From Winogradskyella undariae (GTDB lineage: Bacteria > Bacteroidota > Bacteroidia > Flavobacteriales > Flavobacteriaceae), in the NCBI RefSeq assembly GCF_013285155.1, contig NZ_JABTEL010000003.1, positions 1-64,000 on the forward strand: a stretch of 64,000 nt of DNA, in the 5' to 3' direction. The notes under the pieces are model-generated. The model had not been told where the DNA came from and made no database searches. It saw only the letters and a list, made by a program, of their open reading frames with translations. Of this stretch, positions 1-64,000 are shown piece by piece. Each line of letters starts with the position of its first letter. Position 1 is the first letter of the stretch. The position numbers were made by a program, and so were the translations under genes.

Positions 1-294
1 TTACCTGAAGTCTTACTATGGCAACATATAAAACAGCGTGCTTATGGTGTTCAGTTTCATAGGCAAGTACCAATGCTAAATTACATTGTAGATTTTTATT
101 GCCATGAAATAGGGTTGGTGATTGAAATTGATGGCGATAGCCATGAGCATCGTTTTAGATATGATACCAAACGGCAAAGTGAACTAGAGGCTTATGATGT
201 TACTTTTTTAAGGTTTTCTAATTAGGAGGTTAAAAAGAATATGTTTAGTGTGTTGTTGGTTATAGAAGAGAAAATAAAAGAATTAACCGAGTAG
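1..294 (+). pseudogene. DUF559 endonuclease-like gene, 5'-truncated by the window edge and carrying an in-frame stop
   Basis: Frame 1 reads from the first base with the typical DUF559 (Vsr-like/PD-(D/E)XK nuclease-fold) pattern: LPEVLLWQHIK, then QFHRQVP, IVDFYCHE and VIEIDGDSH. It runs to FLRFSN and hits TAG at 223-225. The same frame continues across the stop with EVKKN...VIEEKIKEL, which is the normal family C-terminus, and ends at 292-294. The stop lies where a Glu or Lys codon is expected, so a single G-to-T or A-to-T change would explain it. The start lies outside the window. DUF559 proteins are small and thought to be nucleases of the Vsr/restriction-endonuclease fold, but their biological role is not well established. 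I infer a nonsense-mutated gene; a sequencing error or a tolerated C-terminal truncation is also possible. Confidence 0.75.
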
Positions 295-298
295 GTTT

Positions 299-376
299 TA
301 AAACACCCCTAAAGAGCTACACTTGCAACCTTCAAAACAAAATATATTTTGTTTCTCGTTTATCTTCAAGGGGACA
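299..376 (-). repeat. Partial inverted copy of the DUF559-associated repeat
   Basis: The bases AACACCCCTAAAG (301-313) are the reverse complement of the 3' end of the repeat at 431-498. TCAAGGGGACA (366-376) is the reverse complement of part of its GTCCCC/GGGGAC palindrome. About 50 bases of unrelated AT-rich sequence separate the two pieces. I read it as a degraded or interrupted copy in opposite orientation just after the DUF559 gene. Confidence 0.5.
311..350 (+). repeat. Dispersed ~40-bp repeat, copy A
   Basis: This AT-rich segment (core CTTCAA..CAAAATATATTTT) is matched imperfectly at 9738-9775; by eye roughly four of five bases agree. Both copies lie in non-coding DNA. Neither encodes anything recognisable. 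Confidence 0.45.
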
Positions 377-430
377 ATCCTCACCAAGAAGTATAAGTGT
401 AAAGAATTAAATTTATTTTCCCAATTCCCA

Positions 431-498
431 ATCAATAAACCCTATGAATATTCTATTTTCCATTATCAAATGTCCCCTTGAGGGGACTTTAGGGGTGT
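431..498 (+). repeat. 68-bp direct repeat, copy 1, with palindrome GTCCCC-TTGA-GGGGAC
   Basis: The segment is repeated exactly 150 bp downstream (581-648) with two mismatches (462 versus 612, 492 versus 642). Each copy holds a 6-bp inverted repeat with a four-base centre (472-487 here) followed by CTTTAGGGGTGT. The palindrome and the linkage to DUF559 genes suggest a small interspersed repeat that travels with, or is inserted beside, these genes. Confidence 0.85.
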
Positions 499-525
499 TG
501 AAAAGAAGAGTGATAAATTAGTACA

Positions 526-588
526 ATGGAAAACAAAATAATACCATACAATCCAGAGTTAAAAGAACGCGCTAGACAACATCAATAA
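526..588 (+). pseudogene. N-terminal remnant of a second DUF559 gene
   Basis: An ATG at 526 opens a 20-codon frame beginning MENKIIPYNPELKERAR, which resembles the usual N-terminus of flavobacterial DUF559 proteins (basic, with a PYNP..KE.AR motif). The frame then runs into the second 68-bp repeat at 581 and stops at TAA 586-588. The conserved body (LLW, H.Q, IEIDG) is absent downstream. The start lies 27 bases after the end of repeat copy 1. I infer that the gene was truncated by repeat-mediated deletion or insertion. Confidence 0.6.
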
Positions 589-648
589 ACCCTATGAATA
601 TTCTATTTTCCTTTATCAAATGTCCCCTTGAGGGGACTTTAAGGGTGT
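581..648 (+). repeat. 68-bp direct repeat, copy 2
   Basis: This is a near-identical copy of 431-498 (66 of 68 bases). The palindrome lies at 622-637. The copy provides the last codons and the stop of the truncated DUF559 fragment, so its left boundary is the likely junction of the rearrangement. Confidence 0.85.
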
Positions 649-663
649 AAAAGAGAATTGGTA

Positions 664-1445
664 TTATCTTCTAATTTTTTTAATTTTTTCTTTTAATTCT
701 TGAACTGATAGTGTAATGTTTTTTTTTCGATGAACCATTCTATGACAATTAGCACATAGTACAGCTAAATCTGTTTTCGGGTTAGTTTCAATTTCTATTC
801 CTTTGTTTTCAGATAATGGTTGGATGTGATGTACTTCTATAAATCCTTTTCCCCAATCTCCATAGAAATCCTGAAAGTTGAACCCACAAGCAACACATTC
901 TAATCCATGAATTTTTATAGCTTCATTTTTAATGGAAGGCTGTCTTTCATATTTATTTATAGTAGCTACTTTTATACCTCCTTCTGTTTTTCCTGTTTTA
1001 TATTCAGATTCGCTTTCTTGAATACTAATAAGATCATCAAAAATTTGCTTGTAGTCTTTTGCTTTTAAATCAGAGTATATTTTAATAATATCCCAAACCT
1101 GATCTTCTGTTTTGTCAATTAAATCATCAAAAATAATTTGAGATTCTTTCCCTAATGGATTTGGTTTTTATTGTCTGATAACCATCCAATGCGTTGAGAA
1201 TTTGGCAAGTGACTATCAAATGCGTCACGTGCATTTTTTAAACTGCGTTCAAAAGCTAAAACTGTTCTACCTCTATTTAATTTCTCATAGAAAATTCTAT
1301 AAGCGTTATTCCATTTATCAACCTTAAGGCGAGATGGTGGAGAAGGATAATTTTCGTTGTTATTTACTTCTCCAAACTTTGAAAAATAAAAACTTACCTC
1401 TAGAAACTCTTTGCTTCTCTTTTGCGATTTATTGTAGGATTTCAT
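664..1445 (-). pseudogene. HNH endonuclease (McrA-like) gene broken by a -1 frameshift
   Basis: The N-terminal 97-residue part (1445 down to 1152) and the C-terminal part (about 1164 down to 664) are in different frames but join naturally at a T5 run at 1165-1169. One extra base there would give ...SDNKKPNPLGKES... and an intact protein of about 264 residues. The C-terminal half is an HNH domain: CVAC, then GFIEVHHIQPLSE with the His pair, then LCANCHRMVHR. That is the four-cysteine zinc form seen in McrA-like nucleases. It is the last gene of the minus-strand operon, 6 bp after the receiver-like gene, so it is the likely restriction nuclease of the system. As read it should be inactive. A sequencing error in the homopolymer, slippage or phase variation are alternatives. 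Confidence 0.75.
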
Positions 1446-1451
1446 TATTGG

Positions 1452-2798
1452 TTAAAAACTTGTGATACCTATCCTAGAGACATGACTAGCATATTTATTA
1501 CCTAACATATCAATTATTTCTTTATTTAAAGAAAAAAGAGGGTCTCCTAATCTTGAGTCTTGCGGTGTTGTGCCTATGACAAAATTTAAATCAAGACATA
1601 TTTGAACAGGTGAATTTTCATAATAAAAAGTGCAACCTCCTATATGATAGCTGCTTTCTATACGGCCTCTAGTATTAACATCCTTAGTGAAATCTATTTC
1701 TGGGATTAAAACGCCTAATATGTATTTATTAGCTCTATCTTTTTTTTGAGAATAATCACAAGCAGAACTAAATTCAATAGCAATAAATTTAGAATCCTTT
1801 TTTATTTTCTTAATTAATTCAGTTTTATTATCCTTAATTGCCAAAACTCTTATTATCCATTCATCGAGATTTGTAATACCAAATGTTTGAATTAATTTAT
1901 TGTTTTTTTTATCTAAATTAAGAACAACACCTCTGTCATCTTTTTGTATTCTTTCATAGTCAATATGAAATATTGTATTTAGTTTCTGTGAAATTGCGAT
2001 ACAAGGAAATTTTACATCACCAAATTTCATAGCATTAGTTAAAGTCGGAATTAATTTTTCTTTGTTAATTTTAGGGCTTGAATTTATTATTTCATTGTTC
2101 ATAATCTGAATTAAACCGTCATAAATACCCTTTTCGGGTTTTTCTTTTGCGTAATCAAACCCAATAGTTGTAATGGCTATTTTAGAAAGAACTTTATCTA
2201 TATTTTCAAAATATAAAACTGTATCTCCCCATTTTTCATCCTTAGGGATAATGGAATGTAATTTGTCTATCGTTTTTGATCCGGCTATTCTCGCTTTTTC
2301 TTCAAAATCAAAATAGAATTTAATTTTATCATCTTCAAAAATGGTAGATAATTTTTCTAATATATTATCATTATTAATTTCAGATTTATCGAGTTCTCCT
2401 ATAAAAAATGGAGAAGCTGTGTCTGAAAAACCTCTTGTAGGATCTTGCATGTATTCTATAAAAGCTTGGATGACTTTTTTGTTTTTAGTCCAAAATATTA
2501 ATGCATATGGACCATTTTCCTTAGAAATATATTGGTTAATAGCAATCGCTAAATCATTAAATACAGCAGTGTTTAATTGGATTAGGTCTTTTTGAGTATC
2601 TGCGATACTATTTACTCTACTTGTAGTTAGGTTTAGGTCAAAAAAAGCTAGTCTAATTCCGTTTAAGGGAGTGTTGTATTCTATTTCATATTCAAAAGGT
2701 CTACAGCCAACACCTGTACTTAAAAATGCTTTTGTAAGAGTTTCTAATTCAGATTTATCATCATCAACGATGATTATTTTATTTTGAGGTGTAATCAT
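1452..2798 (-). CDS. Receiver-domain protein of the restriction-modification operon
   Basis: The protein has about 448 residues from the ATG at 2798. A frame opening at 2837 would lengthen it by 13 residues and overlap the upstream gene; the shorter start places the first residues directly at the receiver fold. The N-terminal ~140 residues have all receiver landmarks: IIIVDDD (D12/D13), FFDLNL (D54, the phosphoacceptor position), LIFWTKN (T104) and FFIGELDK (K138). The remaining ~300 residues match no family I recognise and contain no HTH, so it is not an ordinary transcriptional response regulator. It starts 6 bp after the GHKL gene stop and ends 6 bp before the HNH gene. I infer that it receives a signal, perhaps phosphate, from the neighbouring kinase-like protein and controls or bridges to the nuclease. 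This function is unproven. Confidence 0.65.
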   Translation of the reverse strand: MITPQNKIIIVDDDKSELETLTKAFLSTGVGCRPFEYEIEYNTPLNGIRLAFFDLNLTTSRVNSIADTQKDLIQLNTAVFNDLAIAINQYISKENGPYALIFWTKNKKVIQAFIEYMQDPTRGFSDTASPFFIGELDKSEINNDNILEKLSTIFEDDKIKFYFDFEEKARIAGSKTIDKLHSIIPKDEKWGDTVLYFENIDKVLSKIAITTIGFDYAKEKPEKGIYDGLIQIMNNEIINSSPKINKEKLIPTLTNAMKFGDVKFPCIAISQKLNTIFHIDYERIQKDDRGVVLNLDKKNNKLIQTFGITNLDEWIIRVLAIKDNKTELIKKIKKDSKFIAIEFSSACDYSQKKDRANKYILGVLIPEIDFTKDVNTRGRIESSYHIGGCTFYYENSPVQICLDLNFVIGTTPQDSRLGDPLFSLNKEIIDMLGNKYASHVSRIGITSF

Positions 2799-2803
2799 TT
2801 TTT

Positions 2804-4990
2804 TTATTGATTTTTTGGAAAAACTAATACAATACATGCTCCTGTATATGCTGGCGGTAGATCTAAATCTGCAACATCTGGAAACAATAATTTGCCTCCT
2901 GTCATTTTCATTACTAAATCAGCAAAATATAAGCCTAGTCCCATTCCGCCTTCTTCTTTGTTTGTTTTGAAAGCTTGTGTTAAATATTCAGGTTCCATCG
3001 AGAATCCATTTCCATTATCAGCTATAATGATTGATGGAGCGTCGTATGTTGCTATGTCAGTACCTATAAATATAGCAGGTTGATATGTGCTACCTTTTAA
3101 ATCTCGTTTTGCAGTTGTCCAATAAATACTATTATCTATTAAATTTGAAACAGCACTAATTATCAAATTAGTAGGTCCTTTAAATTTGAAATCTGGCAGT
3201 TCTCCTGTTAAAACGGGAGAAGAAAAGACAATTTCGTGGTAATTAAATCTGTTGTCATTTCTTCTTTTAGAAATCTCTATGATTGTCTTAGCTGTTGAAT
3301 TTGATTTTTTGTTTTTTCGTAATAGTGGAGATAGACTCTCCATAATTTGCAGAAGACTTGAAACTCTATCTTTAATTTCGATAATATTAATTTTATCAGT
3401 TTGTAAGTCTGAATTAATATATTTCATTTCTCTTTCTATTTCATGAAAAGCTATTCCAAGATTTAATCCTGTCATCCCAGAATTAATCATAATATCACGC
3501 ATTTCATTATAATCCTTGCCTACTTTTTTCAATAAAGGATCAAGTTCTTTGTCAAGATTTTTTTCTTTTAATTTTTCTTCTAATTCTCTAATAGTATCTC
3601 CAAAGCCAATTTTTTTAATAGGTTTTAATTCCTCTAAAAATTCATCTATTTTTTCTTTATCCTGTAAAGCATTTTTTTCAAAAAAACTAAAAATAGACTT
3701 AACTATTATTTGAAACTTATCGTAAGTGATATTCTCAATTAAACCTTCTCTATTAGTTTTTTCTACTAAACCATTAACGCTTGAAGCTAAATCTAATTCA
3801 ATAACGCCAATTGTAACTTTCTTTCCAAAATGAGAACCAGCATGCTGAATTTTGTCATAATCTAAGTTTAACCAATCATCATTGGATTCTCCGTAATTAT
3901 AAACTCGTATATTATCTCTAAAAATCTTAACACCTTTATTGTCACTTATGTAGTTTTTAACAGCTTGTAATTGACCCGGGAAATGACCTTCTAGTATTGC
4001 TCTATTTTGATTAAAAACATAAAAACGACCTTGGATATTGCCAATTCCTTTTAGATCAGAATTCTGGAGATATTTCTTGTACAATGGTTTTCCTTCCGCG
4101 TCAAGACCATCTATATCTTTAAATGATTCGCCAATTAGTAGCAAAGGATTTTTTTTCTCAGATTGTTTTTCATCTTTTTCTATGTTAATGTTTTTGTGAG
4201 GATTGAATTTATAACTCCAATTAAAATTCGCAAAAGGGTACTGCTTTTCATCTTTTTTAGATAAATCTAAATTGAAATCAAATTGGTACAAACTATTTTC
4301 AAGAATTTCTTTTGGTGTTTTTATACTTTCAATCCATTCTTTATGCCAGTCGTTGCAAGTTATTTCAATAGAAAAATCTGATGATTCTTGAAAAGGGTTT
4401 TTAATATTGTCTATTTTACGAACCAGTTCTCTAAAACTTTTTTTAGTCCAGTTTTTAGTTGTTAGATCGCTTAATGTAATCCTTGTTCCTTGACCTTTTT
4501 CAAAGTTTATGTTTGCTACGGTTTCAACTTCAACTTCTAACTCTTGTATGAATTCTTTAGAGTTTATCAGTTTAGGCCAGTTGATTTCTAGTCTGTTAGA
4601 GAACATTTGACCAGATTCTTGAGTTTCTAGTTCAATTATCTTTGCTAGCTTATGCACAGCAAGTCTGCCTACACCTTTGTTTCCAAATGACACTCGGTTA
4701 TATTTATTACTAACTTTTCTGTTTTTACCTCTTTTGAAATCAGTACCAATGGTGAGCCAAACATTTTCTATTGTTTGTGCGGACATACCATGACCATCAT
4801 CTTCAATTATTATTTGTTGAGATTCCGTATTTAGGTCAATAAATTGGACTTTGACTTTATCGGCATCTGCATCGTAGGCATTTTTTACAAGCTCAAAAAT
4901 AGCCAAGCTATCACTTCCAATTAATTCCTCTCCTAAAAGACTTAGAATATGGCTTTTCGCTTTAATGCGATGTTTCTTTTTGTTTACCAT
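2804..4990 (-). CDS. Dual GHKL ATPase: MORC/MutL-like N-terminal fold plus histidine-kinase-like C-terminal fold
   Basis: The protein has 728 residues. The N-terminal GHKL domain has ELVKNAYDADA (33-43), EDDGHGM (63-69) and GNKGVGRLA (103-111), the Hsp90/MutL/MORC-type N, G1 and G2 boxes. A middle part with RVYNYG, DDWL and KTNREGL resembles the transducer region of ATP-binding proteins found in restriction loci. After a coiled coil (~440-500) comes GIAFHEIER with His516, like a kinase H-box. A second ATPase of histidine-kinase type follows: NLIDN (616-620), ADNGNGF (657-663) and GGMGLGLYFA (681-690). It overlaps the methyltransferase gene by 7 bp. MutL/MORC-like ATPases are known from bacterial R-M operons; the kinase-like second half paired with a receiver neighbour suggests phosphotransfer, which is inference. 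Confidence 0.8.
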   Translation of the reverse strand: MVNKKKHRIKAKSHILSLLGEELIGSDSLAIFELVKNAYDADADKVKVQFIDLNTESQQIIIEDDGHGMSAQTIENVWLTIGTDFKRGKNRKVSNKYNRVSFGNKGVGRLAVHKLAKIIELETQESGQMFSNRLEINWPKLINSKEFIQELEVEVETVANINFEKGQGTRITLSDLTTKNWTKKSFRELVRKIDNIKNPFQESSDFSIEITCNDWHKEWIESIKTPKEILENSLYQFDFNLDLSKKDEKQYPFANFNWSYKFNPHKNINIEKDEKQSEKKNPLLLIGESFKDIDGLDAEGKPLYKKYLQNSDLKGIGNIQGRFYVFNQNRAILEGHFPGQLQAVKNYISDNKGVKIFRDNIRVYNYGESNDDWLNLDYDKIQHAGSHFGKKVTIGVIELDLASSVNGLVEKTNREGLIENITYDKFQIIVKSIFSFFEKNALQDKEKIDEFLEELKPIKKIGFGDTIRELEEKLKEKNLDKELDPLLKKVGKDYNEMRDIMINSGMTGLNLGIAFHEIEREMKYINSDLQTDKINIIEIKDRVSSLLQIMESLSPLLRKNKKSNSTAKTIIEISKRRNDNRFNYHEIVFSSPVLTGELPDFKFKGPTNLIISAVSNLIDNSIYWTTAKRDLKGSTYQPAIFIGTDIATYDAPSIIIADNGNGFSMEPEYLTQAFKTNKEEGGMGLGLYFADLVMKMTGGKLLFPDVADLDLPPAYTGACIVLVFPKNQ

Positions 4991-6219
4991 AATTGTTCTT
5001 TAATTTTATTTGCAATCTCATTCGCCATCAAAGGAGGAACTGCATTTCCAATTTGTCTAAATGCAGCACTTCTACCACCTTCAAAAAAGAAATTGTCTGG
5101 AAAAGATTGGACTCTTGCAGCTTCTCTAACTGATAAAGATCTTATTTGTTTATTGTCTGGATAGATATAATGGTGACCATCCTTTGCTATGTGAGCAACC
5201 ATTGTGTGTGATAGACCATTAATGTCAACAACTTTGTATCTGTCAACAAATGATTTTTCATTTTTATGTGTTTTAAGTTCAGTCGGTAAATCAGGATATT
5301 TTAATCGTTCTGATTTTTTCAACCACTTGTTTATTGCAATTTTGTATATATTTAAATCTCTTTCATTGTGAGGTCTAGCTATATGTTGCGTTACAAAGTC
5401 AACTCCATTTCTTAATTTAAATTTTTCAAGATATGCTGTTGTAGGTTTAGCATAATTTGTGACATTTTTTTGGTCTCCAGGTTTTAGTTTTTTTAAATCA
5501 GATAGAATTTGACTTATAGTAAATTTCTCGTTGAGTTTGTCAAATTTTGGGTATTTAAAATCTGTGCCTTTTTGCCAACCTATTAAAATAATCCGTCTTC
5601 TTTTTTGTAAAACTCCAAAATGCTCTGATTTTTGAATAGTATAATCTAATTCATATCCTATACGTTTAAAATATGCTTGCATATTTTTAAAATAACTTCC
5701 TTTTTCAGCAGTTATTAAGCCCATTACATTTTCAAATACAAAGACTTTAGGATTGTATTTTTTTAAAAATTTAGCGTATTCTTTATACAGGAAGTTTCGA
5801 GGGTCATTTTTCATACCATCTTTATCTCTTGCTCTTCCAACGAGAGAATAGGCTTGACAAGGAGGTCCACCAATAATTAAGTCTACTTTATTACCTTTAT
5901 TCAGCTTATCAATTTTGTCGAAAATGATTTTATTGTTATCTCCTCCAATTGGAATGTTTATAACAGAATTGGAAAGTTCAGTTGAACCATAGTTTTTCAA
6001 AAAATCCTCACGACTCATTTTCTCTGAAATGTAATCGTAATAATTTTGTGTTCTATTTTCAGATTTTAACTTATGATAGACTAATCTAGTTTCTAAAGTT
6101 TCACAAGCTTTTTTGTCAATTTCAACATGTGCAATTGGAGTAAATCCAGCTTTAATAAAACCTTCAGAAAGTCCTCCTGCTCCTGAAAACAAATCTATAA
6201 ACGTATATTTATTTTTCAT
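4984..6219 (-). CDS. DNA (cytosine-5-)-methyltransferase
   Basis: The protein has 411 residues from the ATG at 6219. A longer frame opens at 6252 but would add 11 non-conserved residues inside the regulator gene. Motif I is FIDLFSGAGGLSEGF near the N terminus. Motif IV is GGPPCQAYS with the catalytic Cys121. ENV (motif VI), QKRRRI (motif VIII) and QIGNAVPPLMA (motif X) are present, with a variable region of normal length before motif IX, so the enzyme looks complete. It should methylate C5 of cytosine in a specific short sequence and protect it from the linked nuclease. Its start overlaps the stop of the C-protein gene, so the two are translationally coupled. With the HNH gene broken, it may now act as an orphan methylase. 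Confidence 0.95.
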   Translation of the reverse strand: MKNKYTFIDLFSGAGGLSEGFIKAGFTPIAHVEIDKKACETLETRLVYHKLKSENRTQNYYDYISEKMSREDFLKNYGSTELSNSVINIPIGGDNNKIIFDKIDKLNKGNKVDLIIGGPPCQAYSLVGRARDKDGMKNDPRNFLYKEYAKFLKKYNPKVFVFENVMGLITAEKGSYFKNMQAYFKRIGYELDYTIQKSEHFGVLQKRRRIILIGWQKGTDFKYPKFDKLNEKFTISQILSDLKKLKPGDQKNVTNYAKPTTAYLEKFKLRNGVDFVTQHIARPHNERDLNIYKIAINKWLKKSERLKYPDLPTELKTHKNEKSFVDRYKVVDINGLSHTMVAHIAKDGHHYIYPDNKQIRSLSVREAARVQSFPDNFFFEGGRSAAFRQIGNAVPPLMANEIANKIKEQLW

Positions 6220-6436
6220 CGTCAAACTCTTTGTCATTAAAAAATGTTGCAAAGTTTGTTCCTAGACCATGGATTATTCTGTCTAAAACCCTCACGGTTA
6301 CATTTCGTTTTCCCGTTTCTACACCAGTCATGTAGGTTCTATCAACATCGGCCTTGTGGGCCAAAGCTTCTTGCGATAATTTTTGAGCTTTTCTAAGCGT
6401 TAGGATACGCTTACCGATTTTTTTATTAATACTCAT
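6209..6436 (-). CDS. C-protein-like XRE-family controller of the R-M operon
   Basis: A 75-residue protein that is almost entirely one helix-turn-helix domain: the basic N-terminus is followed by KLSQEALAHKADVDRTYMT and VETGKRNVTVRVLDRI. Size and layout match the controller (C) proteins of type II restriction systems, small dimeric XRE regulators that time nuclease expression. It is the first gene of the operon, overlaps the methyltransferase, and is preceded by a C-box-like operator in its own promoter (6475-6504), which supports autoregulation. A plain XRE repressor is the alternative. In classical systems C and the nuclease share an operon; here C also leads the methylase, ATPase and receiver genes. 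Confidence 0.85.
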   Translation of the reverse strand: MSINKKIGKRILTLRKAQKLSQEALAHKADVDRTYMTGVETGKRNVTVRVLDRIIHGLGTNFATFFNDKEFDDEK

Positions 6437-6459
6437 GTAATTTGAAAAAAAATATAAAT

Positions 6460-6504
6460 CAAATTTAATCTGATGTTGTATTTATTACAACGGACTATGA
6501 GTCA
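6460..6504 (-). promoter_or_regulatory. Promoter and C-box-like operator of the R-M operon
   Basis: On the minus strand TAAATTTG (6467 down to 6460) matches the Bacteroidetes -7 box TAnnTTTG, about 24 bases before the regulator ATG, with a TTG about 20 bases further upstream. Upstream of the -7 box lie two inverted repeats: GTTGTA-N5-TACAAC (6475-6491), covering the -33 region, and GACTCATAGTC (6493-6503). The latter fits the C-box consensus GACT-N3-AGTC. The whole stretch resembles the Esp1396I/AhdI-type operator as I remember it, including the CCGT link between boxes. A distal strong box and a proximal box over the promoter are what switch from activation to repression in C systems. Confidence 0.7.
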
Positions 6505-6600
6505 CTTTTTGGTAAAGTTTAGTTTTATTAATTTAGTAAAAAAATGGAGTAGTAGGCCTTGTCTTTGCGATATTCTAATTCATTTAAGCAGCAAACGAGC

Positions 6601-6655
6601 ATGATGTATTATATTAAAAGAAGTATGAGTAATTTCTTTTAATATAATACATCAT
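6601..6655. repeat. 22-bp perfect inverted repeat with 11-nt spacer
   Basis: The left arm (6601-6622, starting ATGATGTATTATATT) and right arm (6634-6655, ending AATACATCAT) are exact reverse complements, with GTATGAGTAAT between them. GCAAA (6591-6595) and TTTGC (6665-6669) add an outer pair. The repeat lies between polA and the R-M operon. It has no T-rich tail like the other terminators here, so it may be a polA terminator, a cruciform-forming end of the acquired segment, or a remnant of a small mobile element. It sits in the 328-base gap between the genes. Confidence 0.7.
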
Positions 6656-6667
6656 TAATGTTTATTT

Positions 6668-6755
6668 GCGTTAAGGATAGTAGTGGAAAGCCCACAGTGA
6701 GGAATGAACGAGGACTTGCAACGAATAGCCTGACCCTTTTTCGGGTAACGCCCAA
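6668..6755 (-). ncRNA. Compact structured element downstream of polA (candidate flavobacterial RNA/repeat)
   Basis: Read on the minus strand the element starts TTGGGCGTTACCC and ends CCTTAACGC. GCGTT (6668-6672) pairs with AACGC (6747-6751) as a closing stem. Inside are a hairpin ACCC/GGGT (6733-6736 with 6743-6746) and a hairpin GTGG/CCAC (6683-6686 with 6692-6695). I recall similar GGGCGTTACCC...TAACGC elements dispersed in Flavobacteriaceae genomes, but cannot verify this or assign it to a named family such as Flavo-1. It begins about 10 bases after the polA stop codon, so it would be in the polA 3' UTR. Confidence 0.45.
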
Positions 6756-6764
6756 ACTCTAAAA

Positions 6765-9608
6765 TTAATGCGCCTCCAACCAATTCAAACCAGTATCCAC
6801 CTCAACATCAAGCGGCACATCCAATTTAAAAGCACCTTCCATTTCCGTTTTAATTAAGGTGGTGAGTTCTTCGAGTTCTGGTTTGTAGATATCGAAGACC
6901 AATTCATCATGCACTTGTAGGAGCATTTTAGATTTATAATTACCAGCTTCAAGCTTGTTGTAAATATTAATCATGGCAATTTTAATAATATCAGCAGCAG
7001 ATCCTTGTATCGGTGCGTTTACAGCATTTCGCTCTGCAGCTCCTCTAACCACAGCGTTACGAGAGTTGATATCTTTTAAATAACGACGACGCCCTAAAAC
7101 GGTAGATACATAGCCATGATCGCGAGCAAAATCGACTTGCTTACTCATGTAGGCTTTTAATTTTGGGTAGGTTTCGTAATAAGTGTCAATAAGTTCTTTG
7201 GCTTCGCCACGCGATAAATCGGTTTGGTTACTTAATCCGAAGGCAGAAACCCCATAGATGATTCCGAAATTGACGGTTTTGGCATTACTACGTTGTTCTC
7301 TGGTCACTTCTTCTAAAGGCACATTAAATACTTTGGAAGCGGTAGAAGCATGAATATCTTCACCGTTTTTAAAGGCTTCAATCATGGTTTCTTCTTCACT
7401 TAAGGCGGCAATGATTCGTAATTCTATTTGCGAATAATCGGCAGCAAGTAAGGTGTACTCTTCATTTCTTGGTACAAAGGCTTTTCGCACTTGGCGACCA
7501 CGTTCGGTACGAATTGGGATGTTCTGTAAATTAGGATTGTTACTACTTAAACGCCCTGTAGCTGCAACGGTTTGCATATAATCTGTGTGTACGCGCCCTG
7601 TTGTTGGTTCTATCTGTAATGGTAAGGCGTCTACATAAGTACTTTTTAACTTGGCGAGACCTCTGTAGTCTAAAACATTCTGAATAATTTTGTGTTCTTT
7701 AGCTAAGTAACTTAATACGTCTTCTGCAGTAGAATATTGGCCTGTTTTAGTTTTCTTAGGTTTGTCTACTAATTTCATGTTTTCAAAAAGGACAATTCCT
7801 AATTGTTTAGGTGAAGCAATATTGAATTCTTCACCCGCAGCGGCATAAATTTCTTGTTCTAGATTTAGAATGTCGTTATTAAGCGCATCCGAAAGTGAGT
7901 TTAAGAAGTCCTTATCGAGATTAATACCTTCTAATTCCATCGCTGCTAAAACACGAAGTAAGGGGATTTCAATCTCATCGAATAATTTCTGCGTATTAGC
8001 TTCTCCTAATTCTGTTGTAAAATGTTCTTTTAACTGTAAAGTAATATCAGCATCTTCAACAGCGTATTCCGTTAGTTTTTCTAACGAAACATCGCGCATA
8101 GAGAGTTGATTCTTTCCTTTTTTACCAATCAGTTCTGTAATAGAAATAGGTGTATAGTTTAAATACGTTTCGGCTAGGATATCCATATTATGTCGCATAT
8201 CTGCATTAATTAAATAATGCGCTAGCATGGTATCAAATAATTTACCTTTAACTTGTAGGTTGTATTTGGCTAAAACTTTAATGTCGTATTTTAAATTCTG
8301 ACCAATTTTTTCAATGGTTTCGGCTTCAAAAAAGGGTCTAAAAGTTTCTATAAGATTTTGCGCTTCTGCTCGGTCTTCAGGGAAGGGAACGTAATATCCT
8401 TTTCCGGTTTCCCATGAAAATGAAATCCCAACCAATTCTGCTGTTAAGGCATCTAAACCGGTAGTTTCTGTATCAAAACATACAGAGGTTTGACTCATTA
8501 AATTCTTTACAAAAAGCTTTGTTGCCATACCAGGCGCTACACTTTGGTAAAAATGAGAAGTATTTTCTGCTGTTTTACGTATAAACTCAGATACGATTTC
8601 TGTTGCAGAAGGTTCGCCGCCACCAAATAAGGAGAACTGACCAGCTCCTGCAGATTTTTCTTCAGTCGGTGTGGTTTTAGGGGCTTCTTTTTTATCGGAA
8701 GTAGCAGTTGCAGCTTTAGTTGCTTCTACTGAAAAAGTCTTGGTAAAATTATCAATTAAACGTCTAAATTCTAATTCTTGAAAAATTTCTGTCACTTTAG
8801 GAATATCTGGTTCAGACATTTCAAAATCGGCAGCATCAAATTCTACAGGAACATCAAGCATAATAGTAGCCAATTTTTTAGATAATAATCCAAGTTCTTG
8901 GTTGGCTTCAATTTTCTCTTTCATCTTCCCTTTTAATTCATGCGAATTTGCAAAAAGGTTTTCCATACTACCATAAGCAGCTAAAAATTTCTTAGCCGTT
9001 TTTTCCCCAACACCAGGTAGTCCAGGAATATTATCAGAAGCATCTCCCATCATTCCTAAAAAGTCAATGACTTGAAGTGGATCGGTAACTTCAAATTTCT
9101 TTTGTACTTCGGGGATTCCCCAAGTTTCGTAACCACCACCAAAAACAGGGCGGTACATAAATATGTTTTCAGAAACGAGTTGTGCAAAATCCTTATCTGG
9201 AGTCACCATAAAGGTTTTGTAACCTTCCTTTTCTGCTTTTTTAGCAAGGGTTCCTATAACATCATCGGCTTCAAAACCTTCTTTTACCATTATTGGGATA
9301 TGCATGGCTTTTAGAATTTCGTAGATATGAGGCACCGCTGTTTTTATACCTTCAGGTGTTTCATCTCTGTTGGCTTTGTAAGCTTCAAACATTTCTACAC
9401 GATCAGCACTTCCGCCTTTATCAAAACATACCGCTAAATGATCTGGTCGCTCACGTTTTATAACATCTAAAAGTGAATTCATAAATCCCATAATAGCAGA
9501 GGTATCTTCTCCTTTAGAATTGATTCTAGGGTTTTTTATAAAAGCGTAGTAGCCTCTAAAGATTAAAGCATAGGCATCTACTAAAAATAGGCGTTTTTGA
9601 TCTGACAT
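6765..9608 (-). CDS. polA: DNA polymerase I
   Basis: The protein has about 947 residues from the ATG at 9608; an earlier ATG at 9647 adds 13 residues not expected in the family. It fills Okazaki gaps and repairs DNA. The order of domains is standard: 5'-3' exonuclease (residues ~1-290, LFLVDAYALIFRGYYAF and GDASDNIPGLPGVGEKTA); 3'-5' proofreading domain with an intact acidic motif (CFDTETTG near 380-388); then the polymerase with motif A (AADYSQIELRI), motif B (RSNAKTVNFGIIYG) and motif C (QVHDELVFD). A linker rich in Ala, Thr and Lys (~295-335) separates the first two domains. All catalytic motifs are present. It is transcribed alone toward the acquired R-M region. Confidence 0.98.
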   Translation of the reverse strand: MSDQKRLFLVDAYALIFRGYYAFIKNPRINSKGEDTSAIMGFMNSLLDVIKRERPDHLAVCFDKGGSADRVEMFEAYKANRDETPEGIKTAVPHIYEILKAMHIPIMVKEGFEADDVIGTLAKKAEKEGYKTFMVTPDKDFAQLVSENIFMYRPVFGGGYETWGIPEVQKKFEVTDPLQVIDFLGMMGDASDNIPGLPGVGEKTAKKFLAAYGSMENLFANSHELKGKMKEKIEANQELGLLSKKLATIMLDVPVEFDAADFEMSEPDIPKVTEIFQELEFRRLIDNFTKTFSVEATKAATATSDKKEAPKTTPTEEKSAGAGQFSLFGGGEPSATEIVSEFIRKTAENTSHFYQSVAPGMATKLFVKNLMSQTSVCFDTETTGLDALTAELVGISFSWETGKGYYVPFPEDRAEAQNLIETFRPFFEAETIEKIGQNLKYDIKVLAKYNLQVKGKLFDTMLAHYLINADMRHNMDILAETYLNYTPISITELIGKKGKNQLSMRDVSLEKLTEYAVEDADITLQLKEHFTTELGEANTQKLFDEIEIPLLRVLAAMELEGINLDKDFLNSLSDALNNDILNLEQEIYAAAGEEFNIASPKQLGIVLFENMKLVDKPKKTKTGQYSTAEDVLSYLAKEHKIIQNVLDYRGLAKLKSTYVDALPLQIEPTTGRVHTDYMQTVAATGRLSSNNPNLQNIPIRTERGRQVRKAFVPRNEEYTLLAADYSQIELRIIAALSEEETMIEAFKNGEDIHASTASKVFNVPLEEVTREQRSNAKTVNFGIIYGVSAFGLSNQTDLSRGEAKELIDTYYETYPKLKAYMSKQVDFARDHGYVSTVLGRRRYLKDINSRNAVVRGAAERNAVNAPIQGSAADIIKIAMINIYNKLEAGNYKSKMLLQVHDELVFDIYKPELEELTTLIKTEMEGAFKLDVPLDVEVDTGLNWLEAH

Positions 9609-9737
9609 ATAGAAGTTTAATTTGAAATTGGATGTCTCCTTAAGCATTACTGAGATGAAAATATAGTTTCATTGAAAACACCTAACCCTAACTTACAAAA
9701 GGTTTATAGGTAACGGAATTTTAAAAATCAAATTCTT

Positions 9738-9775
9738 AAAACTACGTTTGCAATCTTCAATTCAAAATATATTTT
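9738..9775 (+). repeat. Dispersed ~40-bp repeat, copy B
   Basis: This is the imperfect counterpart of 311-350. It lies in the 440-base non-coding stretch between polA and the terminator at 10051, which otherwise holds only the phased repeats at 9953-9980. Confidence 0.4.
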
Positions 9776-9952
9776 TAATCTCTACCATACTCGAACAGAC
9801 AGGAGCTTCAAAACTACGAAAAAGTTATCAGACCTATAGGTTTTTTGAGTGCTTCACTTTCATTAATTTGAAAAGATAATTCATGAAAATAAGGTTTAAT
9901 ATTAAGAAGCGGTATTTAATAGGTTTTAGTTTATTTCGGACTTTATAGATAC

Positions 9953-9980
9953 TCCGTACATAGTCCGTATGCAGTCCGTA
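9953..9980. repeat. Three TCCGTA repeats at 11-bp spacing
   Basis: TCCGTA starts at 9953, 9964 and 9975, so the copies are one helical turn apart; the last two share AGTCCGTA. The block lies about 345 bp upstream of polA and downstream of the 10116-10385 gene. Phased hexamers can be binding sites for a multimeric regulator, but no regulated gene is evident nearby. Confidence 0.5.
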
Positions 9981-10050
9981 GTTGTTTTTTTGTGTTTTTA
10001 AACTTGAAGAGTTCTTTTTATTAAGATTCTATATTATCAATTTTTAGATA

Positions 10051-10079
10051 AAAAAAAAGCCGAAACGTAAGTTTCGACT
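10051..10079 (-). terminator. Intrinsic terminator of the small secreted-protein gene
   Basis: On the minus strand a 9-bp stem (AGTCGAAAC with GTTTCGGCT, one G-T pair, loop TTAC) is followed by eight T. It lies 36 bases beyond the stop of the 10116-10385 gene. Confidence 0.85.
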
Positions 10080-10115
10080 TTCTTATAAATGATTAATAGC
10101 GTAATGTTTGGAGGC

Positions 10116-10385
10116 TTAACAGGTTTTTATAGTCTTAACTTTAATTTGAAGACTCTTTCTGTAAGCTTTAATACTGATAATTTCGTTACTTTTCTTACGA
10201 TTTATTTTTAAAACTTTAGCTTTCACTTCAGCAGAAACACTAGCACTTGTAGCTTCTGAAGTTTCAGATTTAATTGTTTTAGCGGTTTCAACAACTTCAG
10301 TTTCATTGTTAACAATAACGTCTTGTTGAGCGAATCCTGTAAAAGACATTGTTAAAAAGAATAAGATGATTAAACCGTTTTTCAT
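10116..10385 (-). CDS. Small secreted protein of unknown function
   Basis: An 89-residue protein with a clear signal peptide: MKNGLIILFFLTMSFTGFAQ, cleaved probably after the Ala of FAQ. The mature ~69 residues are Thr/Ser/Glu/Val-rich in the first half (VVETAKTIKSET...) and basic in the second (LKINRKKSNEIISIKAYRKSLQIKVKTIKTC), with a single terminal Cys. I recognise no domain. It is a monocistronic gene with its own strong terminator, divergent from the aldehyde dehydrogenase gene across a 275-base gap in which I see no convincing consensus promoter. The signal peptide, codon usage and terminator argue that it is real. Confidence 0.7.
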   Translation of the reverse strand: MKNGLIILFFLTMSFTGFAQQDVIVNNETEVVETAKTIKSETSEATSASVSAEVKAKVLKINRKKSNEIISIKAYRKSLQIKVKTIKTC

Positions 10386-10660
10386 AATAGTAAGAGGTTA
10401 TATTTGTTTAACTTCAAGTCAAAGAAACGTAACATTCTGAGTGTAGTTATAATTTTTAGATAAAAACAATCGATAAACGGTTAAAAGGAAATTGCTCGTA
10501 AAAAAACACGTTGAAATACATGGTTTCTATTGTTAGCCCTTTTAAAACGTTAGTTTCTAAGATGAACACAATCATTTTTAAGTTTAAAAACACCTTTTTA
10601 TAAATCGTATCGATGAAATACATAAATTAAGATTGAAGTACGTATAAATAGCTTTTAATT

Positions 10661-12073
10661 ATGAAAGATTTTAATAATAACCCTTATTTTGAAGTGTTCT
10701 CAAAGCAGCATCAAAATCAGTATGCAATTGGAAACCAAAGTTATAAAACCCGTATTGAAACTTTAAATAAACTTCAATATGCTATTGAAGTCACTTACAG
10801 AACAGAAATTCAAGATGCTTTACATAAAGATTTAGGGAAGCCAGTATTAGAAACCGAGCTTACAGAGATCTATGCTATTATAGGTGATATAAAATATGCT
10901 AAAAAGCATTTGCACCAATGGATGCGAAAACAAAACGTAGAAACACCAATGTCTTTATTGGGGTCTAATTCTTATATAAAGTATGAGCCAAAAGGGGTTT
11001 GTTTAATTATTTCGCCATGGAATTTTCCTTTTAATCTTACATTTGGACCGCTAGTCTCAGCAATTGCAGCAGGAAATACTGTAATTATAAAACCTTCGGA
11101 GATGACGCCAAATGCATCAGATTTGATGTCTAAAATTGTTGCTGCAATCTTTTCTGAAGATGAAGTTGCAGTAGTGCAAGGTGAAGTTGAGGTATCTACT
11201 CAATTATTAAAATTACCATTTAATCATATCTTTTTTACCGGTTCTCCAAACGTTGGGAAGATCGTTATGAAAGCTGCATCTCAACATTTAGCATCCGTAA
11301 CTTTAGAGTTAGGAGGGAAGTCACCAACGATAATAGATAAAACGGCGAATATTGATAAAGCAGCTAAGAAAATAATGTGGGCTAAGTTTTTAAACACAGG
11401 TCAAATCTGTGTGTCTCCAGATTATGTTTTAATAGATGAAAGTATTAAATCTCAATTTATAACAGCTTGTAAGAAATGGATAGATGCTTTTTATAAGGAC
11501 AATCCACAAGTATCTGAATCTTATGGTAGAATAGTTACAGATAAGCATTTTGAGCGTTTAAATTCTTATTTGGAAAATGCAAAAGCATTAAATGCGAAGT
11601 TTGAAGTTGGTGGCAATACCGATAGCGCTTCAAAATATATAGCACCGACTATAATTTCAGATTTAAAACCTGAAGCTAAACTATTAGAGGAAGAAATTTT
11701 TGGTCCTATATTACCAATTGTAACTTATAACAGTTTGGATATTGCGATTGCTTATATCAACTCAAAACCACAACCATTAGCACTCTATATTTATAGCAAG
11801 AGTAAAACTAACACGAATAAAATTATAAATAATACCAGAGCAGGCGGAACTTGTATTAATAATAGTGTGCTGCATTATGCCAATCACGAGTTACCTTTTG
11901 GTGGTGTTAACAATAGCGGAATTGGTAAGAGTCATGGGTTTCATGGATTTAAATCTTTTAGCAATGAACGTGCTATAATGAAACAAAATACTTTTGGTGT
12001 AACTGAATTGTTATTCCCTCCTTATACAGGGTTTAAGGAAAAGCTAACAAGGTTGACTATTAAATGGTTCTAG
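10661..12073 (+). CDS. Aldehyde dehydrogenase (class 3 / fatty-aldehyde type)
   Basis: A 470-residue NAD(P)+-dependent enzyme that oxidises aldehydes to carboxylic acids. Catalytic residues are present: Asn121 in SPWNFPF, Glu216 in TLELGGKSP and Cys250 in NTGQICVSPDYV. The cofactor motif FFTGSPNVGK precedes them. The length and the compact N-terminus match the class 3 family (ALDH3, YwdH, coniferyl-aldehyde-like) rather than the ~500-residue classes. There is no C-terminal membrane helix such as mammalian fatty aldehyde dehydrogenase has, so it is probably cytosolic. It is transcribed alone and ends at a strong shared terminator. The substrate cannot be told from sequence; long-chain or lipid-peroxidation aldehydes are plausible. 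Confidence 0.93.
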   Translation: MKDFNNNPYFEVFSKQHQNQYAIGNQSYKTRIETLNKLQYAIEVTYRTEIQDALHKDLGKPVLETELTEIYAIIGDIKYAKKHLHQWMRKQNVETPMSLLGSNSYIKYEPKGVCLIISPWNFPFNLTFGPLVSAIAAGNTVIIKPSEMTPNASDLMSKIVAAIFSEDEVAVVQGEVEVSTQLLKLPFNHIFFTGSPNVGKIVMKAASQHLASVTLELGGKSPTIIDKTANIDKAAKKIMWAKFLNTGQICVSPDYVLIDESIKSQFITACKKWIDAFYKDNPQVSESYGRIVTDKHFERLNSYLENAKALNAKFEVGGNTDSASKYIAPTIISDLKPEAKLLEEEIFGPILPIVTYNSLDIAIAYINSKPQPLALYIYSKSKTNTNKIINNTRAGGTCINNSVLHYANHELPFGGVNNSGIGKSHGFHGFKSFSNERAIMKQNTFGVTELLFPPYTGFKEKLTRLTIKWF

Positions 12074-12095
12074 TCTTTGTTAGTTAAGCTAGATT

Positions 12096-12136
12096 AAAAT
12101 TGCTCTTAAGGATTACAAATACTTAAGAGCAATTTT
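12096..12136. terminator. Bidirectional terminator between convergent genes
   Basis: A 15-bp perfect stem (AAAATTGCTCTTAAG at 12096-12110 with 12122-12136) and an 11-nt loop, with a T run on the plus strand and A's in front that give a T run on the minus strand. It serves the aldehyde dehydrogenase gene and the convergent transporter gene. Confidence 0.92.
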
Positions 12137-12171
12137 TTTATTCAAGATGTTTTATTAGAATAAAAATTCAA

Positions 12172-13845
12172 CTAGTACGTAACACCTTGTTTATCCAAAA
12201 TTGTTTTAGCTCTAAAAGCATAAAATAATAAATAAGCAAAACAAGCTACAGCCATCCAATATGAGGATTGAATGGTAAAGACATCTGCTAACTTCCCTTG
12301 TAATGGTGGAATAATAGCTCCTCCTAAAATCATCATAATTAAAAAAGCAGAACCTTGAGAGGTGTATTTTCCTAAACCAGCAATGCTTAAGGTGAAAATA
12401 CATGGCCACATTATAGAACAACATAATCCACCAGATAAGAAAGCGAATAAAGCAATGTTTCCAGAAGAAAACAGTCCTATTAGCATGGCTAATACACCCA
12501 ATGTGCTAAATGTTTTTAAAGTCTTAACAGGGTTGTCTTTTGCGAATAAAAAGCCGCCAATTTGTACGGCTATACAAATTCCGAAAAAGAGAATTTCATT
12601 AATTGTAAAACTGTATTTGACTAAGTTGGCTAAAATGATAACGCCAAAAGCTACATATGGAACTATAATTAAAAGGACTTTCTTCAAGCCTTTACTTGGG
12701 TTAAAAACAGTAATAGCGCCAACCCATCTTCCTATCATAAGTCCACCCCAATAAAGAGAAATATACTTTCCTAATTCCGAATCATTTAAAACAGGTAGAC
12801 CAAGGGAGTTTAATCCTGTGTCTTCAAAACTTTGTTTTAAAAGTTCACCAAGGTTACTTCCTGTAGTAACTTCTACACCAACATAGGTAAATATAGCGAG
12901 CATCCCTAAAACGAGTTGTGGGTATTTCATAGCGCCCCAACCTTCTGGATTTTTAGAGGCTCTTGTGTTAGCTATAAAAACGGTAGCTATAACAGCAAAA
13001 AGGGCAATGAATAAAATAAGTAATCGTGTGTGTTCTAACGCATCAGTCGCCACTGTGTCACCAGCATAAGTGCTAAAAATATAACCAAAACAACTAATGA
13101 TGACTAAAGTTAATAAAAGTAATAAGTTTCTAGCTTTATTAGCGGGTTCAAAAGCGGTATCAGATTTTAATGCCGGAAGTTTTTTTGAAAAATGAAACAG
13201 GCCTGCGGCGATTAAAAATAAGGCGCCAACGCACATGTATAAAACCTGAACGGTTACTAATGTGATTTCATTCGAATTAATTTTTTCGGCCAATTGATCT
13301 GTAGACCAAGAAGCCGTACCAAAAATGGCTAGACTGACAACGATAGGTCCTATGGTTGTTCCAAAAGAGTTAATACCGCCTGTTAAGTTTAAGCGATGAG
13401 ATCCTGTTTTTGGGTCACCAAGTGCTACAGTAAAAGGATTAGCAGCGGTTTGTTGTAATGAAAATCCAAGAGCAACAATAAAGAAGGCGATAAGTACCAA
13501 ATAGAAAACTCCGGTTTGTCCTTGTTCTGCTCCTGCAGTAACAGGAAACATAACAAAGGCACCAATGGCAGAAAGAAGTAAACCGTAAACAATACCATTT
13601 TTATAGCCCCAGTTATTTAAGATGTCTCGTTTTATGGCACTCGACATAACAAAAAGAGAAAGTGCACCAATGTAATAAGCGCCGTAAAAAGCAAAATCTA
13701 CCAACTGTGACTGAAACTGATCAATATTAAAATAAGTTTTACAAAAAGGAATAAAAACACTGTTTGATGCAGCTATAAATCCCCAGAAAAAGAAAACCGT
13801 ACATAGGGTGGCTAATGCCGATTTGTTATTTTGATTATCACTCAT
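12172..13845 (-). CDS. Sugar MFS transporter (FucP/GluP family)
   Basis: A 557-residue inner-membrane protein with about 12 or more hydrophobic helices. The signature [15 protein letters not shown] followed by [20 protein letters not shown] is that of the fucose/glucose-galactose H+ symporter branch of the major facilitator superfamily. It is longer than FucP (about 440 residues): a stretch around residues 230-330 adds extra helices. The C-terminal half keeps [14 protein letters not shown]. It probably imports a hexose or related sugar with protons. It is a single gene, divergent from the metallophosphoesterase and sharing a ~110-bp upstream region. There is no sugar-catabolic gene beside it, so the substrate is open. 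Confidence 0.88.
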
Positions 13846-13963
13846 TTTATAAAATTGTTAGTTTAGTGTATTTGTGGTTTAGAAATAAAATTCAAAAAAT
13901 TGAATTGAAATTTACGAATTAAACCTTTAACAGTTTCATAAGATAAGTCATTTTTGAGATACT

Positions 13964-13971
13964 TAATTTTG
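13964..13971 (+). promoter_or_regulatory. -7 box upstream of the metallophosphoesterase gene
   Basis: TAATTTTG fits TAnnTTTG and lies 19 bases before the ATG at 13990; no good -33 match is visible. If used, transcription would start near 13978, which rules out the TTG at 13954 as start codon. Confidence 0.4.
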
Positions 13972-13989
13972 TCAATTCAAATAAACAAG

Positions 13990-15219
13990 ATGATTCGTTG
14001 GATACTTTTTGCTCTATTATTTTTGATATTAACGGTTTATGGTTTTCAAGCTATAAGAACAGTTACTAAACAAACTTGGGTTTATTACCTGTTTTTTGCT
14101 GTTGCCATTGTAGTGGTAGGTAATTTTATTTTTCAATTTACTTCGGGCAATGAAGGACGCGTATTAACGCCACCTAAAAGTTTTGCATTCGGGTTTTTAT
14201 TGACTTTCATGGCTTTCAATATAGTACTTATTCCATTTTTGTTTGGCGAAGATATTATTAGAGGAATTATAGGGCTTTATGATAAAGTGGTGGTTAGGAA
14301 AGATGAATTTCATTTACCATCGCGTCGTAAATTTGTGAGTCAGGTGGCTTTAGGTTTAGCTGCCATACCATTTGGTTCGCTTTTGTATGGCATGTATAAA
14401 GGGAAATATAATTTTAGAGTCCTTAACTATACGTTACATTTTAATGATTTACCCGAGGCTTTTCATGGTTATAGAATTACTCAGATTAGTGATATACATT
14501 CAGGGAGTTTTGATGATAAAAGTAAGATTGAATATGCTATAGATCTTATAAATGAACAAGAGTCTGATGTGTTGTTATTTACCGGTGATATGGTGAATAA
14601 TAAAGCGTCTGAAATGCTGCCTTGGAAAGATACCTTTGGAAGATTAAAGGCTAAAGACGGTAAGTTTTCTGTTTTAGGAAATCACGATTATGGTGATTAT
14701 GTCGATTGGAATTCACCTGAAGCGAAACATCAAAATCTTGAAGATTTAAAAGCGATTCAAAAAGAAATTGGCTTTGATTTATTGTTGAATGAAAGTCGAT
14801 ATCTCGAAAAAGACGGACAACGATTAGCGCTAGTAGGTGTTGAAAATTGGGGTAAAGGAGGTTTTAAAAAAGCTGGAGATTTAACTAAAGCCGCATCAGA
14901 AATACAGTCTGATGATTTTAAAATATTAATGAGTCACGATCCAAGTCATTGGGAAGCTAAAGTACTCAATGATCCTTATCATTACCATTTAACGTTGAGC
15001 GGTCACACGCATGGAATGCAATTTGGAATAGAAATTCCGGGTTGGATTAAATGGAGTCCTGCGAAATGGCGTTATAAACATTGGGCTGGTATTTATACTG
15101 AGTTAAATCAACATATTAATGTTAATAGAGGGTTTGGGTATTTAGGATATCCTGGACGTGTTGGTATTTGGCCAGAAATCACCGTGATTGAGCTCAAAAA
15201 AGGACCGAAAAACGCTTAA
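13990..15219 (+). CDS. Membrane-anchored metallophosphoesterase (YkuE/YaeI-like)
   Basis: A 409-residue protein from the ATG at 13990; the open frame extends to a TTG at 13954, but that falls within the putative promoter. Three or four N-terminal membrane helices (within residues 1-90) precede a cytosolic or periplasmic calcineurin-like phosphoesterase domain. All metal-binding motifs are present: ISDIHSG, LFTGDMVNN, LGNHDYGDY, LMSHDPSHW and LSGHTHGMQFG. Relatives of this architecture hydrolyse phosphodiesters and some act on lipid A precursors (YaeI/LpxG-like), but the substrate here is not known. It precedes the thioredoxin-like gene by about 100 bp in the same direction. Confidence 0.9.
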   Translation: MIRWILFALLFLILTVYGFQAIRTVTKQTWVYYLFFAVAIVVVGNFIFQFTSGNEGRVLTPPKSFAFGFLLTFMAFNIVLIPFLFGEDIIRGIIGLYDKVVVRKDEFHLPSRRKFVSQVALGLAAIPFGSLLYGMYKGKYNFRVLNYTLHFNDLPEAFHGYRITQISDIHSGSFDDKSKIEYAIDLINEQESDVLLFTGDMVNNKASEMLPWKDTFGRLKAKDGKFSVLGNHDYGDYVDWNSPEAKHQNLEDLKAIQKEIGFDLLLNESRYLEKDGQRLALVGVENWGKGGFKKAGDLTKAASEIQSDDFKILMSHDPSHWEAKVLNDPYHYHLTLSGHTHGMQFGIEIPGWIKWSPAKWRYKHWAGIYTELNQHINVNRGFGYLGYPGRVGIWPEITVIELKKGPKNA

Positions 15220-15316
15220 TTGTAAAGAATTGCTTACTTTTATATAAAGGATACTGTAACTTATAGCTGTTTATTAAGCTCAGTCTACAGTATCAATTTA
15301 ACTAAAACCATAACGT

Positions 15317-15613
15317 ATGTCGAAATTTGGAGAATTAATAGATGGTCAAATTCCTGTTCTTTTAGACTTTTACACGGAAGGGAATGTTGAATCTTCAGCT
15401 ATGCATCCTATACTTAGAGATGTGGCGGCTGTATTAGGAGATAAAGTTAGAGTCATTAAAATTGATATTAATAAAAACATGGAACTTACTGAAGCACTTC
15501 GTGTTAAAAACTTGCCTACTCTAGTTATATATAAAGATGGAGAAATGAAATGGAGGCATAGTGGTGTTCAAAATGCGAATGCTATAATAGATGTTATTCA
15601 AGAATATATCTAA
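15317..15613 (+). CDS. Thioredoxin-fold protein lacking the CxxC active site
   Basis: A 98-residue protein with the full thioredoxin pattern: VLLDFYTEG, VRVIKIDINKN, and NLPTLVIYKDGE with the cis-proline. The usual WCGPCK is replaced by GNVESS, and the protein contains no cysteine, so it cannot act as a disulfide reductase. The fold is otherwise complete and of normal length, so this is a conserved change rather than decay. It could be a chaperone-like or binding protein. It is downstream of the metallophosphoesterase by 97 bp, with no terminator visible between them, so the two may be cotranscribed. The following 447 bases are non-coding. Confidence 0.85.
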   Translation: MSKFGELIDGQIPVLLDFYTEGNVESSAMHPILRDVAAVLGDKVRVIKIDINKNMELTEALRVKNLPTLVIYKDGEMKWRHSGVQNANAIIDVIQEYI

Positions 15614-15774
15614 ATAGCACTTTATCATTCCTGAGAAATCATGAGTCCACATTAAAAGAGCCCCTTCCCTCCAAGCGGTTTCTAGTCATAAATAAATCCT
15701 CTTTTTTTGCTAAATGAAAAACAATTAAAAAACTCCAGACACTTATTCCTATCAAAAGAGAAACTCCGCACTTT

Positions 15775-15801
15775 TGTCATTCTTGCGAAAGCAGGAATCC
15801 A
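15775..15801. repeat. Hairpin repeat ATTCTTGC-GAAA-GCAGGAAT
   Basis: An 8-bp stem (one T-G pair) closed by a GAAA loop, in the context GTCATTC...GGAATCC. Sequences of the form GTCATTCCTGCGAAAGCAGG are common dispersed REP-like elements in many bacteria; this looks like one copy. It sits in the non-coding stretch 15614-16060, in which I see no gene or RNA. Confidence 0.5.
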
Positions 15802-15892
15802 ATAAAATAATATCATTTATTTAATAACCAGTATAGCTGTTTTAAACCAGATCAATAAATGGTTAACAGATAAACTATAGATGTTATATGGT

Positions 15893-15912
15893 TAGTGTAT
15901 GCATAGTGTATG
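15893..15912. repeat. Tandem TAGTGTATG at 11-bp spacing
   Basis: TAGTGTATG occurs at 15893-15901 and 15904-15912, exactly one helical turn apart, in the gap downstream of both flanking genes. Its meaning is unknown. Confidence 0.4.
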
Positions 15913-16060
15913 GTTTGTATTAAACATAGGTTAATACTCTAATGACTTAATTTAAATACAAATCACAAAGTAAATCATAATTTAAAAAGTCGAATTTTGT
16001 AGAAATGTTGACTGATTTCTTTTAGGAGAACTGCTGTTTTCCTGCTTAACCTTAAGTCTT

Positions 16061-16735
16061 TTAAGAGGTAATAGCTTTGAAACAATACCCTCTCTTACTA
16101 TAATACTCCAAAACCCTTGGGAGTACATATTTTAAATTTCGTGAAGCTTTAACGCTATCATGTAAAACAATAATGCTGCCTTGTTTTGCTGTTGAAGTAA
16201 TGTTTTTAAGACAGGTTTCTTCGGAAACAGATTTGTCCCAATCGAAGGGTAAGACTTCCCATAAAACAATTTTATAGCCTAATTTCCTAATCTGTTTACT
16301 TTGCTTTGGCTTGAACTTTCCGTAAGGAGGTCTAAATAATTTTAAATTAGAAGGATTAGATTCTAATTTATTAATTACAATTTTAGCTTTGTTAGAGTTG
16401 ATTAAAAGTTGTGTTTTTTCAACATCTTCTAGGTAATGTTCCGTTTTACTTTTCCAACCTTTTAAATGATTGTAAGTGTGGTTTCCAACGCTATGACCCT
16501 CTTTTATAACCTTCTGAAAAATATCAGGATGCTTTTCTATATTATTTCCTATACAAAAGAAGGTGGCCTTTGCCTTGTATGTTTTTAATTGAGAAAGTAC
16601 CCAGTCTGTAATTTCAGGAGTTGGGCCGTCATCAAAAGTTAAATAGAGTTCTTTATGAAGCGTGTTGATATTCCAGGTAAAATTAGGTAACAATGTTTTT
16701 ACAATGTTGGGTATTTTAACTGGAATAATCTTCAT
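16061..16735 (-). CDS. Polysaccharide deacetylase (NodB/CE4 family)
   Basis: A 224-residue metal-dependent deacetylase of N-acetylated glycans such as peptidoglycan or chitin-like polymers. CE4 motifs are in order: TFDDGP, HSVGNHTYNH (metal histidines), RPPYGK, LPFDWD and IIVLHDS. The domain fills nearly the whole protein; there is no classical signal peptide, but the first ~20 residues are hydrophobic and basic (VKIPNIVKTLLP), so location is uncertain. It lies 6 bp after the DUF2723 gene stop on the same strand, so the two are cotranscribed. The pairing with a large membrane glycosyltransferase-like protein suggests a role in envelope glycan metabolism, which is inference. Confidence 0.9.
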   Translation of the reverse strand: MKIIPVKIPNIVKTLLPNFTWNINTLHKELYLTFDDGPTPEITDWVLSQLKTYKAKATFFCIGNNIEKHPDIFQKVIKEGHSVGNHTYNHLKGWKSKTEHYLEDVEKTQLLINSNKAKIVINKLESNPSNLKLFRPPYGKFKPKQSKQIRKLGYKIVLWEVLPFDWDKSVSEETCLKNITSTAKQGSIIVLHDSVKASRNLKYVLPRVLEYYSKRGYCFKAITS

Positions 16736-16741
16736 GCTATT

Positions 16742-19700
16742 CTAATTTTCAGGCGCAATTTTGTCAATGGTATCTTTAATTGATTCCATAATATCAATAT
16801 CATTTGGTGCTTCTGGTAATGTGTCTTCACTGTAACGGTTCATCAGTTCATCAAATAAACTTAGATAACTATTAAAAGTTTTCGTTTCCTGAAGCGCAAA
16901 CTCTTTGTCATTATAAATAACAAGAATGTCAATTAATGATCTGTAGCGTTGTATATCCATATAGATATCTTCACCAACTAATTGATCTTGATTTTCTATT
17001 GAAAGTCCACTATAATAAACCAGATTTTCTTGGTATTTTTTAGCTACATCTTTATACAGTGCACGTCCTTTTTCTATGTTTCCTATTTCGTAATAAGCAC
17101 TTACATAAGGTTCAAGTAACGAGTAAAAACCAAATTTATCAACAGGCATTTTTTCCATTGCAATGTCTGCAATTTCTTCAGCCTTATCTAGTTCGTTATC
17201 ATTAATTAACTGTTCTATTAATCGTGCTAAATTACCTCTATAAGTTATACCATTTCTTCTGGTTTCAATATCGTAGTAAATGTCTTCACCACTACCTCCC
17301 CATTTCCAGTTCTTCACCATATCGTACATAAGATCTGGATCTACACGTCCCATATCATATGGATTCGCTTTGTCAACCGATGTTTTAATAGGAACAAGTT
17401 TGTAACACATTCCATCAAGCTGTAAGTAATCTTTTAACCAAACGTAATCTTCAGCTCCAAAAGCACCTCCTGTAAAATAAATAGGGCGTTCCCAATTATT
17501 GTTAGCTAATATATCTAACATTAAAAGACGGTTTTTGTAGATGTAGCTACCGCTAACTTGTGTGTAAAGGTTACCTACAATTTTATCTGCATCTTTTGCT
17601 TTTACAATTCCGTTCTTAAGAACGGTTTCCTTATTTACAGGAATACTAATATTACGTGTTGGATAATAGTTAGAATTTAATAAGTGTTTAGGGTAGCGAC
17701 TAGGGTCGTCTCCTTGAGCTTCAACAGCGAACTTAACCTTAGTATTTGGTTTTTCACTTGCCACAAAGTCCATAAACTGTCTAATGTCTAAGGTGTCTTT
17801 AGCAATTTTTGCACTGATTTCTTTATACGCAATAACATCTCTAGCTTCACCACGATATTGGTTGTGTGTTAATTGTGAAGGGATAGGGTCACTATCGTAA
17901 GCTTTACGTTTCATTTGATCGATATACCAATCTGTTTGAAATAAACTTGTATTAACCACTCTAACATCCGTACGTACACCTTCAATTTCTTGTAAATACC
18001 ATAATGGGAAAGTATCATTATCTCCAATGGTAAATAATATTGCATTTGGTGCGCAAGACTCCAAATATTTACGAGCCATTGAGTTTGTAGTGTATTTACC
18101 AGAACGATCATGATCATCCCAGTTATTTGCAGCTAAAACTCCAGGGACAATAATTAAGCAAACTAAAGTAAGGGCAGGAGCAAGTAATTTTGTTTTAATA
18201 GTCTTCTTTAAAAGATCGTAAATGGCATAAACACCAAAGCCAATCCAAATGGCAAAGACATAGAACGAACCTACAACAGAGTAATCGCGTTCCCTTGGCT
18301 CAAAAGGCCTTACATTGGTGTAGAATTGTATAGCAATACCAGTCAGTAAAAAGAAGACTAATAATACCCAAAAACGTTTTAAGTCTGATTGCATTAAGAA
18401 AAAGAAACCTGCTAGTCCTAATAATAAAGGTAAGAAATAATAAGTATTTCTAGATTTGTTTTCAGTAACATCAGTAGGTAAATTATCTTGAGATATTCCT
18501 AAATGTAATTCATCAATAGAAGATATTCCAGAAATCCAGTTACCGTTTTTATAGGTGTATCTACCTTGTATATCGTCTTGACGTCCTGTGAAATTCCACA
18601 TAAAATAACGCCAATACATGTAGCCAAATTGATATTGAAACATGTAAACAATGTTATCCGCAAAGGATGGTTTCTCAATAATTAAATACTGTTGACCATA
18701 ACGTTTTAAAAACTGATTGTAACCTTCATAGTCAATTTCGCCATTGGCAACTCGCATTCTAAAGTCATTAACAAGTTGGTCAATTTGTTGTTTTTCACCT
18801 AACGCATACTGACTTGATTGTTCTTCTGATAAACCAGCGTTCATAGCTTCATTATAGGCATTTGTTTGTATGGTAGGGTCAACCTTAAAGTCAATCAAAC
18901 CTGTAAACATCATGTAGTTTTCTGCATGTTCAGAACTCCACATTCTAGGTAAAATAGCAGCGTGCTCGTGATTGTAGTTTTGCTTACTTTTTTCCCAATC
19001 GTTAATAATGACATATTTCCCTGCTTCATCATCACGCTCGTAATTCTTTTTGTCGTCTATAAACGGTTCGTCTTTATCTGCACCAGAATAAGCTTCTGTG
19101 AAAAATGGTCCGTAGAATAAATGTGTTTCAGGATATTGTTCTAAGTTATAATAAGCTAATAACTCTCGTGCATCTGAAGGATTATTTTCATTAATAACCA
19201 CATTAGCATTAGCACGTATAGGTAACATCATCCAAGAAGAGAAACCAATAAATATAAACATTAAGCAAAGTACTAATGTATTGGCATGTTTGAAGCCTTT
19301 TTTTATGGTATAATTTAATCCGAAATAAAACAAGGCTATTACCATAATACCTGTGATAATAGTGCCAGAATTAAATGGCAATCCAATAGAATTTACGAAA
19401 AACACTTCTAAGTAACCAAAGAGTTTTAATGCTGAAGGAAGTAAAAATTTAAATATAAAAAGCAAAATTGCTGCAGAAGCAATATTTGCAATAATAAAAT
19501 TCTTAACAGTTATAGTCTTGTAATTCTTAAAATAGTAAAGTAAGCCAATTGCAGGGATCGTTAATAATCCCATAAAGTGAACACCGAAAGATAATCCAAT
19601 TACAAAAGAAATTAATATAAGCCAACGGTTACCACGAGGCTTATTCATATCTTGTTCCCAACGCAGACCTAAATAAAATAAAACAGCCATTATTAAAGTC

Positions 19701-20152
19701 GCCATGGCATAAACTTCAGTTTCTACAGCATTAAACCAAAAAGAGTCTGTAAATGTAAAAGCTAAACTTCCTACTAAAGCACTTCCTAAAATAGCATAGG
19801 CTTTACTTGTATCTTTATCTTCATTGTATTTGGTAAGCTTTACAAGTAGTAAAGTTATAGTCCAAAACATAAAAAGAATGGTAAATGCACTTGCAACACC
19901 ACTCATCATGTTCATAATCATCCCAATTTGAGAAGGTTCTAAAGCAAACATAGAGAAAAACGCACCAAACATTTGAAACAATGGTGCTCCTGGTGGATGC
20001 CCTACTTGTAATTTAGAAGAGGTTAAAATATATTCACCAGCATCCCAAAAACTAACGGTTGGTTCTATAGTAAGTGCATATACGACGCATGCTACGGCAA
20101 AAACAATCCATCCTAAGATGTTGTTCCACTTTTTAAAGTTAAAATCTGTCAT
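16742..20152 (-). CDS. DUF2723 (GT117) large membrane glycosyltransferase-like protein
   Basis: An 1136-residue protein. The N-terminal third has the DUF2723 signature (YALTIEPTVSFWDAGEYI, LQVGHPPGAPLFQM) with an acidic pair in the first loop, like protein O-mannosyltransferases, and about 10 membrane helices. A second group of helices follows near residues 575-680. The remainder (~690-1136) is soluble, probably periplasmic, with an LFTIGDNDTFPLWYLQ segment and a helical, TPR-like tail (~1000-1110). The family is widespread in Bacteroidota and is proposed to transfer a sugar from a lipid carrier, possibly in protein O-glycosylation; the reaction here is not proven. It is cotranscribed with the downstream deacetylase. 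Confidence 0.85.
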   Translation of the reverse strand: MTDFNFKKWNNILGWIVFAVACVVYALTIEPTVSFWDAGEYILTSSKLQVGHPPGAPLFQMFGAFFSMFALEPSQIGMIMNMMSGVASAFTILFMFWTITLLLVKLTKYNEDKDTSKAYAILGSALVGSLAFTFTDSFWFNAVETEVYAMATLIMAVLFYLGLRWEQDMNKPRGNRWLILISFVIGLSFGVHFMGLLTIPAIGLLYYFKNYKTITVKNFIIANIASAAILLFIFKFLLPSALKLFGYLEVFFVNSIGLPFNSGTIITGIMVIALFYFGLNYTIKKGFKHANTLVLCLMFIFIGFSSWMMLPIRANANVVINENNPSDARELLAYYNLEQYPETHLFYGPFFTEAYSGADKDEPFIDDKKNYERDDEAGKYVIINDWEKSKQNYNHEHAAILPRMWSSEHAENYMMFTGLIDFKVDPTIQTNAYNEAMNAGLSEEQSSQYALGEKQQIDQLVNDFRMRVANGEIDYEGYNQFLKRYGQQYLIIEKPSFADNIVYMFQYQFGYMYWRYFMWNFTGRQDDIQGRYTYKNGNWISGISSIDELHLGISQDNLPTDVTENKSRNTYYFLPLLLGLAGFFFLMQSDLKRFWVLLVFFLLTGIAIQFYTNVRPFEPRERDYSVVGSFYVFAIWIGFGVYAIYDLLKKTIKTKLLAPALTLVCLIIVPGVLAANNWDDHDRSGKYTTNSMARKYLESCAPNAILFTIGDNDTFPLWYLQEIEGVRTDVRVVNTSLFQTDWYIDQMKRKAYDSDPIPSQLTHNQYRGEARDVIAYKEISAKIAKDTLDIRQFMDFVASEKPNTKVKFAVEAQGDDPSRYPKHLLNSNYYPTRNISIPVNKETVLKNGIVKAKDADKIVGNLYTQVSGSYIYKNRLLMLDILANNNWERPIYFTGGAFGAEDYVWLKDYLQLDGMCYKLVPIKTSVDKANPYDMGRVDPDLMYDMVKNWKWGGSGEDIYYDIETRRNGITYRGNLARLIEQLINDNELDKAEEIADIAMEKMPVDKFGFYSLLEPYVSAYYEIGNIEKGRALYKDVAKKYQENLVYYSGLSIENQDQLVGEDIYMDIQRYRSLIDILVIYNDKEFALQETKTFNSYLSLFDELMNRYSEDTLPEAPNDIDIMESIKDTIDKIAPEN

Positions 20153-20254
20153 GAAAAACCTTGCTTAATAATGCTGGCGAATTTACTAATTATTAGCTAA
20201 AACATGACGTTTTTAAGTTAACGTTAAGTTTTTTGAAAAAAAATCAATTTTTAT

Positions 20255-20285
20255 TTTGTCAAACTAAAAGTTTGTATTAAATTTG
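20255..20285 (+). promoter_or_regulatory. Consensus Bacteroidetes promoter of tRNA-Gln
   Basis: TTTG (20255-20258), exactly 19 bases, then TAAATTTG (20278-20285). This matches both boxes and the ideal spacing; initiation would fall a few bases before the tRNA. Confidence 0.85.
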
Positions 20286-20303
20286 CACCCTCAAATAAGA
20301 GAT

Positions 20304-20376
20304 TGGCCCATGGTGTAACTGGCAACACATCTGTTTTTGGTACAGAAGAGTCTAGGTTCGAAACCTAGTGGGCCAA
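20304..20376 (+). tRNA. tRNA-Gln (anticodon TTG)
   Basis: A 73-nt cloverleaf. The acceptor arms TGGCCCA and TGGGCCA pair fully. The anticodon stem TCTGT/ACAGA encloses the loop TTTTGGT with anticodon TTG, which reads CAA and, with modification, CAG. The T arm CTAGG-TTCGAAA-CCTAG is perfect. The discriminator is A and CCA is not encoded. It is a single tRNA with its own promoter and terminator. Confidence 0.97.
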
Positions 20377-20384
20377 CAAAAATT

Positions 20385-20417
20385 AATTCCTAATCAGCAC
20401 TGATTAGGAATTTTTTT
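20385..20417. terminator. Terminator after tRNA-Gln, also facing the stress-protein gene
   Basis: A 12-bp perfect stem (AATTCCTAATCA with TGATTAGGAATT, loop GCAC) followed by seven T on the plus strand. The convergent universal stress protein gene ends 3 bases beyond it. Confidence 0.92.
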
Positions 20418-20420
20418 GGT

Positions 20421-21245
20421 TTATATCTTAAAGGTAATTACAGGTCTGTTAGCGTTATTTACGATGTCTTCACTGATGCTGCTATTAAAAAAATGTGCTA
20501 TACCTTGTCTTCCGTGTGTGCTAATACCAATAAGGTCAGCATTTATGTCTTTAGAAACGTTTAGTATACCTTGTTCAACGGAGAAATCATTGTGTATGGT
20601 TGTGCTGTAGTTTTTAAATGATTGACTATATATAAAGTTGGTGATTCTTGATTTTGCTTCATATGTTGTCATAAAGCTATTTGGTGTAATAACGAGTAAT
20701 AGGTGGATTTTCGCATTAAATATCTCTGCGAATTTTACAGCTTGTTTGTAGGTTTCTTTATTGTCGTTTTGAAAATCTGATGCAAATATAAAATCAGATA
20801 CATTAAAGTTTTGATGTTCATTTTTTATTACTAGAACAGGTGTTTCGGAAGAACGAACTACTTTTTCTGTATTAGATCCTACAAACATGTCCATAATTTC
20901 TGAGGTGCCGTGCGAGCCCATGACAATTAAGTCGATATTAAATTCATCACAAGAATCTTTTACTTCATTAAAAGTAATATCTTCTTTTACGGTTTCGTGT
21001 ACTTTAATACCTTTTAAATAATCTTGATTTTTGATGGTTTCAAATTTTTTACGCGCTAAATTCATAAAAAATAAAGTTTCAGGAATTATGCTTTTGGCTT
21101 TTCCGGGGTCTGTTTGTTGCATCGGAATTTCCATCATATGCAGTAAATAAATTTCTGCATCGTTCATTTTTGCAATCATAGCGGCAACTTTTAATGCGTT
21201 TTCCGCTTGCACTGAAAAATCAGTCGGTACGAGTATTCTTTTCAT
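20421..21245 (-). CDS. Tandem universal stress protein
   Basis: A 274-residue protein with two UspA domains. The first begins RILVPTDFSVQAENAL and ends with VMGSHGTSEIMDMFVGSNTEKVV (a G-x-H-G then G(S) motif, typical of ATP-binding USPs). The second ends with IGISTHGRQGIAHFFNSSISEDIV. Such proteins accumulate in starvation or stress and may bind ATP; a specific partner cannot be deduced. It is a single gene, convergent with tRNA-Gln and divergent from the rimP operon. Confidence 0.92.
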   Translation of the reverse strand: MKRILVPTDFSVQAENALKVAAMIAKMNDAEIYLLHMMEIPMQQTDPGKAKSIIPETLFFMNLARKKFETIKNQDYLKGIKVHETVKEDITFNEVKDSCDEFNIDLIVMGSHGTSEIMDMFVGSNTEKVVRSSETPVLVIKNEHQNFNVSDFIFASDFQNDNKETYKQAVKFAEIFNAKIHLLLVITPNSFMTTYEAKSRITNFIYSQSFKNYSTTIHNDFSVEQGILNVSKDINADLIGISTHGRQGIAHFFNSSISEDIVNNANRPVITFKI

Positions 21246-21309
21246 AGTTGTTGTGTTTTAGTTTACTTAGTCTCTTTAAAGTTAATAAAATAAATGAATA
21301 TTATATCGC

Positions 21310-21340
21310 TTGGGTAAGTGAATATAATATCGTATATTTG
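21310..21340 (+). promoter_or_regulatory. Promoter of the rimP-nusA-infB operon
   Basis: TATATTTG (21333-21340) matches TAnnTTTG, and TTGG (21310-21313) is at the correct 19-base distance. Transcription would start near 21347, giving a leader of about 55 bases that contains the hairpin at 21368. Confidence 0.75.
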
Positions 21341-21367
21341 CACCGTTATTTACTAAAATAAATAAGC

Positions 21368-21393
21368 GAGAGGACGAAAAGTCCTCTCTTTTT
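21368..21393 (+). promoter_or_regulatory. Terminator-like hairpin in the rimP leader (candidate attenuator)
   Basis: GAGAGGAC (21368-21375) pairs with GTCCTCTC (21381-21388) around GAAAA, followed at once by five T. It has every feature of an intrinsic terminator, yet it lies between the operon's only evident promoter and the rimP ATG at 21404. Because the operon encodes NusA, a factor that acts on such hairpins, feedback attenuation is an attractive inference. Confidence 0.65.
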
Positions 21394-21403
21394 ATATTAA
21401 GAA

Positions 21404-21868
21404 ATGTTAAAGAAAATAGTAGAAGACTTATTACAAAGTGCGTTAGATGAGAGAGAGGATTTGTTCTTAATAGACTTTTCTTACTCAGCAGATAATGCTG
21501 TAAAAATTGTAATAGACGGTGATAATGGTGTGTTAGTAGAGGACTGTATGTTTATTAGCAGAGCTATTGAGAATAATATAGATAGAGAAGAACACGATTT
21601 TTCTTTAGAAGTACTTTCTTCTGGTGCTGCAAGTCCATTAATTTTGCCAAGACAATATGATAAGCATGTTGGTAGAAATTTAGAGATTAAAACTATCGAT
21701 AATCAAAATTTAGAAGGTGAACTTACCGAAGTAAATGATGATAACGTGGTTTTAAGTTGGAAGGCAAGAGAGCCTAAGCCCATTGGGAAAGGGAAAGTAA
21801 CAGTTACAAAAACAGTAGTGGTTGCTTTCAACAATATTAAAGAAGCAAAAGTTAAAATAAAATTTTAA
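21404..21868 (+). CDS. rimP: Ribosome maturation factor RimP
   Basis: A 154-residue protein needed for 30S subunit maturation. It shows the two-domain RimP layout: an N-terminal alpha/beta part with the VLVEDCMFISRAIE and DFSLEVLSSGAASPL patterns, and a C-terminal SH3-like barrel (KHVGRNLEIKT...GELTEVNDDNVVL). The length is normal. It is the first gene of rimP-nusA-infB, the usual bacterial order, 12 bp before nusA. Confidence 0.95.
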   Translation: MLKKIVEDLLQSALDEREDLFLIDFSYSADNAVKIVIDGDNGVLVEDCMFISRAIENNIDREEHDFSLEVLSSGAASPLILPRQYDKHVGRNLEIKTIDNQNLEGELTEVNDDNVVLSWKAREPKPIGKGKVTVTKTVVVAFNNIKEAKVKIKF

Positions 21869-21880
21869 TTCATATCAATC

Positions 21881-23113
21881 ATGGAGAATATAGCGTTAAT
21901 TGATTCATTTTCAGAATTCAAAGACGACAAATCAATAGATAGAGTTACGCTAATGGCAATTCTTGAAGATGTATTACGTAATGCATTGAAGAAGAAGTAT
22001 GGTGATGACGATAATTTTGATATTATTATAAATCCAGATAAAGGGGATTTAGAGATTTGGAGAAACCGTATCGTTGTTTCAGATGGAGAAGTTGAAGAGC
22101 CTAACCAAGAAATTGAATTATCAGAAGCTCAGAAAATAGAGCCTGACTTTGAAGTTGGTGAAGATGTTGCCGAAGAAGTGAAGTTGATTGATTTAGGTAG
22201 ACGTTCTATCTTAGCATTGAGACAAAACTTAATTTCTAAGATTCATGAACATGATAATACAAATATATACAAGCAATTTAAGGAATTAGAAGGCGAAATA
22301 TATACAGCAGAAGTTCACCACATTCGTCATAGAGCAATTATTTTGTTAGATGATGAAGGAAATGAAATTATACTTCCAAAAGACAAACAGATACCTTCAG
22401 ATTTTTTCAGAAAAGGAGAAAATGTAAGAGGAATTATTGAAAGTGTTGAATTAAAAGGAAGTAAACCAGCAATTGTGATGTCTAGAACATCACCATTGTT
22501 TTTAGAAAAATTATTTGAACAGGAAATTCCAGAAGTTTTTGATGGTTTAATCACCGTTAAAAAAGTTGTGCGTATCCCTGGTGAAAAAGCAAAAGTTGCA
22601 GTAGATTCTTATGACGACAGAATTGACCCAGTTGGAGCTTGTGTTGGTATGAAAGGTTCTAGAATTCATGGTATAGTACGTGAGTTAGGAAACGAAAATA
22701 TCGATGTAATTAATTACACAAATAATGTTCAACTTTTTGTAACAAGAGCATTAAGCCCAGCAAGAGTAACTTCTCTTAAATTAGATGAAGAAAACATGAG
22801 AGCTGAGGTTTTATTGAAACCAGAAGAGGTTTCTAAAGCGATTGGTAGAGGAGGTCACAATATACGTTTAGCAGGTCAATTAACAGGTTACGAAATTGAT
22901 GTCTTTAGAGAAGGTGCAGAAGAAGATGTAGAATTAAAAGAATTCTCTGATGAAATTGAAGGCTGGGTAATCTCTGAATTTAGCAAGGCAGGATTAGATA
23001 CAGCAAAAAGTATCTTAGAACAAGATGTTAAGGATTTAGTGAAGCGTACAGATTTAGAAGAAGAAACAATCTTAGATGTCTTAAGGATTCTAAGAGAAGA
23101 ATTTGAAGAATAA
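21881..23113 (+). CDS. nusA: Transcription termination/antitermination factor NusA
   Basis: A 410-residue protein binding RNA polymerase and nascent RNA, affecting pausing, termination and antitermination. The N-terminal RNAP-binding domain (LIDSFSEFKDDKSIDRVTLMA) is followed by S1 (GEIYTAEVHHIRHRAIILL) and two KH domains (GACVGMKGSRIHGIVREL; AIGRGGHNIRLAGQLTGYEI with the GxxG loop). It lacks the C-terminal acidic repeats of the E. coli protein, as is common outside gammaproteobacteria. A 187-bp gap separates it from infB, with no terminator seen in it. Confidence 0.97.
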   Translation: MENIALIDSFSEFKDDKSIDRVTLMAILEDVLRNALKKKYGDDDNFDIIINPDKGDLEIWRNRIVVSDGEVEEPNQEIELSEAQKIEPDFEVGEDVAEEVKLIDLGRRSILALRQNLISKIHEHDNTNIYKQFKELEGEIYTAEVHHIRHRAIILLDDEGNEIILPKDKQIPSDFFRKGENVRGIIESVELKGSKPAIVMSRTSPLFLEKLFEQEIPEVFDGLITVKKVVRIPGEKAKVAVDSYDDRIDPVGACVGMKGSRIHGIVRELGNENIDVINYTNNVQLFVTRALSPARVTSLKLDEENMRAEVLLKPEEVSKAIGRGGHNIRLAGQLTGYEIDVFREGAEEDVELKEFSDEIEGWVISEFSKAGLDTAKSILEQDVKDLVKRTDLEEETILDVLRILREEFEE

Positions 23114-23300
23114 TATCAGCGTAATTTTGAAATGATTTAGTCAATACATTTTGAAATTGCATTGGTACCATACTAATTTTTATTTATAATTGACTTTTAA
23201 TAAAATGATGTTTTTTACTTTTACAAAAGCAAAAAATATTTTATTAACTTTTTTATATATAATTAGTATATAATATATTTAAGTATTTTACAGGCAATTT

Positions 23301-26159
23301 ATGGCTCAAACAACAAGATTAAATAAAGTATTAAGAGAACTGAATATCTCAATAGATCGCGCAGTGGATTTTTTAGAATCCAAAGGTGTGGAAATTGAGA
23401 AAAGTCCTAATACTAAAATTTCGCAAGAGGTTTATAACACGCTTTCTGGTGAATTTCAGACAGATGCATCTAAGCGTGAAAAAGCTCAAGAAGTAAGTGA
23501 AGCTAAACTTAAGGAAAAAGAAGAGCTTCGCGAACAAAGAGAACGCGAAATTGAGGAAAAGCAAAAGCAAAAGGCTGAAAGAGATGCAGTGGTTAAAGCT
23601 AAAGCTGAGTTAAGTGGTCCTAAGCAAGTTGGTAAAATAGACTTAGATAATAAGTCTAAAACTGTAAAGGAAGAAGCTCCTAAAACTCCAGAAGTTAAGG
23701 AAACTCCAAAAGCGGAAACACCGAAAGTAGAAATACCAGAGGTAAAAGCTGAGGTTCCTAAGGTTGAGGCTAAAGAACCAGAAAAACCAAAAGAGACTCC
23801 TAAAGCAGAGGAGGTTGCTAAGGTAGAAAAGGTTGAGCCAAAAGTAGAGAAGAAAGAAAAGGTAGAAGAGGTTAAGCCTAAACCAAGAGTAACTAATCTT
23901 GATAAAGTTGCGCAATCTGCAAGACCAGAACCAAGAGTTGTTGCTAAGAAGGAAGATAAACCTTCAACTCCAACTGAACCTGTAGAAGAAACGATAAAGA
24001 CTAAATATCAAAAACTTTCAGGTCCAACTACAACAGGTAAAAAAATTGATTTATCTCAATTTAATAAACCGAAGAAGAAAAAAGTTGAAACAGCTAAACC
24101 AGGTGATGCTAATAAACGTAAAAGACGTAGAATTAGTAAAACAGGTGACACTACAACAACTAACAATAAGCCTAAATTCGATAATAGAAGAGGTGGTGGA
24201 CCTAAAGGAAGAGGTGGTAATGCTGCAAGACCTAAAGTGGTTAAGACAGAACCAACTGAAGAGGATGTTCAAAAACAGATCCGTGAAACTTTAGAAAAAC
24301 TTCAAGGGAAGTCTAATAAAGGTAAAGGAGCAAAATATCGTAGAGATAAAAGAGATCATCACCGTCAACAAACAGAAATTGATCAAGAAATTGCAGCTGC
24401 AGAAAGTAAAACCATTAAGGTTACTGAATTTGTTACAGTAAGTGAAATGGCTACGATGATGGAAGTTGGAGTTACGCAAGTGATTTCTGCATGTATGTCT
24501 TTAGGTATGATGGTTACCATGAACCAAAGATTAGATGCTGAAACTTTAACTATTGTTGCTGAAGAATTTGGTTTTGATGTAGAATTTATCAAAGCAGATA
24601 TTGAAGAATCAATTGTGGTTGTAGAAGACGATCCAAAAGATTTAATCGAAAGAGCTCCTATTGTAACCGTAATGGGTCACGTAGATCATGGTAAAACATC
24701 TTTATTAGATTATATACGTAAAGAAAATGTTATTGCAGGTGAATCTGGAGGTATTACACAGCACATTGGTGCTTATGGTGTACAATTAGAGAGTGGTCAA
24801 AAAATAGCATTCTTAGATACACCAGGTCACGAAGCCTTTACAGCGATGCGTGCTCGTGGTGCTCAAGTTACAGATATTGCAATTATTGTTGTTGCTGCGG
24901 ATGATGCTATAATGCCTCAAACAAAAGAAGCGATTTCTCATGCACAAGCTGCAGGAGTACCAATCGTATTTGCAATTAACAAAATTGATAAGCCAGATGC
25001 TAACCCAGAAAAGGTAAAAGAGCAATTGGCACAAATGAATTTATTAGTAGAAGATTGGGGTGGTAAAATTCAATCTCATGATATCTCTGCTAAAAAAGGA
25101 ACAGGTGTTAAAGATTTACTTGAAAAAGTATTATTAGAAGCAGAACTTTTAGAATTAAAAGCCAACCCTAATAAAGCAGCAAGCGGAACAGTAGTTGAAG
25201 CTTACTTAGATAAAGGTAGAGGTTATGTATCAACAATTTTAGTACAAGCTGGTACATTAAAAGTTGGTGATTACGTTTTAGCTGGTAAGAACAGTGGTAA
25301 AGTAAAAGCTATGCAAGATGAGCGAGGACAAGATGTAAAAGAAGCTGGTCCTGCAACTCCTGTATCAATATTAGGTTTAGACGGAGCACCTCAAGCAGGT
25401 GATAAGTTTAATGTCTTTGCAGATGAGCGTGAAGCGAAACAAATTGCAACGAAACGTGCACAATTACAACGTGAGCAGTCTGTAAGAACTCAACGTCATA
25501 TTACACTTGATGAAATTGGAAGACGTATTGCTCTTGGTGATTTCCAAGAATTGAATATAATTCTTAAAGGTGATGTTGATGGTTCTGTTGAAGCGTTAAC
25601 AGATTCATTCCAGAAATTATCAACTGAAGAAATTCAAGTTAATATTATACATAAAGGCGTTGGTGCCATTACAGAAAGTGATGTGTTATTAGCAACGGCT
25701 TCAGATGCTATTATTGTCGGATTTAATGTTCGTCCTGTAGGTAATGCAAGAATGATTGCTGATAAAGAAGAAATTGATATCAGAACTTATTCTATTATTT
25801 ATGCAGCGATTAATGATCTTAAAGATGCAATGGAAGGTATGTTATCTCCTGAAGTTAAAGAAGAGATTACGGGTACTGCTGAAATTAGAGAAATATTTAA
25901 AGTATCTAAAGTTGGTAACATTGCAGGTTGTATGGTAATGAATGGTAAAATCTTTAGAAATTCTGGTATTAGAATTATTAGAGATGGTGTCGTTGTTCAT
26001 ATGGGAACTCTAGAAGCTTTAAAACGATTTAAAGATGATGTAAGAGAAGTCGCTAAAGGATACGATTGTGGTATGCAAATTAAAGGCTATAACGATATCC
26101 AAGAAGGTGATGTTATAGAAGCATTCCAAGAAGTAGAAGTAAAGAAAAAGTTGAAGTAA
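23301..26159 (+). CDS. infB: Translation initiation factor IF-2
   Basis: A 952-residue GTPase that delivers initiator tRNA to the ribosome. The N-terminal ~340 residues are a low-complexity Lys/Glu/Pro-rich region, typical of IF-2 in this phylum, after a short IF2_N-like start (RLNKVLRELNISIDRAVDFLE). A second IF2_N motif (VTVSEMATMMEVGVTQVISACMS, written here in outline) precedes the GTPase: G1 GHVDHGKTSLLD, G3 DTPGHEAF, G4 NKID. The C-terminal domains II-IV end with GYDCGMQIKGYNDIQEGDVIEAF in outline. All catalytic motifs are intact. It ends at a strong terminator. Confidence 0.97.
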   Translation: MAQTTRLNKVLRELNISIDRAVDFLESKGVEIEKSPNTKISQEVYNTLSGEFQTDASKREKAQEVSEAKLKEKEELREQREREIEEKQKQKAERDAVVKAKAELSGPKQVGKIDLDNKSKTVKEEAPKTPEVKETPKAETPKVEIPEVKAEVPKVEAKEPEKPKETPKAEEVAKVEKVEPKVEKKEKVEEVKPKPRVTNLDKVAQSARPEPRVVAKKEDKPSTPTEPVEETIKTKYQKLSGPTTTGKKIDLSQFNKPKKKKVETAKPGDANKRKRRRISKTGDTTTTNNKPKFDNRRGGGPKGRGGNAARPKVVKTEPTEEDVQKQIRETLEKLQGKSNKGKGAKYRRDKRDHHRQQTEIDQEIAAAESKTIKVTEFVTVSEMATMMEVGVTQVISACMSLGMMVTMNQRLDAETLTIVAEEFGFDVEFIKADIEESIVVVEDDPKDLIERAPIVTVMGHVDHGKTSLLDYIRKENVIAGESGGITQHIGAYGVQLESGQKIAFLDTPGHEAFTAMRARGAQVTDIAIIVVAADDAIMPQTKEAISHAQAAGVPIVFAINKIDKPDANPEKVKEQLAQMNLLVEDWGGKIQSHDISAKKGTGVKDLLEKVLLEAELLELKANPNKAASGTVVEAYLDKGRGYVSTILVQAGTLKVGDYVLAGKNSGKVKAMQDERGQDVKEAGPATPVSILGLDGAPQAGDKFNVFADEREAKQIATKRAQLQREQSVRTQRHITLDEIGRRIALGDFQELNIILKGDVDGSVEALTDSFQKLSTEEIQVNIIHKGVGAITESDVLLATASDAIIVGFNVRPVGNARMIADKEEIDIRTYSIIYAAINDLKDAMEGMLSPEVKEEITGTAEIREIFKVSKVGNIAGCMVMNGKIFRNSGIRIIRDGVVVHMGTLEALKRFKDDVREVAKGYDCGMQIKGYNDIQEGDVIEAFQEVEVKKKLK

Positions 26160-26177
26160 TATCAACTTCTTATAAAT

Positions 26178-26210
26178 AAAAAAAACCGACAAGTAATTGT
26201 CGGTTTTTTT
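26178..26210. terminator. Bidirectional terminator between infB and the SPOR gene
   Basis: The stem ACCGACAA/TTGTCGGT with loop GTAA is extended by A-T pairs into a run of A's on the left and seven T on the right, so it works on both strands. Confidence 0.92.
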
Positions 26211-26233
26211 ATGGTCTTTAATGAGCTAATAAT

Positions 26234-26614
26234 TTAATCGTCACTCTTAGGTTGAAAGATAATAGCATACATGTATTTCTCTTTAATTTTAGCCCATGCA
26301 CGGTCAGCTTCTAAACGTTTAGAAAAGTTACCAACCCAAACCTTATAATTAGGCGTGTTCCAAACTATTTCTACCGGCCACTCATTGTATTGATTTAAGA
26401 AGTTTGATTTCTCACGTCGGGCTTTATCAATATCTACATCTTGATAGACTTGTATTTTATAAACCTTAGTTGTTTTTGTGTCTTTCTTATAAGCTAGTAA
26501 TTTATCAATATCACTATCTTGACTTACATTTACTACACCTTGTTGGGCATTTAATGCTAGACAAAGACCAAAGCCTGTAATTAATGTTGCTATAGATTTA
26601 CTTTTTAATTTCAT
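26234..26614 (-). CDS. SPOR-domain protein, secreted
   Basis: A 126-residue protein with a signal peptide (SIATLITGFGLCLALNAQ) and a C-terminal SPOR domain (KVYKIQVYQDVDIDKARRE ... YKVWVGNFSKRLEADRAWAKIK in outline). SPOR domains bind septal peptidoglycan stripped of stem peptides. Only a short linker precedes the domain, so the protein is little more than a periplasmic SPOR module. The role in division or envelope maintenance is inferred from the family. It is a single gene, convergent with infB. Confidence 0.88.
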   Translation of the reverse strand: MKLKSKSIATLITGFGLCLALNAQQGVVNVSQDSDIDKLLAYKKDTKTTKVYKIQVYQDVDIDKARREKSNFLNQYNEWPVEIVWNTPNYKVWVGNFSKRLEADRAWAKIKEKYMYAIIFQPKSDD

Positions 26615-26798
26615 AGGGTATAATTATTTTACAAAGGTATAGTATTCGAATTAACATAAATAATTTTTTTTAAAACTCATTTAATTTGTAATTAATTGCA
26701 TTTCAGGTAATCGATATATCTAACGAATATTCTTAGCTAAAATTTTAAAACACTTTATTTAGAATTGGTATAAATTAGCTGTTAACAGCTCACTTAGA

Positions 26799-26829
26799 TT
26801 TTCAATACTCACTTTAAATGTTACTTTTG
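26799..26829 (+). promoter_or_regulatory. Promoter of the act-cox operon
   Basis: TACTTTTG (26822-26829) matches TAnnTTTG; TTTT (26799-26802) occupies the -33 position at 19-base spacing. It precedes a 12-kb run of same-strand genes with short gaps, ending at the terminator at 38812-38853. Confidence 0.65.
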
Positions 26830-26909
26830 CGAGAGTTTTTTACAAATAACATTTTTCATTTTTAATGAAAAAATCGTACCAAAGTTTAGAAGATAATCCA
26901 AATTATAAT

Positions 26910-28202
26910 ATGAAACAGGTGATTTACTGTAGTTTAACCTCAAAGATGTCTCGTCTTTGTCTTTTTCTATTGCTTACGTTTTCAACCTCTCTTATGGCTC
27001 AAGAAGGTGATCCAGTTAATGGGAAGTCACTTTTTAATTCAAATTGTGCTGCTTGTCATAAATTAGATGCACCTATGACCGGGCCTGCTTTAAGAAATGT
27101 TGAAACAAGACTTTCTGATGATGAAGGTTTAGACCGAGTGTGGTTGTCGTCATGGATTAGAAATAGTTCTGCGTTAGTTAAATCTGGTGATGCTTATGCT
27201 AACAAAGTATACAATGAGCACAACGGAACACAAATGACTCCATTTCCTCAATTAAGTGATCAAGATATTTCAGATATCTTAGCTTATACCGCTGCTCCTA
27301 AACCAGAACCAGTAGTTGTTGAAAAAACAGCAGGTGATGGTCAAGCTGCACAGCAAGGAGGTGTCTCTAATGATTTAATTCTTGGGGCTCTTGCTTTGTT
27401 GTTTGCTTTATTAGCTATGGCTTTAGTTATAGTGAATCGTACATTAAATCGTTTTGCGGAAGTTAAGGGTATTAGTGTTGTAACTGAGAAAGAGAAAAGA
27501 ACACCATTATGGAAAGCTTTTGCTCAAAATCAATTCTTAGTTTTAGTAACTACAATTGTCTTTTTATTAGCAAGTGGATATTTTGTTTATGGATATTTAA
27601 TGCAGGTTGGTGTAGATCAAGGTTACGAACCTGTTCAGCCAATTCATTATTCACATAGAATACATGCTGGTGATAACGGTATTGATTGTAAATATTGTCA
27701 CTCATCTGCAAGAGTTAGTAAGACATCAGGTATTCCTTCTTTAAATGTTTGTATGAATTGTCATAAATCAATATCTGAAGTGGCACCAGAAACTTTAGCT
27801 GAAGGTAATGAGTATGGTGTTGATTATAATTCTGAAATTCAGAAATTATATGAAGCTGTAGGTTGGGATGGAACAGGATATACTGGCGAGTCCAAACCAG
27901 TTAAATGGATTCGTATTCATAATTTACCAGATTTTGCTTACTTTAATCACTCGCAACACGTTTCAGTTGGAGGTATCGAATGTCAAACTTGTCATGGTCC
28001 TGTAGAGGAAATGGAAGTTATGTATCAAAATGCTCCTTTAACAATGGGATGGTGTATTAACTGTCACAGAGAAACTAATGTAAAGGTTAAGGATAACGAG
28101 TATTATACTAAAATTCACGAACAACTATCTAAAAAATATGGTGTTGACCAATTAACGGTAGCACAGATGGGTGGTTTAGAATGTGGTAAGTGTCATTACT
28201 AA
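26910..28202 (+). CDS. actA: Alternative complex III subunit ActA (multiheme cytochrome c, with N-terminal monoheme domain)
   Basis: A membrane-anchored multiheme cytochrome of the quinol:cytochrome c oxidoreductase. Six CxxCH heme sites are visible: CAACH in an N-terminal cytochrome-c-like domain just after the signal sequence (LCLFLLLTFSTSLMAQ), then a membrane helix (LILGALALLFALLAMALVI), a second helix, and the five-heme domain CKYCH, CMNCH, CQTCH, CINCH, CGKCH. Start codons at 26865, 26910 and 26946 are all possible; 26910 gives a sensible signal peptide. It is the first gene of actABCDEF-coxBA. The hemes pass electrons from the ActB/ActC side to cytochrome c or directly to the oxidase. 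Confidence 0.92.
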   Translation: MKQVIYCSLTSKMSRLCLFLLLTFSTSLMAQEGDPVNGKSLFNSNCAACHKLDAPMTGPALRNVETRLSDDEGLDRVWLSSWIRNSSALVKSGDAYANKVYNEHNGTQMTPFPQLSDQDISDILAYTAAPKPEPVVVEKTAGDGQAAQQGGVSNDLILGALALLFALLAMALVIVNRTLNRFAEVKGISVVTEKEKRTPLWKAFAQNQFLVLVTTIVFLLASGYFVYGYLMQVGVDQGYEPVQPIHYSHRIHAGDNGIDCKYCHSSARVSKTSGIPSLNVCMNCHKSISEVAPETLAEGNEYGVDYNSEIQKLYEAVGWDGTGYTGESKPVKWIRIHNLPDFAYFNHSQHVSVGGIECQTCHGPVEEMEVMYQNAPLTMGWCINCHRETNVKVKDNEYYTKIHEQLSKKYGVDQLTVAQMGGLECGKCHY

Positions 28203-28208
28203 TACATT

Positions 28209-28240
28209 AAGTGATTATCTCTGTAAAGTGAGAATCACTT
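28209..28240 (+). other. RNA hairpin between actA and actB
   Basis: AAGTGATT(AT)CTC pairs with GAGAATCACTT with a two-base bulge. It has no T tail, so it is not a terminator. It lies in the 143-base actA-actB gap, the largest within the operon, and may affect mRNA processing or stability. Confidence 0.35.
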
Positions 28241-28345
28241 AAAAAGAGAAAATAAAAGTTTAAAAATTAAATATTTAGATTGAATGGGTTTAAGTTTAAT
28301 AACTGTAAATCTTAATTCACAAATCGAAAATTATAAATAAACACT

Positions 28346-31300
28346 ATGTCATCAAACAAGAAATACTGGAAAAGTGTTGAAGAGCTAAACGAAAATAGCT
28401 CTATTGTTGAGGCGCTTCAACAGAATGAATTTGTGGAAGAGATTCCTACAGACGAATTTTTAGGAGATAAAGAGTCTTTAGAGTCTTCGTCTACATCGCG
28501 TCGTGATTTCTTAAAATACGTTGGTTTCAGTACAGCAGCAGCTTCTTTAGCAGCATGTGAAGGACCGGTGATCAAATCAATACCTTATATAGTTCAACCA
28601 ACAGAGATTATTCCTGGTGTTGCTAATTATTATGCAACTACTATTGCAGATGGTTTTGATTTTGCTAGTGTTTTAGTAAAGACTAGAGAAGGGCGACCAA
28701 TTAAAATTGAAAACAACACGGATGCTGCTACAAACGGAACAGCAAACGCTAGAGTTAATGCTTCAGTTTTAGGATTGTATGATAGTCTAAGGGTTAAATC
28801 ACCAATGAAAGGTGAGTCTAAGATTTCTTGGGACACTTTCATGTCTGAAACGACTTCGAAATTAAATGGACTTAATGGTAAAGCGATTGTTCTTTTAACA
28901 CAATCAATGCCTAGTCCTTCAACAAATAAATTAATTGCAGAATTTAAATCTAAATATGGTAATGTAAGTCATGTGGCTTATGATGCTGTTTCAGAATCTG
29001 CAACATTAGATGCTTATCAAGCCAAATACGGTTCTAGAGGAATGGCTAATTACGATTTCTCTAAAGCAATGACTATTGTTTCTATCGGAGCTGATTTCTT
29101 AGGGGATTGGCAAGGTGGTGGATTTGAGTCTGATTATGCTAAAAAGCGTGTGCCTGCAAATGGTAAAATGTCTAGACATATTCAGTTTGAATCTAACATG
29201 TCACTTGCTGGTGCCAATGCTGATAAACGTGTGCCATTAACACCTAGTCAACAAAAATTAGTATTAGCTAAATTATATAGTTATGTTACTGGTGTTGCTT
29301 TACCAGGCGCTCTACCTGAAGCTTTAGATACAGCGGTTAAAGCTGCTGCTAAAGAGTTAAGTTTAGCAGGTAGCAATGCAGTTGTGCTTACAGGTATTCA
29401 AGATGTAAATGCACAAACTACAGTTTTAGAGATTAATGAGCATTTAAAAAGTAAAGCTTTTGATCCTAAAACAACAATTAAGACAAGACAAGGTAACGAT
29501 AAAGCAGTTTCTCAATTAGTAGCCGATATGAAGGCTGGTAAAGTAGGAGCGATTATTATGAATGGTGTTAATCCATTATATACTTTACCAAATGCTGCTG
29601 ATTTTAAAGAAGGATTAGCTAAGACAGATTTATCTATTGCTTTCTCAATGAAGCAAGATGAAACGTCAACTAATTGTCAGTATATAGCAGCTGCGCCTCA
29701 TTATTTAGAATCTTGGGGAGATATCGAAATCAAAACGGGTCATTATTCAATGATGCAGCCTACGATTCGTCCATTATTTGATACTAAGCAATTCCAAGAA
29801 GTATTAATGAGTTGGACAAATACTTCTGGTTCTTACAGAGATTATTTAAAATCTGTATGGACTCAAAGTGTTTTAAATGGTGCTTCATTTAATAAAGCAA
29901 TTCAAGATGGTGTTTTTGTAACGGGTTCAAATGGATTTGGTTCTAATGGATCAACTACGACAACAACGTCTACAACGGAATTACAAGATAAAAAAGATCG
30001 AACATTTTTAGGTGGTGTCATTCATGACGTTGCTGTAGGTGTTGGAATCAAAGATCAAGATAAAGACCAATATGTTACTTCAACATCATCAACTACGGTT
30101 GGTAGTGTAGATGTAGCTTCTGTTTTAACAGGAGGAGCTGCAGCAAGAGCGTTAGCAGCTTCAGTTAAAGAAGGTGGTTTTGAATTATCACTTTATACCA
30201 AAACAGGTATGGGTGATGGTCAACAAGCTAACAACCCTTGGTTACAAGAATTTCCTGATCCTATCACAAGAACAACTTGGGATAATTATTTAACAGTTTC
30301 TCAAGCAGATGCTGAAAAATTAGGATTAGAAAATTGGAATGTTGCTAATGGAGGATTAAATGGTAGTTATGCTAAGATTTCTGTAAAAGGAGCTGAAGCA
30401 ATTACAGTACCAGTACTTATTCAACCAGGACAAGCTAAAGGTTCTGCTGGTTTATCATTTGGTTTTGGTAGAACATCTAATGCTCTAAAAGAGGAAATGA
30501 AAACAGGTGTTAACGCATATCCGTTATACCAAAATTTCAATTCTGTACAAAACGTTACTATTGAGAAAGCTACTGGTGAGCATGAATTTGCTTGTGTACA
30601 GTTGCATAATACTTTAATGGGACGTGGAGATATCATAAAAGAAACTAGCTTAGAGATATTCAATACTAAAGATAAGAAACATTGGAATGCAATTCCAGAA
30701 GTGTCTCTTAATCATATAGAAACTCCTGTTACATCTCCAGATGTAGATTTATGGGATGAATTTGATCGTTCAGTAGGACATCACTTTAACCTATCTATCG
30801 ATTTAAATGCTTGTACAGGTTGTGGGTCATGTGTTATAGCATGTCACGCAGAAAACAACGTGCCTGTAGTTGGTAAGTCTGAAATGAGACGAAGTAGAGA
30901 TATGCACTGGTTGCGTATTGACCGTTATTATTCTCATCAAGATACTTTTGCTGAAGATATTGAAGAAAAAGAAGCTACAGATGGTCTTGGATTAGGTAAT
31001 TATATGTTTGGTGATAGAGAGAGTGATGGATCATTATCTACTTTTTCTAGATTAGAAGCTCCAGATGATAATCCTCAGGTTGTATTTCAACCTGTAATGT
31101 GTCAGCATTGTAATCACGCACCTTGTGAAACTGTATGTCCTGTTGCTGCAACAGCTCATGGTCGTCAAGGTCAAAACCACATGGCTTATAACCGTTGTGT
31201 AGGTACACGTTACTGTGCTAACAACTGTCCTTATAAAGTACGTCGTTTTAACTGGTTCTTATATAACCAAAATGACGAGTTTGATTATTTCATGAATGAC

Positions 31301-31624
31301 GATTTAGGTCGTATGGTATTAAACCCAGACGTTGTAGTTAGATCTCGTGGTGTGATGGAAAAATGTTCTATGTGTATTCAAAAAACACAAAAAACAATTC
31401 TTGATGCTAAACGTGATGGACGTCCTGTTAAAGATGGAGAATTCCAAACAGCTTGTTCTGCAGCATGTGGAAACGGCGCTATGGTATTTGGTGATATCAA
31501 TGACAAAGAAAGTAAAGTTGCAGAGTTAAAAGAAGATGATCGTATGTATCACTTGTTAGAATATGTTGGAACAAAACCTAACGTATTTTACCATACAAAA
31601 GTGAGAAATACATCAAAAGCGTAA
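28346..31624 (+). CDS. actB: Alternative complex III subunit ActB (molybdopterin-like and Fe-S)
   Basis: A 1092-residue periplasmic subunit. A twin-arginine signal with a lipobox (SRRDFLKYVGFSTAAASLAAC) indicates Tat export and lipidation. The long middle part resembles molybdopterin oxidoreductases but in ACIII holds no cofactor. The C-terminal part carries four cysteine clusters: CTGCGSCVIAC, CQHCNHAPCETVC, CVGTRYCANNCP and CSMCIQK...CSAACG, for three [4Fe-4S] and one [3Fe-4S] centre. Together they form the electron wire from the quinol site to ActA. It is followed by actC after 27 bp. Confidence 0.95.
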   Translation: MSSNKKYWKSVEELNENSSIVEALQQNEFVEEIPTDEFLGDKESLESSSTSRRDFLKYVGFSTAAASLAACEGPVIKSIPYIVQPTEIIPGVANYYATTIADGFDFASVLVKTREGRPIKIENNTDAATNGTANARVNASVLGLYDSLRVKSPMKGESKISWDTFMSETTSKLNGLNGKAIVLLTQSMPSPSTNKLIAEFKSKYGNVSHVAYDAVSESATLDAYQAKYGSRGMANYDFSKAMTIVSIGADFLGDWQGGGFESDYAKKRVPANGKMSRHIQFESNMSLAGANADKRVPLTPSQQKLVLAKLYSYVTGVALPGALPEALDTAVKAAAKELSLAGSNAVVLTGIQDVNAQTTVLEINEHLKSKAFDPKTTIKTRQGNDKAVSQLVADMKAGKVGAIIMNGVNPLYTLPNAADFKEGLAKTDLSIAFSMKQDETSTNCQYIAAAPHYLESWGDIEIKTGHYSMMQPTIRPLFDTKQFQEVLMSWTNTSGSYRDYLKSVWTQSVLNGASFNKAIQDGVFVTGSNGFGSNGSTTTTTSTTELQDKKDRTFLGGVIHDVAVGVGIKDQDKDQYVTSTSSTTVGSVDVASVLTGGAAARALAASVKEGGFELSLYTKTGMGDGQQANNPWLQEFPDPITRTTWDNYLTVSQADAEKLGLENWNVANGGLNGSYAKISVKGAEAITVPVLIQPGQAKGSAGLSFGFGRTSNALKEEMKTGVNAYPLYQNFNSVQNVTIEKATGEHEFACVQLHNTLMGRGDIIKETSLEIFNTKDKKHWNAIPEVSLNHIETPVTSPDVDLWDEFDRSVGHHFNLSIDLNACTGCGSCVIACHAENNVPVVGKSEMRRSRDMHWLRIDRYYSHQDTFAEDIEEKEATDGLGLGNYMFGDRESDGSLSTFSRLEAPDDNPQVVFQPVMCQHCNHAPCETVCPVAATAHGRQGQNHMAYNRCVGTRYCANNCPYKVRRFNWFLYNQNDEFDYFMNDDLGRMVLNPDVVVRSRGVMEKCSMCIQKTQKTILDAKRDGRPVKDGEFQTACSAACGNGAMVFGDINDKESKVAELKEDDRMYHLLEYVGTKPNVFYHTKVRNTSKA

Positions 31625-31651
31625 ATAAATTAAAGAAACAATTATATAATT

Positions 31652-33388
31652 ATGGCGTCTCATTACGAAGCACCTATTAGAAGACCTTTAGTTACAGGAG
31701 AAAAATCGTATCACGATGTTACTGTCGATGTCGCAAGACCAGTTGAAGGCAAAGCCAATAAAGCGTGGTGGATTGTATTCAGTATTGCTTTGGTTGCATT
31801 CCTTTGGGGAATAGGTTGTATTATTTATACCGTATCTACGGGTATTGGAGTTTGGGGTCTTAACAAGACTGTAAACTGGGCGTGGGATATTACTAACTTC
31901 GTTTGGTGGGTTGGTATTGGTCACGCAGGAACACTGATTTCAGCTGTTCTTTTATTATTCCGTCAAAAATGGAGAATGGCAATTAACCGTTCTGCAGAGG
32001 CAATGACAATCTTTGCGGTATTCCAAGCAGGTTTGTTCCCAATTATTCACATGGGTCGTCCATGGTTAGCATATTGGGTATTACCAATTCCAAACCAATT
32101 TGGTTCGTTATGGGTAAACTTTAACTCACCTTTACTTTGGGATGTATTCGCAATTTCTACTTATTTATCTGTATCATTAGTATTCTGGTGGACAGGTTTA
32201 TTACCAGATTTTGCAATGTTAAGAGACAGAGCTGTACGTCCTTTCCAAAAGAAAATTTATGCTTTAGTAAGTTTCGGTTGGTCAGGTAGAGCTAAAGATT
32301 GGCAACGTTTTGAAGAAGTATCTTTAGTACTTGCTGGTTTAGCAACACCTTTAGTACTTTCTGTACACACTATTGTATCTTTTGATTTCGCTACTTCGAT
32401 TGTACCAGGATGGCATACAACAATTTTCCCTCCTTACTTCGTTGCAGGTGCAATCTTCTCAGGATTCGCAATGGTAAATACACTTCTTATTATTATGAGA
32501 AAAGTGTGTAACCTTGAAGATTATATTACAGTACAACATATCGAGCTAATGAACATTGTAATTATGCTTACAGGTTCTATAGTAGGTGTAGCATATATTA
32601 CAGAGTTATTTATTGCTTGGTATTCTGGTGTAGAATACGAACAGTTTGCATTCTTAAACAGAGCAACTGGACCTTACTGGTGGGCATACTGGTGTATGAT
32701 GAGTTTTAATGTTTTCTCACCTCAATTTATGTGGTTCAAGAAACTTAGAACAAGTATTTTGTTCTCATTCTTTATTTCTATCGTAGTAAACATAGGTATG
32801 TGGTTTGAACGTTTCGTGATTATTGTAACATCATTACACAGAGATTACTTACCATCATCATGGACAATGTTCTCACCAACATTTGTAGACATCGGAATTT
32901 TTATTGGTACAATAGGTTTCTTCTTTGTATTATTCCTATTATACTCACGTACATTCCCTGTGATTGCACAAGCGGAAGTGAAAACAATATTAAAGTCTTC
33001 AGGTGAGCGTTACAAACGTATGAGAGAAAATGGAGAGTCACTATCAGGAACTGGTTCTGACGTCAGAACTTCTCATGTTAAAATTACTAGTGATGAAACA
33101 ATAGTTACTAAGCCTGTTAAAGATACTACAGAGCAATTAGATCATTTATTGAAAGGTATTGGTGAATTTGATGCTTCATCTCAAAAAGCTGATGACTTAA
33201 AAGTTATAAGTGGTATTGGTCCAAAAATGGAAGAAGTACTTAATGATATAGGTATCTTTACTTACTTACAAGTAAGTAAAATGACAAAAAAAGAATATGA
33301 TTTGTTAGACGAAATTACAGGTTCTTTCCCAGGAAGAGCAGAACGTGATGATTGGTCTGGACAAGCAAAAACCTTATTAAACAACTAA
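31652..33388 (+). CDS. actC: Alternative complex III subunit ActC (NrfD-like), with C-terminal helix-hairpin-helix extension
   Basis: A 578-residue integral membrane protein with about ten helices of the NrfD/PsrC family, forming the quinol-oxidising core with ActB (FVWWVGIGHAGTLISAVL and LHRDYLPSSW in outline are typical). The membrane part ends near residue 440. A charged linker is followed by ~63 residues (516-578) beginning LKVISGIGPKMEEVLNDIG, which has the GIGPK helix-hairpin-helix pattern otherwise found in DNA-binding or ribosomal-protein-associated modules. That extension seems unusual for ActC; whether relatives share it needs a search. It is in operon with actB and actD (8-bp gap). 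Confidence 0.92.
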   Translation: MASHYEAPIRRPLVTGEKSYHDVTVDVARPVEGKANKAWWIVFSIALVAFLWGIGCIIYTVSTGIGVWGLNKTVNWAWDITNFVWWVGIGHAGTLISAVLLLFRQKWRMAINRSAEAMTIFAVFQAGLFPIIHMGRPWLAYWVLPIPNQFGSLWVNFNSPLLWDVFAISTYLSVSLVFWWTGLLPDFAMLRDRAVRPFQKKIYALVSFGWSGRAKDWQRFEEVSLVLAGLATPLVLSVHTIVSFDFATSIVPGWHTTIFPPYFVAGAIFSGFAMVNTLLIIMRKVCNLEDYITVQHIELMNIVIMLTGSIVGVAYITELFIAWYSGVEYEQFAFLNRATGPYWWAYWCMMSFNVFSPQFMWFKKLRTSILFSFFISIVVNIGMWFERFVIIVTSLHRDYLPSSWTMFSPTFVDIGIFIGTIGFFFVLFLLYSRTFPVIAQAEVKTILKSSGERYKRMRENGESLSGTGSDVRTSHVKITSDETIVTKPVKDTTEQLDHLLKGIGEFDASSQKADDLKVISGIGPKMEEVLNDIGIFTYLQVSKMTKKEYDLLDEITGSFPGRAERDDWSGQAKTLLNN

Positions 33389-33396
33389 TATAGTAT

Positions 33397-33936
33397 ATGG
33401 AAGCTTCAAAAGTAATTCATGCTATTTATACCGATGATGATGTATTAATGTCAGCTGTGAAAACAGTAAGGGCAGAAAAATATCACATTGAAGAGGTATT
33501 TACACCTTTTCCAGTTCACGGACTAGACAAGGCAATGGGATTAGCTCCAACACGTTTAGCAATAACAGCATTTTTATATGGTTGTGTTGGTTTAGCAGTT
33601 GCATCGGCAATGATGAACTATATAATGATTGTAGATTGGCCACAAGATATTGGTGGAAAACCAAGTTTTAGTTTTTTAGAAAACTTACCTGCGTTTGTAC
33701 CAATTATGTTTGAACTTACAGTGTTTTTCGCAGCCCATTTAATGGTAATCACTTTTTATATGAGAAGTAGAATATGGCCATTTAAAGATGCTGAAAACCC
33801 TGATCCTAGAACAACAGATGACCATTTTTTAATGGAAATAGCTGTTCATAATAACGAAGAATCATTAACTAACTTGTTGAAAACTACAGGTGCCGTTGAG
33901 ATAAATATTGTAGATAAAGATGAAGATGCACATTAA
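33397..33936 (+). CDS. actD: Alternative complex III subunit ActD
   Basis: A 179-residue DUF3341-type subunit: an N-terminal soluble alpha/beta part (VIHAIYTDDDVLMSAVKTVRA, in outline), two membrane helices (~70-95 and ~120-140) and a short acidic tail. It stabilises the membrane part of the complex. The stop codon is followed after one base by the actE start, so the genes are tightly coupled. Confidence 0.92.
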   Translation: MEASKVIHAIYTDDDVLMSAVKTVRAEKYHIEEVFTPFPVHGLDKAMGLAPTRLAITAFLYGCVGLAVASAMMNYIMIVDWPQDIGGKPSFSFLENLPAFVPIMFELTVFFAAHLMVITFYMRSRIWPFKDAENPDPRTTDDHFLMEIAVHNNEESLTNLLKTTGAVEINIVDKDEDAH

Positions 33937-33937
33937 T

Positions 33938-34498
33938 ATGAAGATAGCCACAAAGTATATCGCAGTATTAGGGATGTTGGTAGGTCTTGTATCTTGCCAA
34001 AATAACTCTAGTAGAAATTACCAATACATGCCTAACATGTATGAGTCTGTTGGTTATGAAGCTTATCAAGAGTCTGATGCTTTTGGAAATGGAGTAGAAG
34101 CTCAATTACCAGCTGAAGGATCAATACCAAGAGGTGATTTTATGCCTTTTGAAATTGAAAACACAAACGAAGGTTTCCTATATGCTAAAGAGAACCTAAA
34201 AAGCCCTTTAGATTCAACTCAAGTTGATTACGAAAAAGGAGGTCCTTTATTTGCTATTTACTGTGGTATTTGTCATGGTAATAAAGGTGATGGTAAAGGT
34301 AAATTGGTACAAAGAGAAAAAATATTAGGTGTTCCTCGTTACGATGATGCTGGTAGAGCAATTACTGAAGGTGGTATTTATCATACAATTTATTATGGTA
34401 AAAACACAATGGGTTCTTATGCTAACCAATTGAACGAAGAAGAACGTTGGCAAGTTGTTGCTTATGTTGAGAAACTTAAGGCTGATTTAGAAAAATAA
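33938..34498 (+). CDS. actE: Alternative complex III subunit ActE (monoheme cytochrome c lipoprotein)
   Basis: A 186-residue lipoprotein from the ATG at 33938; an ATG at 33920 overlaps actD and adds six residues before the signal. The lipobox is LVGLVSC. A single heme site, CGICHG, followed by a Met ligand candidate in NTMGSYANQL marks a class I cytochrome c domain (residues ~95-185). It passes electrons within, or out of, alternative complex III. Overlap and spacing place it inside the act operon. Confidence 0.93.
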   Translation: MKIATKYIAVLGMLVGLVSCQNNSSRNYQYMPNMYESVGYEAYQESDAFGNGVEAQLPAEGSIPRGDFMPFEIENTNEGFLYAKENLKSPLDSTQVDYEKGGPLFAIYCGICHGNKGDGKGKLVQREKILGVPRYDDAGRAITEGGIYHTIYYGKNTMGSYANQLNEEERWQVVAYVEKLKADLEK

Positions 34499-34519
34499 GA
34501 TTTAGATAAAGATTATATA

Positions 34520-35866
34520 ATGGAATATAAAATTTCAAATCGATTAAGAATTGTAGCTATCATATTAATGTTTTTAGGAGCTTTAGGTGTTGGTTATGGG
34601 TTTATTGATTCACATAGTGTTGATGAAGATAATATTGCTGAATTTATAGCAAACGAAGGTCATCATGGAGATGAACACGCTACTGAAGCACATGGTTTAG
34701 AAGAAGATCACGTTGAAGCTGATCATGGACATGGAGCTGAAGCAGAAGTTGAAGGTCATGAATTATCTCATGAAGAACATGTTTTACACCAAATTCATAA
34801 TAGACCATATGCAGCTTTATATGTAGCAGCATTCTTTTTCTTTATGATTTCATTAGGTGTTTTAGCTTTTTACGCTATTCAATATGCAGCACAAGCTGGT
34901 TGGTCTCCTGTACTCTTTAGAGTTATGGAAGGTATTACTTCTTATGTATTACCTGGTGGACTTATTTTATTGATAATTGTTTGGGTAGCGGATAGTCATA
35001 TTTTTATCTGGATGGATGAAAATGTAGTTGCACACGATGCGTTAATTCAAAATAAATCGAGTTGGTTAAATAAAACTTGGTTTTTAATCAGAGGTTTAAT
35101 TTTCTTAGGAGGATGGTCTACTTATCGTCATTTCTCAAGAAAGTTTTCTGTAGCACAAGATCTTGCTGATATTAATGATAATAGCAACTTTAAAAAGAAC
35201 TTTAGAATCTCTGCAGCATTTTTAGTATTCTATATCTATACAGAATCTATGATGTCTTGGGATTGGATTATGAGTGTTGATCCACACTGGTTTAGTACTT
35301 TATTTGGATGGTACGTATTTGCAAGTATGTTTGTAAGTGGTATTACAGTAATTGCTTTAATTACAATATACCTTAAATCTAAAGGATTATTAGAATTTGT
35401 AAATGATAGCCATATTCATGATTTAGCTAAATTTATGTTCGGTATTAGTATTTTCTGGACTTACTTATGGTTTTCTCAATTTATGTTAATTTGGTATGCT
35501 AACATTCCTGAAGAAGTTACATACTTCGTTACACGTATAGAAGATTATAACTTACCATTCTTTGGTATGGTTGCATTAAATTTCTTATTCCCTTTATTAC
35601 TATTAATGAATAGTGATTACAAACGTATTCCTTGGTTTGTAGTAATGGCTGGTGTAGTGATCTTATTTGGTCATTATTTGGATATATTCAATATGATTAT
35701 GCCTGCAACAGTTGGAGATAGATGGTTTATTGGAATCCCAGAAATTGGATCAATATTATTCTTCGCTGGATTATTTATACTAATAGTATTTAATTCGCTT
35801 GGTAAATATCCATTATTAGCAAAAGGGAATCCTTTCGTTAAAGAAAGTGAACATTTCCATTATTAA
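34520..35866 (+). CDS. actF: Alternative complex III subunit ActF, with His-rich insertion
   Basis: A 448-residue polytopic subunit with about ten helices, homologous to ActC's membrane fold and proposed to hold a second quinone or proton-path site. After the first helix lies a segment (residues ~48-95) with twelve histidines and many acidic residues (HHGDEH, DHGHG, SHEEH). This is unlike the rest of the protein and could bind Cu or Zn. The remainder (ESMMSWDWIMSVDPHWFSTL) is conserved. It is followed by coxB after 24 bp. Confidence 0.92.
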   Translation: MEYKISNRLRIVAIILMFLGALGVGYGFIDSHSVDEDNIAEFIANEGHHGDEHATEAHGLEEDHVEADHGHGAEAEVEGHELSHEEHVLHQIHNRPYAALYVAAFFFFMISLGVLAFYAIQYAAQAGWSPVLFRVMEGITSYVLPGGLILLIIVWVADSHIFIWMDENVVAHDALIQNKSSWLNKTWFLIRGLIFLGGWSTYRHFSRKFSVAQDLADINDNSNFKKNFRISAAFLVFYIYTESMMSWDWIMSVDPHWFSTLFGWYVFASMFVSGITVIALITIYLKSKGLLEFVNDSHIHDLAKFMFGISIFWTYLWFSQFMLIWYANIPEEVTYFVTRIEDYNLPFFGMVALNFLFPLLLLMNSDYKRIPWFVVMAGVVILFGHYLDIFNMIMPATVGDRWFIGIPEIGSILFFAGLFILIVFNSLGKYPLLAKGNPFVKESEHFHY

Positions 35867-35890
35867 TATTAAACAAGAAAAGAAAAGATA

Positions 35891-36949
35891 ATGACAGCAT
35901 TATTTACGATTATAATTGTACTTTTTGTAGCAGTTGCTATATGGCAAATGGTTAAGATTTTTGACATTGCTCAAGTTGGTACAACACAAACACAAGTAGC
36001 AGACGATAAGGATAACAAGATCAATGGCTATTTAATGATTGCGTTCTTAATTTTTGTTTACGTAATTACTATTTTATGTTTTTGGTTTATTGGTGATTTG
36101 CCTTTATTATCAAATGCAGCTTCAGAACATGGATCTAAAGTAGATAATCTTATGATTATCTCTTTAGTTGTTATTTTTATAGTACAAACTATAACTCAGT
36201 TTTTATTACACTACTTTGCTTTTAAATATAAAGGTGAAAAAGGTAAAAAAGCATTTTTCTATGCTGATAACAATACTTTAGAGTTTATTTGGACTATTAT
36301 TCCTGTTATTGTTTTAGCGGGTTTAATAATCTATGGTTTATTCACTTGGAATGATATTATGAATATCGATGAAGATGAAGATCCTATGGTTATTGAGTTA
36401 TATGCACAGCAGTTTAACTGGAAAGCACGTTACAGTGGAGCCGATAATGTTTTAGGTAAAGCTAATGTTAGATTAATTGATATTGACCGTGCTAACATTT
36501 TAGGAGTAGATGAAGAAGACCCAAATGCTCAAGATGACATTATTGTATCTGAATTACATTTACCAGTAGGGAAACCAGTGGTATTTAAAATGAGATCTCA
36601 AGATGTATTACACTCAGCATATATGCCTCATTTTAGAGCTCAAATGAATTGTGTACCAGGTATGGTGACTCAATTTGGATTTACGCCTTCTGTAACTACA
36701 GCAGATATGCGTGAAAGACCTGAGATGATTGATAAAGTAAAAAACATCAATGAACTGAGAAGTGAACGTGCAGCTGAAATTGAAGAATCAGGTCAAGAAT
36801 TAATATACGAATTTGATTACTTACTTTTATGTAATAAAATTTGTGGTACTTCTCACTACAATATGCAGATGAAGATTATTGTAGAGACTCAAGAAGAATT
36901 TGATGCATGGTTAAAAGAACAAACCACATTCCCAAATTCATTAAATTAA
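35891..36949 (+). CDS. coxB: Cytochrome c oxidase subunit II
   Basis: A 352-residue subunit with an extra N-terminal helix, two further helices (near 45-65 and 90-110 plus 135-155) and a periplasmic cupredoxin domain. The CuA ligands are present: the His of VLHSAYMPH, then C314 and C318 (CNKIC), H322 and M325. It takes electrons from cytochrome c or ActA/ActE and passes them to subunit I. No cytochrome c domain is fused at its C terminus, unlike caa3 subunits. It lies between actF and coxA. Confidence 0.96.
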   Translation: MTALFTIIIVLFVAVAIWQMVKIFDIAQVGTTQTQVADDKDNKINGYLMIAFLIFVYVITILCFWFIGDLPLLSNAASEHGSKVDNLMIISLVVIFIVQTITQFLLHYFAFKYKGEKGKKAFFYADNNTLEFIWTIIPVIVLAGLIIYGLFTWNDIMNIDEDEDPMVIELYAQQFNWKARYSGADNVLGKANVRLIDIDRANILGVDEEDPNAQDDIIVSELHLPVGKPVVFKMRSQDVLHSAYMPHFRAQMNCVPGMVTQFGFTPSVTTADMRERPEMIDKVKNINELRSERAAEIEESGQELIYEFDYLLLCNKICGTSHYNMQMKIIVETQEEFDAWLKEQTTFPNSLN

Positions 36950-36979
36950 TTAAGCTTTTAAGAAAAAGATAACAAACTT

Positions 36980-38773
36980 ATGTCAGCAACTATAGATACA
37001 CACGATCACGAGGATCACGAGGTACATCATCACAAACAAACATTTATTACTAAATATATATTTAGTTTAGATCATAAGATGATTGCTAAGCAGTACTTAA
37101 TTACAGGTACTTTTATGGGGATTATCGGTATTTTAATGTCTATAATGTTTCGTATGCAAATCGCTTGGCCATCAGAGCCAAATGTATTGTTCGAAGCTTT
37201 ATTAGGAAAATGGGCACCAGATGGTGTTATGAGTGCAGATGTTTATTTAGCACTTGTTACCATTCACGGTACTATCATGGTCTTTTTTGTATTAACAGCA
37301 GGATTAAGTGGTACGTTCAGTAACTTATTAATTCCATTGCAAATTGGTGCTAGAGATATGGCTTCTGGATTCCTAAATATGGTTTCTTATTGGTTGTTCT
37401 TTATCTCTTGTGTTATCATGGTAAGTTCACTATTTGTAGAAGCTGGTCCAGCTGCTGCAGGATGGACAATTTATCCTCCATTATCTGCTTTGCCAATGGC
37501 ATCAGGTGGTTCTGGTTTAGGTATGACATTATGGTTAGTATCAATGGCTATATTTATTGCTTCTTCTTTAATTGGGGCTTTAAATTATATTGTAACAGTA
37601 ATAAACATGCGTACTAAAGGTATGTCTATGACAAGATTGCCTCTTACAATTTGGGCTTTCTTTGTAACTGCCGTTATTGGTGTTGTATCATTCCCTGTAT
37701 TATTATCTGCAGCTTTATTATTAATAATGGATAGAAGTTTTGGAACCTCATTCTTCTTATCAGATATATTTATTCAAGGTGAAGTTTTACATTATCAAGG
37801 TGGTTCTCCAGTATTATTCGAACACTTATTTTGGTTCTTAGGTCACCCTGAAGTATATATCGTTATTCTTCCTGCAATGGGTCTAGTATCTGAAATTATG
37901 GCGAGTAATTCACGTAAACCAATTTTTGGTTACCGTGCAATGATTGCTTCAATCTTAGCGATTGCCTTTTTATCAACGATTGTTTGGGGTCACCATATGT
38001 TCGTATCAGGTATGAATCCTTTCTTAGGATCTGTATTTACATTTACAACTTTATTAATTGCAATACCATCAGCCGTAAAAGCTTTTAACTGGATAACGAC
38101 CATTTGGAAAGGTAATCTCCAAATGAATCCTGCCATGTTATTTTCAATTGGTTTTGTATCAACATTTATCACAGGTGGTTTAACAGGAATTATTCTTGGT
38201 GATAGTGCATTAGATATTAACGTTCACGATACATATTTTGTTATTGCTCACTTTCACTTAGTTATGGGGATATCTGCATTATATGGTATGTTTGCTGGTA
38301 TTTATCATTGGTATCCAAAAATGTTTGGTCGTATGATGAACAAGAATTTAGGTTATATTCATTTTTGGATAACAGCAGTTTGTGCTTACGGTGTATTTTT
38401 TCCAATGCACTTTATAGGTATGGCTGGCTTACCAAGACGTTATTATTCTAACTCTTCATTTCCTTTATTTGATGATTTAACAAACACAAATGTTGTCATT
38501 ACAATGTTTGCTATTATCGGAGGAATTGCTCAAATCATTTATTTATATAACTTCTTTGTTAGTATATTCTATGGTAAGAAAGCAGAACAGAATCCTTGGA
38601 GATCTACAACTTTAGAGTGGACAACTCCTGTAGAACATATTCATGGTAACTGGGCAGGTCCAATACCTCATGTTTATCGTTGGCCTTATGATTACAGTAA
38701 GCCAGGTCATGATGTAGACTTTGTACCACAGAATATTCCTTTAATGGAAGGTGAAGAAGAATTACAACATTAA
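36980..38773 (+). CDS. coxA: Cytochrome c oxidase subunit I
   Basis: A 597-residue heme-copper oxidase core subunit with 12 or more helices. The motif FWFLGHPEVYIVILP carries the CuB His and the cross-linked Tyr; WGHHMFVSGMNP (in outline) carries two further CuB His; HDTYFVIAHFHLVMG carries the heme a3 and heme a ligands. The reaction is reduction of O2 to water with proton pumping. The N terminus is His-rich (THDHEDHEVHHHK). It is the last gene of the act-cox operon, ahead of a strong terminator. Confidence 0.97.
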   Translation: MSATIDTHDHEDHEVHHHKQTFITKYIFSLDHKMIAKQYLITGTFMGIIGILMSIMFRMQIAWPSEPNVLFEALLGKWAPDGVMSADVYLALVTIHGTIMVFFVLTAGLSGTFSNLLIPLQIGARDMASGFLNMVSYWLFFISCVIMVSSLFVEAGPAAAGWTIYPPLSALPMASGGSGLGMTLWLVSMAIFIASSLIGALNYIVTVINMRTKGMSMTRLPLTIWAFFVTAVIGVVSFPVLLSAALLLIMDRSFGTSFFLSDIFIQGEVLHYQGGSPVLFEHLFWFLGHPEVYIVILPAMGLVSEIMASNSRKPIFGYRAMIASILAIAFLSTIVWGHHMFVSGMNPFLGSVFTFTTLLIAIPSAVKAFNWITTIWKGNLQMNPAMLFSIGFVSTFITGGLTGIILGDSALDINVHDTYFVIAHFHLVMGISALYGMFAGIYHWYPKMFGRMMNKNLGYIHFWITAVCAYGVFFPMHFIGMAGLPRRYYSNSSFPLFDDLTNTNVVITMFAIIGGIAQIIYLYNFFVSIFYGKKAEQNPWRSTTLEWTTPVEHIHGNWAGPIPHVYRWPYDYSKPGHDVDFVPQNIPLMEGEEELQH

Positions 38774-38811
38774 ATTAATTCCTTTGACAAAAGGAACTTC
38801 ATAATAGATTA

Positions 38812-38853
38812 AAAAAGACCTTTGGATAGCTTATAGTTTCCAAAGGTCTTTTT
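38812..38853 (+). terminator. Terminator of the act-cox operon
   Basis: A 15-bp perfect stem (AAAAAGACCTTTGGA, 38812-38826, with 38839-38853) and a 12-nt loop, ending in five T. Confidence 0.93.
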
Positions 38854-38856
38854 CTT

Positions 38857-38864
38857 TATATTTG
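38857..38864 (+). promoter_or_regulatory. -7 box upstream of ruvB
   Basis: TATATTTG matches TAnnTTTG right after the act-cox terminator; no good -33 box is seen at the standard spacing. The ruvB ATG lies 93 bases downstream. Confidence 0.4.
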
Positions 38865-38956
38865 TTTAGGCTTGTTGTCATCTACAGCTAAGCTTAGAAT
38901 CTATATTTCTAATAGCAGTGTAACCTAATAAGATTTCCGTTTTCACGGGAAGTAAT

Positions 38957-39979
38957 ATGAACGAAAACTTAAACCCAAATAGTGATAATTTTAGTTCAGA
39001 GGAACTAGATGTCGAAAAGAAATTAAGACCCTTATCGTTTGATGACTTTACAGGTCAAGATCAGGTACTCGAAAATTTACTGGTTTTTGTTCAAGCTGCA
39101 AACCTTAGAGAAGAAGCTTTAGATCATACTTTGTTTCATGGCCCTCCAGGTTTAGGGAAAACAACTTTGGCACATATATTAGCCAATGAGTTAGATGTTG
39201 GTATTAAAGTCACTTCAGGACCCGTTTTAGATAAACCAGGAGATTTAGCAGGATTACTTACTAATCTAGATGAGCGTGATGTACTTTTTATTGATGAAAT
39301 ACACCGTTTAAGTCCAATTGTAGAAGAGTATTTATATTCTGCAATGGAAGACTATAAGATTGATATTATGATTGAATCTGGTCCTAATGCACGGACCGTT
39401 CAATTAAACTTAAATCCATTTACCTTAATTGGTGCAACGACGCGATCAGGATTACTTACAGCTCCTATGCGTGCACGTTTTGGGATTCAGAGTCGCCTAC
39501 AATATTATAAAACAGAATTACTCACTACGATTGTTCAGCGTAGTGCTTCTATTTTAAATATGCCAATTTCTATGGAAGCTGCTATTGAAATTGCAGGTCG
39601 AAGTAGAGGAACACCTCGTATTGCAAATGCATTATTAAGACGTGTTAGAGATTTCGCTCAAATCAAAGGGAATGGAAAAATCGATATAGCGATTGCTAAG
39701 TTTGCTTTAAAGGCACTTAATGTTGACGCTTATGGTTTAGATGAAATGGATAATAAGATCTTAATGACTATTATCGATAAATTTAAAGGAGGACCTGTTG
39801 GAATTAGTACAATTGCCACAGCTGTGAGCGAAAGTACAGAAACTATTGAAGAAGTCTATGAACCGTTCTTAATTCAACAAGGATTCATCATGAGAACTCC
39901 TAGAGGACGTGAAGTCACAGAACAAGCTTATAAACATTTAGGAAAGATTAAAGGAGCAACGCAAGGCGGATTGTTCTAA
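38957..39979 (+). CDS. ruvB: Holliday junction branch-migration helicase RuvB
   Basis: A 340-residue AAA+ motor that, with RuvA (encoded at 44891), drives branch migration of Holliday junctions. Walker A is [12 protein letters not shown], Walker [10 protein letters not shown], sensor 1 GATTRSG and the arginine finger MRARFG; the C-terminal winged helix ends with [10 protein letters not shown]. Length is normal. ruvA and ruvB are separated by three unrelated genes here rather than adjacent. Confidence 0.97.
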
Positions 39980-40042
39980 TTAATTCGATTGCTAGTTTAA
40001 AAATGATATTTCAATGCTAATTTAATTACAAATAGCCCTATT

Positions 40043-41377
40043 TTGAAATCAGATAACAACATACCAACAGTTCCGTTAAGTCGGTTTTTCAAACATTCAC
40101 TAGAAATTTTGAAGAATCCTTTACCATTTCATCATCAAAATTTTGAAGAACAAGGGGACGTTTTCAGATTGAAAATAGGACTTAAAAATAGTGTGGTATT
40201 TGTTAGAGATGCTAGTTTAGCAGAATATGTCCTTCAAAAGAATCAAAAGAACTATACCAAGTCTAAGATTCAGACTGTAGACTTAGTTAAATATGTCGGA
40301 ACAGGTTTGTTAACAGCTGAAGGTGAACATTGGAAAAAACAACGAAAATTAATTCAACCCGCGTTTCATAAAAAACAATTAGCAAATCTATTAGATAGTA
40401 TTAAAGGTGCTATAGTTTCAGAATATATTAAGATTGTGCCTAATGAGGTGATTGACATATTCCCGATTCTAAATGATTTGGCATTTCAAGCGGTAGTAAA
40501 ATCCCTTTTTAGTAGTGCAGCCAATCAAGAAGATATTAATAGACTTCAGTATATAACGGAAGCAGCTCAAAAAATGTTGGTAAAAGAGTTGCGTCAACCA
40601 TATTTAGGTTGGTGGTTTAATGTAAGTGGCGAAATTAAAAAACATGTTGATTTAACAGATGAGGCTAGAGAAATTCTAAAACGTATTGTTAACGAACGCC
40701 GAGCTTTAACAGTTAAAGAAAATGATTTATTAGACATGTTGTTAGATGCCAGATATGAGGATGGTAATCCGATGGAAGAAGAACAACTTATCGATGAGAT
40801 TTTAATTCTATTTACAGCAGGTCACGAAACTACATCTAATGCGCTCACTTTTATAACACAACTTCTAGCATTGCATCCGGAATGGCAAGAACGAATTTTA
40901 GTAGAACGAAATACTATTCTTTCCGAAAGTGATGATTTAATGGATTTGGTAACTAAATCTAAGGTTTGTCAACAAGTCATTGAAGAAGGTATGCGATTAT
41001 ACCCACCGGTTTATTTTATAGATCGTGTGAATAAGGAAGCAGACGCTTTTAATGGTTTGGATTTTGAAGCCGGATGTAATCTTTTATTCTCCGTTTACGA
41101 AATGCATCGTCATCCTAAATTATGGGATCAACCAAATGAATTTTTACCAGAACGTTTCAATGAAGGATCTCGTAAATTCTCATCACAATATTTTCCCTTT
41201 GGTGCTGGTCCTAGAAAATGTATAGGTAATAATTTTGCAATGTTCGAAATGATTATTGCCGTTTCTGAATTAGTTTCCAACTATAAAATGATTCCAAATT
41301 TCGAAAGCATTAATATTACACCATTGATTACTTTAAAGCCTAAAAATGCATTTTTAAAGTTTGAAGCGAGACATTGA
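40043..41377 (+). CDS. Cytochrome P450
   Basis: A 444-residue soluble heme monooxygenase. The I-helix oxygen-activating motif [11 protein letters not shown], the ExxR pair in EEGMRLYPP and the heme-ligand loop [12 protein letters not shown] (Cys393) are all intact. The start must be TTG at 40043: the conserved N-terminal region ([20 protein letters not shown]) precedes the first in-frame ATG by far. The pattern is closest to bacterial fatty-acid or terpenoid-hydroxylating P450s (CYP110/CYP102-like), but the substrate cannot be deduced. No ferredoxin or reductase gene is adjacent. Its stop overlaps the queG start. Confidence 0.93.
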
Positions 41378-42303
41378 TATTAAACAATAAAATAAAATAC
41401 AGTGAAATGATTAAAACCGAAGCTAAACGTCTCGGTTTTTTATCTTGTGGTATAAGCCAAGCAGGATTTTTAGAAGAAGAAGCACCACGACTAGAAGCAT
41501 ATTTAAATAAGAATATGAATGGTGAAATGCGTTACATGGAAAATCATTTCGATAAACGTTTAGACCCAACTTTACTTGTGGAAGGTTCAAAAAGTGTTGT
41601 CTCCTTATTATTGAATTATTATCCTGAAGAAATTCAAACCGATGATTCTTACAAGATTTCAAAATACGCTTATGGTAACGATTACCATCATGTTATAAAA
41701 CACAAGTTAAAATCACTTTTATATTTTATTCAAGATGAAATTGGTGAAGTTGGCGGACGTGCTTTTGTAGATTCAGCACCTGTTTTAGATAAGGCTTGGG
41801 CAGCAAAATCTGGTTTAGGTTGGATAGGGAAACATTCAAACCTTTTAACTCAAAAAGTAGGGTCTTTCTATTTTATAGCGGAACTGATTATCGACTTAGA
41901 ATTAGATTATGATACTCCAGTTACGGACCATTGCGGTTCATGCACAGCTTGTATAGATGCTTGCCCAACAGAAGCCATTACAGATCCTTATGTGGTAGAT
42001 GGAAGTAAATGTATTTCTTACTTCACGATAGAGTTAAAAGAAAACATTCCGACCGAATTTAAAGGCAAATTTGACGATTGGATGTTTGGTTGTGATATCT
42101 GCCAAGATGTTTGCCCATGGAATCGCTTTTCAAAACCACACAACGAACCCTTATTTAATCCACATCCTGAATTATTGGATATGACTAAAAAGAATTGGGA
42201 AGAAATTACAGAGGATACTTTTAGAAAAGTGTTTCAGAAATCTGCCGTAAAACGCACTAAATTTTCGGGTTTGGAACGGAATATTGAGTTTTTGAAGGAT
42301 TAA
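41374..42303 (+). CDS. queG: Epoxyqueuosine reductase QueG
   Basis: A 309-residue cobalamin- and Fe-S-dependent enzyme for the last step of queuosine synthesis in tRNA. Two [4Fe-4S] motifs are present: [12 protein letters not shown] and CDICQDVCP. The N-terminal cobalamin-binding part contains GEMRYMENH and [11 protein letters not shown]. The start is TTG at 41374, overlapping the P450 stop by 4 bases; the first ATG (41407) would drop 11 residues that look conserved. Translational coupling to the P450 gene seems fortuitous. The nearby tRNA-Gln, with anticodon TTG, is not a queuosine substrate. Confidence 0.95.
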
Positions 42304-42386
42304 TTCTTATCTAAGAACTTTATTGTCAGACTAAAAAATAGTTTAATTAAAAATAAGAAATAGCCATTCGTTTTTAAAAACACAGG

Positions 42387-42419
42387 TTTCTATAGCAAAG
42401 GTTCAAATCCTTATATTTG
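42387..42419 (+). promoter_or_regulatory. Candidate promoter of maeB
   Basis: TATATTTG (42412-42419) matches TAnnTTTG 21 bases before the ATG; a TTTC (42387-42390) is near the -33 position. Confidence 0.55.
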
Positions 42420-42439
42420 TAGCTTAATCCAATTAGATT

Positions 42440-44722
42440 ATGAGCAAACAAAGCAAACGTAGAGAAGCCTTAGTATACCATGCTAAACCAACTCCTGGAA
42501 AAATAAAAGTAGTACCGACTAAAAAATACGCATCACAACGCGATTTATCTTTAGCTTATTCACCAGGTGTGGCTGAGCCCTGTTTAGAAATTGCGAAGGA
42601 TGTAGAAAATGTTTATAAATACACAGCCAAAGGAAATTTGGTTGCTGTAATTTCTAACGGAACAGCTGTTTTAGGATTAGGTAACATTGGTCCTGAAGCT
42701 TCTAAACCTGTAATGGAAGGTAAAGGTTTACTGTTTAAAATTTTCGCTGACATAGATGTTTTCGATATTGAAGTAAATACTGAAGATGTTGATGCGTTTA
42801 TAGAAACCGTAAAAAATATAGCACCTACTTTTGGTGGTATTAATCTTGAAGATATAAAAGCACCTGAAGCTTTTGAAATTGAGCGTCGTTTAAAGGAAGA
42901 ATTAGATATTCCTGTAATGCATGATGATCAGCATGGAACAGCAATTATTTCAGCAGCAGCTTTAATAAATGCTTTAGAAATCTCAGAAAAAAAGATTGAA
43001 GATGTAAAAATTGTAGTCAGCGGAGCTGGTGCAGCTGCAATTTCTTGTACACGTTTATACCAAGCATTTGGTGCAAAACGCGAAAATATTGTAATGCTAG
43101 ATAGTAAAGGCGTTATTAGAGATGATAGAGATAATTTAACCTCTCAAAAAGCAGAATTTGCTACGCATCGTAAAATTGATACATTAACAGAAGCAATGCA
43201 AGATGCTGATGTATTTATAGGTTTATCGCAACCAAATATTGTTACTCCAGAGATGTTATTATCTATGTCAGACAATCCTATTGTATTTGCAATGGCTAAT
43301 CCTGTTGCAGAGATTAGCTATCAGTTAGCAATAGACACAAGAGACGATATTATTATGGCAACGGGTCGTAGTGACCATCCTAACCAGGTTAATAATGTTC
43401 TAGGATTTCCATTTATTTTTAGAGGAGCTTTAGATGTTAGAGCAACTAAAATTAACGAAGCTATGAAAATGGCTGCAGTTAAAGCTTTATCTAAATTAGC
43501 AAAGGAGCCAGTACCAGAACAAGTAAATATAGCTTATGCCGAAACACGTTTAACGTTTGGTAAAGATTATATCATTCCAAAACCATTTGATCCTCGATTA
43601 ATCGCTGTAGTTCCTCCTGCTGTTGCAAAAGCAGCAATGGAAAGTGGAGTTGCTAAAGAGCCTATTGAAGATTGGGAACGTTATGAAAATTCATTGTTAG
43701 AACGTTTGGGTTCTGATAATAAATTGGTGCGTATGCTATTGGGGCGTGCTAAAACGAATCCTAAACGTGTAGTTTTTGCGGAAGCAGATCAATTAGATGT
43801 TCTTAAGGCAGCTCAAATTGCTTACGATGAAGGTGTAGCACATCCAATTCTATTAGGTAGAAAAGATGCTATTATAAAATTAATGGAAGAGATCGAATTT
43901 GATGCAGATGTGCCTATTATTGATCCTAAATCAGATGAAGAGACTGATCGTAAAAATAGATATGCAGAAGCATATTGGAAAAAAAGAAAGCGTCAAGGCG
44001 TAACGGTTTATTCTGCTAAAAAAATAATGCGAGAACGTAATTATTTTGCAGCAATGATGGTTAATGAAGGAGATGCGGATTCTTTAATTACAGGATATTC
44101 TCGTAACTATCCATCGGTAATAAAACCGATGTTAGAATTAATAGGAATGGCTGATGGAGTTAGTAGAGTTGCAACAACTAATGTTATGATGACTGAACGT
44201 GGACCAATGTTTTTAAGCGATACATCAATAAATATTGATCCTACAGCATTAGATTTAGCTAAAATTGCTAGAATGACCTCACAAGTCACTAAAATGTTTG
44301 GTATAGAACCTGTAACGGCAATGATATCTTATTCTAATTTTGGGTCTTCTGAAAATCCAAGAGCAGAAAAAGTAAGAGAAGCCGTTGCTTATTTACATAA
44401 AGCATATCCAGAAATGATTGTTGATGGTGAATTGCAAACGGATTTTGCATTGAATGCAAAAATGCTTCAAGATATTTTTCCATTTTCAAAATTAGCAGGT
44501 CGTAAAGTCAATACGCTTATTTTTCCAAATTTAGATGCTGCAAATATTACATACAAATTATTAAAAGAGCTTAATAAGTCTGAATCTATTGGTCCAATTA
44601 TGATGGGGATGAGAAAACCTATTCATATTTTACAATTAGGAGCTAGTGTAGACGAAATTGTAAATATGACAGCTGTAGCAGTTGTTGATGCACAAGAACG
44701 CGAAAAAAGACAATCAAAATAA
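42440..44722 (+). CDS. maeB: NADP-dependent malic enzyme (MaeB type, with phosphotransacetylase-like domain)
   Basis: A 760-residue enzyme converting malate to pyruvate and CO2 with NADP reduction, a source of NADPH and C3 units. Residues ~1-410 are the malic-enzyme part: SLAYSPGVAEPC, a catalytic Lys in the KAPEAFEIE region, HDDQHGTAI, and the Rossmann motif VVSGAGAAAIS. Residues ~430-755 are a phosphotransacetylase-like domain, which in this family lacks transacetylase activity and is thought to sense acetyl-CoA. Length is typical for MaeB. It has its own promoter and terminator. Confidence 0.96.
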   Translation: MSKQSKRREALVYHAKPTPGKIKVVPTKKYASQRDLSLAYSPGVAEPCLEIAKDVENVYKYTAKGNLVAVISNGTAVLGLGNIGPEASKPVMEGKGLLFKIFADIDVFDIEVNTEDVDAFIETVKNIAPTFGGINLEDIKAPEAFEIERRLKEELDIPVMHDDQHGTAIISAAALINALEISEKKIEDVKIVVSGAGAAAISCTRLYQAFGAKRENIVMLDSKGVIRDDRDNLTSQKAEFATHRKIDTLTEAMQDADVFIGLSQPNIVTPEMLLSMSDNPIVFAMANPVAEISYQLAIDTRDDIIMATGRSDHPNQVNNVLGFPFIFRGALDVRATKINEAMKMAAVKALSKLAKEPVPEQVNIAYAETRLTFGKDYIIPKPFDPRLIAVVPPAVAKAAMESGVAKEPIEDWERYENSLLERLGSDNKLVRMLLGRAKTNPKRVVFAEADQLDVLKAAQIAYDEGVAHPILLGRKDAIIKLMEEIEFDADVPIIDPKSDEETDRKNRYAEAYWKKRKRQGVTVYSAKKIMRERNYFAAMMVNEGDADSLITGYSRNYPSVIKPMLELIGMADGVSRVATTNVMMTERGPMFLSDTSINIDPTALDLAKIARMTSQVTKMFGIEPVTAMISYSNFGSSENPRAEKVREAVAYLHKAYPEMIVDGELQTDFALNAKMLQDIFPFSKLAGRKVNTLIFPNLDAANITYKLLKELNKSESIGPIMMGMRKPIHILQLGASVDEIVNMTAVAVVDAQEREKRQSK

Positions 44723-44758
44723 TTTCGAGATCAATAACAAAAAGATTATTAATTTCAA

Positions 44759-44795
44759 CTATAAATGCCTGCTCTAAGTGGGCATTTATAGTTTT
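44759..44795 (+). terminator. Terminator of maeB
   Basis: An 11-bp stem (CTATAAATGCC at 44759-44769 with GGCATTTATAG at 44781-44791) followed by four T. Confidence 0.85.
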
Positions 44796-44860
44796 AAAAA
44801 ATTAACAGTCTTCTCTCTTTCATACTACATCTGTATCTACTTTAATGAAAATAATTTTAT

Positions 44861-44868
44861 TACATTTG
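44861..44868 (+). promoter_or_regulatory. -7 box upstream of ruvA
   Basis: TACATTTG matches TAnnTTTG, 22 bases before the ruvA ATG. The -33 position is not well conserved. Confidence 0.5.
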
Positions 44869-44890
44869 GTTTTTTAACATTTCTTTATCA

Positions 44891-45472
44891 ATGATTACAC
44901 ATATAGAAGGCAAGCTCGTAGAAAAAAATCCAACAGACGTTGTTATAGATTGCAATGGTGTCGGCTATTTTATCAATATATCATTACATACATTCTCTCA
45001 AATTCCAAGTAATGAAAAATTAAGACTTTATACTTATTTATTGGTCCGAGAAGATTCTCATAGTCTTTATGGGTTTTCGTCTAAGGTAGAACGTGAAATT
45101 TTTAAATTATTAATTTCTGTTAGTGGTATTGGAGCCAATACTGCGCGTACAATGTTATCATCGCTTTCACCAGACCAAGTAAAGGAAGGAATTGCAAGTG
45201 AAGATGTTGCTTTAATTCAGAGTGTTAAGGGGATAGGGATAAAAACAGCTCAGCGTGTTATTATCGATTTAAAAGATAAAGTGTTAAAAGTCTTTGGTAT
45301 GGAAGAACTTTCTTTAGCCCAGAGCAATACTGATAAAGAAGAAGCGTTATCAGCTTTAGAAGTGTTAGGCTTTAACAAAAAACAATCTGAAAAAGTTGTA
45401 GAAAAAATATTAAAAGCCCAACCAGATGCCCAAGTGGAGCAAATTATTAAAGAAGCTCTAAAAAACTTATAA
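44891..45472 (+). CDS. ruvA: Holliday junction-binding protein RuvA
   Basis: A 193-residue protein that binds four-way junctions as tetramers and loads RuvB. The OB-fold N-terminal domain (MITHIEGKLVEKNPTDVVID) is followed by two helix-hairpin-helix motifs (LLISVSGIGANTARTML; IQSVKGIGIKTAQRVI) and a C-terminal RuvB-binding UBA-like domain (EEALSALEVLGF). Length is normal. The stop TAA shares its last A with the sprA ATG, so the two genes are translationally coupled. Confidence 0.97.
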   Translation: MITHIEGKLVEKNPTDVVIDCNGVGYFINISLHTFSQIPSNEKLRLYTYLLVREDSHSLYGFSSKVEREIFKLLISVSGIGANTARTMLSSLSPDQVKEGIASEDVALIQSVKGIGIKTAQRVIIDLKDKVLKVFGMEELSLAQSNTDKEEALSALEVLGFNKKQSEKVVEKILKAQPDAQVEQIIKEALKNL

Positions 45473-48400
45473 TGCAATTGAATAGACCAGAACATAAGCA
45501 AAGCTTCTCTTTTAAATGTTACTTAATGTTAGCTTTTGTAATGCTAATAGGTAATTTTGGTTTTGCACAAGAAGAAGAACAAGAGACAGAACAAGATTCT
45601 ACTAAAACAACATTTGCATTTGGTAAGTTAAACATGCCAAATCCAAACAGTATTGTTTCAAAATATACATATGATCCTGTTTTAGACCGCTATGTATATT
45701 CAGAAAAAATAGGGAATTTCAATATTGATTATCCATTAATTCTTACTCCAGAAGAATATCAAAAAAGAGTATTGGAGGAGAAGATGAAGGATTATTACAA
45801 AAAAATGGCCGATGCTGCAGCGGGTCAAAAAGAAGGTTCTGAAGAAGATCAGAAAAATTTATTGCCAGAGTTTTATGTAAATTCAGGATTATTTGAAACT
45901 ATTTTTGGAGGAAACACTATAAATATAATTCCCCAAGGTTCTGTAGAGGTCGATTTAGGTATTCTTTTTTCAAAACAAGATAATCCTACACTGTCACCAC
46001 AAAACAGATCGAATTTCACATTTGATTTCGATCAGAGAATTAGTTTAAGCTTATTAGGTAAGGTTGGTACAAAACTTCAAGTTACTGCAAACTATGATAC
46101 AGAAGCAACTTTTGATTTTCAACAAGTTGTTAAATTAGAATATACACCTACAGAAGATGATATTATTCGTAAAATTGAAGTAGGTAATGTTAGTATGCCA
46201 TTAAATAGTTCTTTAATTACGGGAGCACAAAGTCTTTTTGGTGTAAAAACAGAATTGCAATTTGGTAAAACGAGAGTGACAGCTGTATTCTCAGAACAAC
46301 AATCAGAATCTACATCTGTTATAGCAGAGGGTGGTGGTACTGTTGAAGAATTTGAGTTTTTTGCACAAGATTATGATGAAAATAGACACTTCTTTTTAGC
46401 TCAGTACTTTAGAGATAACTACGATAAATCTTTATTACAATATCCATTTATTAATAATCAAGGACTTCAAATTACCAAAACAGAAGTTTGGGTAACTAAC
46501 AGAACTAACGAAACTGAAAATGTAAGAAACATTGTTGCGTTTCAAGATTTAGGAGAATCTGATCCAGGTAATATAGGGTTAGATCCTTTACCGGCCACTT
46601 TTATTAACAATCTAGGAGCAAAACCAAATAATGAAAATAATGATTTTGACCCAACAAATATAGGAGGAGCGGGTTCATTATTAACAGAATCAGTTAGAGA
46701 TATTACAAATACACAAGGCGGTGTTAATGTATCAATCCAAGAAGGTTTTGATTACGGTAAATTAGAGTCTGCTCGTAAATTAATAGAAGGACAGGATTAT
46801 GTGCTAAATTCAGATTTAGGATATATTTCATTAAGTCAGCGTTTACTTAATGATGAAGTTTTAGCCGTATCATTTCAATATACGTTAGGTGGTCAAGTAT
46901 TTCAAGTTGGTGAATTTGCTAATGATGGTGTAGAAGCTACCTCTGTAGATAATACAACAGGAACTGCTGTAGTTAGTAACCAAAGTTTAGTGACTAAAAT
47001 GCTGAAAAGTGCTGTGACATCTGTAGATCAGCCTATTTGGGATTTAATGATGAAAAATATCTATGATACAGGTGCATATCAATTAAGTAAAGAGGATTTT
47101 ACATTAAATATTTTTTATACAGAAGCATCTTCTGTCAATTATATAACTCCAGCGGTTGTTGGTGGTTCTGAAGTTCCTTTTCCTGCATTTACGGATGGTA
47201 CAGAAATAAGAGAAACACCATTAATACGCCTTTTTCATTTAGATAAATTAGATTATAATGGAGATGCACAAAGTCAAGGAGATGGTTTTTTTGATTACGT
47301 AGAAGGCGTTACTGTTTTATCACAAAATGGGAAAATTATTTTTACAAAAACAGAGCCTTTTGGGCGTTATTTATTTGATATTTTAGATGATGATAGTAAC
47401 CCTAGTAATAATGATGTTGATTACGAGGATGTTGCAGATACACAAAGTGGGTTTAATGAAAACCAAAAGAAATATGTTTATGATATTCTTTATAAATCAA
47501 CCAAGACAGCGGCATTAGATGAAGCAGAGAAAAATAAGTTTCAAATACAAGGACGTTATACAAGTAGTGGAAGTGATAGTGGTATTCCTATAGGGGCATT
47601 TAATGTGCCTAGAGGTTCTGTAACAGTAACTGCAGGTGGACGTACACTTATTGAAGGACTAGATTACACGGTAAACTATACATTAGGGCGTGTAGAAATT
47701 TTAGACGAATCATTAATAGCATCAAACACACCAATTAATATATCTGTTGAAAGTAATTCTGTTTTTGGTCAACAAACAAAAAGATTTGCTGGTGTTAACG
47801 TAGAACATCAATTTAATGAGAATTTTGTTTTAGGAGCTACATTATTAAATCTTAGTGAACAACCCGTAACTCAAAAAGCTGATTATAATTCTGAATCTAT
47901 TAATAATACGATTTTTGGTTTTAATGGTAATTATTCAACAGAAGTTCCATTCTTAACACGGATGGTAAACAAATTACCAAATATAGATACAGATGTTCCT
48001 TCTAGTCTTTCTGTAAGAGGAGAGTTTGCTTATTTATTACCAGGAGCGTCAAGTGGGACTGATTTTAATGATGAAGCTACGGCTTACATTGATGATTTTG
48101 AAGGTTCTCAAGGCGCTATAGATTTATTAAGTCCAACATCTTGGACACTTTCTAGTCGTCCCTTAAATTTACCAAACAATGTACCAGGTAGTGATGTAAA
48201 TGGAATACAAAATGGTTATGGTAGGGCGCTTTTAAACTGGTATACTGTAGATCCTATATTTTACAGTACTCAAAGACCAAGTGGTATAACAGATGATGAT
48301 ATTTCAGATTTATATACACGTCGTGTTTATATAGACGAAATATATGACCAAGATATAGCTCAAGGACAAACAACAGTAATAAATACTTTAGATTTAGCTT

Positions 48401-51400
48401 ATTATCCTAGAGAACGTGGTCCTTATAATTTTGATCCTAGTGCAGCAAATGATACAGCATTAAACCCTATTAACAGTTGGGCAGGTATCACAAGACAAAT
48501 AACGTCTACAGATTTTGAACAGGCTAATGTTGAGTATATCGAATTTTGGGTTCAAGATCCATTTTTAGATAATCCATCAAATGCCGGAGGTAAATTATAT
48601 TTAAACCTTGGTAATATTTCAGAAGATATTTTAAGAGATGGTAAAAAGCAATATGAGAATGGTTTACCCGAAGATGGTGATGTTTCAACTTTAACCAGAA
48701 CTGATTTTGGTAGTGTAGTGCCAGAAAATCAATCTCTTGTTTACACCTTTGGTACCACAGGAGCAGAACGGACTAATCAGGATGTTGGATTTGATGGTTT
48801 TAATGATACAGAAGAATTAGTGGAATTTGGTTCACAGTTTGGTGAAGATCCTGCGAATGATAACTATACTTATTATTTAAATACGGATGGAGATATCTTT
48901 AATCGTTATAAAAAATATAATGGTACAGAAGGGAATTCACCAGAAACCTTTACAGATACTAACAGAGGTTCTACTACACAACCCGATGTTGAAGATATCA
49001 ATAGAGATAATACTATGAATACTATTAATAGTTATTATCAATATGAAATAGATATTACAAGTAACTCTTTAAATCTTTCTAACTCAATAGTTAATGATGT
49101 TAAAACAGAAGATGTAACCCTAGCAAATGGAGGAACAAGGACAGTAAAGTGGTACCAATTTAGAATACCTATAGCTGATAGTGATATTCGCGAAGCAGTA
49201 GGAGGTATTTCAGATATTCGTTCTATACGTTTTGCACGTTTATTTATGTCTGATTTTACAGAGACTACAGTGTTGCGTTTTGCTTCTTTAGATTTAGTTC
49301 GTAGTGATTGGAGACGTTATACTTTAGATTTAGATAATGATGATACAAATAACAGTACTAATGTAGACTTTAGCGTCGGTGTTGTAGGTATACAAGATAA
49401 TGCAGGGTATGTAAGACCTCCAGGAGTGGAACAAGAAGAGATAAATAGCAATAACACAATTATTAGTGAGAATGAGCAGTCGTTAGTACTTCAGGCTTGT
49501 GATTTAGCACCTACAGATTCTAAAGGGGTTTATAAGAATATTGATTTAGATATGCGCCAGTATAAGAAATTGCGTATGTTTATTCATGCAGAACCACAGG
49601 ATGGAAGTCTTTTGGAACCTGCAGAAATGGTTGGGTTTATTAGAATGGGTAATGATTTAACAGAAAATTATTATCAAATCGAAGTGCCTTTATTACCGTC
49701 TAGTGATGCCGAAGGAAGTATAAGAGAACAAGTTTGGCCAGAACAGAATGAAATTGAGATGCCTCTTGAGTTTTTACAAACAATTAAATCATTAGGTATT
49801 TCTGCAGGAACTTTAAGTAATGAAGATGCTACTTTTTATGATGTTATAGATGGTGAGCTAGATGAAAATCCTTTAGGAACATTAAATCCACTTTATGGAG
49901 ATATTGTAGATACTGAGAAAAAACAGCGCGTAGGTATTAAAGGGAATCCTAATTATGGTGATATTAGGGTTTTAATGGTCGGTGTAAAAAATTCAGGTGT
50001 TACAGAAATGAGCTCTTGTAGTGAAGTATGGTTTAATGAACTTCGTATGTCTGATATGGAGGACGAAGGGGGTTGGGCCGCTATTTTAAGTATGGATACT
50101 AAAATTGCGGATTTTGCAGACATTAGTGCAACTGGAAAACGAAGTACTGTTGGTTTTGGTAGTATAGAACAAGGTCCTAGTGAACGCAGCTTAGAAGATG
50201 TAAAGCAATATGATGTTGTTACTAATATACAATTAGGACAATTATTTCCTAAAACTTGGGGCGTTCAATTACCATTTAATTATTCGCAAAGTGAAGAATT
50301 AATAACACCCAAATATGATGAGTATTATAATGACCTTACCTTAGAATCTAGATTAGATGCTGCAACTTCTAGCGAAGAAGCAGATCTTATTAGTGAGCAA
50401 TCAGAGGATTATACAAAACGTCAAAGTGTAAATTTTATAGGAGTAAGAAAACAAAAAACAGGAGAGGCTAAAAAGCATTTCTATGATGTAGAAAATCTAA
50501 CCTTAAATTACTCATATAATAAAGTAGAACATCGTGATTTTGAAATTGAAAATTCTTTAGATCAAACCGTAAGAGCAGGTGCTAATTATGTTTATGCTTT
50601 TGAGCCATTAAAAATTGAACCTTTCAAAAAGAATGATTCATTATTTACAGGTAAAAACTGGAAAATATTAAAAGATTTTAATCTAAACTTACTGCCCTCT
50701 AGCTTTTCTATAAATTCAGATTTTAATAGACAGTTTAATAAACAGAAATATAGAGATGTAGAATTAGGTGAAGATAATATTGGTCTTGAAGAATTATTTA
50801 GAAGAAGTTACACATTCAGTTTTCAATATGCTTTCAATTATAATATTACAGATGCATTGAGTTTAAACTTTACAGCAGCTAATACTAATATTGTTCGTAA
50901 TTATTTTATAGATGATCAAATGGAAGAACAAGATCCTGAACTAGATGTTTGGGATGGTTTCTTTGATTTTGGAGATCCTAATTATCAGACACAACAGATT
51001 CAAGTAAATTATGAATTGCCATTATATAAAATACCAGCATTAAGCTTCTTTAGGTCTACTTATGCATACAGTGGTGCTTTTCAATGGCAAAAAGGTTCTG
51101 ATTTATACACCGACTTAGAGATTATAGATGATGAAACAGGTGTTTCTGAAATAGTTAATTTAGGAAACTCAATTCAGAATTCTAATACACATACGCTTAA
51201 CTCTACTCTTAATATGGAAACCTTATACAAGACTTTAGGGTTAGTAAGAAAAGGGAAACAAAAAGGTAGAGGAAGAACAAGATCAACAGTTGCAAGTAGA
51301 CGTTCACCAAGTCCAGATTCAAAAAGCAATACAAATGCTAATAGTGCAGCAGATGAGACAAGTGCAGGAGATAAAGCATATAATACACTTATAGATATTG

Positions 51401-52770
51401 TTACTATGGTAAAACGTGTACAGTTTAACTACGCGGAGAACAATGGTACTTATTTGCCTGGTTATTTACCAACTCCAGGATTTATAGGAACTCTAAAACC
51501 AACTGTTGGGTATACTTTAGGTAGTCAGAGTGATATTAGAAGTCTAGCGGCTAGTAACGGTTGGTTAACAACGTATTCAAGTTTTAACGAGCAATACACA
51601 GAGGTTACAAATAAAATACTTGATTATTCGATTAATGTAGAGCCTCTAACAGACTTAAAAATAGATTTTACAGGTAATAGAACTTATGCTGAAACTACAA
51701 CTGAAAGTTTTAATACAACAGATACTAATAATGATGGTTTAAGTGATGAGTATAATGATTTAATTACAAACTCTTACGGGAACTTTAATATCTCAACCGT
51801 ATTATTTAAAACAACATTTAATAAAAGTGATGAAAATCAATCGACTACTTTCGATGATTTTAGAGCTAACCGATTAATCATAGCAAATCGATTAGCAAAA
51901 GAATTTTATGGAGATACACCTTACAGTACAGACGCTGATGGTTTTCCACAAGGTTTTGGTAAAAATAGTCAGCGTGTATTATTACCAGCATTTTTATCAG
52001 CATATCAAGGCTCTGATCCAGAAAAAGTAAATACTAGTGCATTTAGAGATATTCCAATTCCTAATTGGAACTTAAAATACACAGGCTTAATGAAACTACC
52101 ATGGTTTAAGGAACGCTTTAAACGTTTTTCTGTTCAACATGGTTATCGTTCTAATTATACTATAAATCAATTTAGTACTAATTTAAATTATACAGAATAC
52201 GATAAAGATTTAGGTTTTGATTCGCCAGGAAATGAAGATGCTTTAGACGAATCTGATAATTTAAAAAATGAAACTTTATTTAGTAACATTAATTTAGAAG
52301 AACAGTTTAGTCCATTAATTCGTTTAGATTTTGAAATGAAGAACTCTATTAAAATCTTAGCCGAAATTAAAACAGATAGATTATTGTCGCTTAGTTTTGA
52401 TAATAATTTAATGACAGAAATTCAAGGTAAAGAATATACATTAGGATTAGGTTACCGTTTTAAAGATTTAAGAATCCGATCAGAGCTGGCAGGACCAGGT
52501 CAGATCATTGTAAGTGATTTAAATATGAGTTTAGATGTATCGGTAAGAGATAATAAAACGATTATAAGATACTTAGATTTAGATAGTAATCAAATTACAG
52601 CAGGGCAAACGATTTGGGCATTACAATACAATGCTGATTATGCTTTTAGTAAAAATTTATCAGCTATATTTTACTTTGATTATAGTTTTTCTGAATTTGC
52701 TATTTCTACATCATATCCACAAACCTCAATTAGATCTGGAATTACATTACGATATAATTTTGGAAATTAA
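45472..52770 (+). CDS. sprA: SprA, outer-membrane translocon of the type IX secretion system
   Basis: A 2432-residue protein with a signal peptide (LAFVMLIGNFGFAQ). SprA forms a giant 36-strand barrel through which T9SS cargo and gliding adhesins exit; in Flavobacterium and Porphyromonas (as Sov) it has about 2400-2500 residues, which fits. Repetitive beta-strand content, many YxxG and aromatic strand ends, and motifs such as FLPYAY-like LRGEFAYLLPGASSGT (about residue 850) and YIDDFEGSQGAIDL are typical. A low-complexity Arg/Ser-rich loop (~1925-1955) is present. The position just before gcvH and remB matches F. johnsoniae. No truncation is seen. Confidence 0.97.
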   Translation: MQLNRPEHKQSFSFKCYLMLAFVMLIGNFGFAQEEEQETEQDSTKTTFAFGKLNMPNPNSIVSKYTYDPVLDRYVYSEKIGNFNIDYPLILTPEEYQKRVLEEKMKDYYKKMADAAAGQKEGSEEDQKNLLPEFYVNSGLFETIFGGNTINIIPQGSVEVDLGILFSKQDNPTLSPQNRSNFTFDFDQRISLSLLGKVGTKLQVTANYDTEATFDFQQVVKLEYTPTEDDIIRKIEVGNVSMPLNSSLITGAQSLFGVKTELQFGKTRVTAVFSEQQSESTSVIAEGGGTVEEFEFFAQDYDENRHFFLAQYFRDNYDKSLLQYPFINNQGLQITKTEVWVTNRTNETENVRNIVAFQDLGESDPGNIGLDPLPATFINNLGAKPNNENNDFDPTNIGGAGSLLTESVRDITNTQGGVNVSIQEGFDYGKLESARKLIEGQDYVLNSDLGYISLSQRLLNDEVLAVSFQYTLGGQVFQVGEFANDGVEATSVDNTTGTAVVSNQSLVTKMLKSAVTSVDQPIWDLMMKNIYDTGAYQLSKEDFTLNIFYTEASSVNYITPAVVGGSEVPFPAFTDGTEIRETPLIRLFHLDKLDYNGDAQSQGDGFFDYVEGVTVLSQNGKIIFTKTEPFGRYLFDILDDDSNPSNNDVDYEDVADTQSGFNENQKKYVYDILYKSTKTAALDEAEKNKFQIQGRYTSSGSDSGIPIGAFNVPRGSVTVTAGGRTLIEGLDYTVNYTLGRVEILDESLIASNTPINISVESNSVFGQQTKRFAGVNVEHQFNENFVLGATLLNLSEQPVTQKADYNSESINNTIFGFNGNYSTEVPFLTRMVNKLPNIDTDVPSSLSVRGEFAYLLPGASSGTDFNDEATAYIDDFEGSQGAIDLLSPTSWTLSSRPLNLPNNVPGSDVNGIQNGYGRALLNWYTVDPIFYSTQRPSGITDDDISDLYTRRVYIDEIYDQDIAQGQTTVINTLDLAYYPRERGPYNFDPSAANDTALNPINSWAGITRQITSTDFEQANVEYIEFWVQDPFLDNPSNAGGKLYLNLGNISEDILRDGKKQYENGLPEDGDVSTLTRTDFGSVVPENQSLVYTFGTTGAERTNQDVGFDGFNDTEELVEFGSQFGEDPANDNYTYYLNTDGDIFNRYKKYNGTEGNSPETFTDTNRGSTTQPDVEDINRDNTMNTINSYYQYEIDITSNSLNLSNSIVNDVKTEDVTLANGGTRTVKWYQFRIPIADSDIREAVGGISDIRSIRFARLFMSDFTETTVLRFASLDLVRSDWRRYTLDLDNDDTNNSTNVDFSVGVVGIQDNAGYVRPPGVEQEEINSNNTIISENEQSLVLQACDLAPTDSKGVYKNIDLDMRQYKKLRMFIHAEPQDGSLLEPAEMVGFIRMGNDLTENYYQIEVPLLPSSDAEGSIREQVWPEQNEIEMPLEFLQTIKSLGISAGTLSNEDATFYDVIDGELDENPLGTLNPLYGDIVDTEKKQRVGIKGNPNYGDIRVLMVGVKNSGVTEMSSCSEVWFNELRMSDMEDEGGWAAILSMDTKIADFADISATGKRSTVGFGSIEQGPSERSLEDVKQYDVVTNIQLGQLFPKTWGVQLPFNYSQSEELITPKYDEYYNDLTLESRLDAATSSEEADLISEQSEDYTKRQSVNFIGVRKQKTGEAKKHFYDVENLTLNYSYNKVEHRDFEIENSLDQTVRAGANYVYAFEPLKIEPFKKNDSLFTGKNWKILKDFNLNLLPSSFSINSDFNRQFNKQKYRDVELGEDNIGLEELFRRSYTFSFQYAFNYNITDALSLNFTAANTNIVRNYFIDDQMEEQDPELDVWDGFFDFGDPNYQTQQIQVNYELPLYKIPALSFFRSTYAYSGAFQWQKGSDLYTDLEIIDDETGVSEIVNLGNSIQNSNTHTLNSTLNMETLYKTLGLVRKGKQKGRGRTRSTVASRRSPSPDSKSNTNANSAADETSAGDKAYNTLIDIVTMVKRVQFNYAENNGTYLPGYLPTPGFIGTLKPTVGYTLGSQSDIRSLAASNGWLTTYSSFNEQYTEVTNKILDYSINVEPLTDLKIDFTGNRTYAETTTESFNTTDTNNDGLSDEYNDLITNSYGNFNISTVLFKTTFNKSDENQSTTFDDFRANRLIIANRLAKEFYGDTPYSTDADGFPQGFGKNSQRVLLPAFLSAYQGSDPEKVNTSAFRDIPIPNWNLKYTGLMKLPWFKERFKRFSVQHGYRSNYTINQFSTNLNYTEYDKDLGFDSPGNEDALDESDNLKNETLFSNINLEEQFSPLIRLDFEMKNSIKILAEIKTDRLLSLSFDNNLMTEIQGKEYTLGLGYRFKDLRIRSELAGPGQIIVSDLNMSLDVSVRDNKTIIRYLDLDSNQITAGQTIWALQYNADYAFSKNLSAIFYFDYSFSEFAISTSYPQTSIRSGITLRYNFGN

Positions 52771-52772
52771 GC

Positions 52773-52803
52773 TTGAATTGAATCTATTAAAAAATTACAT
52801 TTG
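52773..52803 (+). promoter_or_regulatory. Candidate promoter of gcvH
   Basis: TACATTTG (52796-52803) fits TAnnTTTG and TTGA (52773-52776) lies at the 19-base distance, just after the sprA stop. Confidence 0.6.
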
Positions 52804-52831
52804 CATCTAAAATTTATAATTACTCTATAAT

Positions 52832-53212
52832 ATGAATATACCATCAGAATTAAAGTACACAAAAGATCACGAGTGGGTGAAAATTGAAGGAGATATAGCC
52901 ACTATTGGAATTACAGATTTTGCGCAAAGCGAACTAGGAGACATCGTTTATGTAGAAGTTGATACCTTAGATGAAACTTTAGAAGCAGAAGAAGTATTCG
53001 GTACTGTTGAAGCCGTAAAAACTGTTTCAGACTTAATGTTGCCATTATCTGGTGAGATTGTAGAATTTAACGAAGGATTAGAAGATGAACCTGAAAATGT
53101 AAACACAGACCCTTATGGTAGTGGTTGGATGATTAAATTAAAGTTTTCAGATGCATCTCAAATAGAGGGTTTACTATCTGCAGAAGATTATAAGTCACTT
53201 ATTGTTGGTTAA
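52832..53212 (+). CDS. gcvH: Glycine cleavage system H protein
   Basis: A 126-residue lipoyl carrier that shuttles the methylamine group between the P, T and L proteins. The lipoylated lysine is K63 in FGTVEAVKTVSD; YTKDHEWV and the C-terminal DPYGSGWMIK are hallmark motifs. Length is normal. No other gcv genes are nearby; gcvH next to sprA is typical of flavobacteria. Confidence 0.97.
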   Translation: MNIPSELKYTKDHEWVKIEGDIATIGITDFAQSELGDIVYVEVDTLDETLEAEEVFGTVEAVKTVSDLMLPLSGEIVEFNEGLEDEPENVNTDPYGSGWMIKLKFSDASQIEGLLSAEDYKSLIVG

Positions 53213-53552
53213 AAAAGTACTTCTGCTAATGTCAATCGTTTATACGTTGGCATTAGTGGTTGCGAGTTTAATAACTCTAAATGGTGTGCCTAGTATAGGT
53301 TCGTCATTCGATGATAAAATTTATCATATTGTTGCTTATTTGTGTCTGACATTAGTTTGGGGACTTTATTTTAAATCAAAGCATTTGTTTTTAAAATTAT
53401 GCTTTGCTGCTATTTTTCTTGGCTTTATATTAGAATTGCTACAATATCTAATTACAGAAAATAGAACTTATGATACATATGATTTAATTGCAAATAGCAT
53501 CGGTGCCGTTTTTGGTACATTAATTGCAAGTCAAATAAACATATATAAATAA
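53202..53552 (+). CDS. VanZ-like membrane protein
   Basis: A 116-residue protein with four hydrophobic helices and the VanZ-type signature (FDDKIYHIVAYLCLTLVW; LELLQYLITENRTYDTYDLIANSIGA, in outline), including the conserved His and Asp residues. The function of the family is not settled beyond a link to glycopeptide resistance in VanZ itself. The start is TTG at 53202 overlapping gcvH by 11 bp; the first ATG (53229) would cut into helix 1. It lies between gcvH and the TonB-like genes, as in other Flavobacteriaceae. Confidence 0.85.
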   Translation: MLVKKVLLLMSIVYTLALVVASLITLNGVPSIGSSFDDKIYHIVAYLCLTLVWGLYFKSKHLFLKLCFAAIFLGFILELLQYLITENRTYDTYDLIANSIGAVFGTLIASQINIYK

Positions 53553-53624
53553 AATTAACCTAAAGCCTTGTTTTTTTTACTATTTATTGGTTAAATTAGC
53601 AACGTTATATTAAAGAAAAATAAT

Positions 53625-54353
53625 ATGGAACCTAAAAAGAATCCGAAATCAGACGTAAGTAGAAACAGTTCGCTGTACTTCGCTGTTGGTTTAGCCTTAA
53701 TGATGGGGATAGCCTATATGGCAATTAATCACAAGACTTACGATCCCGTAAGTGTAATTGCAGATTCTCTAAATTTAGATGATGATTTAGATGAAGAAGT
53801 ACCAATTACAGAACAAATAGTAACCCCACCACCACCACCACCGCCGCCACCAGCAGCGCCAGAAATTATTGAGGTTGTAGAAGATGAGGTTGAGATAGAA
53901 GAAACTGTAATTGAATCTACAGAAACTGAAATGGAAGCAGAAATTGTTGAAGTTGAAGAGGTAGAGGTGGCTGAAGTAGAAGAAGATTTAGAAGTACCTT
54001 TTTCTGTTATTGAAAATGTAGCCGTTTTTCCTGGTTGTGAAAAGGAAAAAGGAAATGCTGCTAAAAAACAATGTATGAACGATAAGGTAAATAAATATAT
54101 CGGTAGAAAGTTTAATACAGACTTAGCTGGTGATTTAGGATTACCTCCTGGTAAAAAAAGAATTTTCGTTCAATTTAAAGTAGATAAGTCTGGTAACATT
54201 ACAAATATTGTAGCTCGTGGTCCTCACCCAGGATTAGAGAAAGAAGCAAAACGTGTTATTGGTGGTTTACCTAAAATGAAACCAGGTAAACAAAGAGGAA
54301 AAGCAGTGGTTATGCCATTCTCTATTCCTATTGTATTCCAAGTACAAGACTAA
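53625..54353 (+). CDS. TonB-like energy transducer 1
   Basis: A 242-residue protein: a cytoplasmic stub, one membrane helix (SLYFAVGLALMMGIAYMAI), a periplasmic run of nine prolines (68-76) and a Glu/Val-rich stretch, then a TonB C-terminal domain (~130-242) ending IPIVFQVQD. A Cys pair (C138, C150) starts the domain. TonB proteins transmit proton-motive force from ExbBD to outer-membrane receptors. No exbBD is in the window. It is a paralogue of the next gene, with a terminator between them. A partner of the adjacent T9SS/gliding proteins is possible but unproven. Confidence 0.88.
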   Translation: MEPKKNPKSDVSRNSSLYFAVGLALMMGIAYMAINHKTYDPVSVIADSLNLDDDLDEEVPITEQIVTPPPPPPPPPAAPEIIEVVEDEVEIEETVIESTETEMEAEIVEVEEVEVAEVEEDLEVPFSVIENVAVFPGCEKEKGNAAKKQCMNDKVNKYIGRKFNTDLAGDLGLPPGKKRIFVQFKVDKSGNITNIVARGPHPGLEKEAKRVIGGLPKMKPGKQRGKAVVMPFSIPIVFQVQD

Positions 54354-54380
54354 GAATAAAATAGAATTTTTTCTAATATA

Positions 54381-54418
54381 AAAATCCCGTTCAAAATTAA
54401 TTGAGCGGGATTTTCGTT
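54381..54418 (+). terminator. Terminator after TonB-like gene 1
   Basis: A 14-bp stem (AAAATCCCGTTCAA with TTGAGCGGGATTTT, one T-G pair, loop AATTAA) followed by a T-rich tail. Confidence 0.85.
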
Positions 54419-54469
54419 TTGGTATGCTTATTGTGATTTTATCATAATATTAACATTTAAAATCATATT

Positions 54470-55261
54470 ATGAAAAATTCTAAAAAAGAATTCAGCGGTA
54501 CTGGTCAGAGTACTACTGAGGTGAGAAAATCACAAAAGCACGATGCAAATTTACAAAAAAACTCAAGCCTTTATTTCCAAATAGGTTTGATACTTTGTTT
54601 ATTGGGTACGTATGCACTTTTTGAAATGCAATTTCAAGAAAAGAAAATCAACTTTGTTGAAGAAGAAGTTGAGGTCGATAAACTTACAATCGATTATGTG
54701 CCGCCCTACATCGTTGAGGTAATTAAACCAAAAACTATAGAGAAATTGCCTAGTAGCGATTTAATCGATATAGTTAAGGTTGTTAAAGACGATGATCCAT
54801 TTGTTCAAAATGTTATCGATTTACCAAAGAGCAATAAGTCTATGGTTGAAACCCCATTTACCTTAGGTGATGTACCAGATGTAGATACATCAGATGATGT
54901 TATTGTCGATTTTGTTGCCGTAGAGAAAGTTCCTGTATATCCAGGTTGTGAAAAACGTAAGACAAATGAAGGTCGTAAAAAATGTATGTCAGATAAAATT
55001 AATAAATTAATAGGTAAAAGATTTGATGTAGATATTGCTTCTGGTTACGGGTTATCTGGTAAGCAAAGAATTTTTACCCAATTCACAATTGATAAATTAG
55101 GTAATGTAACCGATATAAAAATAAGAGGTCCACATCCTGTTTTAGAAAAAGAAGCTAATCGTGTTATTAATAAGATTCCTAAAATGAAACCAGGAATACA
55201 AGGTGATGTTCCTGTAGGTGTAGTGTATTCTCTTCCTATAACATATCAAGTTAGAAATTAA
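54470..55261 (+). CDS. TonB-like energy transducer 2
   Basis: A 263-residue paralogue of the preceding gene: one helix (LYFQIGLILCLLGTYALFE), a periplasmic linker without the polyproline run, and a TonB C-terminal domain with the same Cys pair at the same 12-residue spacing (C160, C172) and matching motifs (GCEK, KCM, RGPHP.LEKEA.RVI, PKMKPG). The lack of a proline-rich spanner suggests it works differently from a classical TonB. It has its own terminator. Confidence 0.87.
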   Translation: MKNSKKEFSGTGQSTTEVRKSQKHDANLQKNSSLYFQIGLILCLLGTYALFEMQFQEKKINFVEEEVEVDKLTIDYVPPYIVEVIKPKTIEKLPSSDLIDIVKVVKDDDPFVQNVIDLPKSNKSMVETPFTLGDVPDVDTSDDVIVDFVAVEKVPVYPGCEKRKTNEGRKKCMSDKINKLIGKRFDVDIASGYGLSGKQRIFTQFTIDKLGNVTDIKIRGPHPVLEKEANRVINKIPKMKPGIQGDVPVGVVYSLPITYQVRN

Positions 55262-55278
55262 TTAACAGAAATAATTAG

Positions 55279-55309
55279 AAACCGCTATTCTCTATATAGC
55301 GGTTTTTTT
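55279..55309 (+). terminator. Terminator after TonB-like gene 2
   Basis: A 10-bp stem (AAACCGCTAT, 55279-55288, with ATAGCGGTTT, 55296-55305) and a T tail. Confidence 0.88.
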
Positions 55310-55377
55310 ATGCCTAAATAGAATCGATGGTTACTAAAAAAAATAAGTATCTTTCGCCCATTAAAAATTAGTATTAT

Positions 55378-57489
55378 ATGAAGCGCATTGTGCTATTTGT
55401 TATCTTATTAACGACCACTTATGATTATGCTCAAACCCTATTGTCATACGAGAAATCTCCAGTATTTAAGGAATGTAACTCGGTTGAAGTAGATCAATTA
55501 AAATCATGTTTCAACTACACTTTGAATAGTTTTATTTATAAAAATTTTAAAACACCTCAAATCGTTATTGATGAGTCTTATGTGGGTGATATTAAAGTTT
55601 TATTTGAAGTTAATAAAGAAGGAGAATTTAGAACATTATACATAGATGCTATTTATGATGAATTAAAAATTGAAAGCAAACGTGTTTTCGATTCACTCCC
55701 AAAAATAAAACCAGCAACTTATAATGGTATTCCAACATTTGTTCAATACAGTATTAGTATTAATATTCCATTAACCGAGCCAATAAAGGTTGTAAAGCTA
55801 ACTGTTGAAGAAGAAAAGGAGTTAAGTGAAAAAGAAGCTCTAAATCTTACTTTGTCTAGTGAGTTTGATGATGTTAATAAAGCATTGAAAGCCTATGAGA
55901 AACTTGAATATAGTAGTGAATTAAATATTCCTTTTACACATTCTTATTACGCAAGGTTTGATGACGAAATGAATGCTATTGGTACTAATAGTCATACCGC
56001 ATCAAAACCATTTGTTTATATTGATGTGGCTAGGTATTATGATATTAAAGCAGAAAAAGAAAGCTTAGTAAAAGATACAGATTCTTGGTTAGGTAGAAAG
56101 TTGTTTAATGAGCACTTAGTAGAAGTTCAAGGTAAAGATTATTGGTTTACAATAGATCCTATTTTAGATTTACAAGTAGGAAAAGATACTGAGGCTGATT
56201 TTAATACCACTTGGAACAATACAAGAGGTGTAAATATTCAAGCCGGATTAGGAAAACGTTTTAATTTATCAGCTTCGGTTTATGAAAGTCAAGGTAGGTT
56301 TGCGGATTACTTTAATCAATATGCAGAGAGCTTGAAGGCTTTTGGACCAGATCCAGCCATTATTCCTGGTAGAGGAATAGCAAAGAGTTTTAAAGAGGAT
56401 GCTTACGATTACCCTGTTGCAGAAGCTTACTTGTCTTATACACCAGCAGACTTTTTAAATGTACAATTTGGTCACGGTAAAAATTTTATTGGTGATGGTT
56501 ATCGTTCTTTATTGCAGAGTGATGTTTCAAGTCCTTATCCATACTTAAAACTGAATGCTACATTTTGGAAAATTAAATATACCAGCACGTGGATGTGGTT
56601 AAAAGATGTTAGAGATGAAGTTGTAGATGATAAAGCATTTTTAACTAAGTATATGGCTAATCATTATTTAAGTTGGAATGTTTCTAAACGATTAAATATA
56701 GGTTTGTTTGAATCTGTAATATGGGCTGATTCAAATGGAAGAGGTTTTGATGTTAATTATTTAAATCCTATCATATTTTTTAGAGCTATAGAATTTCAAA
56801 CAGGTCAAGGTGCCGGTAATGCTATTTTAGGATTATCTTCAAAATATAAATGGAATAATAAAGTAAACCTATATGGACAATTTGTTTTAGATGAATTTTC
56901 ATTAGGAGATGTTAAAGCTGGAGAAAAAAGTTGGAAAAATAAATTCGGATATCAGTTAGGGGTTAAATATTTTAATGCCTTTGATGTCGATAATTTATTG
57001 CTTCAAGCAGAATATAATCGTGTAAGACCTTATGTTTATTCTCATAATACACAAATTCTAAATTATGCAAACTTTAATCAACCAATGGCACATCTTTGGG
57101 GTGCTAATTTTAAAGAATTGGTATTAATTGGGCGTTATAATTATAAACGATGGTTTGGTGATGCTAAATTTATATTTGGGCAACGTGGTTTAGATTATAA
57201 TACAGATGAAGATAGTTTTTCTTACGGTGGAGATATTTACAGAGATTATAACGATCGTAATGCAGATATAGGTATAGAAATAGGACAAGGAAATAAAACT
57301 AATAGTTTTATGACCGAAATACAAGCTGGTTATTTATTAAACCCAGCAACCAATTTAAAAGTATTTACAAATATTATTTATAGAGACTATAATCCTGAAA
57401 CTATTACTGCTTCAACTACAGATTCTAATACACTTTGGTTTAGTATTGGTGTAAGAACAGATATATTTAATTGGTATAATGATTTTTAA
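55378..57489 (+). CDS. remB: Gliding motility protein RemB
   Basis: A 703-residue outer-membrane protein. A signal peptide (VLFVILLTTTYDYAQ) is followed by a domain (~25-140) that resembles the TonB C-terminal domain of the two genes upstream: FKEC...LKSC, GDIKVLFEVNKEG, ESKRVFDSLPKIKPA. The rest (~190-703) is a predicted beta-barrel, with the conserved FGHGKNFIGDGYRSLL segment and a C-terminal aromatic strand. RemB of F. johnsoniae is needed for efficient gliding and is encoded just downstream of sprA, as here. The exact role of the protein is not established. Confidence 0.88.
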   Translation: MKRIVLFVILLTTTYDYAQTLLSYEKSPVFKECNSVEVDQLKSCFNYTLNSFIYKNFKTPQIVIDESYVGDIKVLFEVNKEGEFRTLYIDAIYDELKIESKRVFDSLPKIKPATYNGIPTFVQYSISINIPLTEPIKVVKLTVEEEKELSEKEALNLTLSSEFDDVNKALKAYEKLEYSSELNIPFTHSYYARFDDEMNAIGTNSHTASKPFVYIDVARYYDIKAEKESLVKDTDSWLGRKLFNEHLVEVQGKDYWFTIDPILDLQVGKDTEADFNTTWNNTRGVNIQAGLGKRFNLSASVYESQGRFADYFNQYAESLKAFGPDPAIIPGRGIAKSFKEDAYDYPVAEAYLSYTPADFLNVQFGHGKNFIGDGYRSLLQSDVSSPYPYLKLNATFWKIKYTSTWMWLKDVRDEVVDDKAFLTKYMANHYLSWNVSKRLNIGLFESVIWADSNGRGFDVNYLNPIIFFRAIEFQTGQGAGNAILGLSSKYKWNNKVNLYGQFVLDEFSLGDVKAGEKSWKNKFGYQLGVKYFNAFDVDNLLLQAEYNRVRPYVYSHNTQILNYANFNQPMAHLWGANFKELVLIGRYNYKRWFGDAKFIFGQRGLDYNTDEDSFSYGGDIYRDYNDRNADIGIEIGQGNKTNSFMTEIQAGYLLNPATNLKVFTNIIYRDYNPETITASTTDSNTLWFSIGVRTDIFNWYNDF

Positions 57490-57582
57490 TTTCATTGCTA
57501 TAGAACTTTAATTTTCTAAACATCATTGTCGAATTGTAATGTCGTAATAGTCAAGTGCTATTGTTAAAACTAAAGTTTAACG

Positions 57583-57613
57583 TTGGTTAGGATTATTTTT
57601 CAGACTATCTTCG
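57583..57613 (+). promoter_or_regulatory. Candidate promoter of the ctaB-cox3-cox4 cluster
   Basis: TTGG (57583-57586), 19 bases, then TATCTTCG (57606-57613), one base off TAnnTTTG. It lies 28 bases before the TTG start of ctaB. Confidence 0.5.
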
Positions 57614-57640
57614 CAATCATTTTTACAAAAAACATATAAT

Positions 57641-58543
57641 TTGAGCAGTACAAAATCTTCGCTATCAACAGTTTCTGTGGTAACAGATTTCAAGGAAATT
57701 ACCAAGATGGGTTTGTCCTTAAGTGTGGTATTTTCTTCTATTGCTGGTTATTTTCTTGGAGCAGATACTATTAATTTTGCAACGCTTGCTTTATTAGCTT
57801 TTGGTGGCTATTTTATGGTTGGTGCTTCAAATGCTTATAACCAAATCATTGAGCGCGATTTAGATGTGCTAATGGATAGAACCAAAAACAGACCTATTCC
57901 TGCAGGGCGTATGTCTGTTAATACAGCATTTATAATAGCTGTGTCATTTACCATTTTAGGATTAGTTACTTTATATATTATTAATCCTAAGACAGCCATG
58001 TATGGGGCAATTTCAATATTTTTATACACAAGTGTCTACACACCTTTAAAGACAAAAACATCATTATCTGTGTTTGTTGGGGCTTTACCTGGAGCTATTC
58101 CTTTTATGTTAGGTTGGGTAGCGGCTCGTAACGAATTTGGTATTGAGCCAGGGACTTTATTTGCGATTCAATTTTTTTGGCAATTCCCTCACTTTTGGTC
58201 TATAGGATGGTTTTTACACGATGATTACAAAAAAGGAGGCTTCCATATGTTACCAACAGGGAAACCAGATAAGGGAACTGCTGTGCAAATAATTATGTAT
58301 AGCATTTGGACTATCATTGCTTCTATAATACCTGTATTCGGTATGTCGGGTGATTTAAAATTATCTATTGTTGGTGCTATTTTAGTTTTTATATTAGGTT
58401 TGGTAATGTTGTTCTATGCTTTTAGATTGTTTAAAGAGCGAACAATAAAAGCCGCAAAACAACTCATGCTATCTAGTGTGTTTTATATTACAATGTTGCA
58501 AATTATATATGTTGCAGATAAATTTTTAAGAGAATGGATTTAA
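57641..58543 (+). CDS. ctaB: Protoheme IX farnesyltransferase (heme O synthase)
   Basis: A 300-residue UbiA-type prenyltransferase with seven or more helices. It converts heme B to heme O, the precursor of heme A of the oxidase. The first Asp-rich motif lies in NAYNQIIERDLDVLMDRTKNRP; the second region includes DDYKKGGFHMLP. The start is TTG at 57641, since the conserved DFKEITKMGLSLSV begins upstream of the first ATG (57707). It overlaps the following COX3-like gene by 10 bp. Confidence 0.95.
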   Translation: MSSTKSSLSTVSVVTDFKEITKMGLSLSVVFSSIAGYFLGADTINFATLALLAFGGYFMVGASNAYNQIIERDLDVLMDRTKNRPIPAGRMSVNTAFIIAVSFTILGLVTLYIINPKTAMYGAISIFLYTSVYTPLKTKTSLSVFVGALPGAIPFMLGWVAARNEFGIEPGTLFAIQFFWQFPHFWSIGWFLHDDYKKGGFHMLPTGKPDKGTAVQIIMYSIWTIIASIIPVFGMSGDLKLSIVGAILVFILGLVMLFYAFRLFKERTIKAAKQLMLSSVFYITMLQIIYVADKFLREWI

Positions 58544-59133
58544 CACAAGGGACAAGTGCGCAAAAAATCGCTAGGTCTAAAAAAATGATGATATGGTTCG
58601 CCATAGGTTCTTTAATTATGTCTTTTGCAGGTTTACTAAGTGCTTTTATAGTGAGTAGTAAACAAAGACTTAATGAAGATTGGTTAGTTGATTTTCAATT
58701 ACCAAATGCTTTTTTTATAAGTTTAATACTTATTTTAATAAGTAGTTTAACCTTTATTTTAGCAAAACGAGCACTGCAACAAAACAAAATACAACTGGTA
58801 TCAGTGTATTTATTGGTGACTTTAGCTTTAGGGATTGGATTTATTTTTAGTCAATTTACAGGTTTTGGACAGATTATTTCTGATGGTTATTATTTTACAG
58901 GACCAACAAGTAATATCACAATGTCTTATATTTACGTTATCGCAGTATTGCACATAGCGCACGTTATTGCTGGGCTAGGGTGTTTAATTGTTGTGATTTT
59001 TAATAACTTTAGACATAAGTATAATCCCGATAATATGTTGGGATTTGAACTCGCAGCAAACTTTTGGCATTTCGTAGATATACTATGGCTTGTGCTCTTT
59101 TTGTTTTTATATTTTTTTAAATATATAATTTGA
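58534..59133 (+). CDS. Cytochrome c oxidase subunit III-like protein (short)
   Basis: A 199-residue protein with five membrane helices of the COX3 family; the C-terminal NFWHFVDILWLVLFLFLYF motif is diagnostic. It starts within the end of ctaB. A second, longer COX3-like gene follows after 36 bp. Having two COX3 homologues in series is common in flavobacteria; they probably form one split or paired module around the oxidase core. Confidence 0.9.
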   Translation: MDLTQGTSAQKIARSKKMMIWFAIGSLIMSFAGLLSAFIVSSKQRLNEDWLVDFQLPNAFFISLILILISSLTFILAKRALQQNKIQLVSVYLLVTLALGIGFIFSQFTGFGQIISDGYYFTGPTSNITMSYIYVIAVLHIAHVIAGLGCLIVVIFNNFRHKYNPDNMLGFELAANFWHFVDILWLVLFLFLYFFKYII

Positions 59134-59169
59134 TTATTTTTGTCCATCTAAAAAATTTAAATAAATTCT

Positions 59170-60171
59170 ATGGATTCTACGGTAGTTAGTACTGGTACAG
59201 AAGAAAAAACTTGGGGTGGTGGTAAAGATCCACTAAAGGCAAGTTACGGAAAGATGATGATGTGGTTCTTCATTGTATCTGATGCATTAACATTTTCAGG
59301 CTTCTTGGCAGCTTATGGTTTTTCAAGATTTAAATTCATGACCGAATGGCCAATTGCGGACGAAGTGTTTACACACGTTCCGTTTTTACATGGTCAAGAT
59401 TTGCCAATGATTTATGTGGCGTTTATGACGTTCATCCTTATTATGTCATCAGTAACTATGGTATTAGCTGTAGATGCGGGTCATCACATGAACAAATCTA
59501 AAGTAACCATATACATGTTCTTAACCATTATTGGTGGAGCTATATTCTTAGGTTCTCAAGCTTGGGAATGGGGAACTTTTATTAAAGGTGATTACGGTGC
59601 TGTTCAAACTAATGGTGGAAATATTCTACAATTTGGAGAATATATTACTGTTGATGGTGAAAAAACATTTAAGCGTGTATCAATTGAGGATTTAGCGATT
59701 ACTCAACCAAGCGAGCGTGTAGACCATGAGCGTAAAAACGGAATATGGTTTACAGATGAAGGTACTTTACCACTTTTCTCAGTAGATGAAATTTATGCAG
59801 GTTTAGCTGCAAATGAAAATGTTTTAGTAAGAAATCAGATTCTTGATGAAAACGGTCATAAAACTGTATTGTCTAGAGCAGAGTCTTTAAAACAAATAAA
59901 AGAAAACGGTAAATTAGTCGTTAAAGGAGCTAACCTTCAGGTTAATGAATATGGGCCATCTTTATTCGCAGATTTCTTTTTCTTCATTACTGGTTTTCAC
60001 GGATTCCACGTACTTTCAGGTGTAATACTTAATATCATTATTTTCTTTAATGTTGTATTAGGTACTTACGAAAGAAGAGGAAGTTATGAAATGGTTGAGA
60101 AAGTTGGGTTATACTGGCACTTTGTCGATTTAGTATGGGTATTTGTATTCACATTTTTCTATTTAGTATAA
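59170..60171 (+). CDS. coxC: Cytochrome c oxidase subunit III with a large soluble insertion
   Basis: A 333-residue COX3 homologue: helices 1-3 at ~25-130, then a hydrophilic insertion (138-264), then the final two helices with GFHGFHVLSGV and YWHFVDLVWVFVFTFFYLV. Without the insertion the protein would be about 205 residues, the normal size of this group. The insertion is probably periplasmic or cytoplasmic depending on topology and has no recognisable domain. It is in operon with the COX3-like and COX4-like genes. Confidence 0.92.
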   Translation: MDSTVVSTGTEEKTWGGGKDPLKASYGKMMMWFFIVSDALTFSGFLAAYGFSRFKFMTEWPIADEVFTHVPFLHGQDLPMIYVAFMTFILIMSSVTMVLAVDAGHHMNKSKVTIYMFLTIIGGAIFLGSQAWEWGTFIKGDYGAVQTNGGNILQFGEYITVDGEKTFKRVSIEDLAITQPSERVDHERKNGIWFTDEGTLPLFSVDEIYAGLAANENVLVRNQILDENGHKTVLSRAESLKQIKENGKLVVKGANLQVNEYGPSLFADFFFFITGFHGFHVLSGVILNIIIFFNVVLGTYERRGSYEMVEKVGLYWHFVDLVWVFVFTFFYLV

Positions 60172-60191
60172 AAAGAAATTAAGATTATATT

Positions 60192-60638
60192 ATGGCACAC
60201 GAGCATAAATTAGAAATATTTAGAGGACGTTGGAAATTTAAATCTAACATCGAGAAAATCTGGGGAGTTTTAGTATTCTTATCTGTAATAACAGCAGTTG
60301 AAGTTATATTAGGTATCTATAAACCAGAAATATTAATGCATACATGGTTAGATCCATTAGAAGGCGGATTCTTTGCTACAATAGGAAACATGATTTTATC
60401 ACCTATCGTATACATGAAACCCTTAAACTTAATATTCATTCTGTTAACAATTGTAAAAGCCTATTATATTGCATGGGACTTTATGCACTTGAGAGATGAA
60501 ACAGGAAGTTTTAGAAAAATGATAGTTTGGACAGGAGTTTTCTTAATCTGTTACTTAGTTTTTATCCTTTTACAAGAAGGAGGATATGTGTTTAGTGTTT
60601 ATAATGCTGATCATGCTTTAATAAAGAAAGATTTTTAA
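60192..60638 (+). CDS. Cytochrome c oxidase subunit IV-like protein
   Basis: A 148-residue membrane protein of the prokaryotic COX4 family, with three helices; KAYYIAWDFMHLRDE before the last helix is characteristic. It stabilises the oxidase. It follows coxC by 20 bp and precedes a terminator. Confidence 0.9.
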   Translation: MAHEHKLEIFRGRWKFKSNIEKIWGVLVFLSVITAVEVILGIYKPEILMHTWLDPLEGGFFATIGNMILSPIVYMKPLNLIFILLTIVKAYYIAWDFMHLRDETGSFRKMIVWTGVFLICYLVFILLQEGGYVFSVYNADHALIKKDF

Positions 60639-60688
60639 GTAAAAACAACATATTAACACTAAGTAAAAGCTAAGTGTTAAATACAATT

Positions 60689-60718
60689 AAAAGGTGGTTT
60701 TTCTAAACCACCTTTTTT
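60689..60718 (+). terminator. Terminator after the COX4-like gene
   Basis: A 12-bp perfect stem (AAAAGGTGGTTT, 60689-60700, with AAACCACCTTTT, 60705-60716, loop TTCT) with a T tail. Confidence 0.92.
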
Positions 60719-60793
60719 ATTTTTGCATATTCGTAATCTAAGATAGATTATACATTATAAAGCCATTAAAATAAGAGCTATAGTTCTCAGCAG

Positions 60794-61513
60794 ATGAAAA
60801 TAGTTAAAGTAAAACGCTATATCGTTCTAGGTATATTATTCTTCCTACCAGTGGCATTCTTATTAATGCTATATCCAGCAAAACATAATTACATACCATT
60901 AAACATCGTAAATGAAAAAGTATCTGATATCGATGGTTTTCATTCAGATAGAGATGGAGAGCTTTTATTAAAAGATCATATAACCGTTTTAGGATTCTTA
61001 GGTAAATCTCCTTTAGATCATATGATTGCTGCTTCAAACTTAAAAGAATTAGTCTACGATAAGTTTAAGGGGTTTAAGAATTTTCAAATTGTAATTGTTG
61101 TTCCTGAAGGCACAGAAAAAGAAATTGAAGCGCTTAAGAAAGAAATAAATACTTACGAAGACTTAAAGTATTGGCATTATGCTTTTGCTACAGAAGGTGA
61201 AATAAAAATGCTTTATAGTTCATTAAAATCTAAAGTTAATTTATCAGATGATTTATCTGTAAGTAATGTTTTTATTGTAGATAAAGATCTTAATCAACGC
61301 GGAAGGATTGATGGTAGAAACGAAAGAGAGATAGAAGAAAATAAACCAAAATTTAGTGTTTATTCTTATGATGCGATTCAAGTAGCCGAAATAAAAAACA
61401 TGATGAGTGATGATGTTCGAATTTTATTTACAGAATATCGTCAAAAGAGAACAGGTAAATTTGAAGGCTCTAATACAAGAAGAACTAAAGAAATAAATAA
61501 GAGTAATGAGTAA
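60794..61513 (+). CDS. Cys-less SCO-like membrane-anchored protein
   Basis: A 239-residue protein: one N-terminal helix (YIVLGILFFLPVAFLLMLY), then a thioredoxin/SCO-like domain, then a basic tail. The segment ITVLGFLGKSPLDHMIAASNL aligns without gaps to the Cu-binding loop of the SCO gene downstream, but its two cysteines are replaced by S72 and H76. VSNVFIVDKDLNQRGRIDGR aligns to FALIDKEGFIRSRVD. The protein has no cysteine at all. It overlaps the SCO gene by 8 bp. A structural partner of SCO in oxidase assembly is my inference. Confidence 0.7.
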   Translation: MKIVKVKRYIVLGILFFLPVAFLLMLYPAKHNYIPLNIVNEKVSDIDGFHSDRDGELLLKDHITVLGFLGKSPLDHMIAASNLKELVYDKFKGFKNFQIVIVVPEGTEKEIEALKKEINTYEDLKYWHYAFATEGEIKMLYSSLKSKVNLSDDLSVSNVFIVDKDLNQRGRIDGRNEREIEENKPKFSVYSYDAIQVAEIKNMMSDDVRILFTEYRQKRTGKFEGSNTRRTKEINKSNE

Positions 61514-62267
61514 AAAAACAAACTATTCGTATATCGGAATTGCGTTTATTATTCTAGTTTTTGGAATTATTTTTGTTCCTAAAATTATAGATCGTGTAAG
61601 TGAAGGAGATGTTATTAGAGATGAAAGTCGAAGTATTAATGTTTTAAATTCATCAGTAGAAGGTGCTAAGCATAATAAAAGTGATTTAGCATATTTAGAG
61701 ATCAATGGAGTATCTAAAAAAGTACCTGCTTTCAGTTTTACAAATCAAGATGGAAAGACGATTACTAATGAAGATTATTTAGGTAAAGTTTATGTTGTAG
61801 AATTTTTCTTTACAACATGTCCAACAATTTGCCCTATAATGAACAGGAATTTGGTAGATGTTCAAGAAGATTTTAAAGATTTTGAAAATTTCGGAGTTGC
61901 TTCTTTTACTATCTCACCAGAAATAGATACACCAGAAGTTTTAAAAGCTTATGCAGAAAAATATGGAGTAACAAATCCAAATTGGAATTTTATGACAGGT
62001 GATGAAGCTGTTATTTATAAGTTAGCAAACGAAGGTTTTAATCTTTACATTGCTAAAGATGATACTGCAGAAGGTGGATTTGAACATTCGGGAAATTTTG
62101 CATTAATTGATAAAGAAGGATTTATAAGATCTAGAGTTGATGATTTCGGAAACCCAAAGATTTTTTATAATGGATTAATTTCAGAAGCTATTGGTATAGA
62201 TGATGATGGTATTACTCAAGAAATCACTATCTTAAAAGAAGATATTGCTAAATTACTGAAAGAGTAA
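61506..62267 (+). CDS. SCO1/SenC copper chaperone of cytochrome c oxidase
   Basis: A 253-residue membrane-anchored periplasmic protein that delivers copper to the CuA site of subunit II. An N-terminal helix (YIGIAFIILVFGIIFVPKII, in outline) is followed by the thioredoxin-fold domain with C105 and C109 (FFTTCPTICP) and H194 (GGFEHSGNF), the full copper-binding set. It overlaps the Cys-less paralogue upstream and is followed after 46 bp by the DUF420 gene. Confidence 0.95.
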   Translation: MSKKTNYSYIGIAFIILVFGIIFVPKIIDRVSEGDVIRDESRSINVLNSSVEGAKHNKSDLAYLEINGVSKKVPAFSFTNQDGKTITNEDYLGKVYVVEFFFTTCPTICPIMNRNLVDVQEDFKDFENFGVASFTISPEIDTPEVLKAYAEKYGVTNPNWNFMTGDEAVIYKLANEGFNLYIAKDDTAEGGFEHSGNFALIDKEGFIRSRVDDFGNPKIFYNGLISEAIGIDDDGITQEITILKEDIAKLLKE

Positions 62268-62313
62268 TATGCCTCACTTATTATTTTAACTAGCTGTAGA
62301 AGCTACAATACCT

Positions 62314-62865
62314 ATGGATATGGATACAATTGATACTGAAAAAGCTAAGAAATACAATAAGTGGATTATTGTGCTGTCTATAATCATTCCTGTTGTAGTA
62401 GCTATTTTATCTCGAGTTAAACTACAAGACTTGGGTTTTGATGTAGCACCGTTAACATTTTTACCTCCAATTTATGCTACCATTAATGGGTTTACTGCAT
62501 TACTTCTAATTAGTGCATTTGTTGCTATTAGAAAAAAGAATGTAGTACTTCACGAAAGCTTAATGACTACTGCTGTTTGGACATCTGTTGTGTTTCTTGT
62601 AATGTATGTTGCATATCATATGACAAGTGATTCTACACCTTTTGGAGGAGAAGGAACTATTAAATACATCTACTATTTTATCTTAATTACACATATCATT
62701 TTATGTATTGTAATTATTCCGTTTGTGCTTATCACTTACGTAAGAGGAATTACTAATGATAGAGCACGCCATAGAAAAATAGCAAAAATCACATTTCCTA
62801 TGTGGTTGTATGTTGCAATAACGGGAGTTATTGTGTATCTTATGATCTCACCTTATTACATTTAA
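62314..62865 (+). CDS. DUF420 membrane protein
   Basis: A 183-residue protein with five helices and conserved histidines (LPPIYATINGFTALLL, VLHESLMTTAVWTS, YFILITHIILC). DUF420 genes (YozB-like, resembling the CtaM/CtaG group) accompany SCO and cox genes in many genomes and are thought to help oxidase assembly. The next gene begins 3 bases after its stop. Confidence 0.9.
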   Translation: MDMDTIDTEKAKKYNKWIIVLSIIIPVVVAILSRVKLQDLGFDVAPLTFLPPIYATINGFTALLLISAFVAIRKKNVVLHESLMTTAVWTSVVFLVMYVAYHMTSDSTPFGGEGTIKYIYYFILITHIILCIVIIPFVLITYVRGITNDRARHRKIAKITFPMWLYVAITGVIVYLMISPYYI

Positions 62866-62867
62866 TT

Positions 62868-63101
62868 ATGAAACGTAAAATCGGTTTATCACTTATTGCA
62901 TTTTTTTTCTTTATCTCTACTAATGCTCAATGCGCCATGTGTAGAGCTGTTTTAGAAAGTGGAGAAGATCAATCTGCAGCAGAAGGTATAAATGATGGTA
63001 TCGTTTTTTTAATGGCAGTACCTTATATTTTGGTAGCTACTATAGGTTTTATTATTTATCGAAAATATAATAAGACAGATAATTCAGAAAATATAGATTA
63101 A
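62868..63101 (+). CDS. Small membrane protein with CxxC after its signal sequence
   Basis: A 77-residue protein from the ATG at 62868; an ATG at 62802 in the same frame lies inside the DUF420 gene and would add 22 unlikely residues. A signal peptide (LSLIAFFFFISTNAQ) is followed at once by CAMCRAVLESGED, then GINDGIVFLMAVPYILVATIGFII, one membrane helix. The CxxC in a periplasmic stretch next to SCO and DUF420 suggests copper or thiol handling in oxidase assembly; the family is unnamed to me. Confidence 0.8.
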   Translation: MKRKIGLSLIAFFFFISTNAQCAMCRAVLESGEDQSAAEGINDGIVFLMAVPYILVATIGFIIYRKYNKTDNSENID

Positions 63102-63261
63102 TATCTGTAACATTATTTAAAGATATTCGTCTTATGTATAACTAATCATTTCATTCATATCTACATATAGGTGTAATTTAATGTTTATTTGGTGTTCATA
63201 ATTTGTAGGTGTAAAACTTTTCAAGTTATAAAATAATTGTATCCGCTAACCTAACTACATT

Positions 63262-63963
63262 ATGATTCAAATAAAGGATTTGCACAAGTCTTACCATATG
63301 GGAAGTAATTCACTTCACGTATTAAAAGGTATTAATTTTGATGTTAAAGAAGGAGAACTTGTATCTATCATGGGCTCTTCTGGTTCAGGTAAATCTACAT
63401 TGCTTAATATTCTTGGAATGCTAGACGAAGCAGATGAAGGACAATACATATTAGATAATGTTCCGATTAAGAATCTTAATGAAAAAATAGCCGCCAAATA
63501 TAGAAATGAATTTCTCGGATTCATTTTTCAATCCTTCAACCTTATCAATTACAAAAGTGCTTTAGATAACGTTTCTATGCCTTTATATTACAAAGGTGTA
63601 AAACGTAAAGAACGAACTGAACGCGCTATGCATTATCTCGAAAAAGTAGGTTTAGCACAATGGTCTCATCATTTACCAAGCGAACTTTCTGGAGGTCAAA
63701 AACAGCGTGTTGCCATAGCAAGAGCATTAGCAAGTGATCCTAAAGTATTATTAGCAGATGAGCCAACAGGGGCATTAGATACCAAAACATCTTACGAGGT
63801 TATGGAGCTTATACAAGGGATTAATGACGAAGGAAAAACGATTTTAATCGTGACTCACGAAGATGATATTGCACACATGACTAAGCGTATCGTTAATCTT
63901 AAAGATGGTTTAATTATAGATGATAGTCCAGTAGAACAAATAAGAGCTTCTGCACATGTTTGA
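63262..63963 (+). CDS. ABC transporter ATP-binding protein (LolD/MacB type)
   Basis: A 233-residue ATPase: Walker A GSSGSGKST, Q-loop FIFQSFNLI, signature LSGGQKQRVAIARAL, Walker B VLLADEPTGALD and the switch His in IVTHEDD. The pattern matches the LolD/MacB/FtsE group that pairs with FtsX-type permeases. Its stop overlaps the start of the permease at 63956. Confidence 0.95.
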   Translation: MIQIKDLHKSYHMGSNSLHVLKGINFDVKEGELVSIMGSSGSGKSTLLNILGMLDEADEGQYILDNVPIKNLNEKIAAKYRNEFLGFIFQSFNLINYKSALDNVSMPLYYKGVKRKERTERAMHYLEKVGLAQWSHHLPSELSGGQKQRVAIARALASDPKVLLADEPTGALDTKTSYEVMELIQGINDEGKTILIVTHEDDIAHMTKRIVNLKDGLIIDDSPVEQIRASAHV

Positions 63964-64000
63964 TTTAGAACGTTGGCAAGAAATATTTGAAACACTTAGT
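63956..64000 (+). CDS. ABC transporter permease (MacB/FtsX-like), partial at the window end
   Basis: An ATG at 63956 overlaps the end of the ATPase gene by 8 bp and reads MFDLERWQEIFETLS, like the N-terminus of flavobacterial MacB-like permeases. Only 15 codons are in the window, so the assignment rests on context and this short match. Confidence 0.6.
   Translation, partial: MFDLERWQEIFETLS

What the first reader, a model, noticed from the sequence alone, without database searches (positions are those of the whole stretch)
1452..4990. Restriction-modification operon with a built-in kinase/receiver-like pair
Within a C-protein, m5C methylase and HNH operon, two extra genes look like a two-component system: a protein with a histidine-kinase-type ATPase and an H-box-like HEIER (His516), and a protein with the complete receiver set (D12/D13, D54, T104, K138) but a C-terminus with no known domain and no DNA-binding motif. 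All genes overlap or nearly touch. GHKL ATPases of the MutL/MORC type are known from R-M loci; coupling methylation and cleavage to a phosphorelay-like pair is, as far as I know, not functionally described. It could be a defence system whose nuclease is gated by a signal.
Basis: partly seen in the sequence, partly recalled or inferred. Interest (0 to 1): 0.78.

Follow-up and report, generated by a model that had tools for sequence, protein, structure and literature searches.

The report
Two-component-like pair in restriction operon
A bacterial DNA-methylation/restriction operon carries a matched pair of proteins built like a signalling kinase and its receiver; the kind was predicted by others in 2021 without a bench test, and this locus belongs to a separate, tightly linked branch of it.

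Summary
On the minus strand lie a C-protein, an m5C methylase, a 728-aa protein with two GHKL ATPase domains, a receiver protein and an HNH gene interrupted by a frame change. The two genes sit together on one strand in 100/100 loci and diverge together (r 0.92), while the nearest methylase does not follow (r 0.33). Models give a MORC/Hsp90-like ATPase, a kinase DHp-CA module and a REC fold.

The kind is not new: HEF_HK/Response_reg_2 pairs beside C5-methylases were predicted in 2021 (PMC8011034). This family misses both Pfam models (0/43; 0/82) and looks like a sister branch.

"A nuclease gated by the pair" is untested; HNH is not a constant partner (37/76 well-flanked loci show none of six nuclease clusters). 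I favour a cytosolic His-Asp switch acting on R-M-linked defence through a conserved receiver C-terminus (CD...RxG).

The parts
6493..6503 (.). C-box-like inverted repeat GACTNNNAGTC upstream of the C gene
   Evidence: only match in the 64-kb window; 0.41 expected by chance, 32 of 100 shuffles have one or more; weak evidence alone
6209..6436 (-). controller (C) protein, HTH, 75 aa
   Evidence: HTH_3 E 5e-10; PADLOC Control_protein E 1.5e-16
4984..6252 (-). m5C DNA methyltransferase ORF, 422 aa (real start probably about 6219, still overlapping the C gene; inference)
   Evidence: DNA_methylase E 7.5e-67; PADLOC DrmMII E 2.3e-173 and MTase_II E 3.6e-107
2804..4990 (-). double-GHKL, histidine-kinase-like protein, 728 aa
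   Evidence: HATPase_c_3 and HATPase_c; AF2 model pLDDT 82.5; fold matches to Hsp90, SMCHD1 and MORC and to HK DHp-CA
4508..4903 (-). N-terminal MORC/MutL-type ATPase domain (aa 30-161)
   Evidence: PF13589 E 2.6e-22; E33, N37, D64, G66, G68, G103, G106, G108 in 97/97
3443..3445 (-). codon of His516 (putative phospho-acceptor, HE motif)
   Evidence: H516 and E517 97/97; aligned with the HisKA His in one of two hhalign settings and with the HEF motif of three HEF_HK proteins
2813..3163 (-). C-terminal HATPase_c (CA) domain (aa 610-726)
   Evidence: PF02518 E 9e-15; N616, N620, D658, G660, G662, G684, G686 in 97/97
1452..2798 (-). receiver protein (ORF as listed 1452-2837; likely start ATG at 2798)
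   Evidence: AF2 model pLDDT 92.8; REC fold by VIA-align; conservation
2367..2780 (-). REC domain (aa 20-157 of the 461-aa ORF) with D25, D26, D67, T117, K151
   Evidence: Z 10.6, rmsd 2.7 over 124 residues to ComE REC 4mld_A; D25/D67/K151 98/98, D26 D86/N12, T117 T65/S29/A4
1455..1997 (-). conserved C-terminal domain with CD (C360 D361) and RxG (R455, G457) signature
   Evidence: C360 95/98, D361 96/98, R455 93/98, G457 91/98, N287 92/98; no PDB sequence match at E<=10
1152..1445 (-). 97-aa ORF, front part of the interrupted nuclease gene (by position)
   Evidence: follows the receiver by 6 bp; one weak match in 198 other family genomes, E 7.6e-4
667..1167 (-). HNH endonuclease part, in a different frame from the 97-aa ORF
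   Evidence: PF01844 E 2.1e-7; relatives at E<=1e-8 in 14 of 198 other family genomes

Best explanation
The pair is a cytosolic two-component-like switch attached to a type II m5C restriction-modification locus. It is a sister family of the published HEF_HK/Response_reg_2 pairs. Proposed working: the kinase-like protein forms a dimer. Its N-terminal MORC/MutL/Hsp90-type ATPase and transducer act as the sensor or DNA clamp, and a long helix links this to a DHp-like helix pair (H516, E517) and a histidine-kinase ATPase domain. When the clamp engages its cue (most likely unmodified or invading DNA at the sites the methylase protects), ATP is used to phosphorylate H516 and the phosphate passes to D67 of the receiver encoded just downstream. 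No classic DNA-binding output was recognised in the receiver, so it is expected to act through its own conserved C-terminal CD...RxG domain, either as the effector or as the adaptor that switches on whichever nuclease is nearby. Shown: gene order, domain content, residue conservation, constant pairing, REC and DHp-CA folds in models, a methylase that does not track the pair. Inferred: dimer, phosphotransfer, the cue, the output, and that the result is phage defence.
For: H516/E517 97/97 and the ATPase motifs of both domains conserved; REC set D25/D67/K151 98/98. Pair adjacent on the same strand in 100/100 loci, gap -259 to +24 bp; identity correlation over 81 loci (window included) HK-RR 0.92 against HK-MT 0.33. 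Models: REC fold Z 10.6; DHp-CA, e.g. CckA 5idj 209 residues aligned, Z 16.1, rmsd 3.7; Hsp90, SMCHD1, MORC3 and MORC2 for the N-terminal part. hhalign to 14 HisKA kinases (from 14 of 20 loci) of the same genome, probability 97, E 3e-11. m5C methylase in 68/76 loci with full flanks. No stretch above Kyte-Doolittle 1.6 over 19 residues in either window protein. Pair on 7 plasmids and 16 viral contigs, 14 of them with distinct kinase-like proteins.
Against: No biochemistry exists. The DHp region has block pLDDT of only 51-76. Pfam HisKA does not match. The H+4 T/N of HisKA kinases is absent (R/H/Q/K). T117 is Ala in 4 of 98. In one of two hhalign settings the alignment starts after the H-box. 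Covariation did not single out the DHp-REC interface: DHp with REC helix 1 had 4 pairs in the top 1% against 4.2 expected. 37/76 full loci have none of the six nuclease clusters. The HNH gene here is interrupted.
Confidence: 0.6

Rival explanations
1. The double-GHKL protein plus receiver is itself the restriction component, like the GHKL-containing restriction enzymes of the BbrUII/HgiDII type. The REC-like domain and H-box serve as structural or allosteric parts, and the receiver C-terminal CD...RxG domain is the catalytic or DNA-binding part. A separate nuclease is optional.
For: NCBIfam BbrUII/HgiDII model matches aa 15-210 at E 4.7e-31; PADLOC REase_II model PDLC03419 matches 43/43; 37/76 full loci have none of six nuclease clusters; C-terminal residues nearly invariant.
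Against: The BbrUII match is N-terminal only and far below its cut-off (108 bits against 550); complete phospho-acceptor and receiver residue sets would be unexplained; no nuclease motif recognised in the receiver; unrecognised nucleases may be hidden among the 37 loci.
Confidence: 0.2
2. The pair serves DNA repair or maintenance around m5C (very-short-patch-type or methylation-linked mismatch handling), with the MutL/MORC-like protein working with Vsr.
For: Vsr is the commonest neighbour after the methylase: 43/101 loci, 34/76 with full flanks. Iyer 2008 draws the same MutL/Vsr parallel (passages).
Against: 42 of 76 full loci show no Vsr, and a Vsr profile finds none among the 55 window ORFs retained for that test; Vsr commonly accompanies m5C methylases in general (recalled); a phosphorelay is not needed for this.
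Confidence: 0.08
3. The pair only tunes expression of the methylase/nuclease, as a classic transcription-regulating two-component system.
For: A C-protein already ties the operon to expression control. Foldseek's best rows for the receiver include full-length DNA-binding regulators such as FixJ, but at rmsd 11-13 and TM 0.34-0.36 of the target, as expected from the REC domain alone.
Against: No family of any kind matches the 82 receivers in Pfam or NCBIfam at E<=0.001; the pair is found with many dissimilar methylases. The C-terminus was barely tested by fold, so a new DNA-binding domain is not excluded.
Confidence: 0.07
4. In this genome the operon is decaying: with the nuclease gene interrupted, the rest is a passenger or a bare methylase.
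For: HNH part and front part in different frames.
Against: C-protein, methylase, kinase-like gene and receiver are all open, and kinase-like gene and receiver keep every key residue; HNH clusters are rare in relatives, so the core may not need it; a one-off sequence error is possible.
Confidence: 0.05

Closest known systems
HEF_HK (PF19191) + Response_reg_2 (PF19192) pairs (Bellieny-Rabelo et al. 2021, PMC8011034)
   Same: HATPase_c_3 + DHp-like HE motif + HATPase_c; REC-like partner with the DD/D/T/K set beside it; C5-methylase, Vsr and HNH neighbours. Three canonical members (L169-L171) align with this family at both ATPases and at H516/E517, and their receivers also carry a C-terminal CD and RxG.
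   Different: Neither Pfam model matches: 0/43 kinase-like, 0/82 receivers, and no PF19192 match in 10 genomes that hold this pair, while both models pass their cut-offs together in three other genomes. Kinase-like protein about 720 aa against 967-1001; receiver about 450 against 528-575. My receiver profile does not find the canonical receivers at E<=1.
paraMORC/MORC-like GHKL ATPases of R-M operons (Iyer et al. 2008, PMC2292703)
   Same: N-terminal GHKL plus S5-like ATPase module in operons with cytosine methylases, Vsr and HNH.
   Different: The passages read name no kinase module and no receiver ('receiver' occurs 0 times).
BbrUII/HgiDII-type GHKL restriction enzymes
   Same: N-terminal GHKL domain
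   Different: Score far below the family cut-off; this protein adds DHp-CA and a receiver partner.
Shedu with GHKL N-terminal domain (VcSduA; PMC12137116, passages)
   Same: A GHKL ATPase proposed to control a nuclease in an anti-phage system
   Different: One protein with a fused nuclease; the passages describe no receiver and no methylase.
Detocs
   Same: Defence system built on a histidine kinase and receivers (passage in PMC11728103)
   Different: Three genes, with an ATP-degrading PNP effector in the best-described case (PMC11249213); no methylase and no MORC-like ATPase (recalled). Not tested by sequence here.
DISARM class 2 methylase DrmMII
   Same: The methylase's best PADLOC match, E 2.3e-173
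   Different: No other Drm gene among the five operon proteins scanned; the wider window was not scanned.

Membership tests
HEF_HK (PF19191) | match to the Pfam model | tested here: not met
   window protein no match up to E 10; 0 of 43 family members at E<=0.01 (43 of the 84 in A5); one further relative at E 0.33 (L005)
HEF_HK (PF19191) | His followed by Glu/Asp in a DHp-like helix between HATPase_c_3 and HATPase_c | tested here: met
   H516-E517 97/97, in model helix 505-530; aligns with HEF in L169-L171; both ATPase domains 43/43
Response_reg_2 (PF19192) | match to the Pfam model | tested here: not met
   0 of 82 at E<=0.001; 0 of 10 genomes that hold the pair; the model does ring in other genomes
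Response_reg_2 (PF19192) | homology of the whole protein | tested here: inconclusive
   hhalign against three canonical members aligned only the C-terminal 113 columns, probability 36, E 4e-4; reversed control probability 0.3
Two-component receiver (REC) | REC fold with acidic pair, phospho-acceptor Asp, T/S and K | tested here: met
   Z 10.6; T/S absent in 4 of 98
Two-component receiver (REC) | phosphorylation of the Asp | not testable with these tools
   needs biochemistry
Histidine kinase (DHp-CA) | CA domain with ATP-binding motifs | tested here: met
   PF02518 43/43; fold rows
Histidine kinase (DHp-CA) | phospho-acceptor His in the DHp helix, aligned with HisKA | tested here: inconclusive
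   aligned in one of two hhalign settings; DHp model confidence low; PF00512 no match
MORC/paraMORC ATPase | N-terminal GHKL with transducer, in R-M operons | tested here: met
   PF13589 43/43; MORC3, MORC2 and SMCHD1 among Foldseek rows; methylase 68/76
BbrUII/HgiDII restriction enzyme (NF050001) | score above the curated cut-off | tested here: not met
   108 bits against 550
Type II R-M with C-protein | C-protein, methylase and cognate nuclease | tested here: inconclusive
   C-protein and methylase present; HNH gene interrupted, cognate activity unknown

The most novel reading that the evidence does not exclude
Restriction controlled by a phosphorelay with no dedicated restriction enzyme. 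The MORC-like kinase reads DNA modification state and phosphorylates a receiver whose C-terminal CD...RxG domain is a new, phosphorylation-activated antiviral effector (nuclease or other). This switch re-pairs with dissimilar m5C methylases as a portable module.
Probability: 0.2. Interest if true: 0.85.

Novelty: new variant of a known kind. Interest (0 to 1): 0.5.

Why it matters
R-M systems are usually thought of as fixed pairs of enzymes. A module whose two genes stay together while the methylase beside them differs, that keeps the motifs of two ATPases and a His-Asp pair in nearly every copy examined, and that also sits on plasmids and phage-collection contigs, suggests that bacteria may gate restriction or a linked defence by signalling. 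My searches found no published test of the 2021 prediction. This family gives compact, intact operons for such a test and a conserved output domain to aim at.

Tried and rejected
DISARM: the methylase's best PADLOC match is DrmMII, but no other Drm gene is among the five operon proteins. HNH as core partner: not borne out by the neighbourhood counts. A recurring unrecognised nuclease beside the pair in loci without a nuclease cluster: 112 of 141 adjacent proteins from 36 loci were scanned (29 proteins and one duplicate locus left out). Among the 25 of 103 families displayed no restriction-type DNA endonuclease recurs; single matches include a phage replication protein (GPA), YicC (endoribonuclease) and AIPR; 78 families were not displayed. 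The figure of 37 is an upper bound: a 194-aa neighbour in L088, L090 and L097 looks HNH-like by eye although Pfam gave no match for the L090 copy.

Covariation between kinase-like protein and receiver (96 pairs, effective 84): dominated by other regions; DHp-REC pairs 19 of the top 300 (1.6-fold), DHp with REC helix 1 not enriched (4 against 4.2 expected); inconclusive. Fold of the receiver C-terminus: no separate model could be made (both prediction jobs used); no PDB sequence match; the viral structure library gave nothing clear; the listed PDB rows span mainly residues 17-177, so absence of a match says nothing about that part. First genome and viral scans with the receiver alone found no relatives; a kinase-like alignment was used instead. 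Intact version of the interrupted nuclease: relatives of the HNH part with open frames of 162-365 aa exist in other genomes; whether they are the same gene was not worked out.

Not excluded: the orthologous group of the 2021 paper may contain members of this family. It lists Azotobacter and Chlorobium near Vsr, and the Azotobacter genome of L097 holds this pair but no PF19192 match.
Full report
What is there. On the minus strand of the window, in order of transcription: a 75-aa C-protein (6209-6436), an m5C methylase (4984-6252), a 728-aa GHKL protein (2804-4990), a receiver-like protein (1452-2837 as ORF, likely start 2798), a 97-aa ORF (1152-1445) and, in a different frame, an HNH part (667-1167). 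Neighbours overlap or lie within a few bases. A C-box-like GACTNNNAGTC at 6493-6503 is the only such site in the window (0.41 expected); this supports the C-protein reading only weakly. The window is bases 1-64000 of contig 33 of its assembly, so nothing is known beyond position 1.

The kinase-like protein. Pfam finds two ATPase domains, HATPase_c_3 (aa 30-161) and HATPase_c (aa 610-726). The AlphaFold model (mean pLDDT 82.5; blocks of 51-76 over aa 501-560) matches Hsp90/TRAP1, SMCHD1, MORC3 and MORC2 structures (Foldseek) and histidine-kinase DHp-CA structures over about aa 501-728 (for example 5idj CckA, Z 16.1, rmsd 3.7, 209 aligned; 8a7f, Z 17.4, rmsd 3.0, 205 aligned). A profile of aa 470-728 aligns with 14 HisKA kinases, taken by their H-box from 14 of 20 loci of the same genome (probability 97, E 3e-11). 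With one match-column rule H516 falls on the HisKA phospho-His; with the other the alignment starts after it. PF00512 itself does not match.

The receiver. The model is very confident (pLDDT 92.8). Residues 17-177 have the REC fold (ComE REC 4mld_A, Z 10.6, rmsd 2.7, 124 aligned). A helical middle and a C-terminal domain follow. The C-terminal domain carries C360-D361, N287, G303, R455 and G457, nearly invariant. No Pfam or NCBIfam model matches any of 82 receivers at E<=0.001, and the C-terminal profile matches no PDB sequence; two of the 82 match a PADLOC model weakly (E 1.5e-4 and 1.7e-4).

Relatives. A scan of 84,980 species genomes with a kinase-like alignment gave 347 relatives, of which the best 80 were kept (L050-L129). 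The viral collection gave 34 loci, 16 of them with matches over nearly the whole protein (L130-L145; 14 distinct kinase-like proteins). I analysed these 96 plus eight earlier loci, 104 in all. Three of the eight duplicate others and were dropped, leaving 101. The 18 weaker viral loci and the 267 genome relatives not kept were not analysed. A receiver ORF was found in all 104. In L105 no kinase-like ORF passed my cut-off, in L118 it is split in two ORFs, and in L050 and L071 the receiver runs off the contig. In the 100 loci with both called, both genes are on one strand with a gap of -259 to +24 bp; the largest overlaps come from taking the longest ORF. These loci were chosen by the kinase-like protein. 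Starting from the receiver instead: all five other hits in the phylum have a kinase-like ORF alongside (HATPase_c confirmed for the three scanned), and so do all seven plasmid hits. One hit in the phage collection (L049, 5.5-kb unannotated record) was not examined further.

Conservation (unique sequences, window included). Kinase-like (97): H516 97, E517 97, H585 97; of the ATP-site residues listed, all 97 except D619 (96) and G682 (95). Receiver (98): D25 98, D26 86 D and 12 N, D67 98, W116 98, T117 65 T, 29 S and 4 A, K151 98. Against a textbook HisKA kinase: the residue four after H516 is R/H/Q/K, not the T/N linked to phosphatase activity (recalled).

Module behaviour. Across 81 loci (window included; 3,240 pairs) the identity of kinase-like proteins tracks that of receivers (r 0.92) but hardly that of the nearest m5C methylase (r 0.33); 70 pairs share over 60% identity in the kinase-like protein and under 35% in the methylase. 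The nearest methylase need not always belong to the system, which would lower that correlation. A methylase (by similarity cluster) is present in 68 of 76 loci with enough flank, Vsr in 34, another of five nuclease clusters (AspBHI/Mrr, MvaI/BcnI, EcoRII-C, HNH_2, window-type HNH) in 18, and none of the six nuclease clusters in 37 (nuclease clusters named from one scanned representative each). That 37 is an upper bound, because unrecognised nucleases may remain, such as an HNH-like 194-aa neighbour in three loci. The nearest methylase is most often directly upstream on the same strand (28 loci, under 60 bp) or directly downstream on the opposite strand (26 loci). So the constant unit is the pair; the methylase is usual, the recognised nucleases are variable. 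Loci L066 and L068 repeat the window layout with a different HNH family and a Vsr gene.

Prior art. Bellieny-Rabelo et al. 2021 (PMC8011034; abstract, introduction, results and discussion read; [quoted passage not shown] the parts read report no experiment on the pair beyond its up-regulation in a transcriptome. Iyer et al. 2008 (PMC2292703; passages) described paraMORC ATPases in R-M operons. DefensePredictor 2026 (PMC13092281; passages and legends) abbreviates HATPase and REC in a legend of predicted, not validated systems; whether that is this family could not be seen. My searches found no functional test of such a pair; only open-licence papers are held.

Family placement. This family is outside both Pfam models, while both models pass their cut-offs side by side in three other genomes (L169-L171). 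Those canonical proteins are longer, yet my kinase-like profile finds them at E 3e-50 to 1e-56, their HEF motif falls on H516-E517, and their receivers end in a CD and an RxG like ours. My receiver profile does not find those receivers at E<=1, and profile comparison aligned only the C-terminus (probability 36; reversed control 0.3). I read this as sister branches of one kind; for the kinase-like proteins that is firm, for the receivers suggestive.

Mechanism and confidence. I give 0.6 to a His-Asp switch that acts on R-M-linked defence, with the MORC-like domain as sensor and the receiver C-terminus as output. Phosphotransfer, cue and output are inferred. The main rival (0.2) is that the pair is itself the restricting part.

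Verdict. The kind was already predicted; the family branch, the constant pairing with exchangeable methylases, and the shared receiver C-terminus are what this work adds.

Noticed in passing
window 667-1445 (-): HNH nuclease gene read in two frames (97-aa ORF, then HNH part): pseudogene or sequence error.
   Followed up: partly
window 431-507 and 581-657: 77-nt direct repeat in two copies (94% alike) after the operon; a 97%-identical 123-base copy and a 35-base match lie elsewhere in the genome.
   Followed up: partly
window 1-225 (+): ORF cut by the contig start that looks like a DUF559-type nuclease fragment (recalled resemblance); a Vsr profile did not match it.
   Followed up: no
window 3236-3238 (-), kinase-like aa 585: A second His, H585, just before the C-terminal ATPase domain, is invariant in 97/97 homologues; role unknown.
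   Followed up: no
L043 5397-10815; L041 7031-12355; L042 4043-9156: Other GHKL-plus-receiver-like arrangements near methylases: small ORF-methylase-HK-REC (L043, with CD and RxG in its receiver too), GHKL-REC-like-211-aa ORF-large ORF (L041), methylase-GHKL-265-aa ORF-REC-like-217-aa ORF (L042).
   Followed up: partly
L130-L145: Sixteen contigs of the viral collection carry the pair (14 distinct kinase-like proteins); phage gene families occur among neighbours scanned, which does not tell from which loci.
   Followed up: partly
plasmid hits H16-H35 (Campylobacter): 20 Campylobacter plasmids carry a protein, mostly annotated as histidine kinase, about 27% identical to aa 4-443 of the GHKL protein.
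   Followed up: no
L118 7986-10191: Kinase-like gene split in two ORFs in a Sporocytophaga MAG.
   Followed up: no
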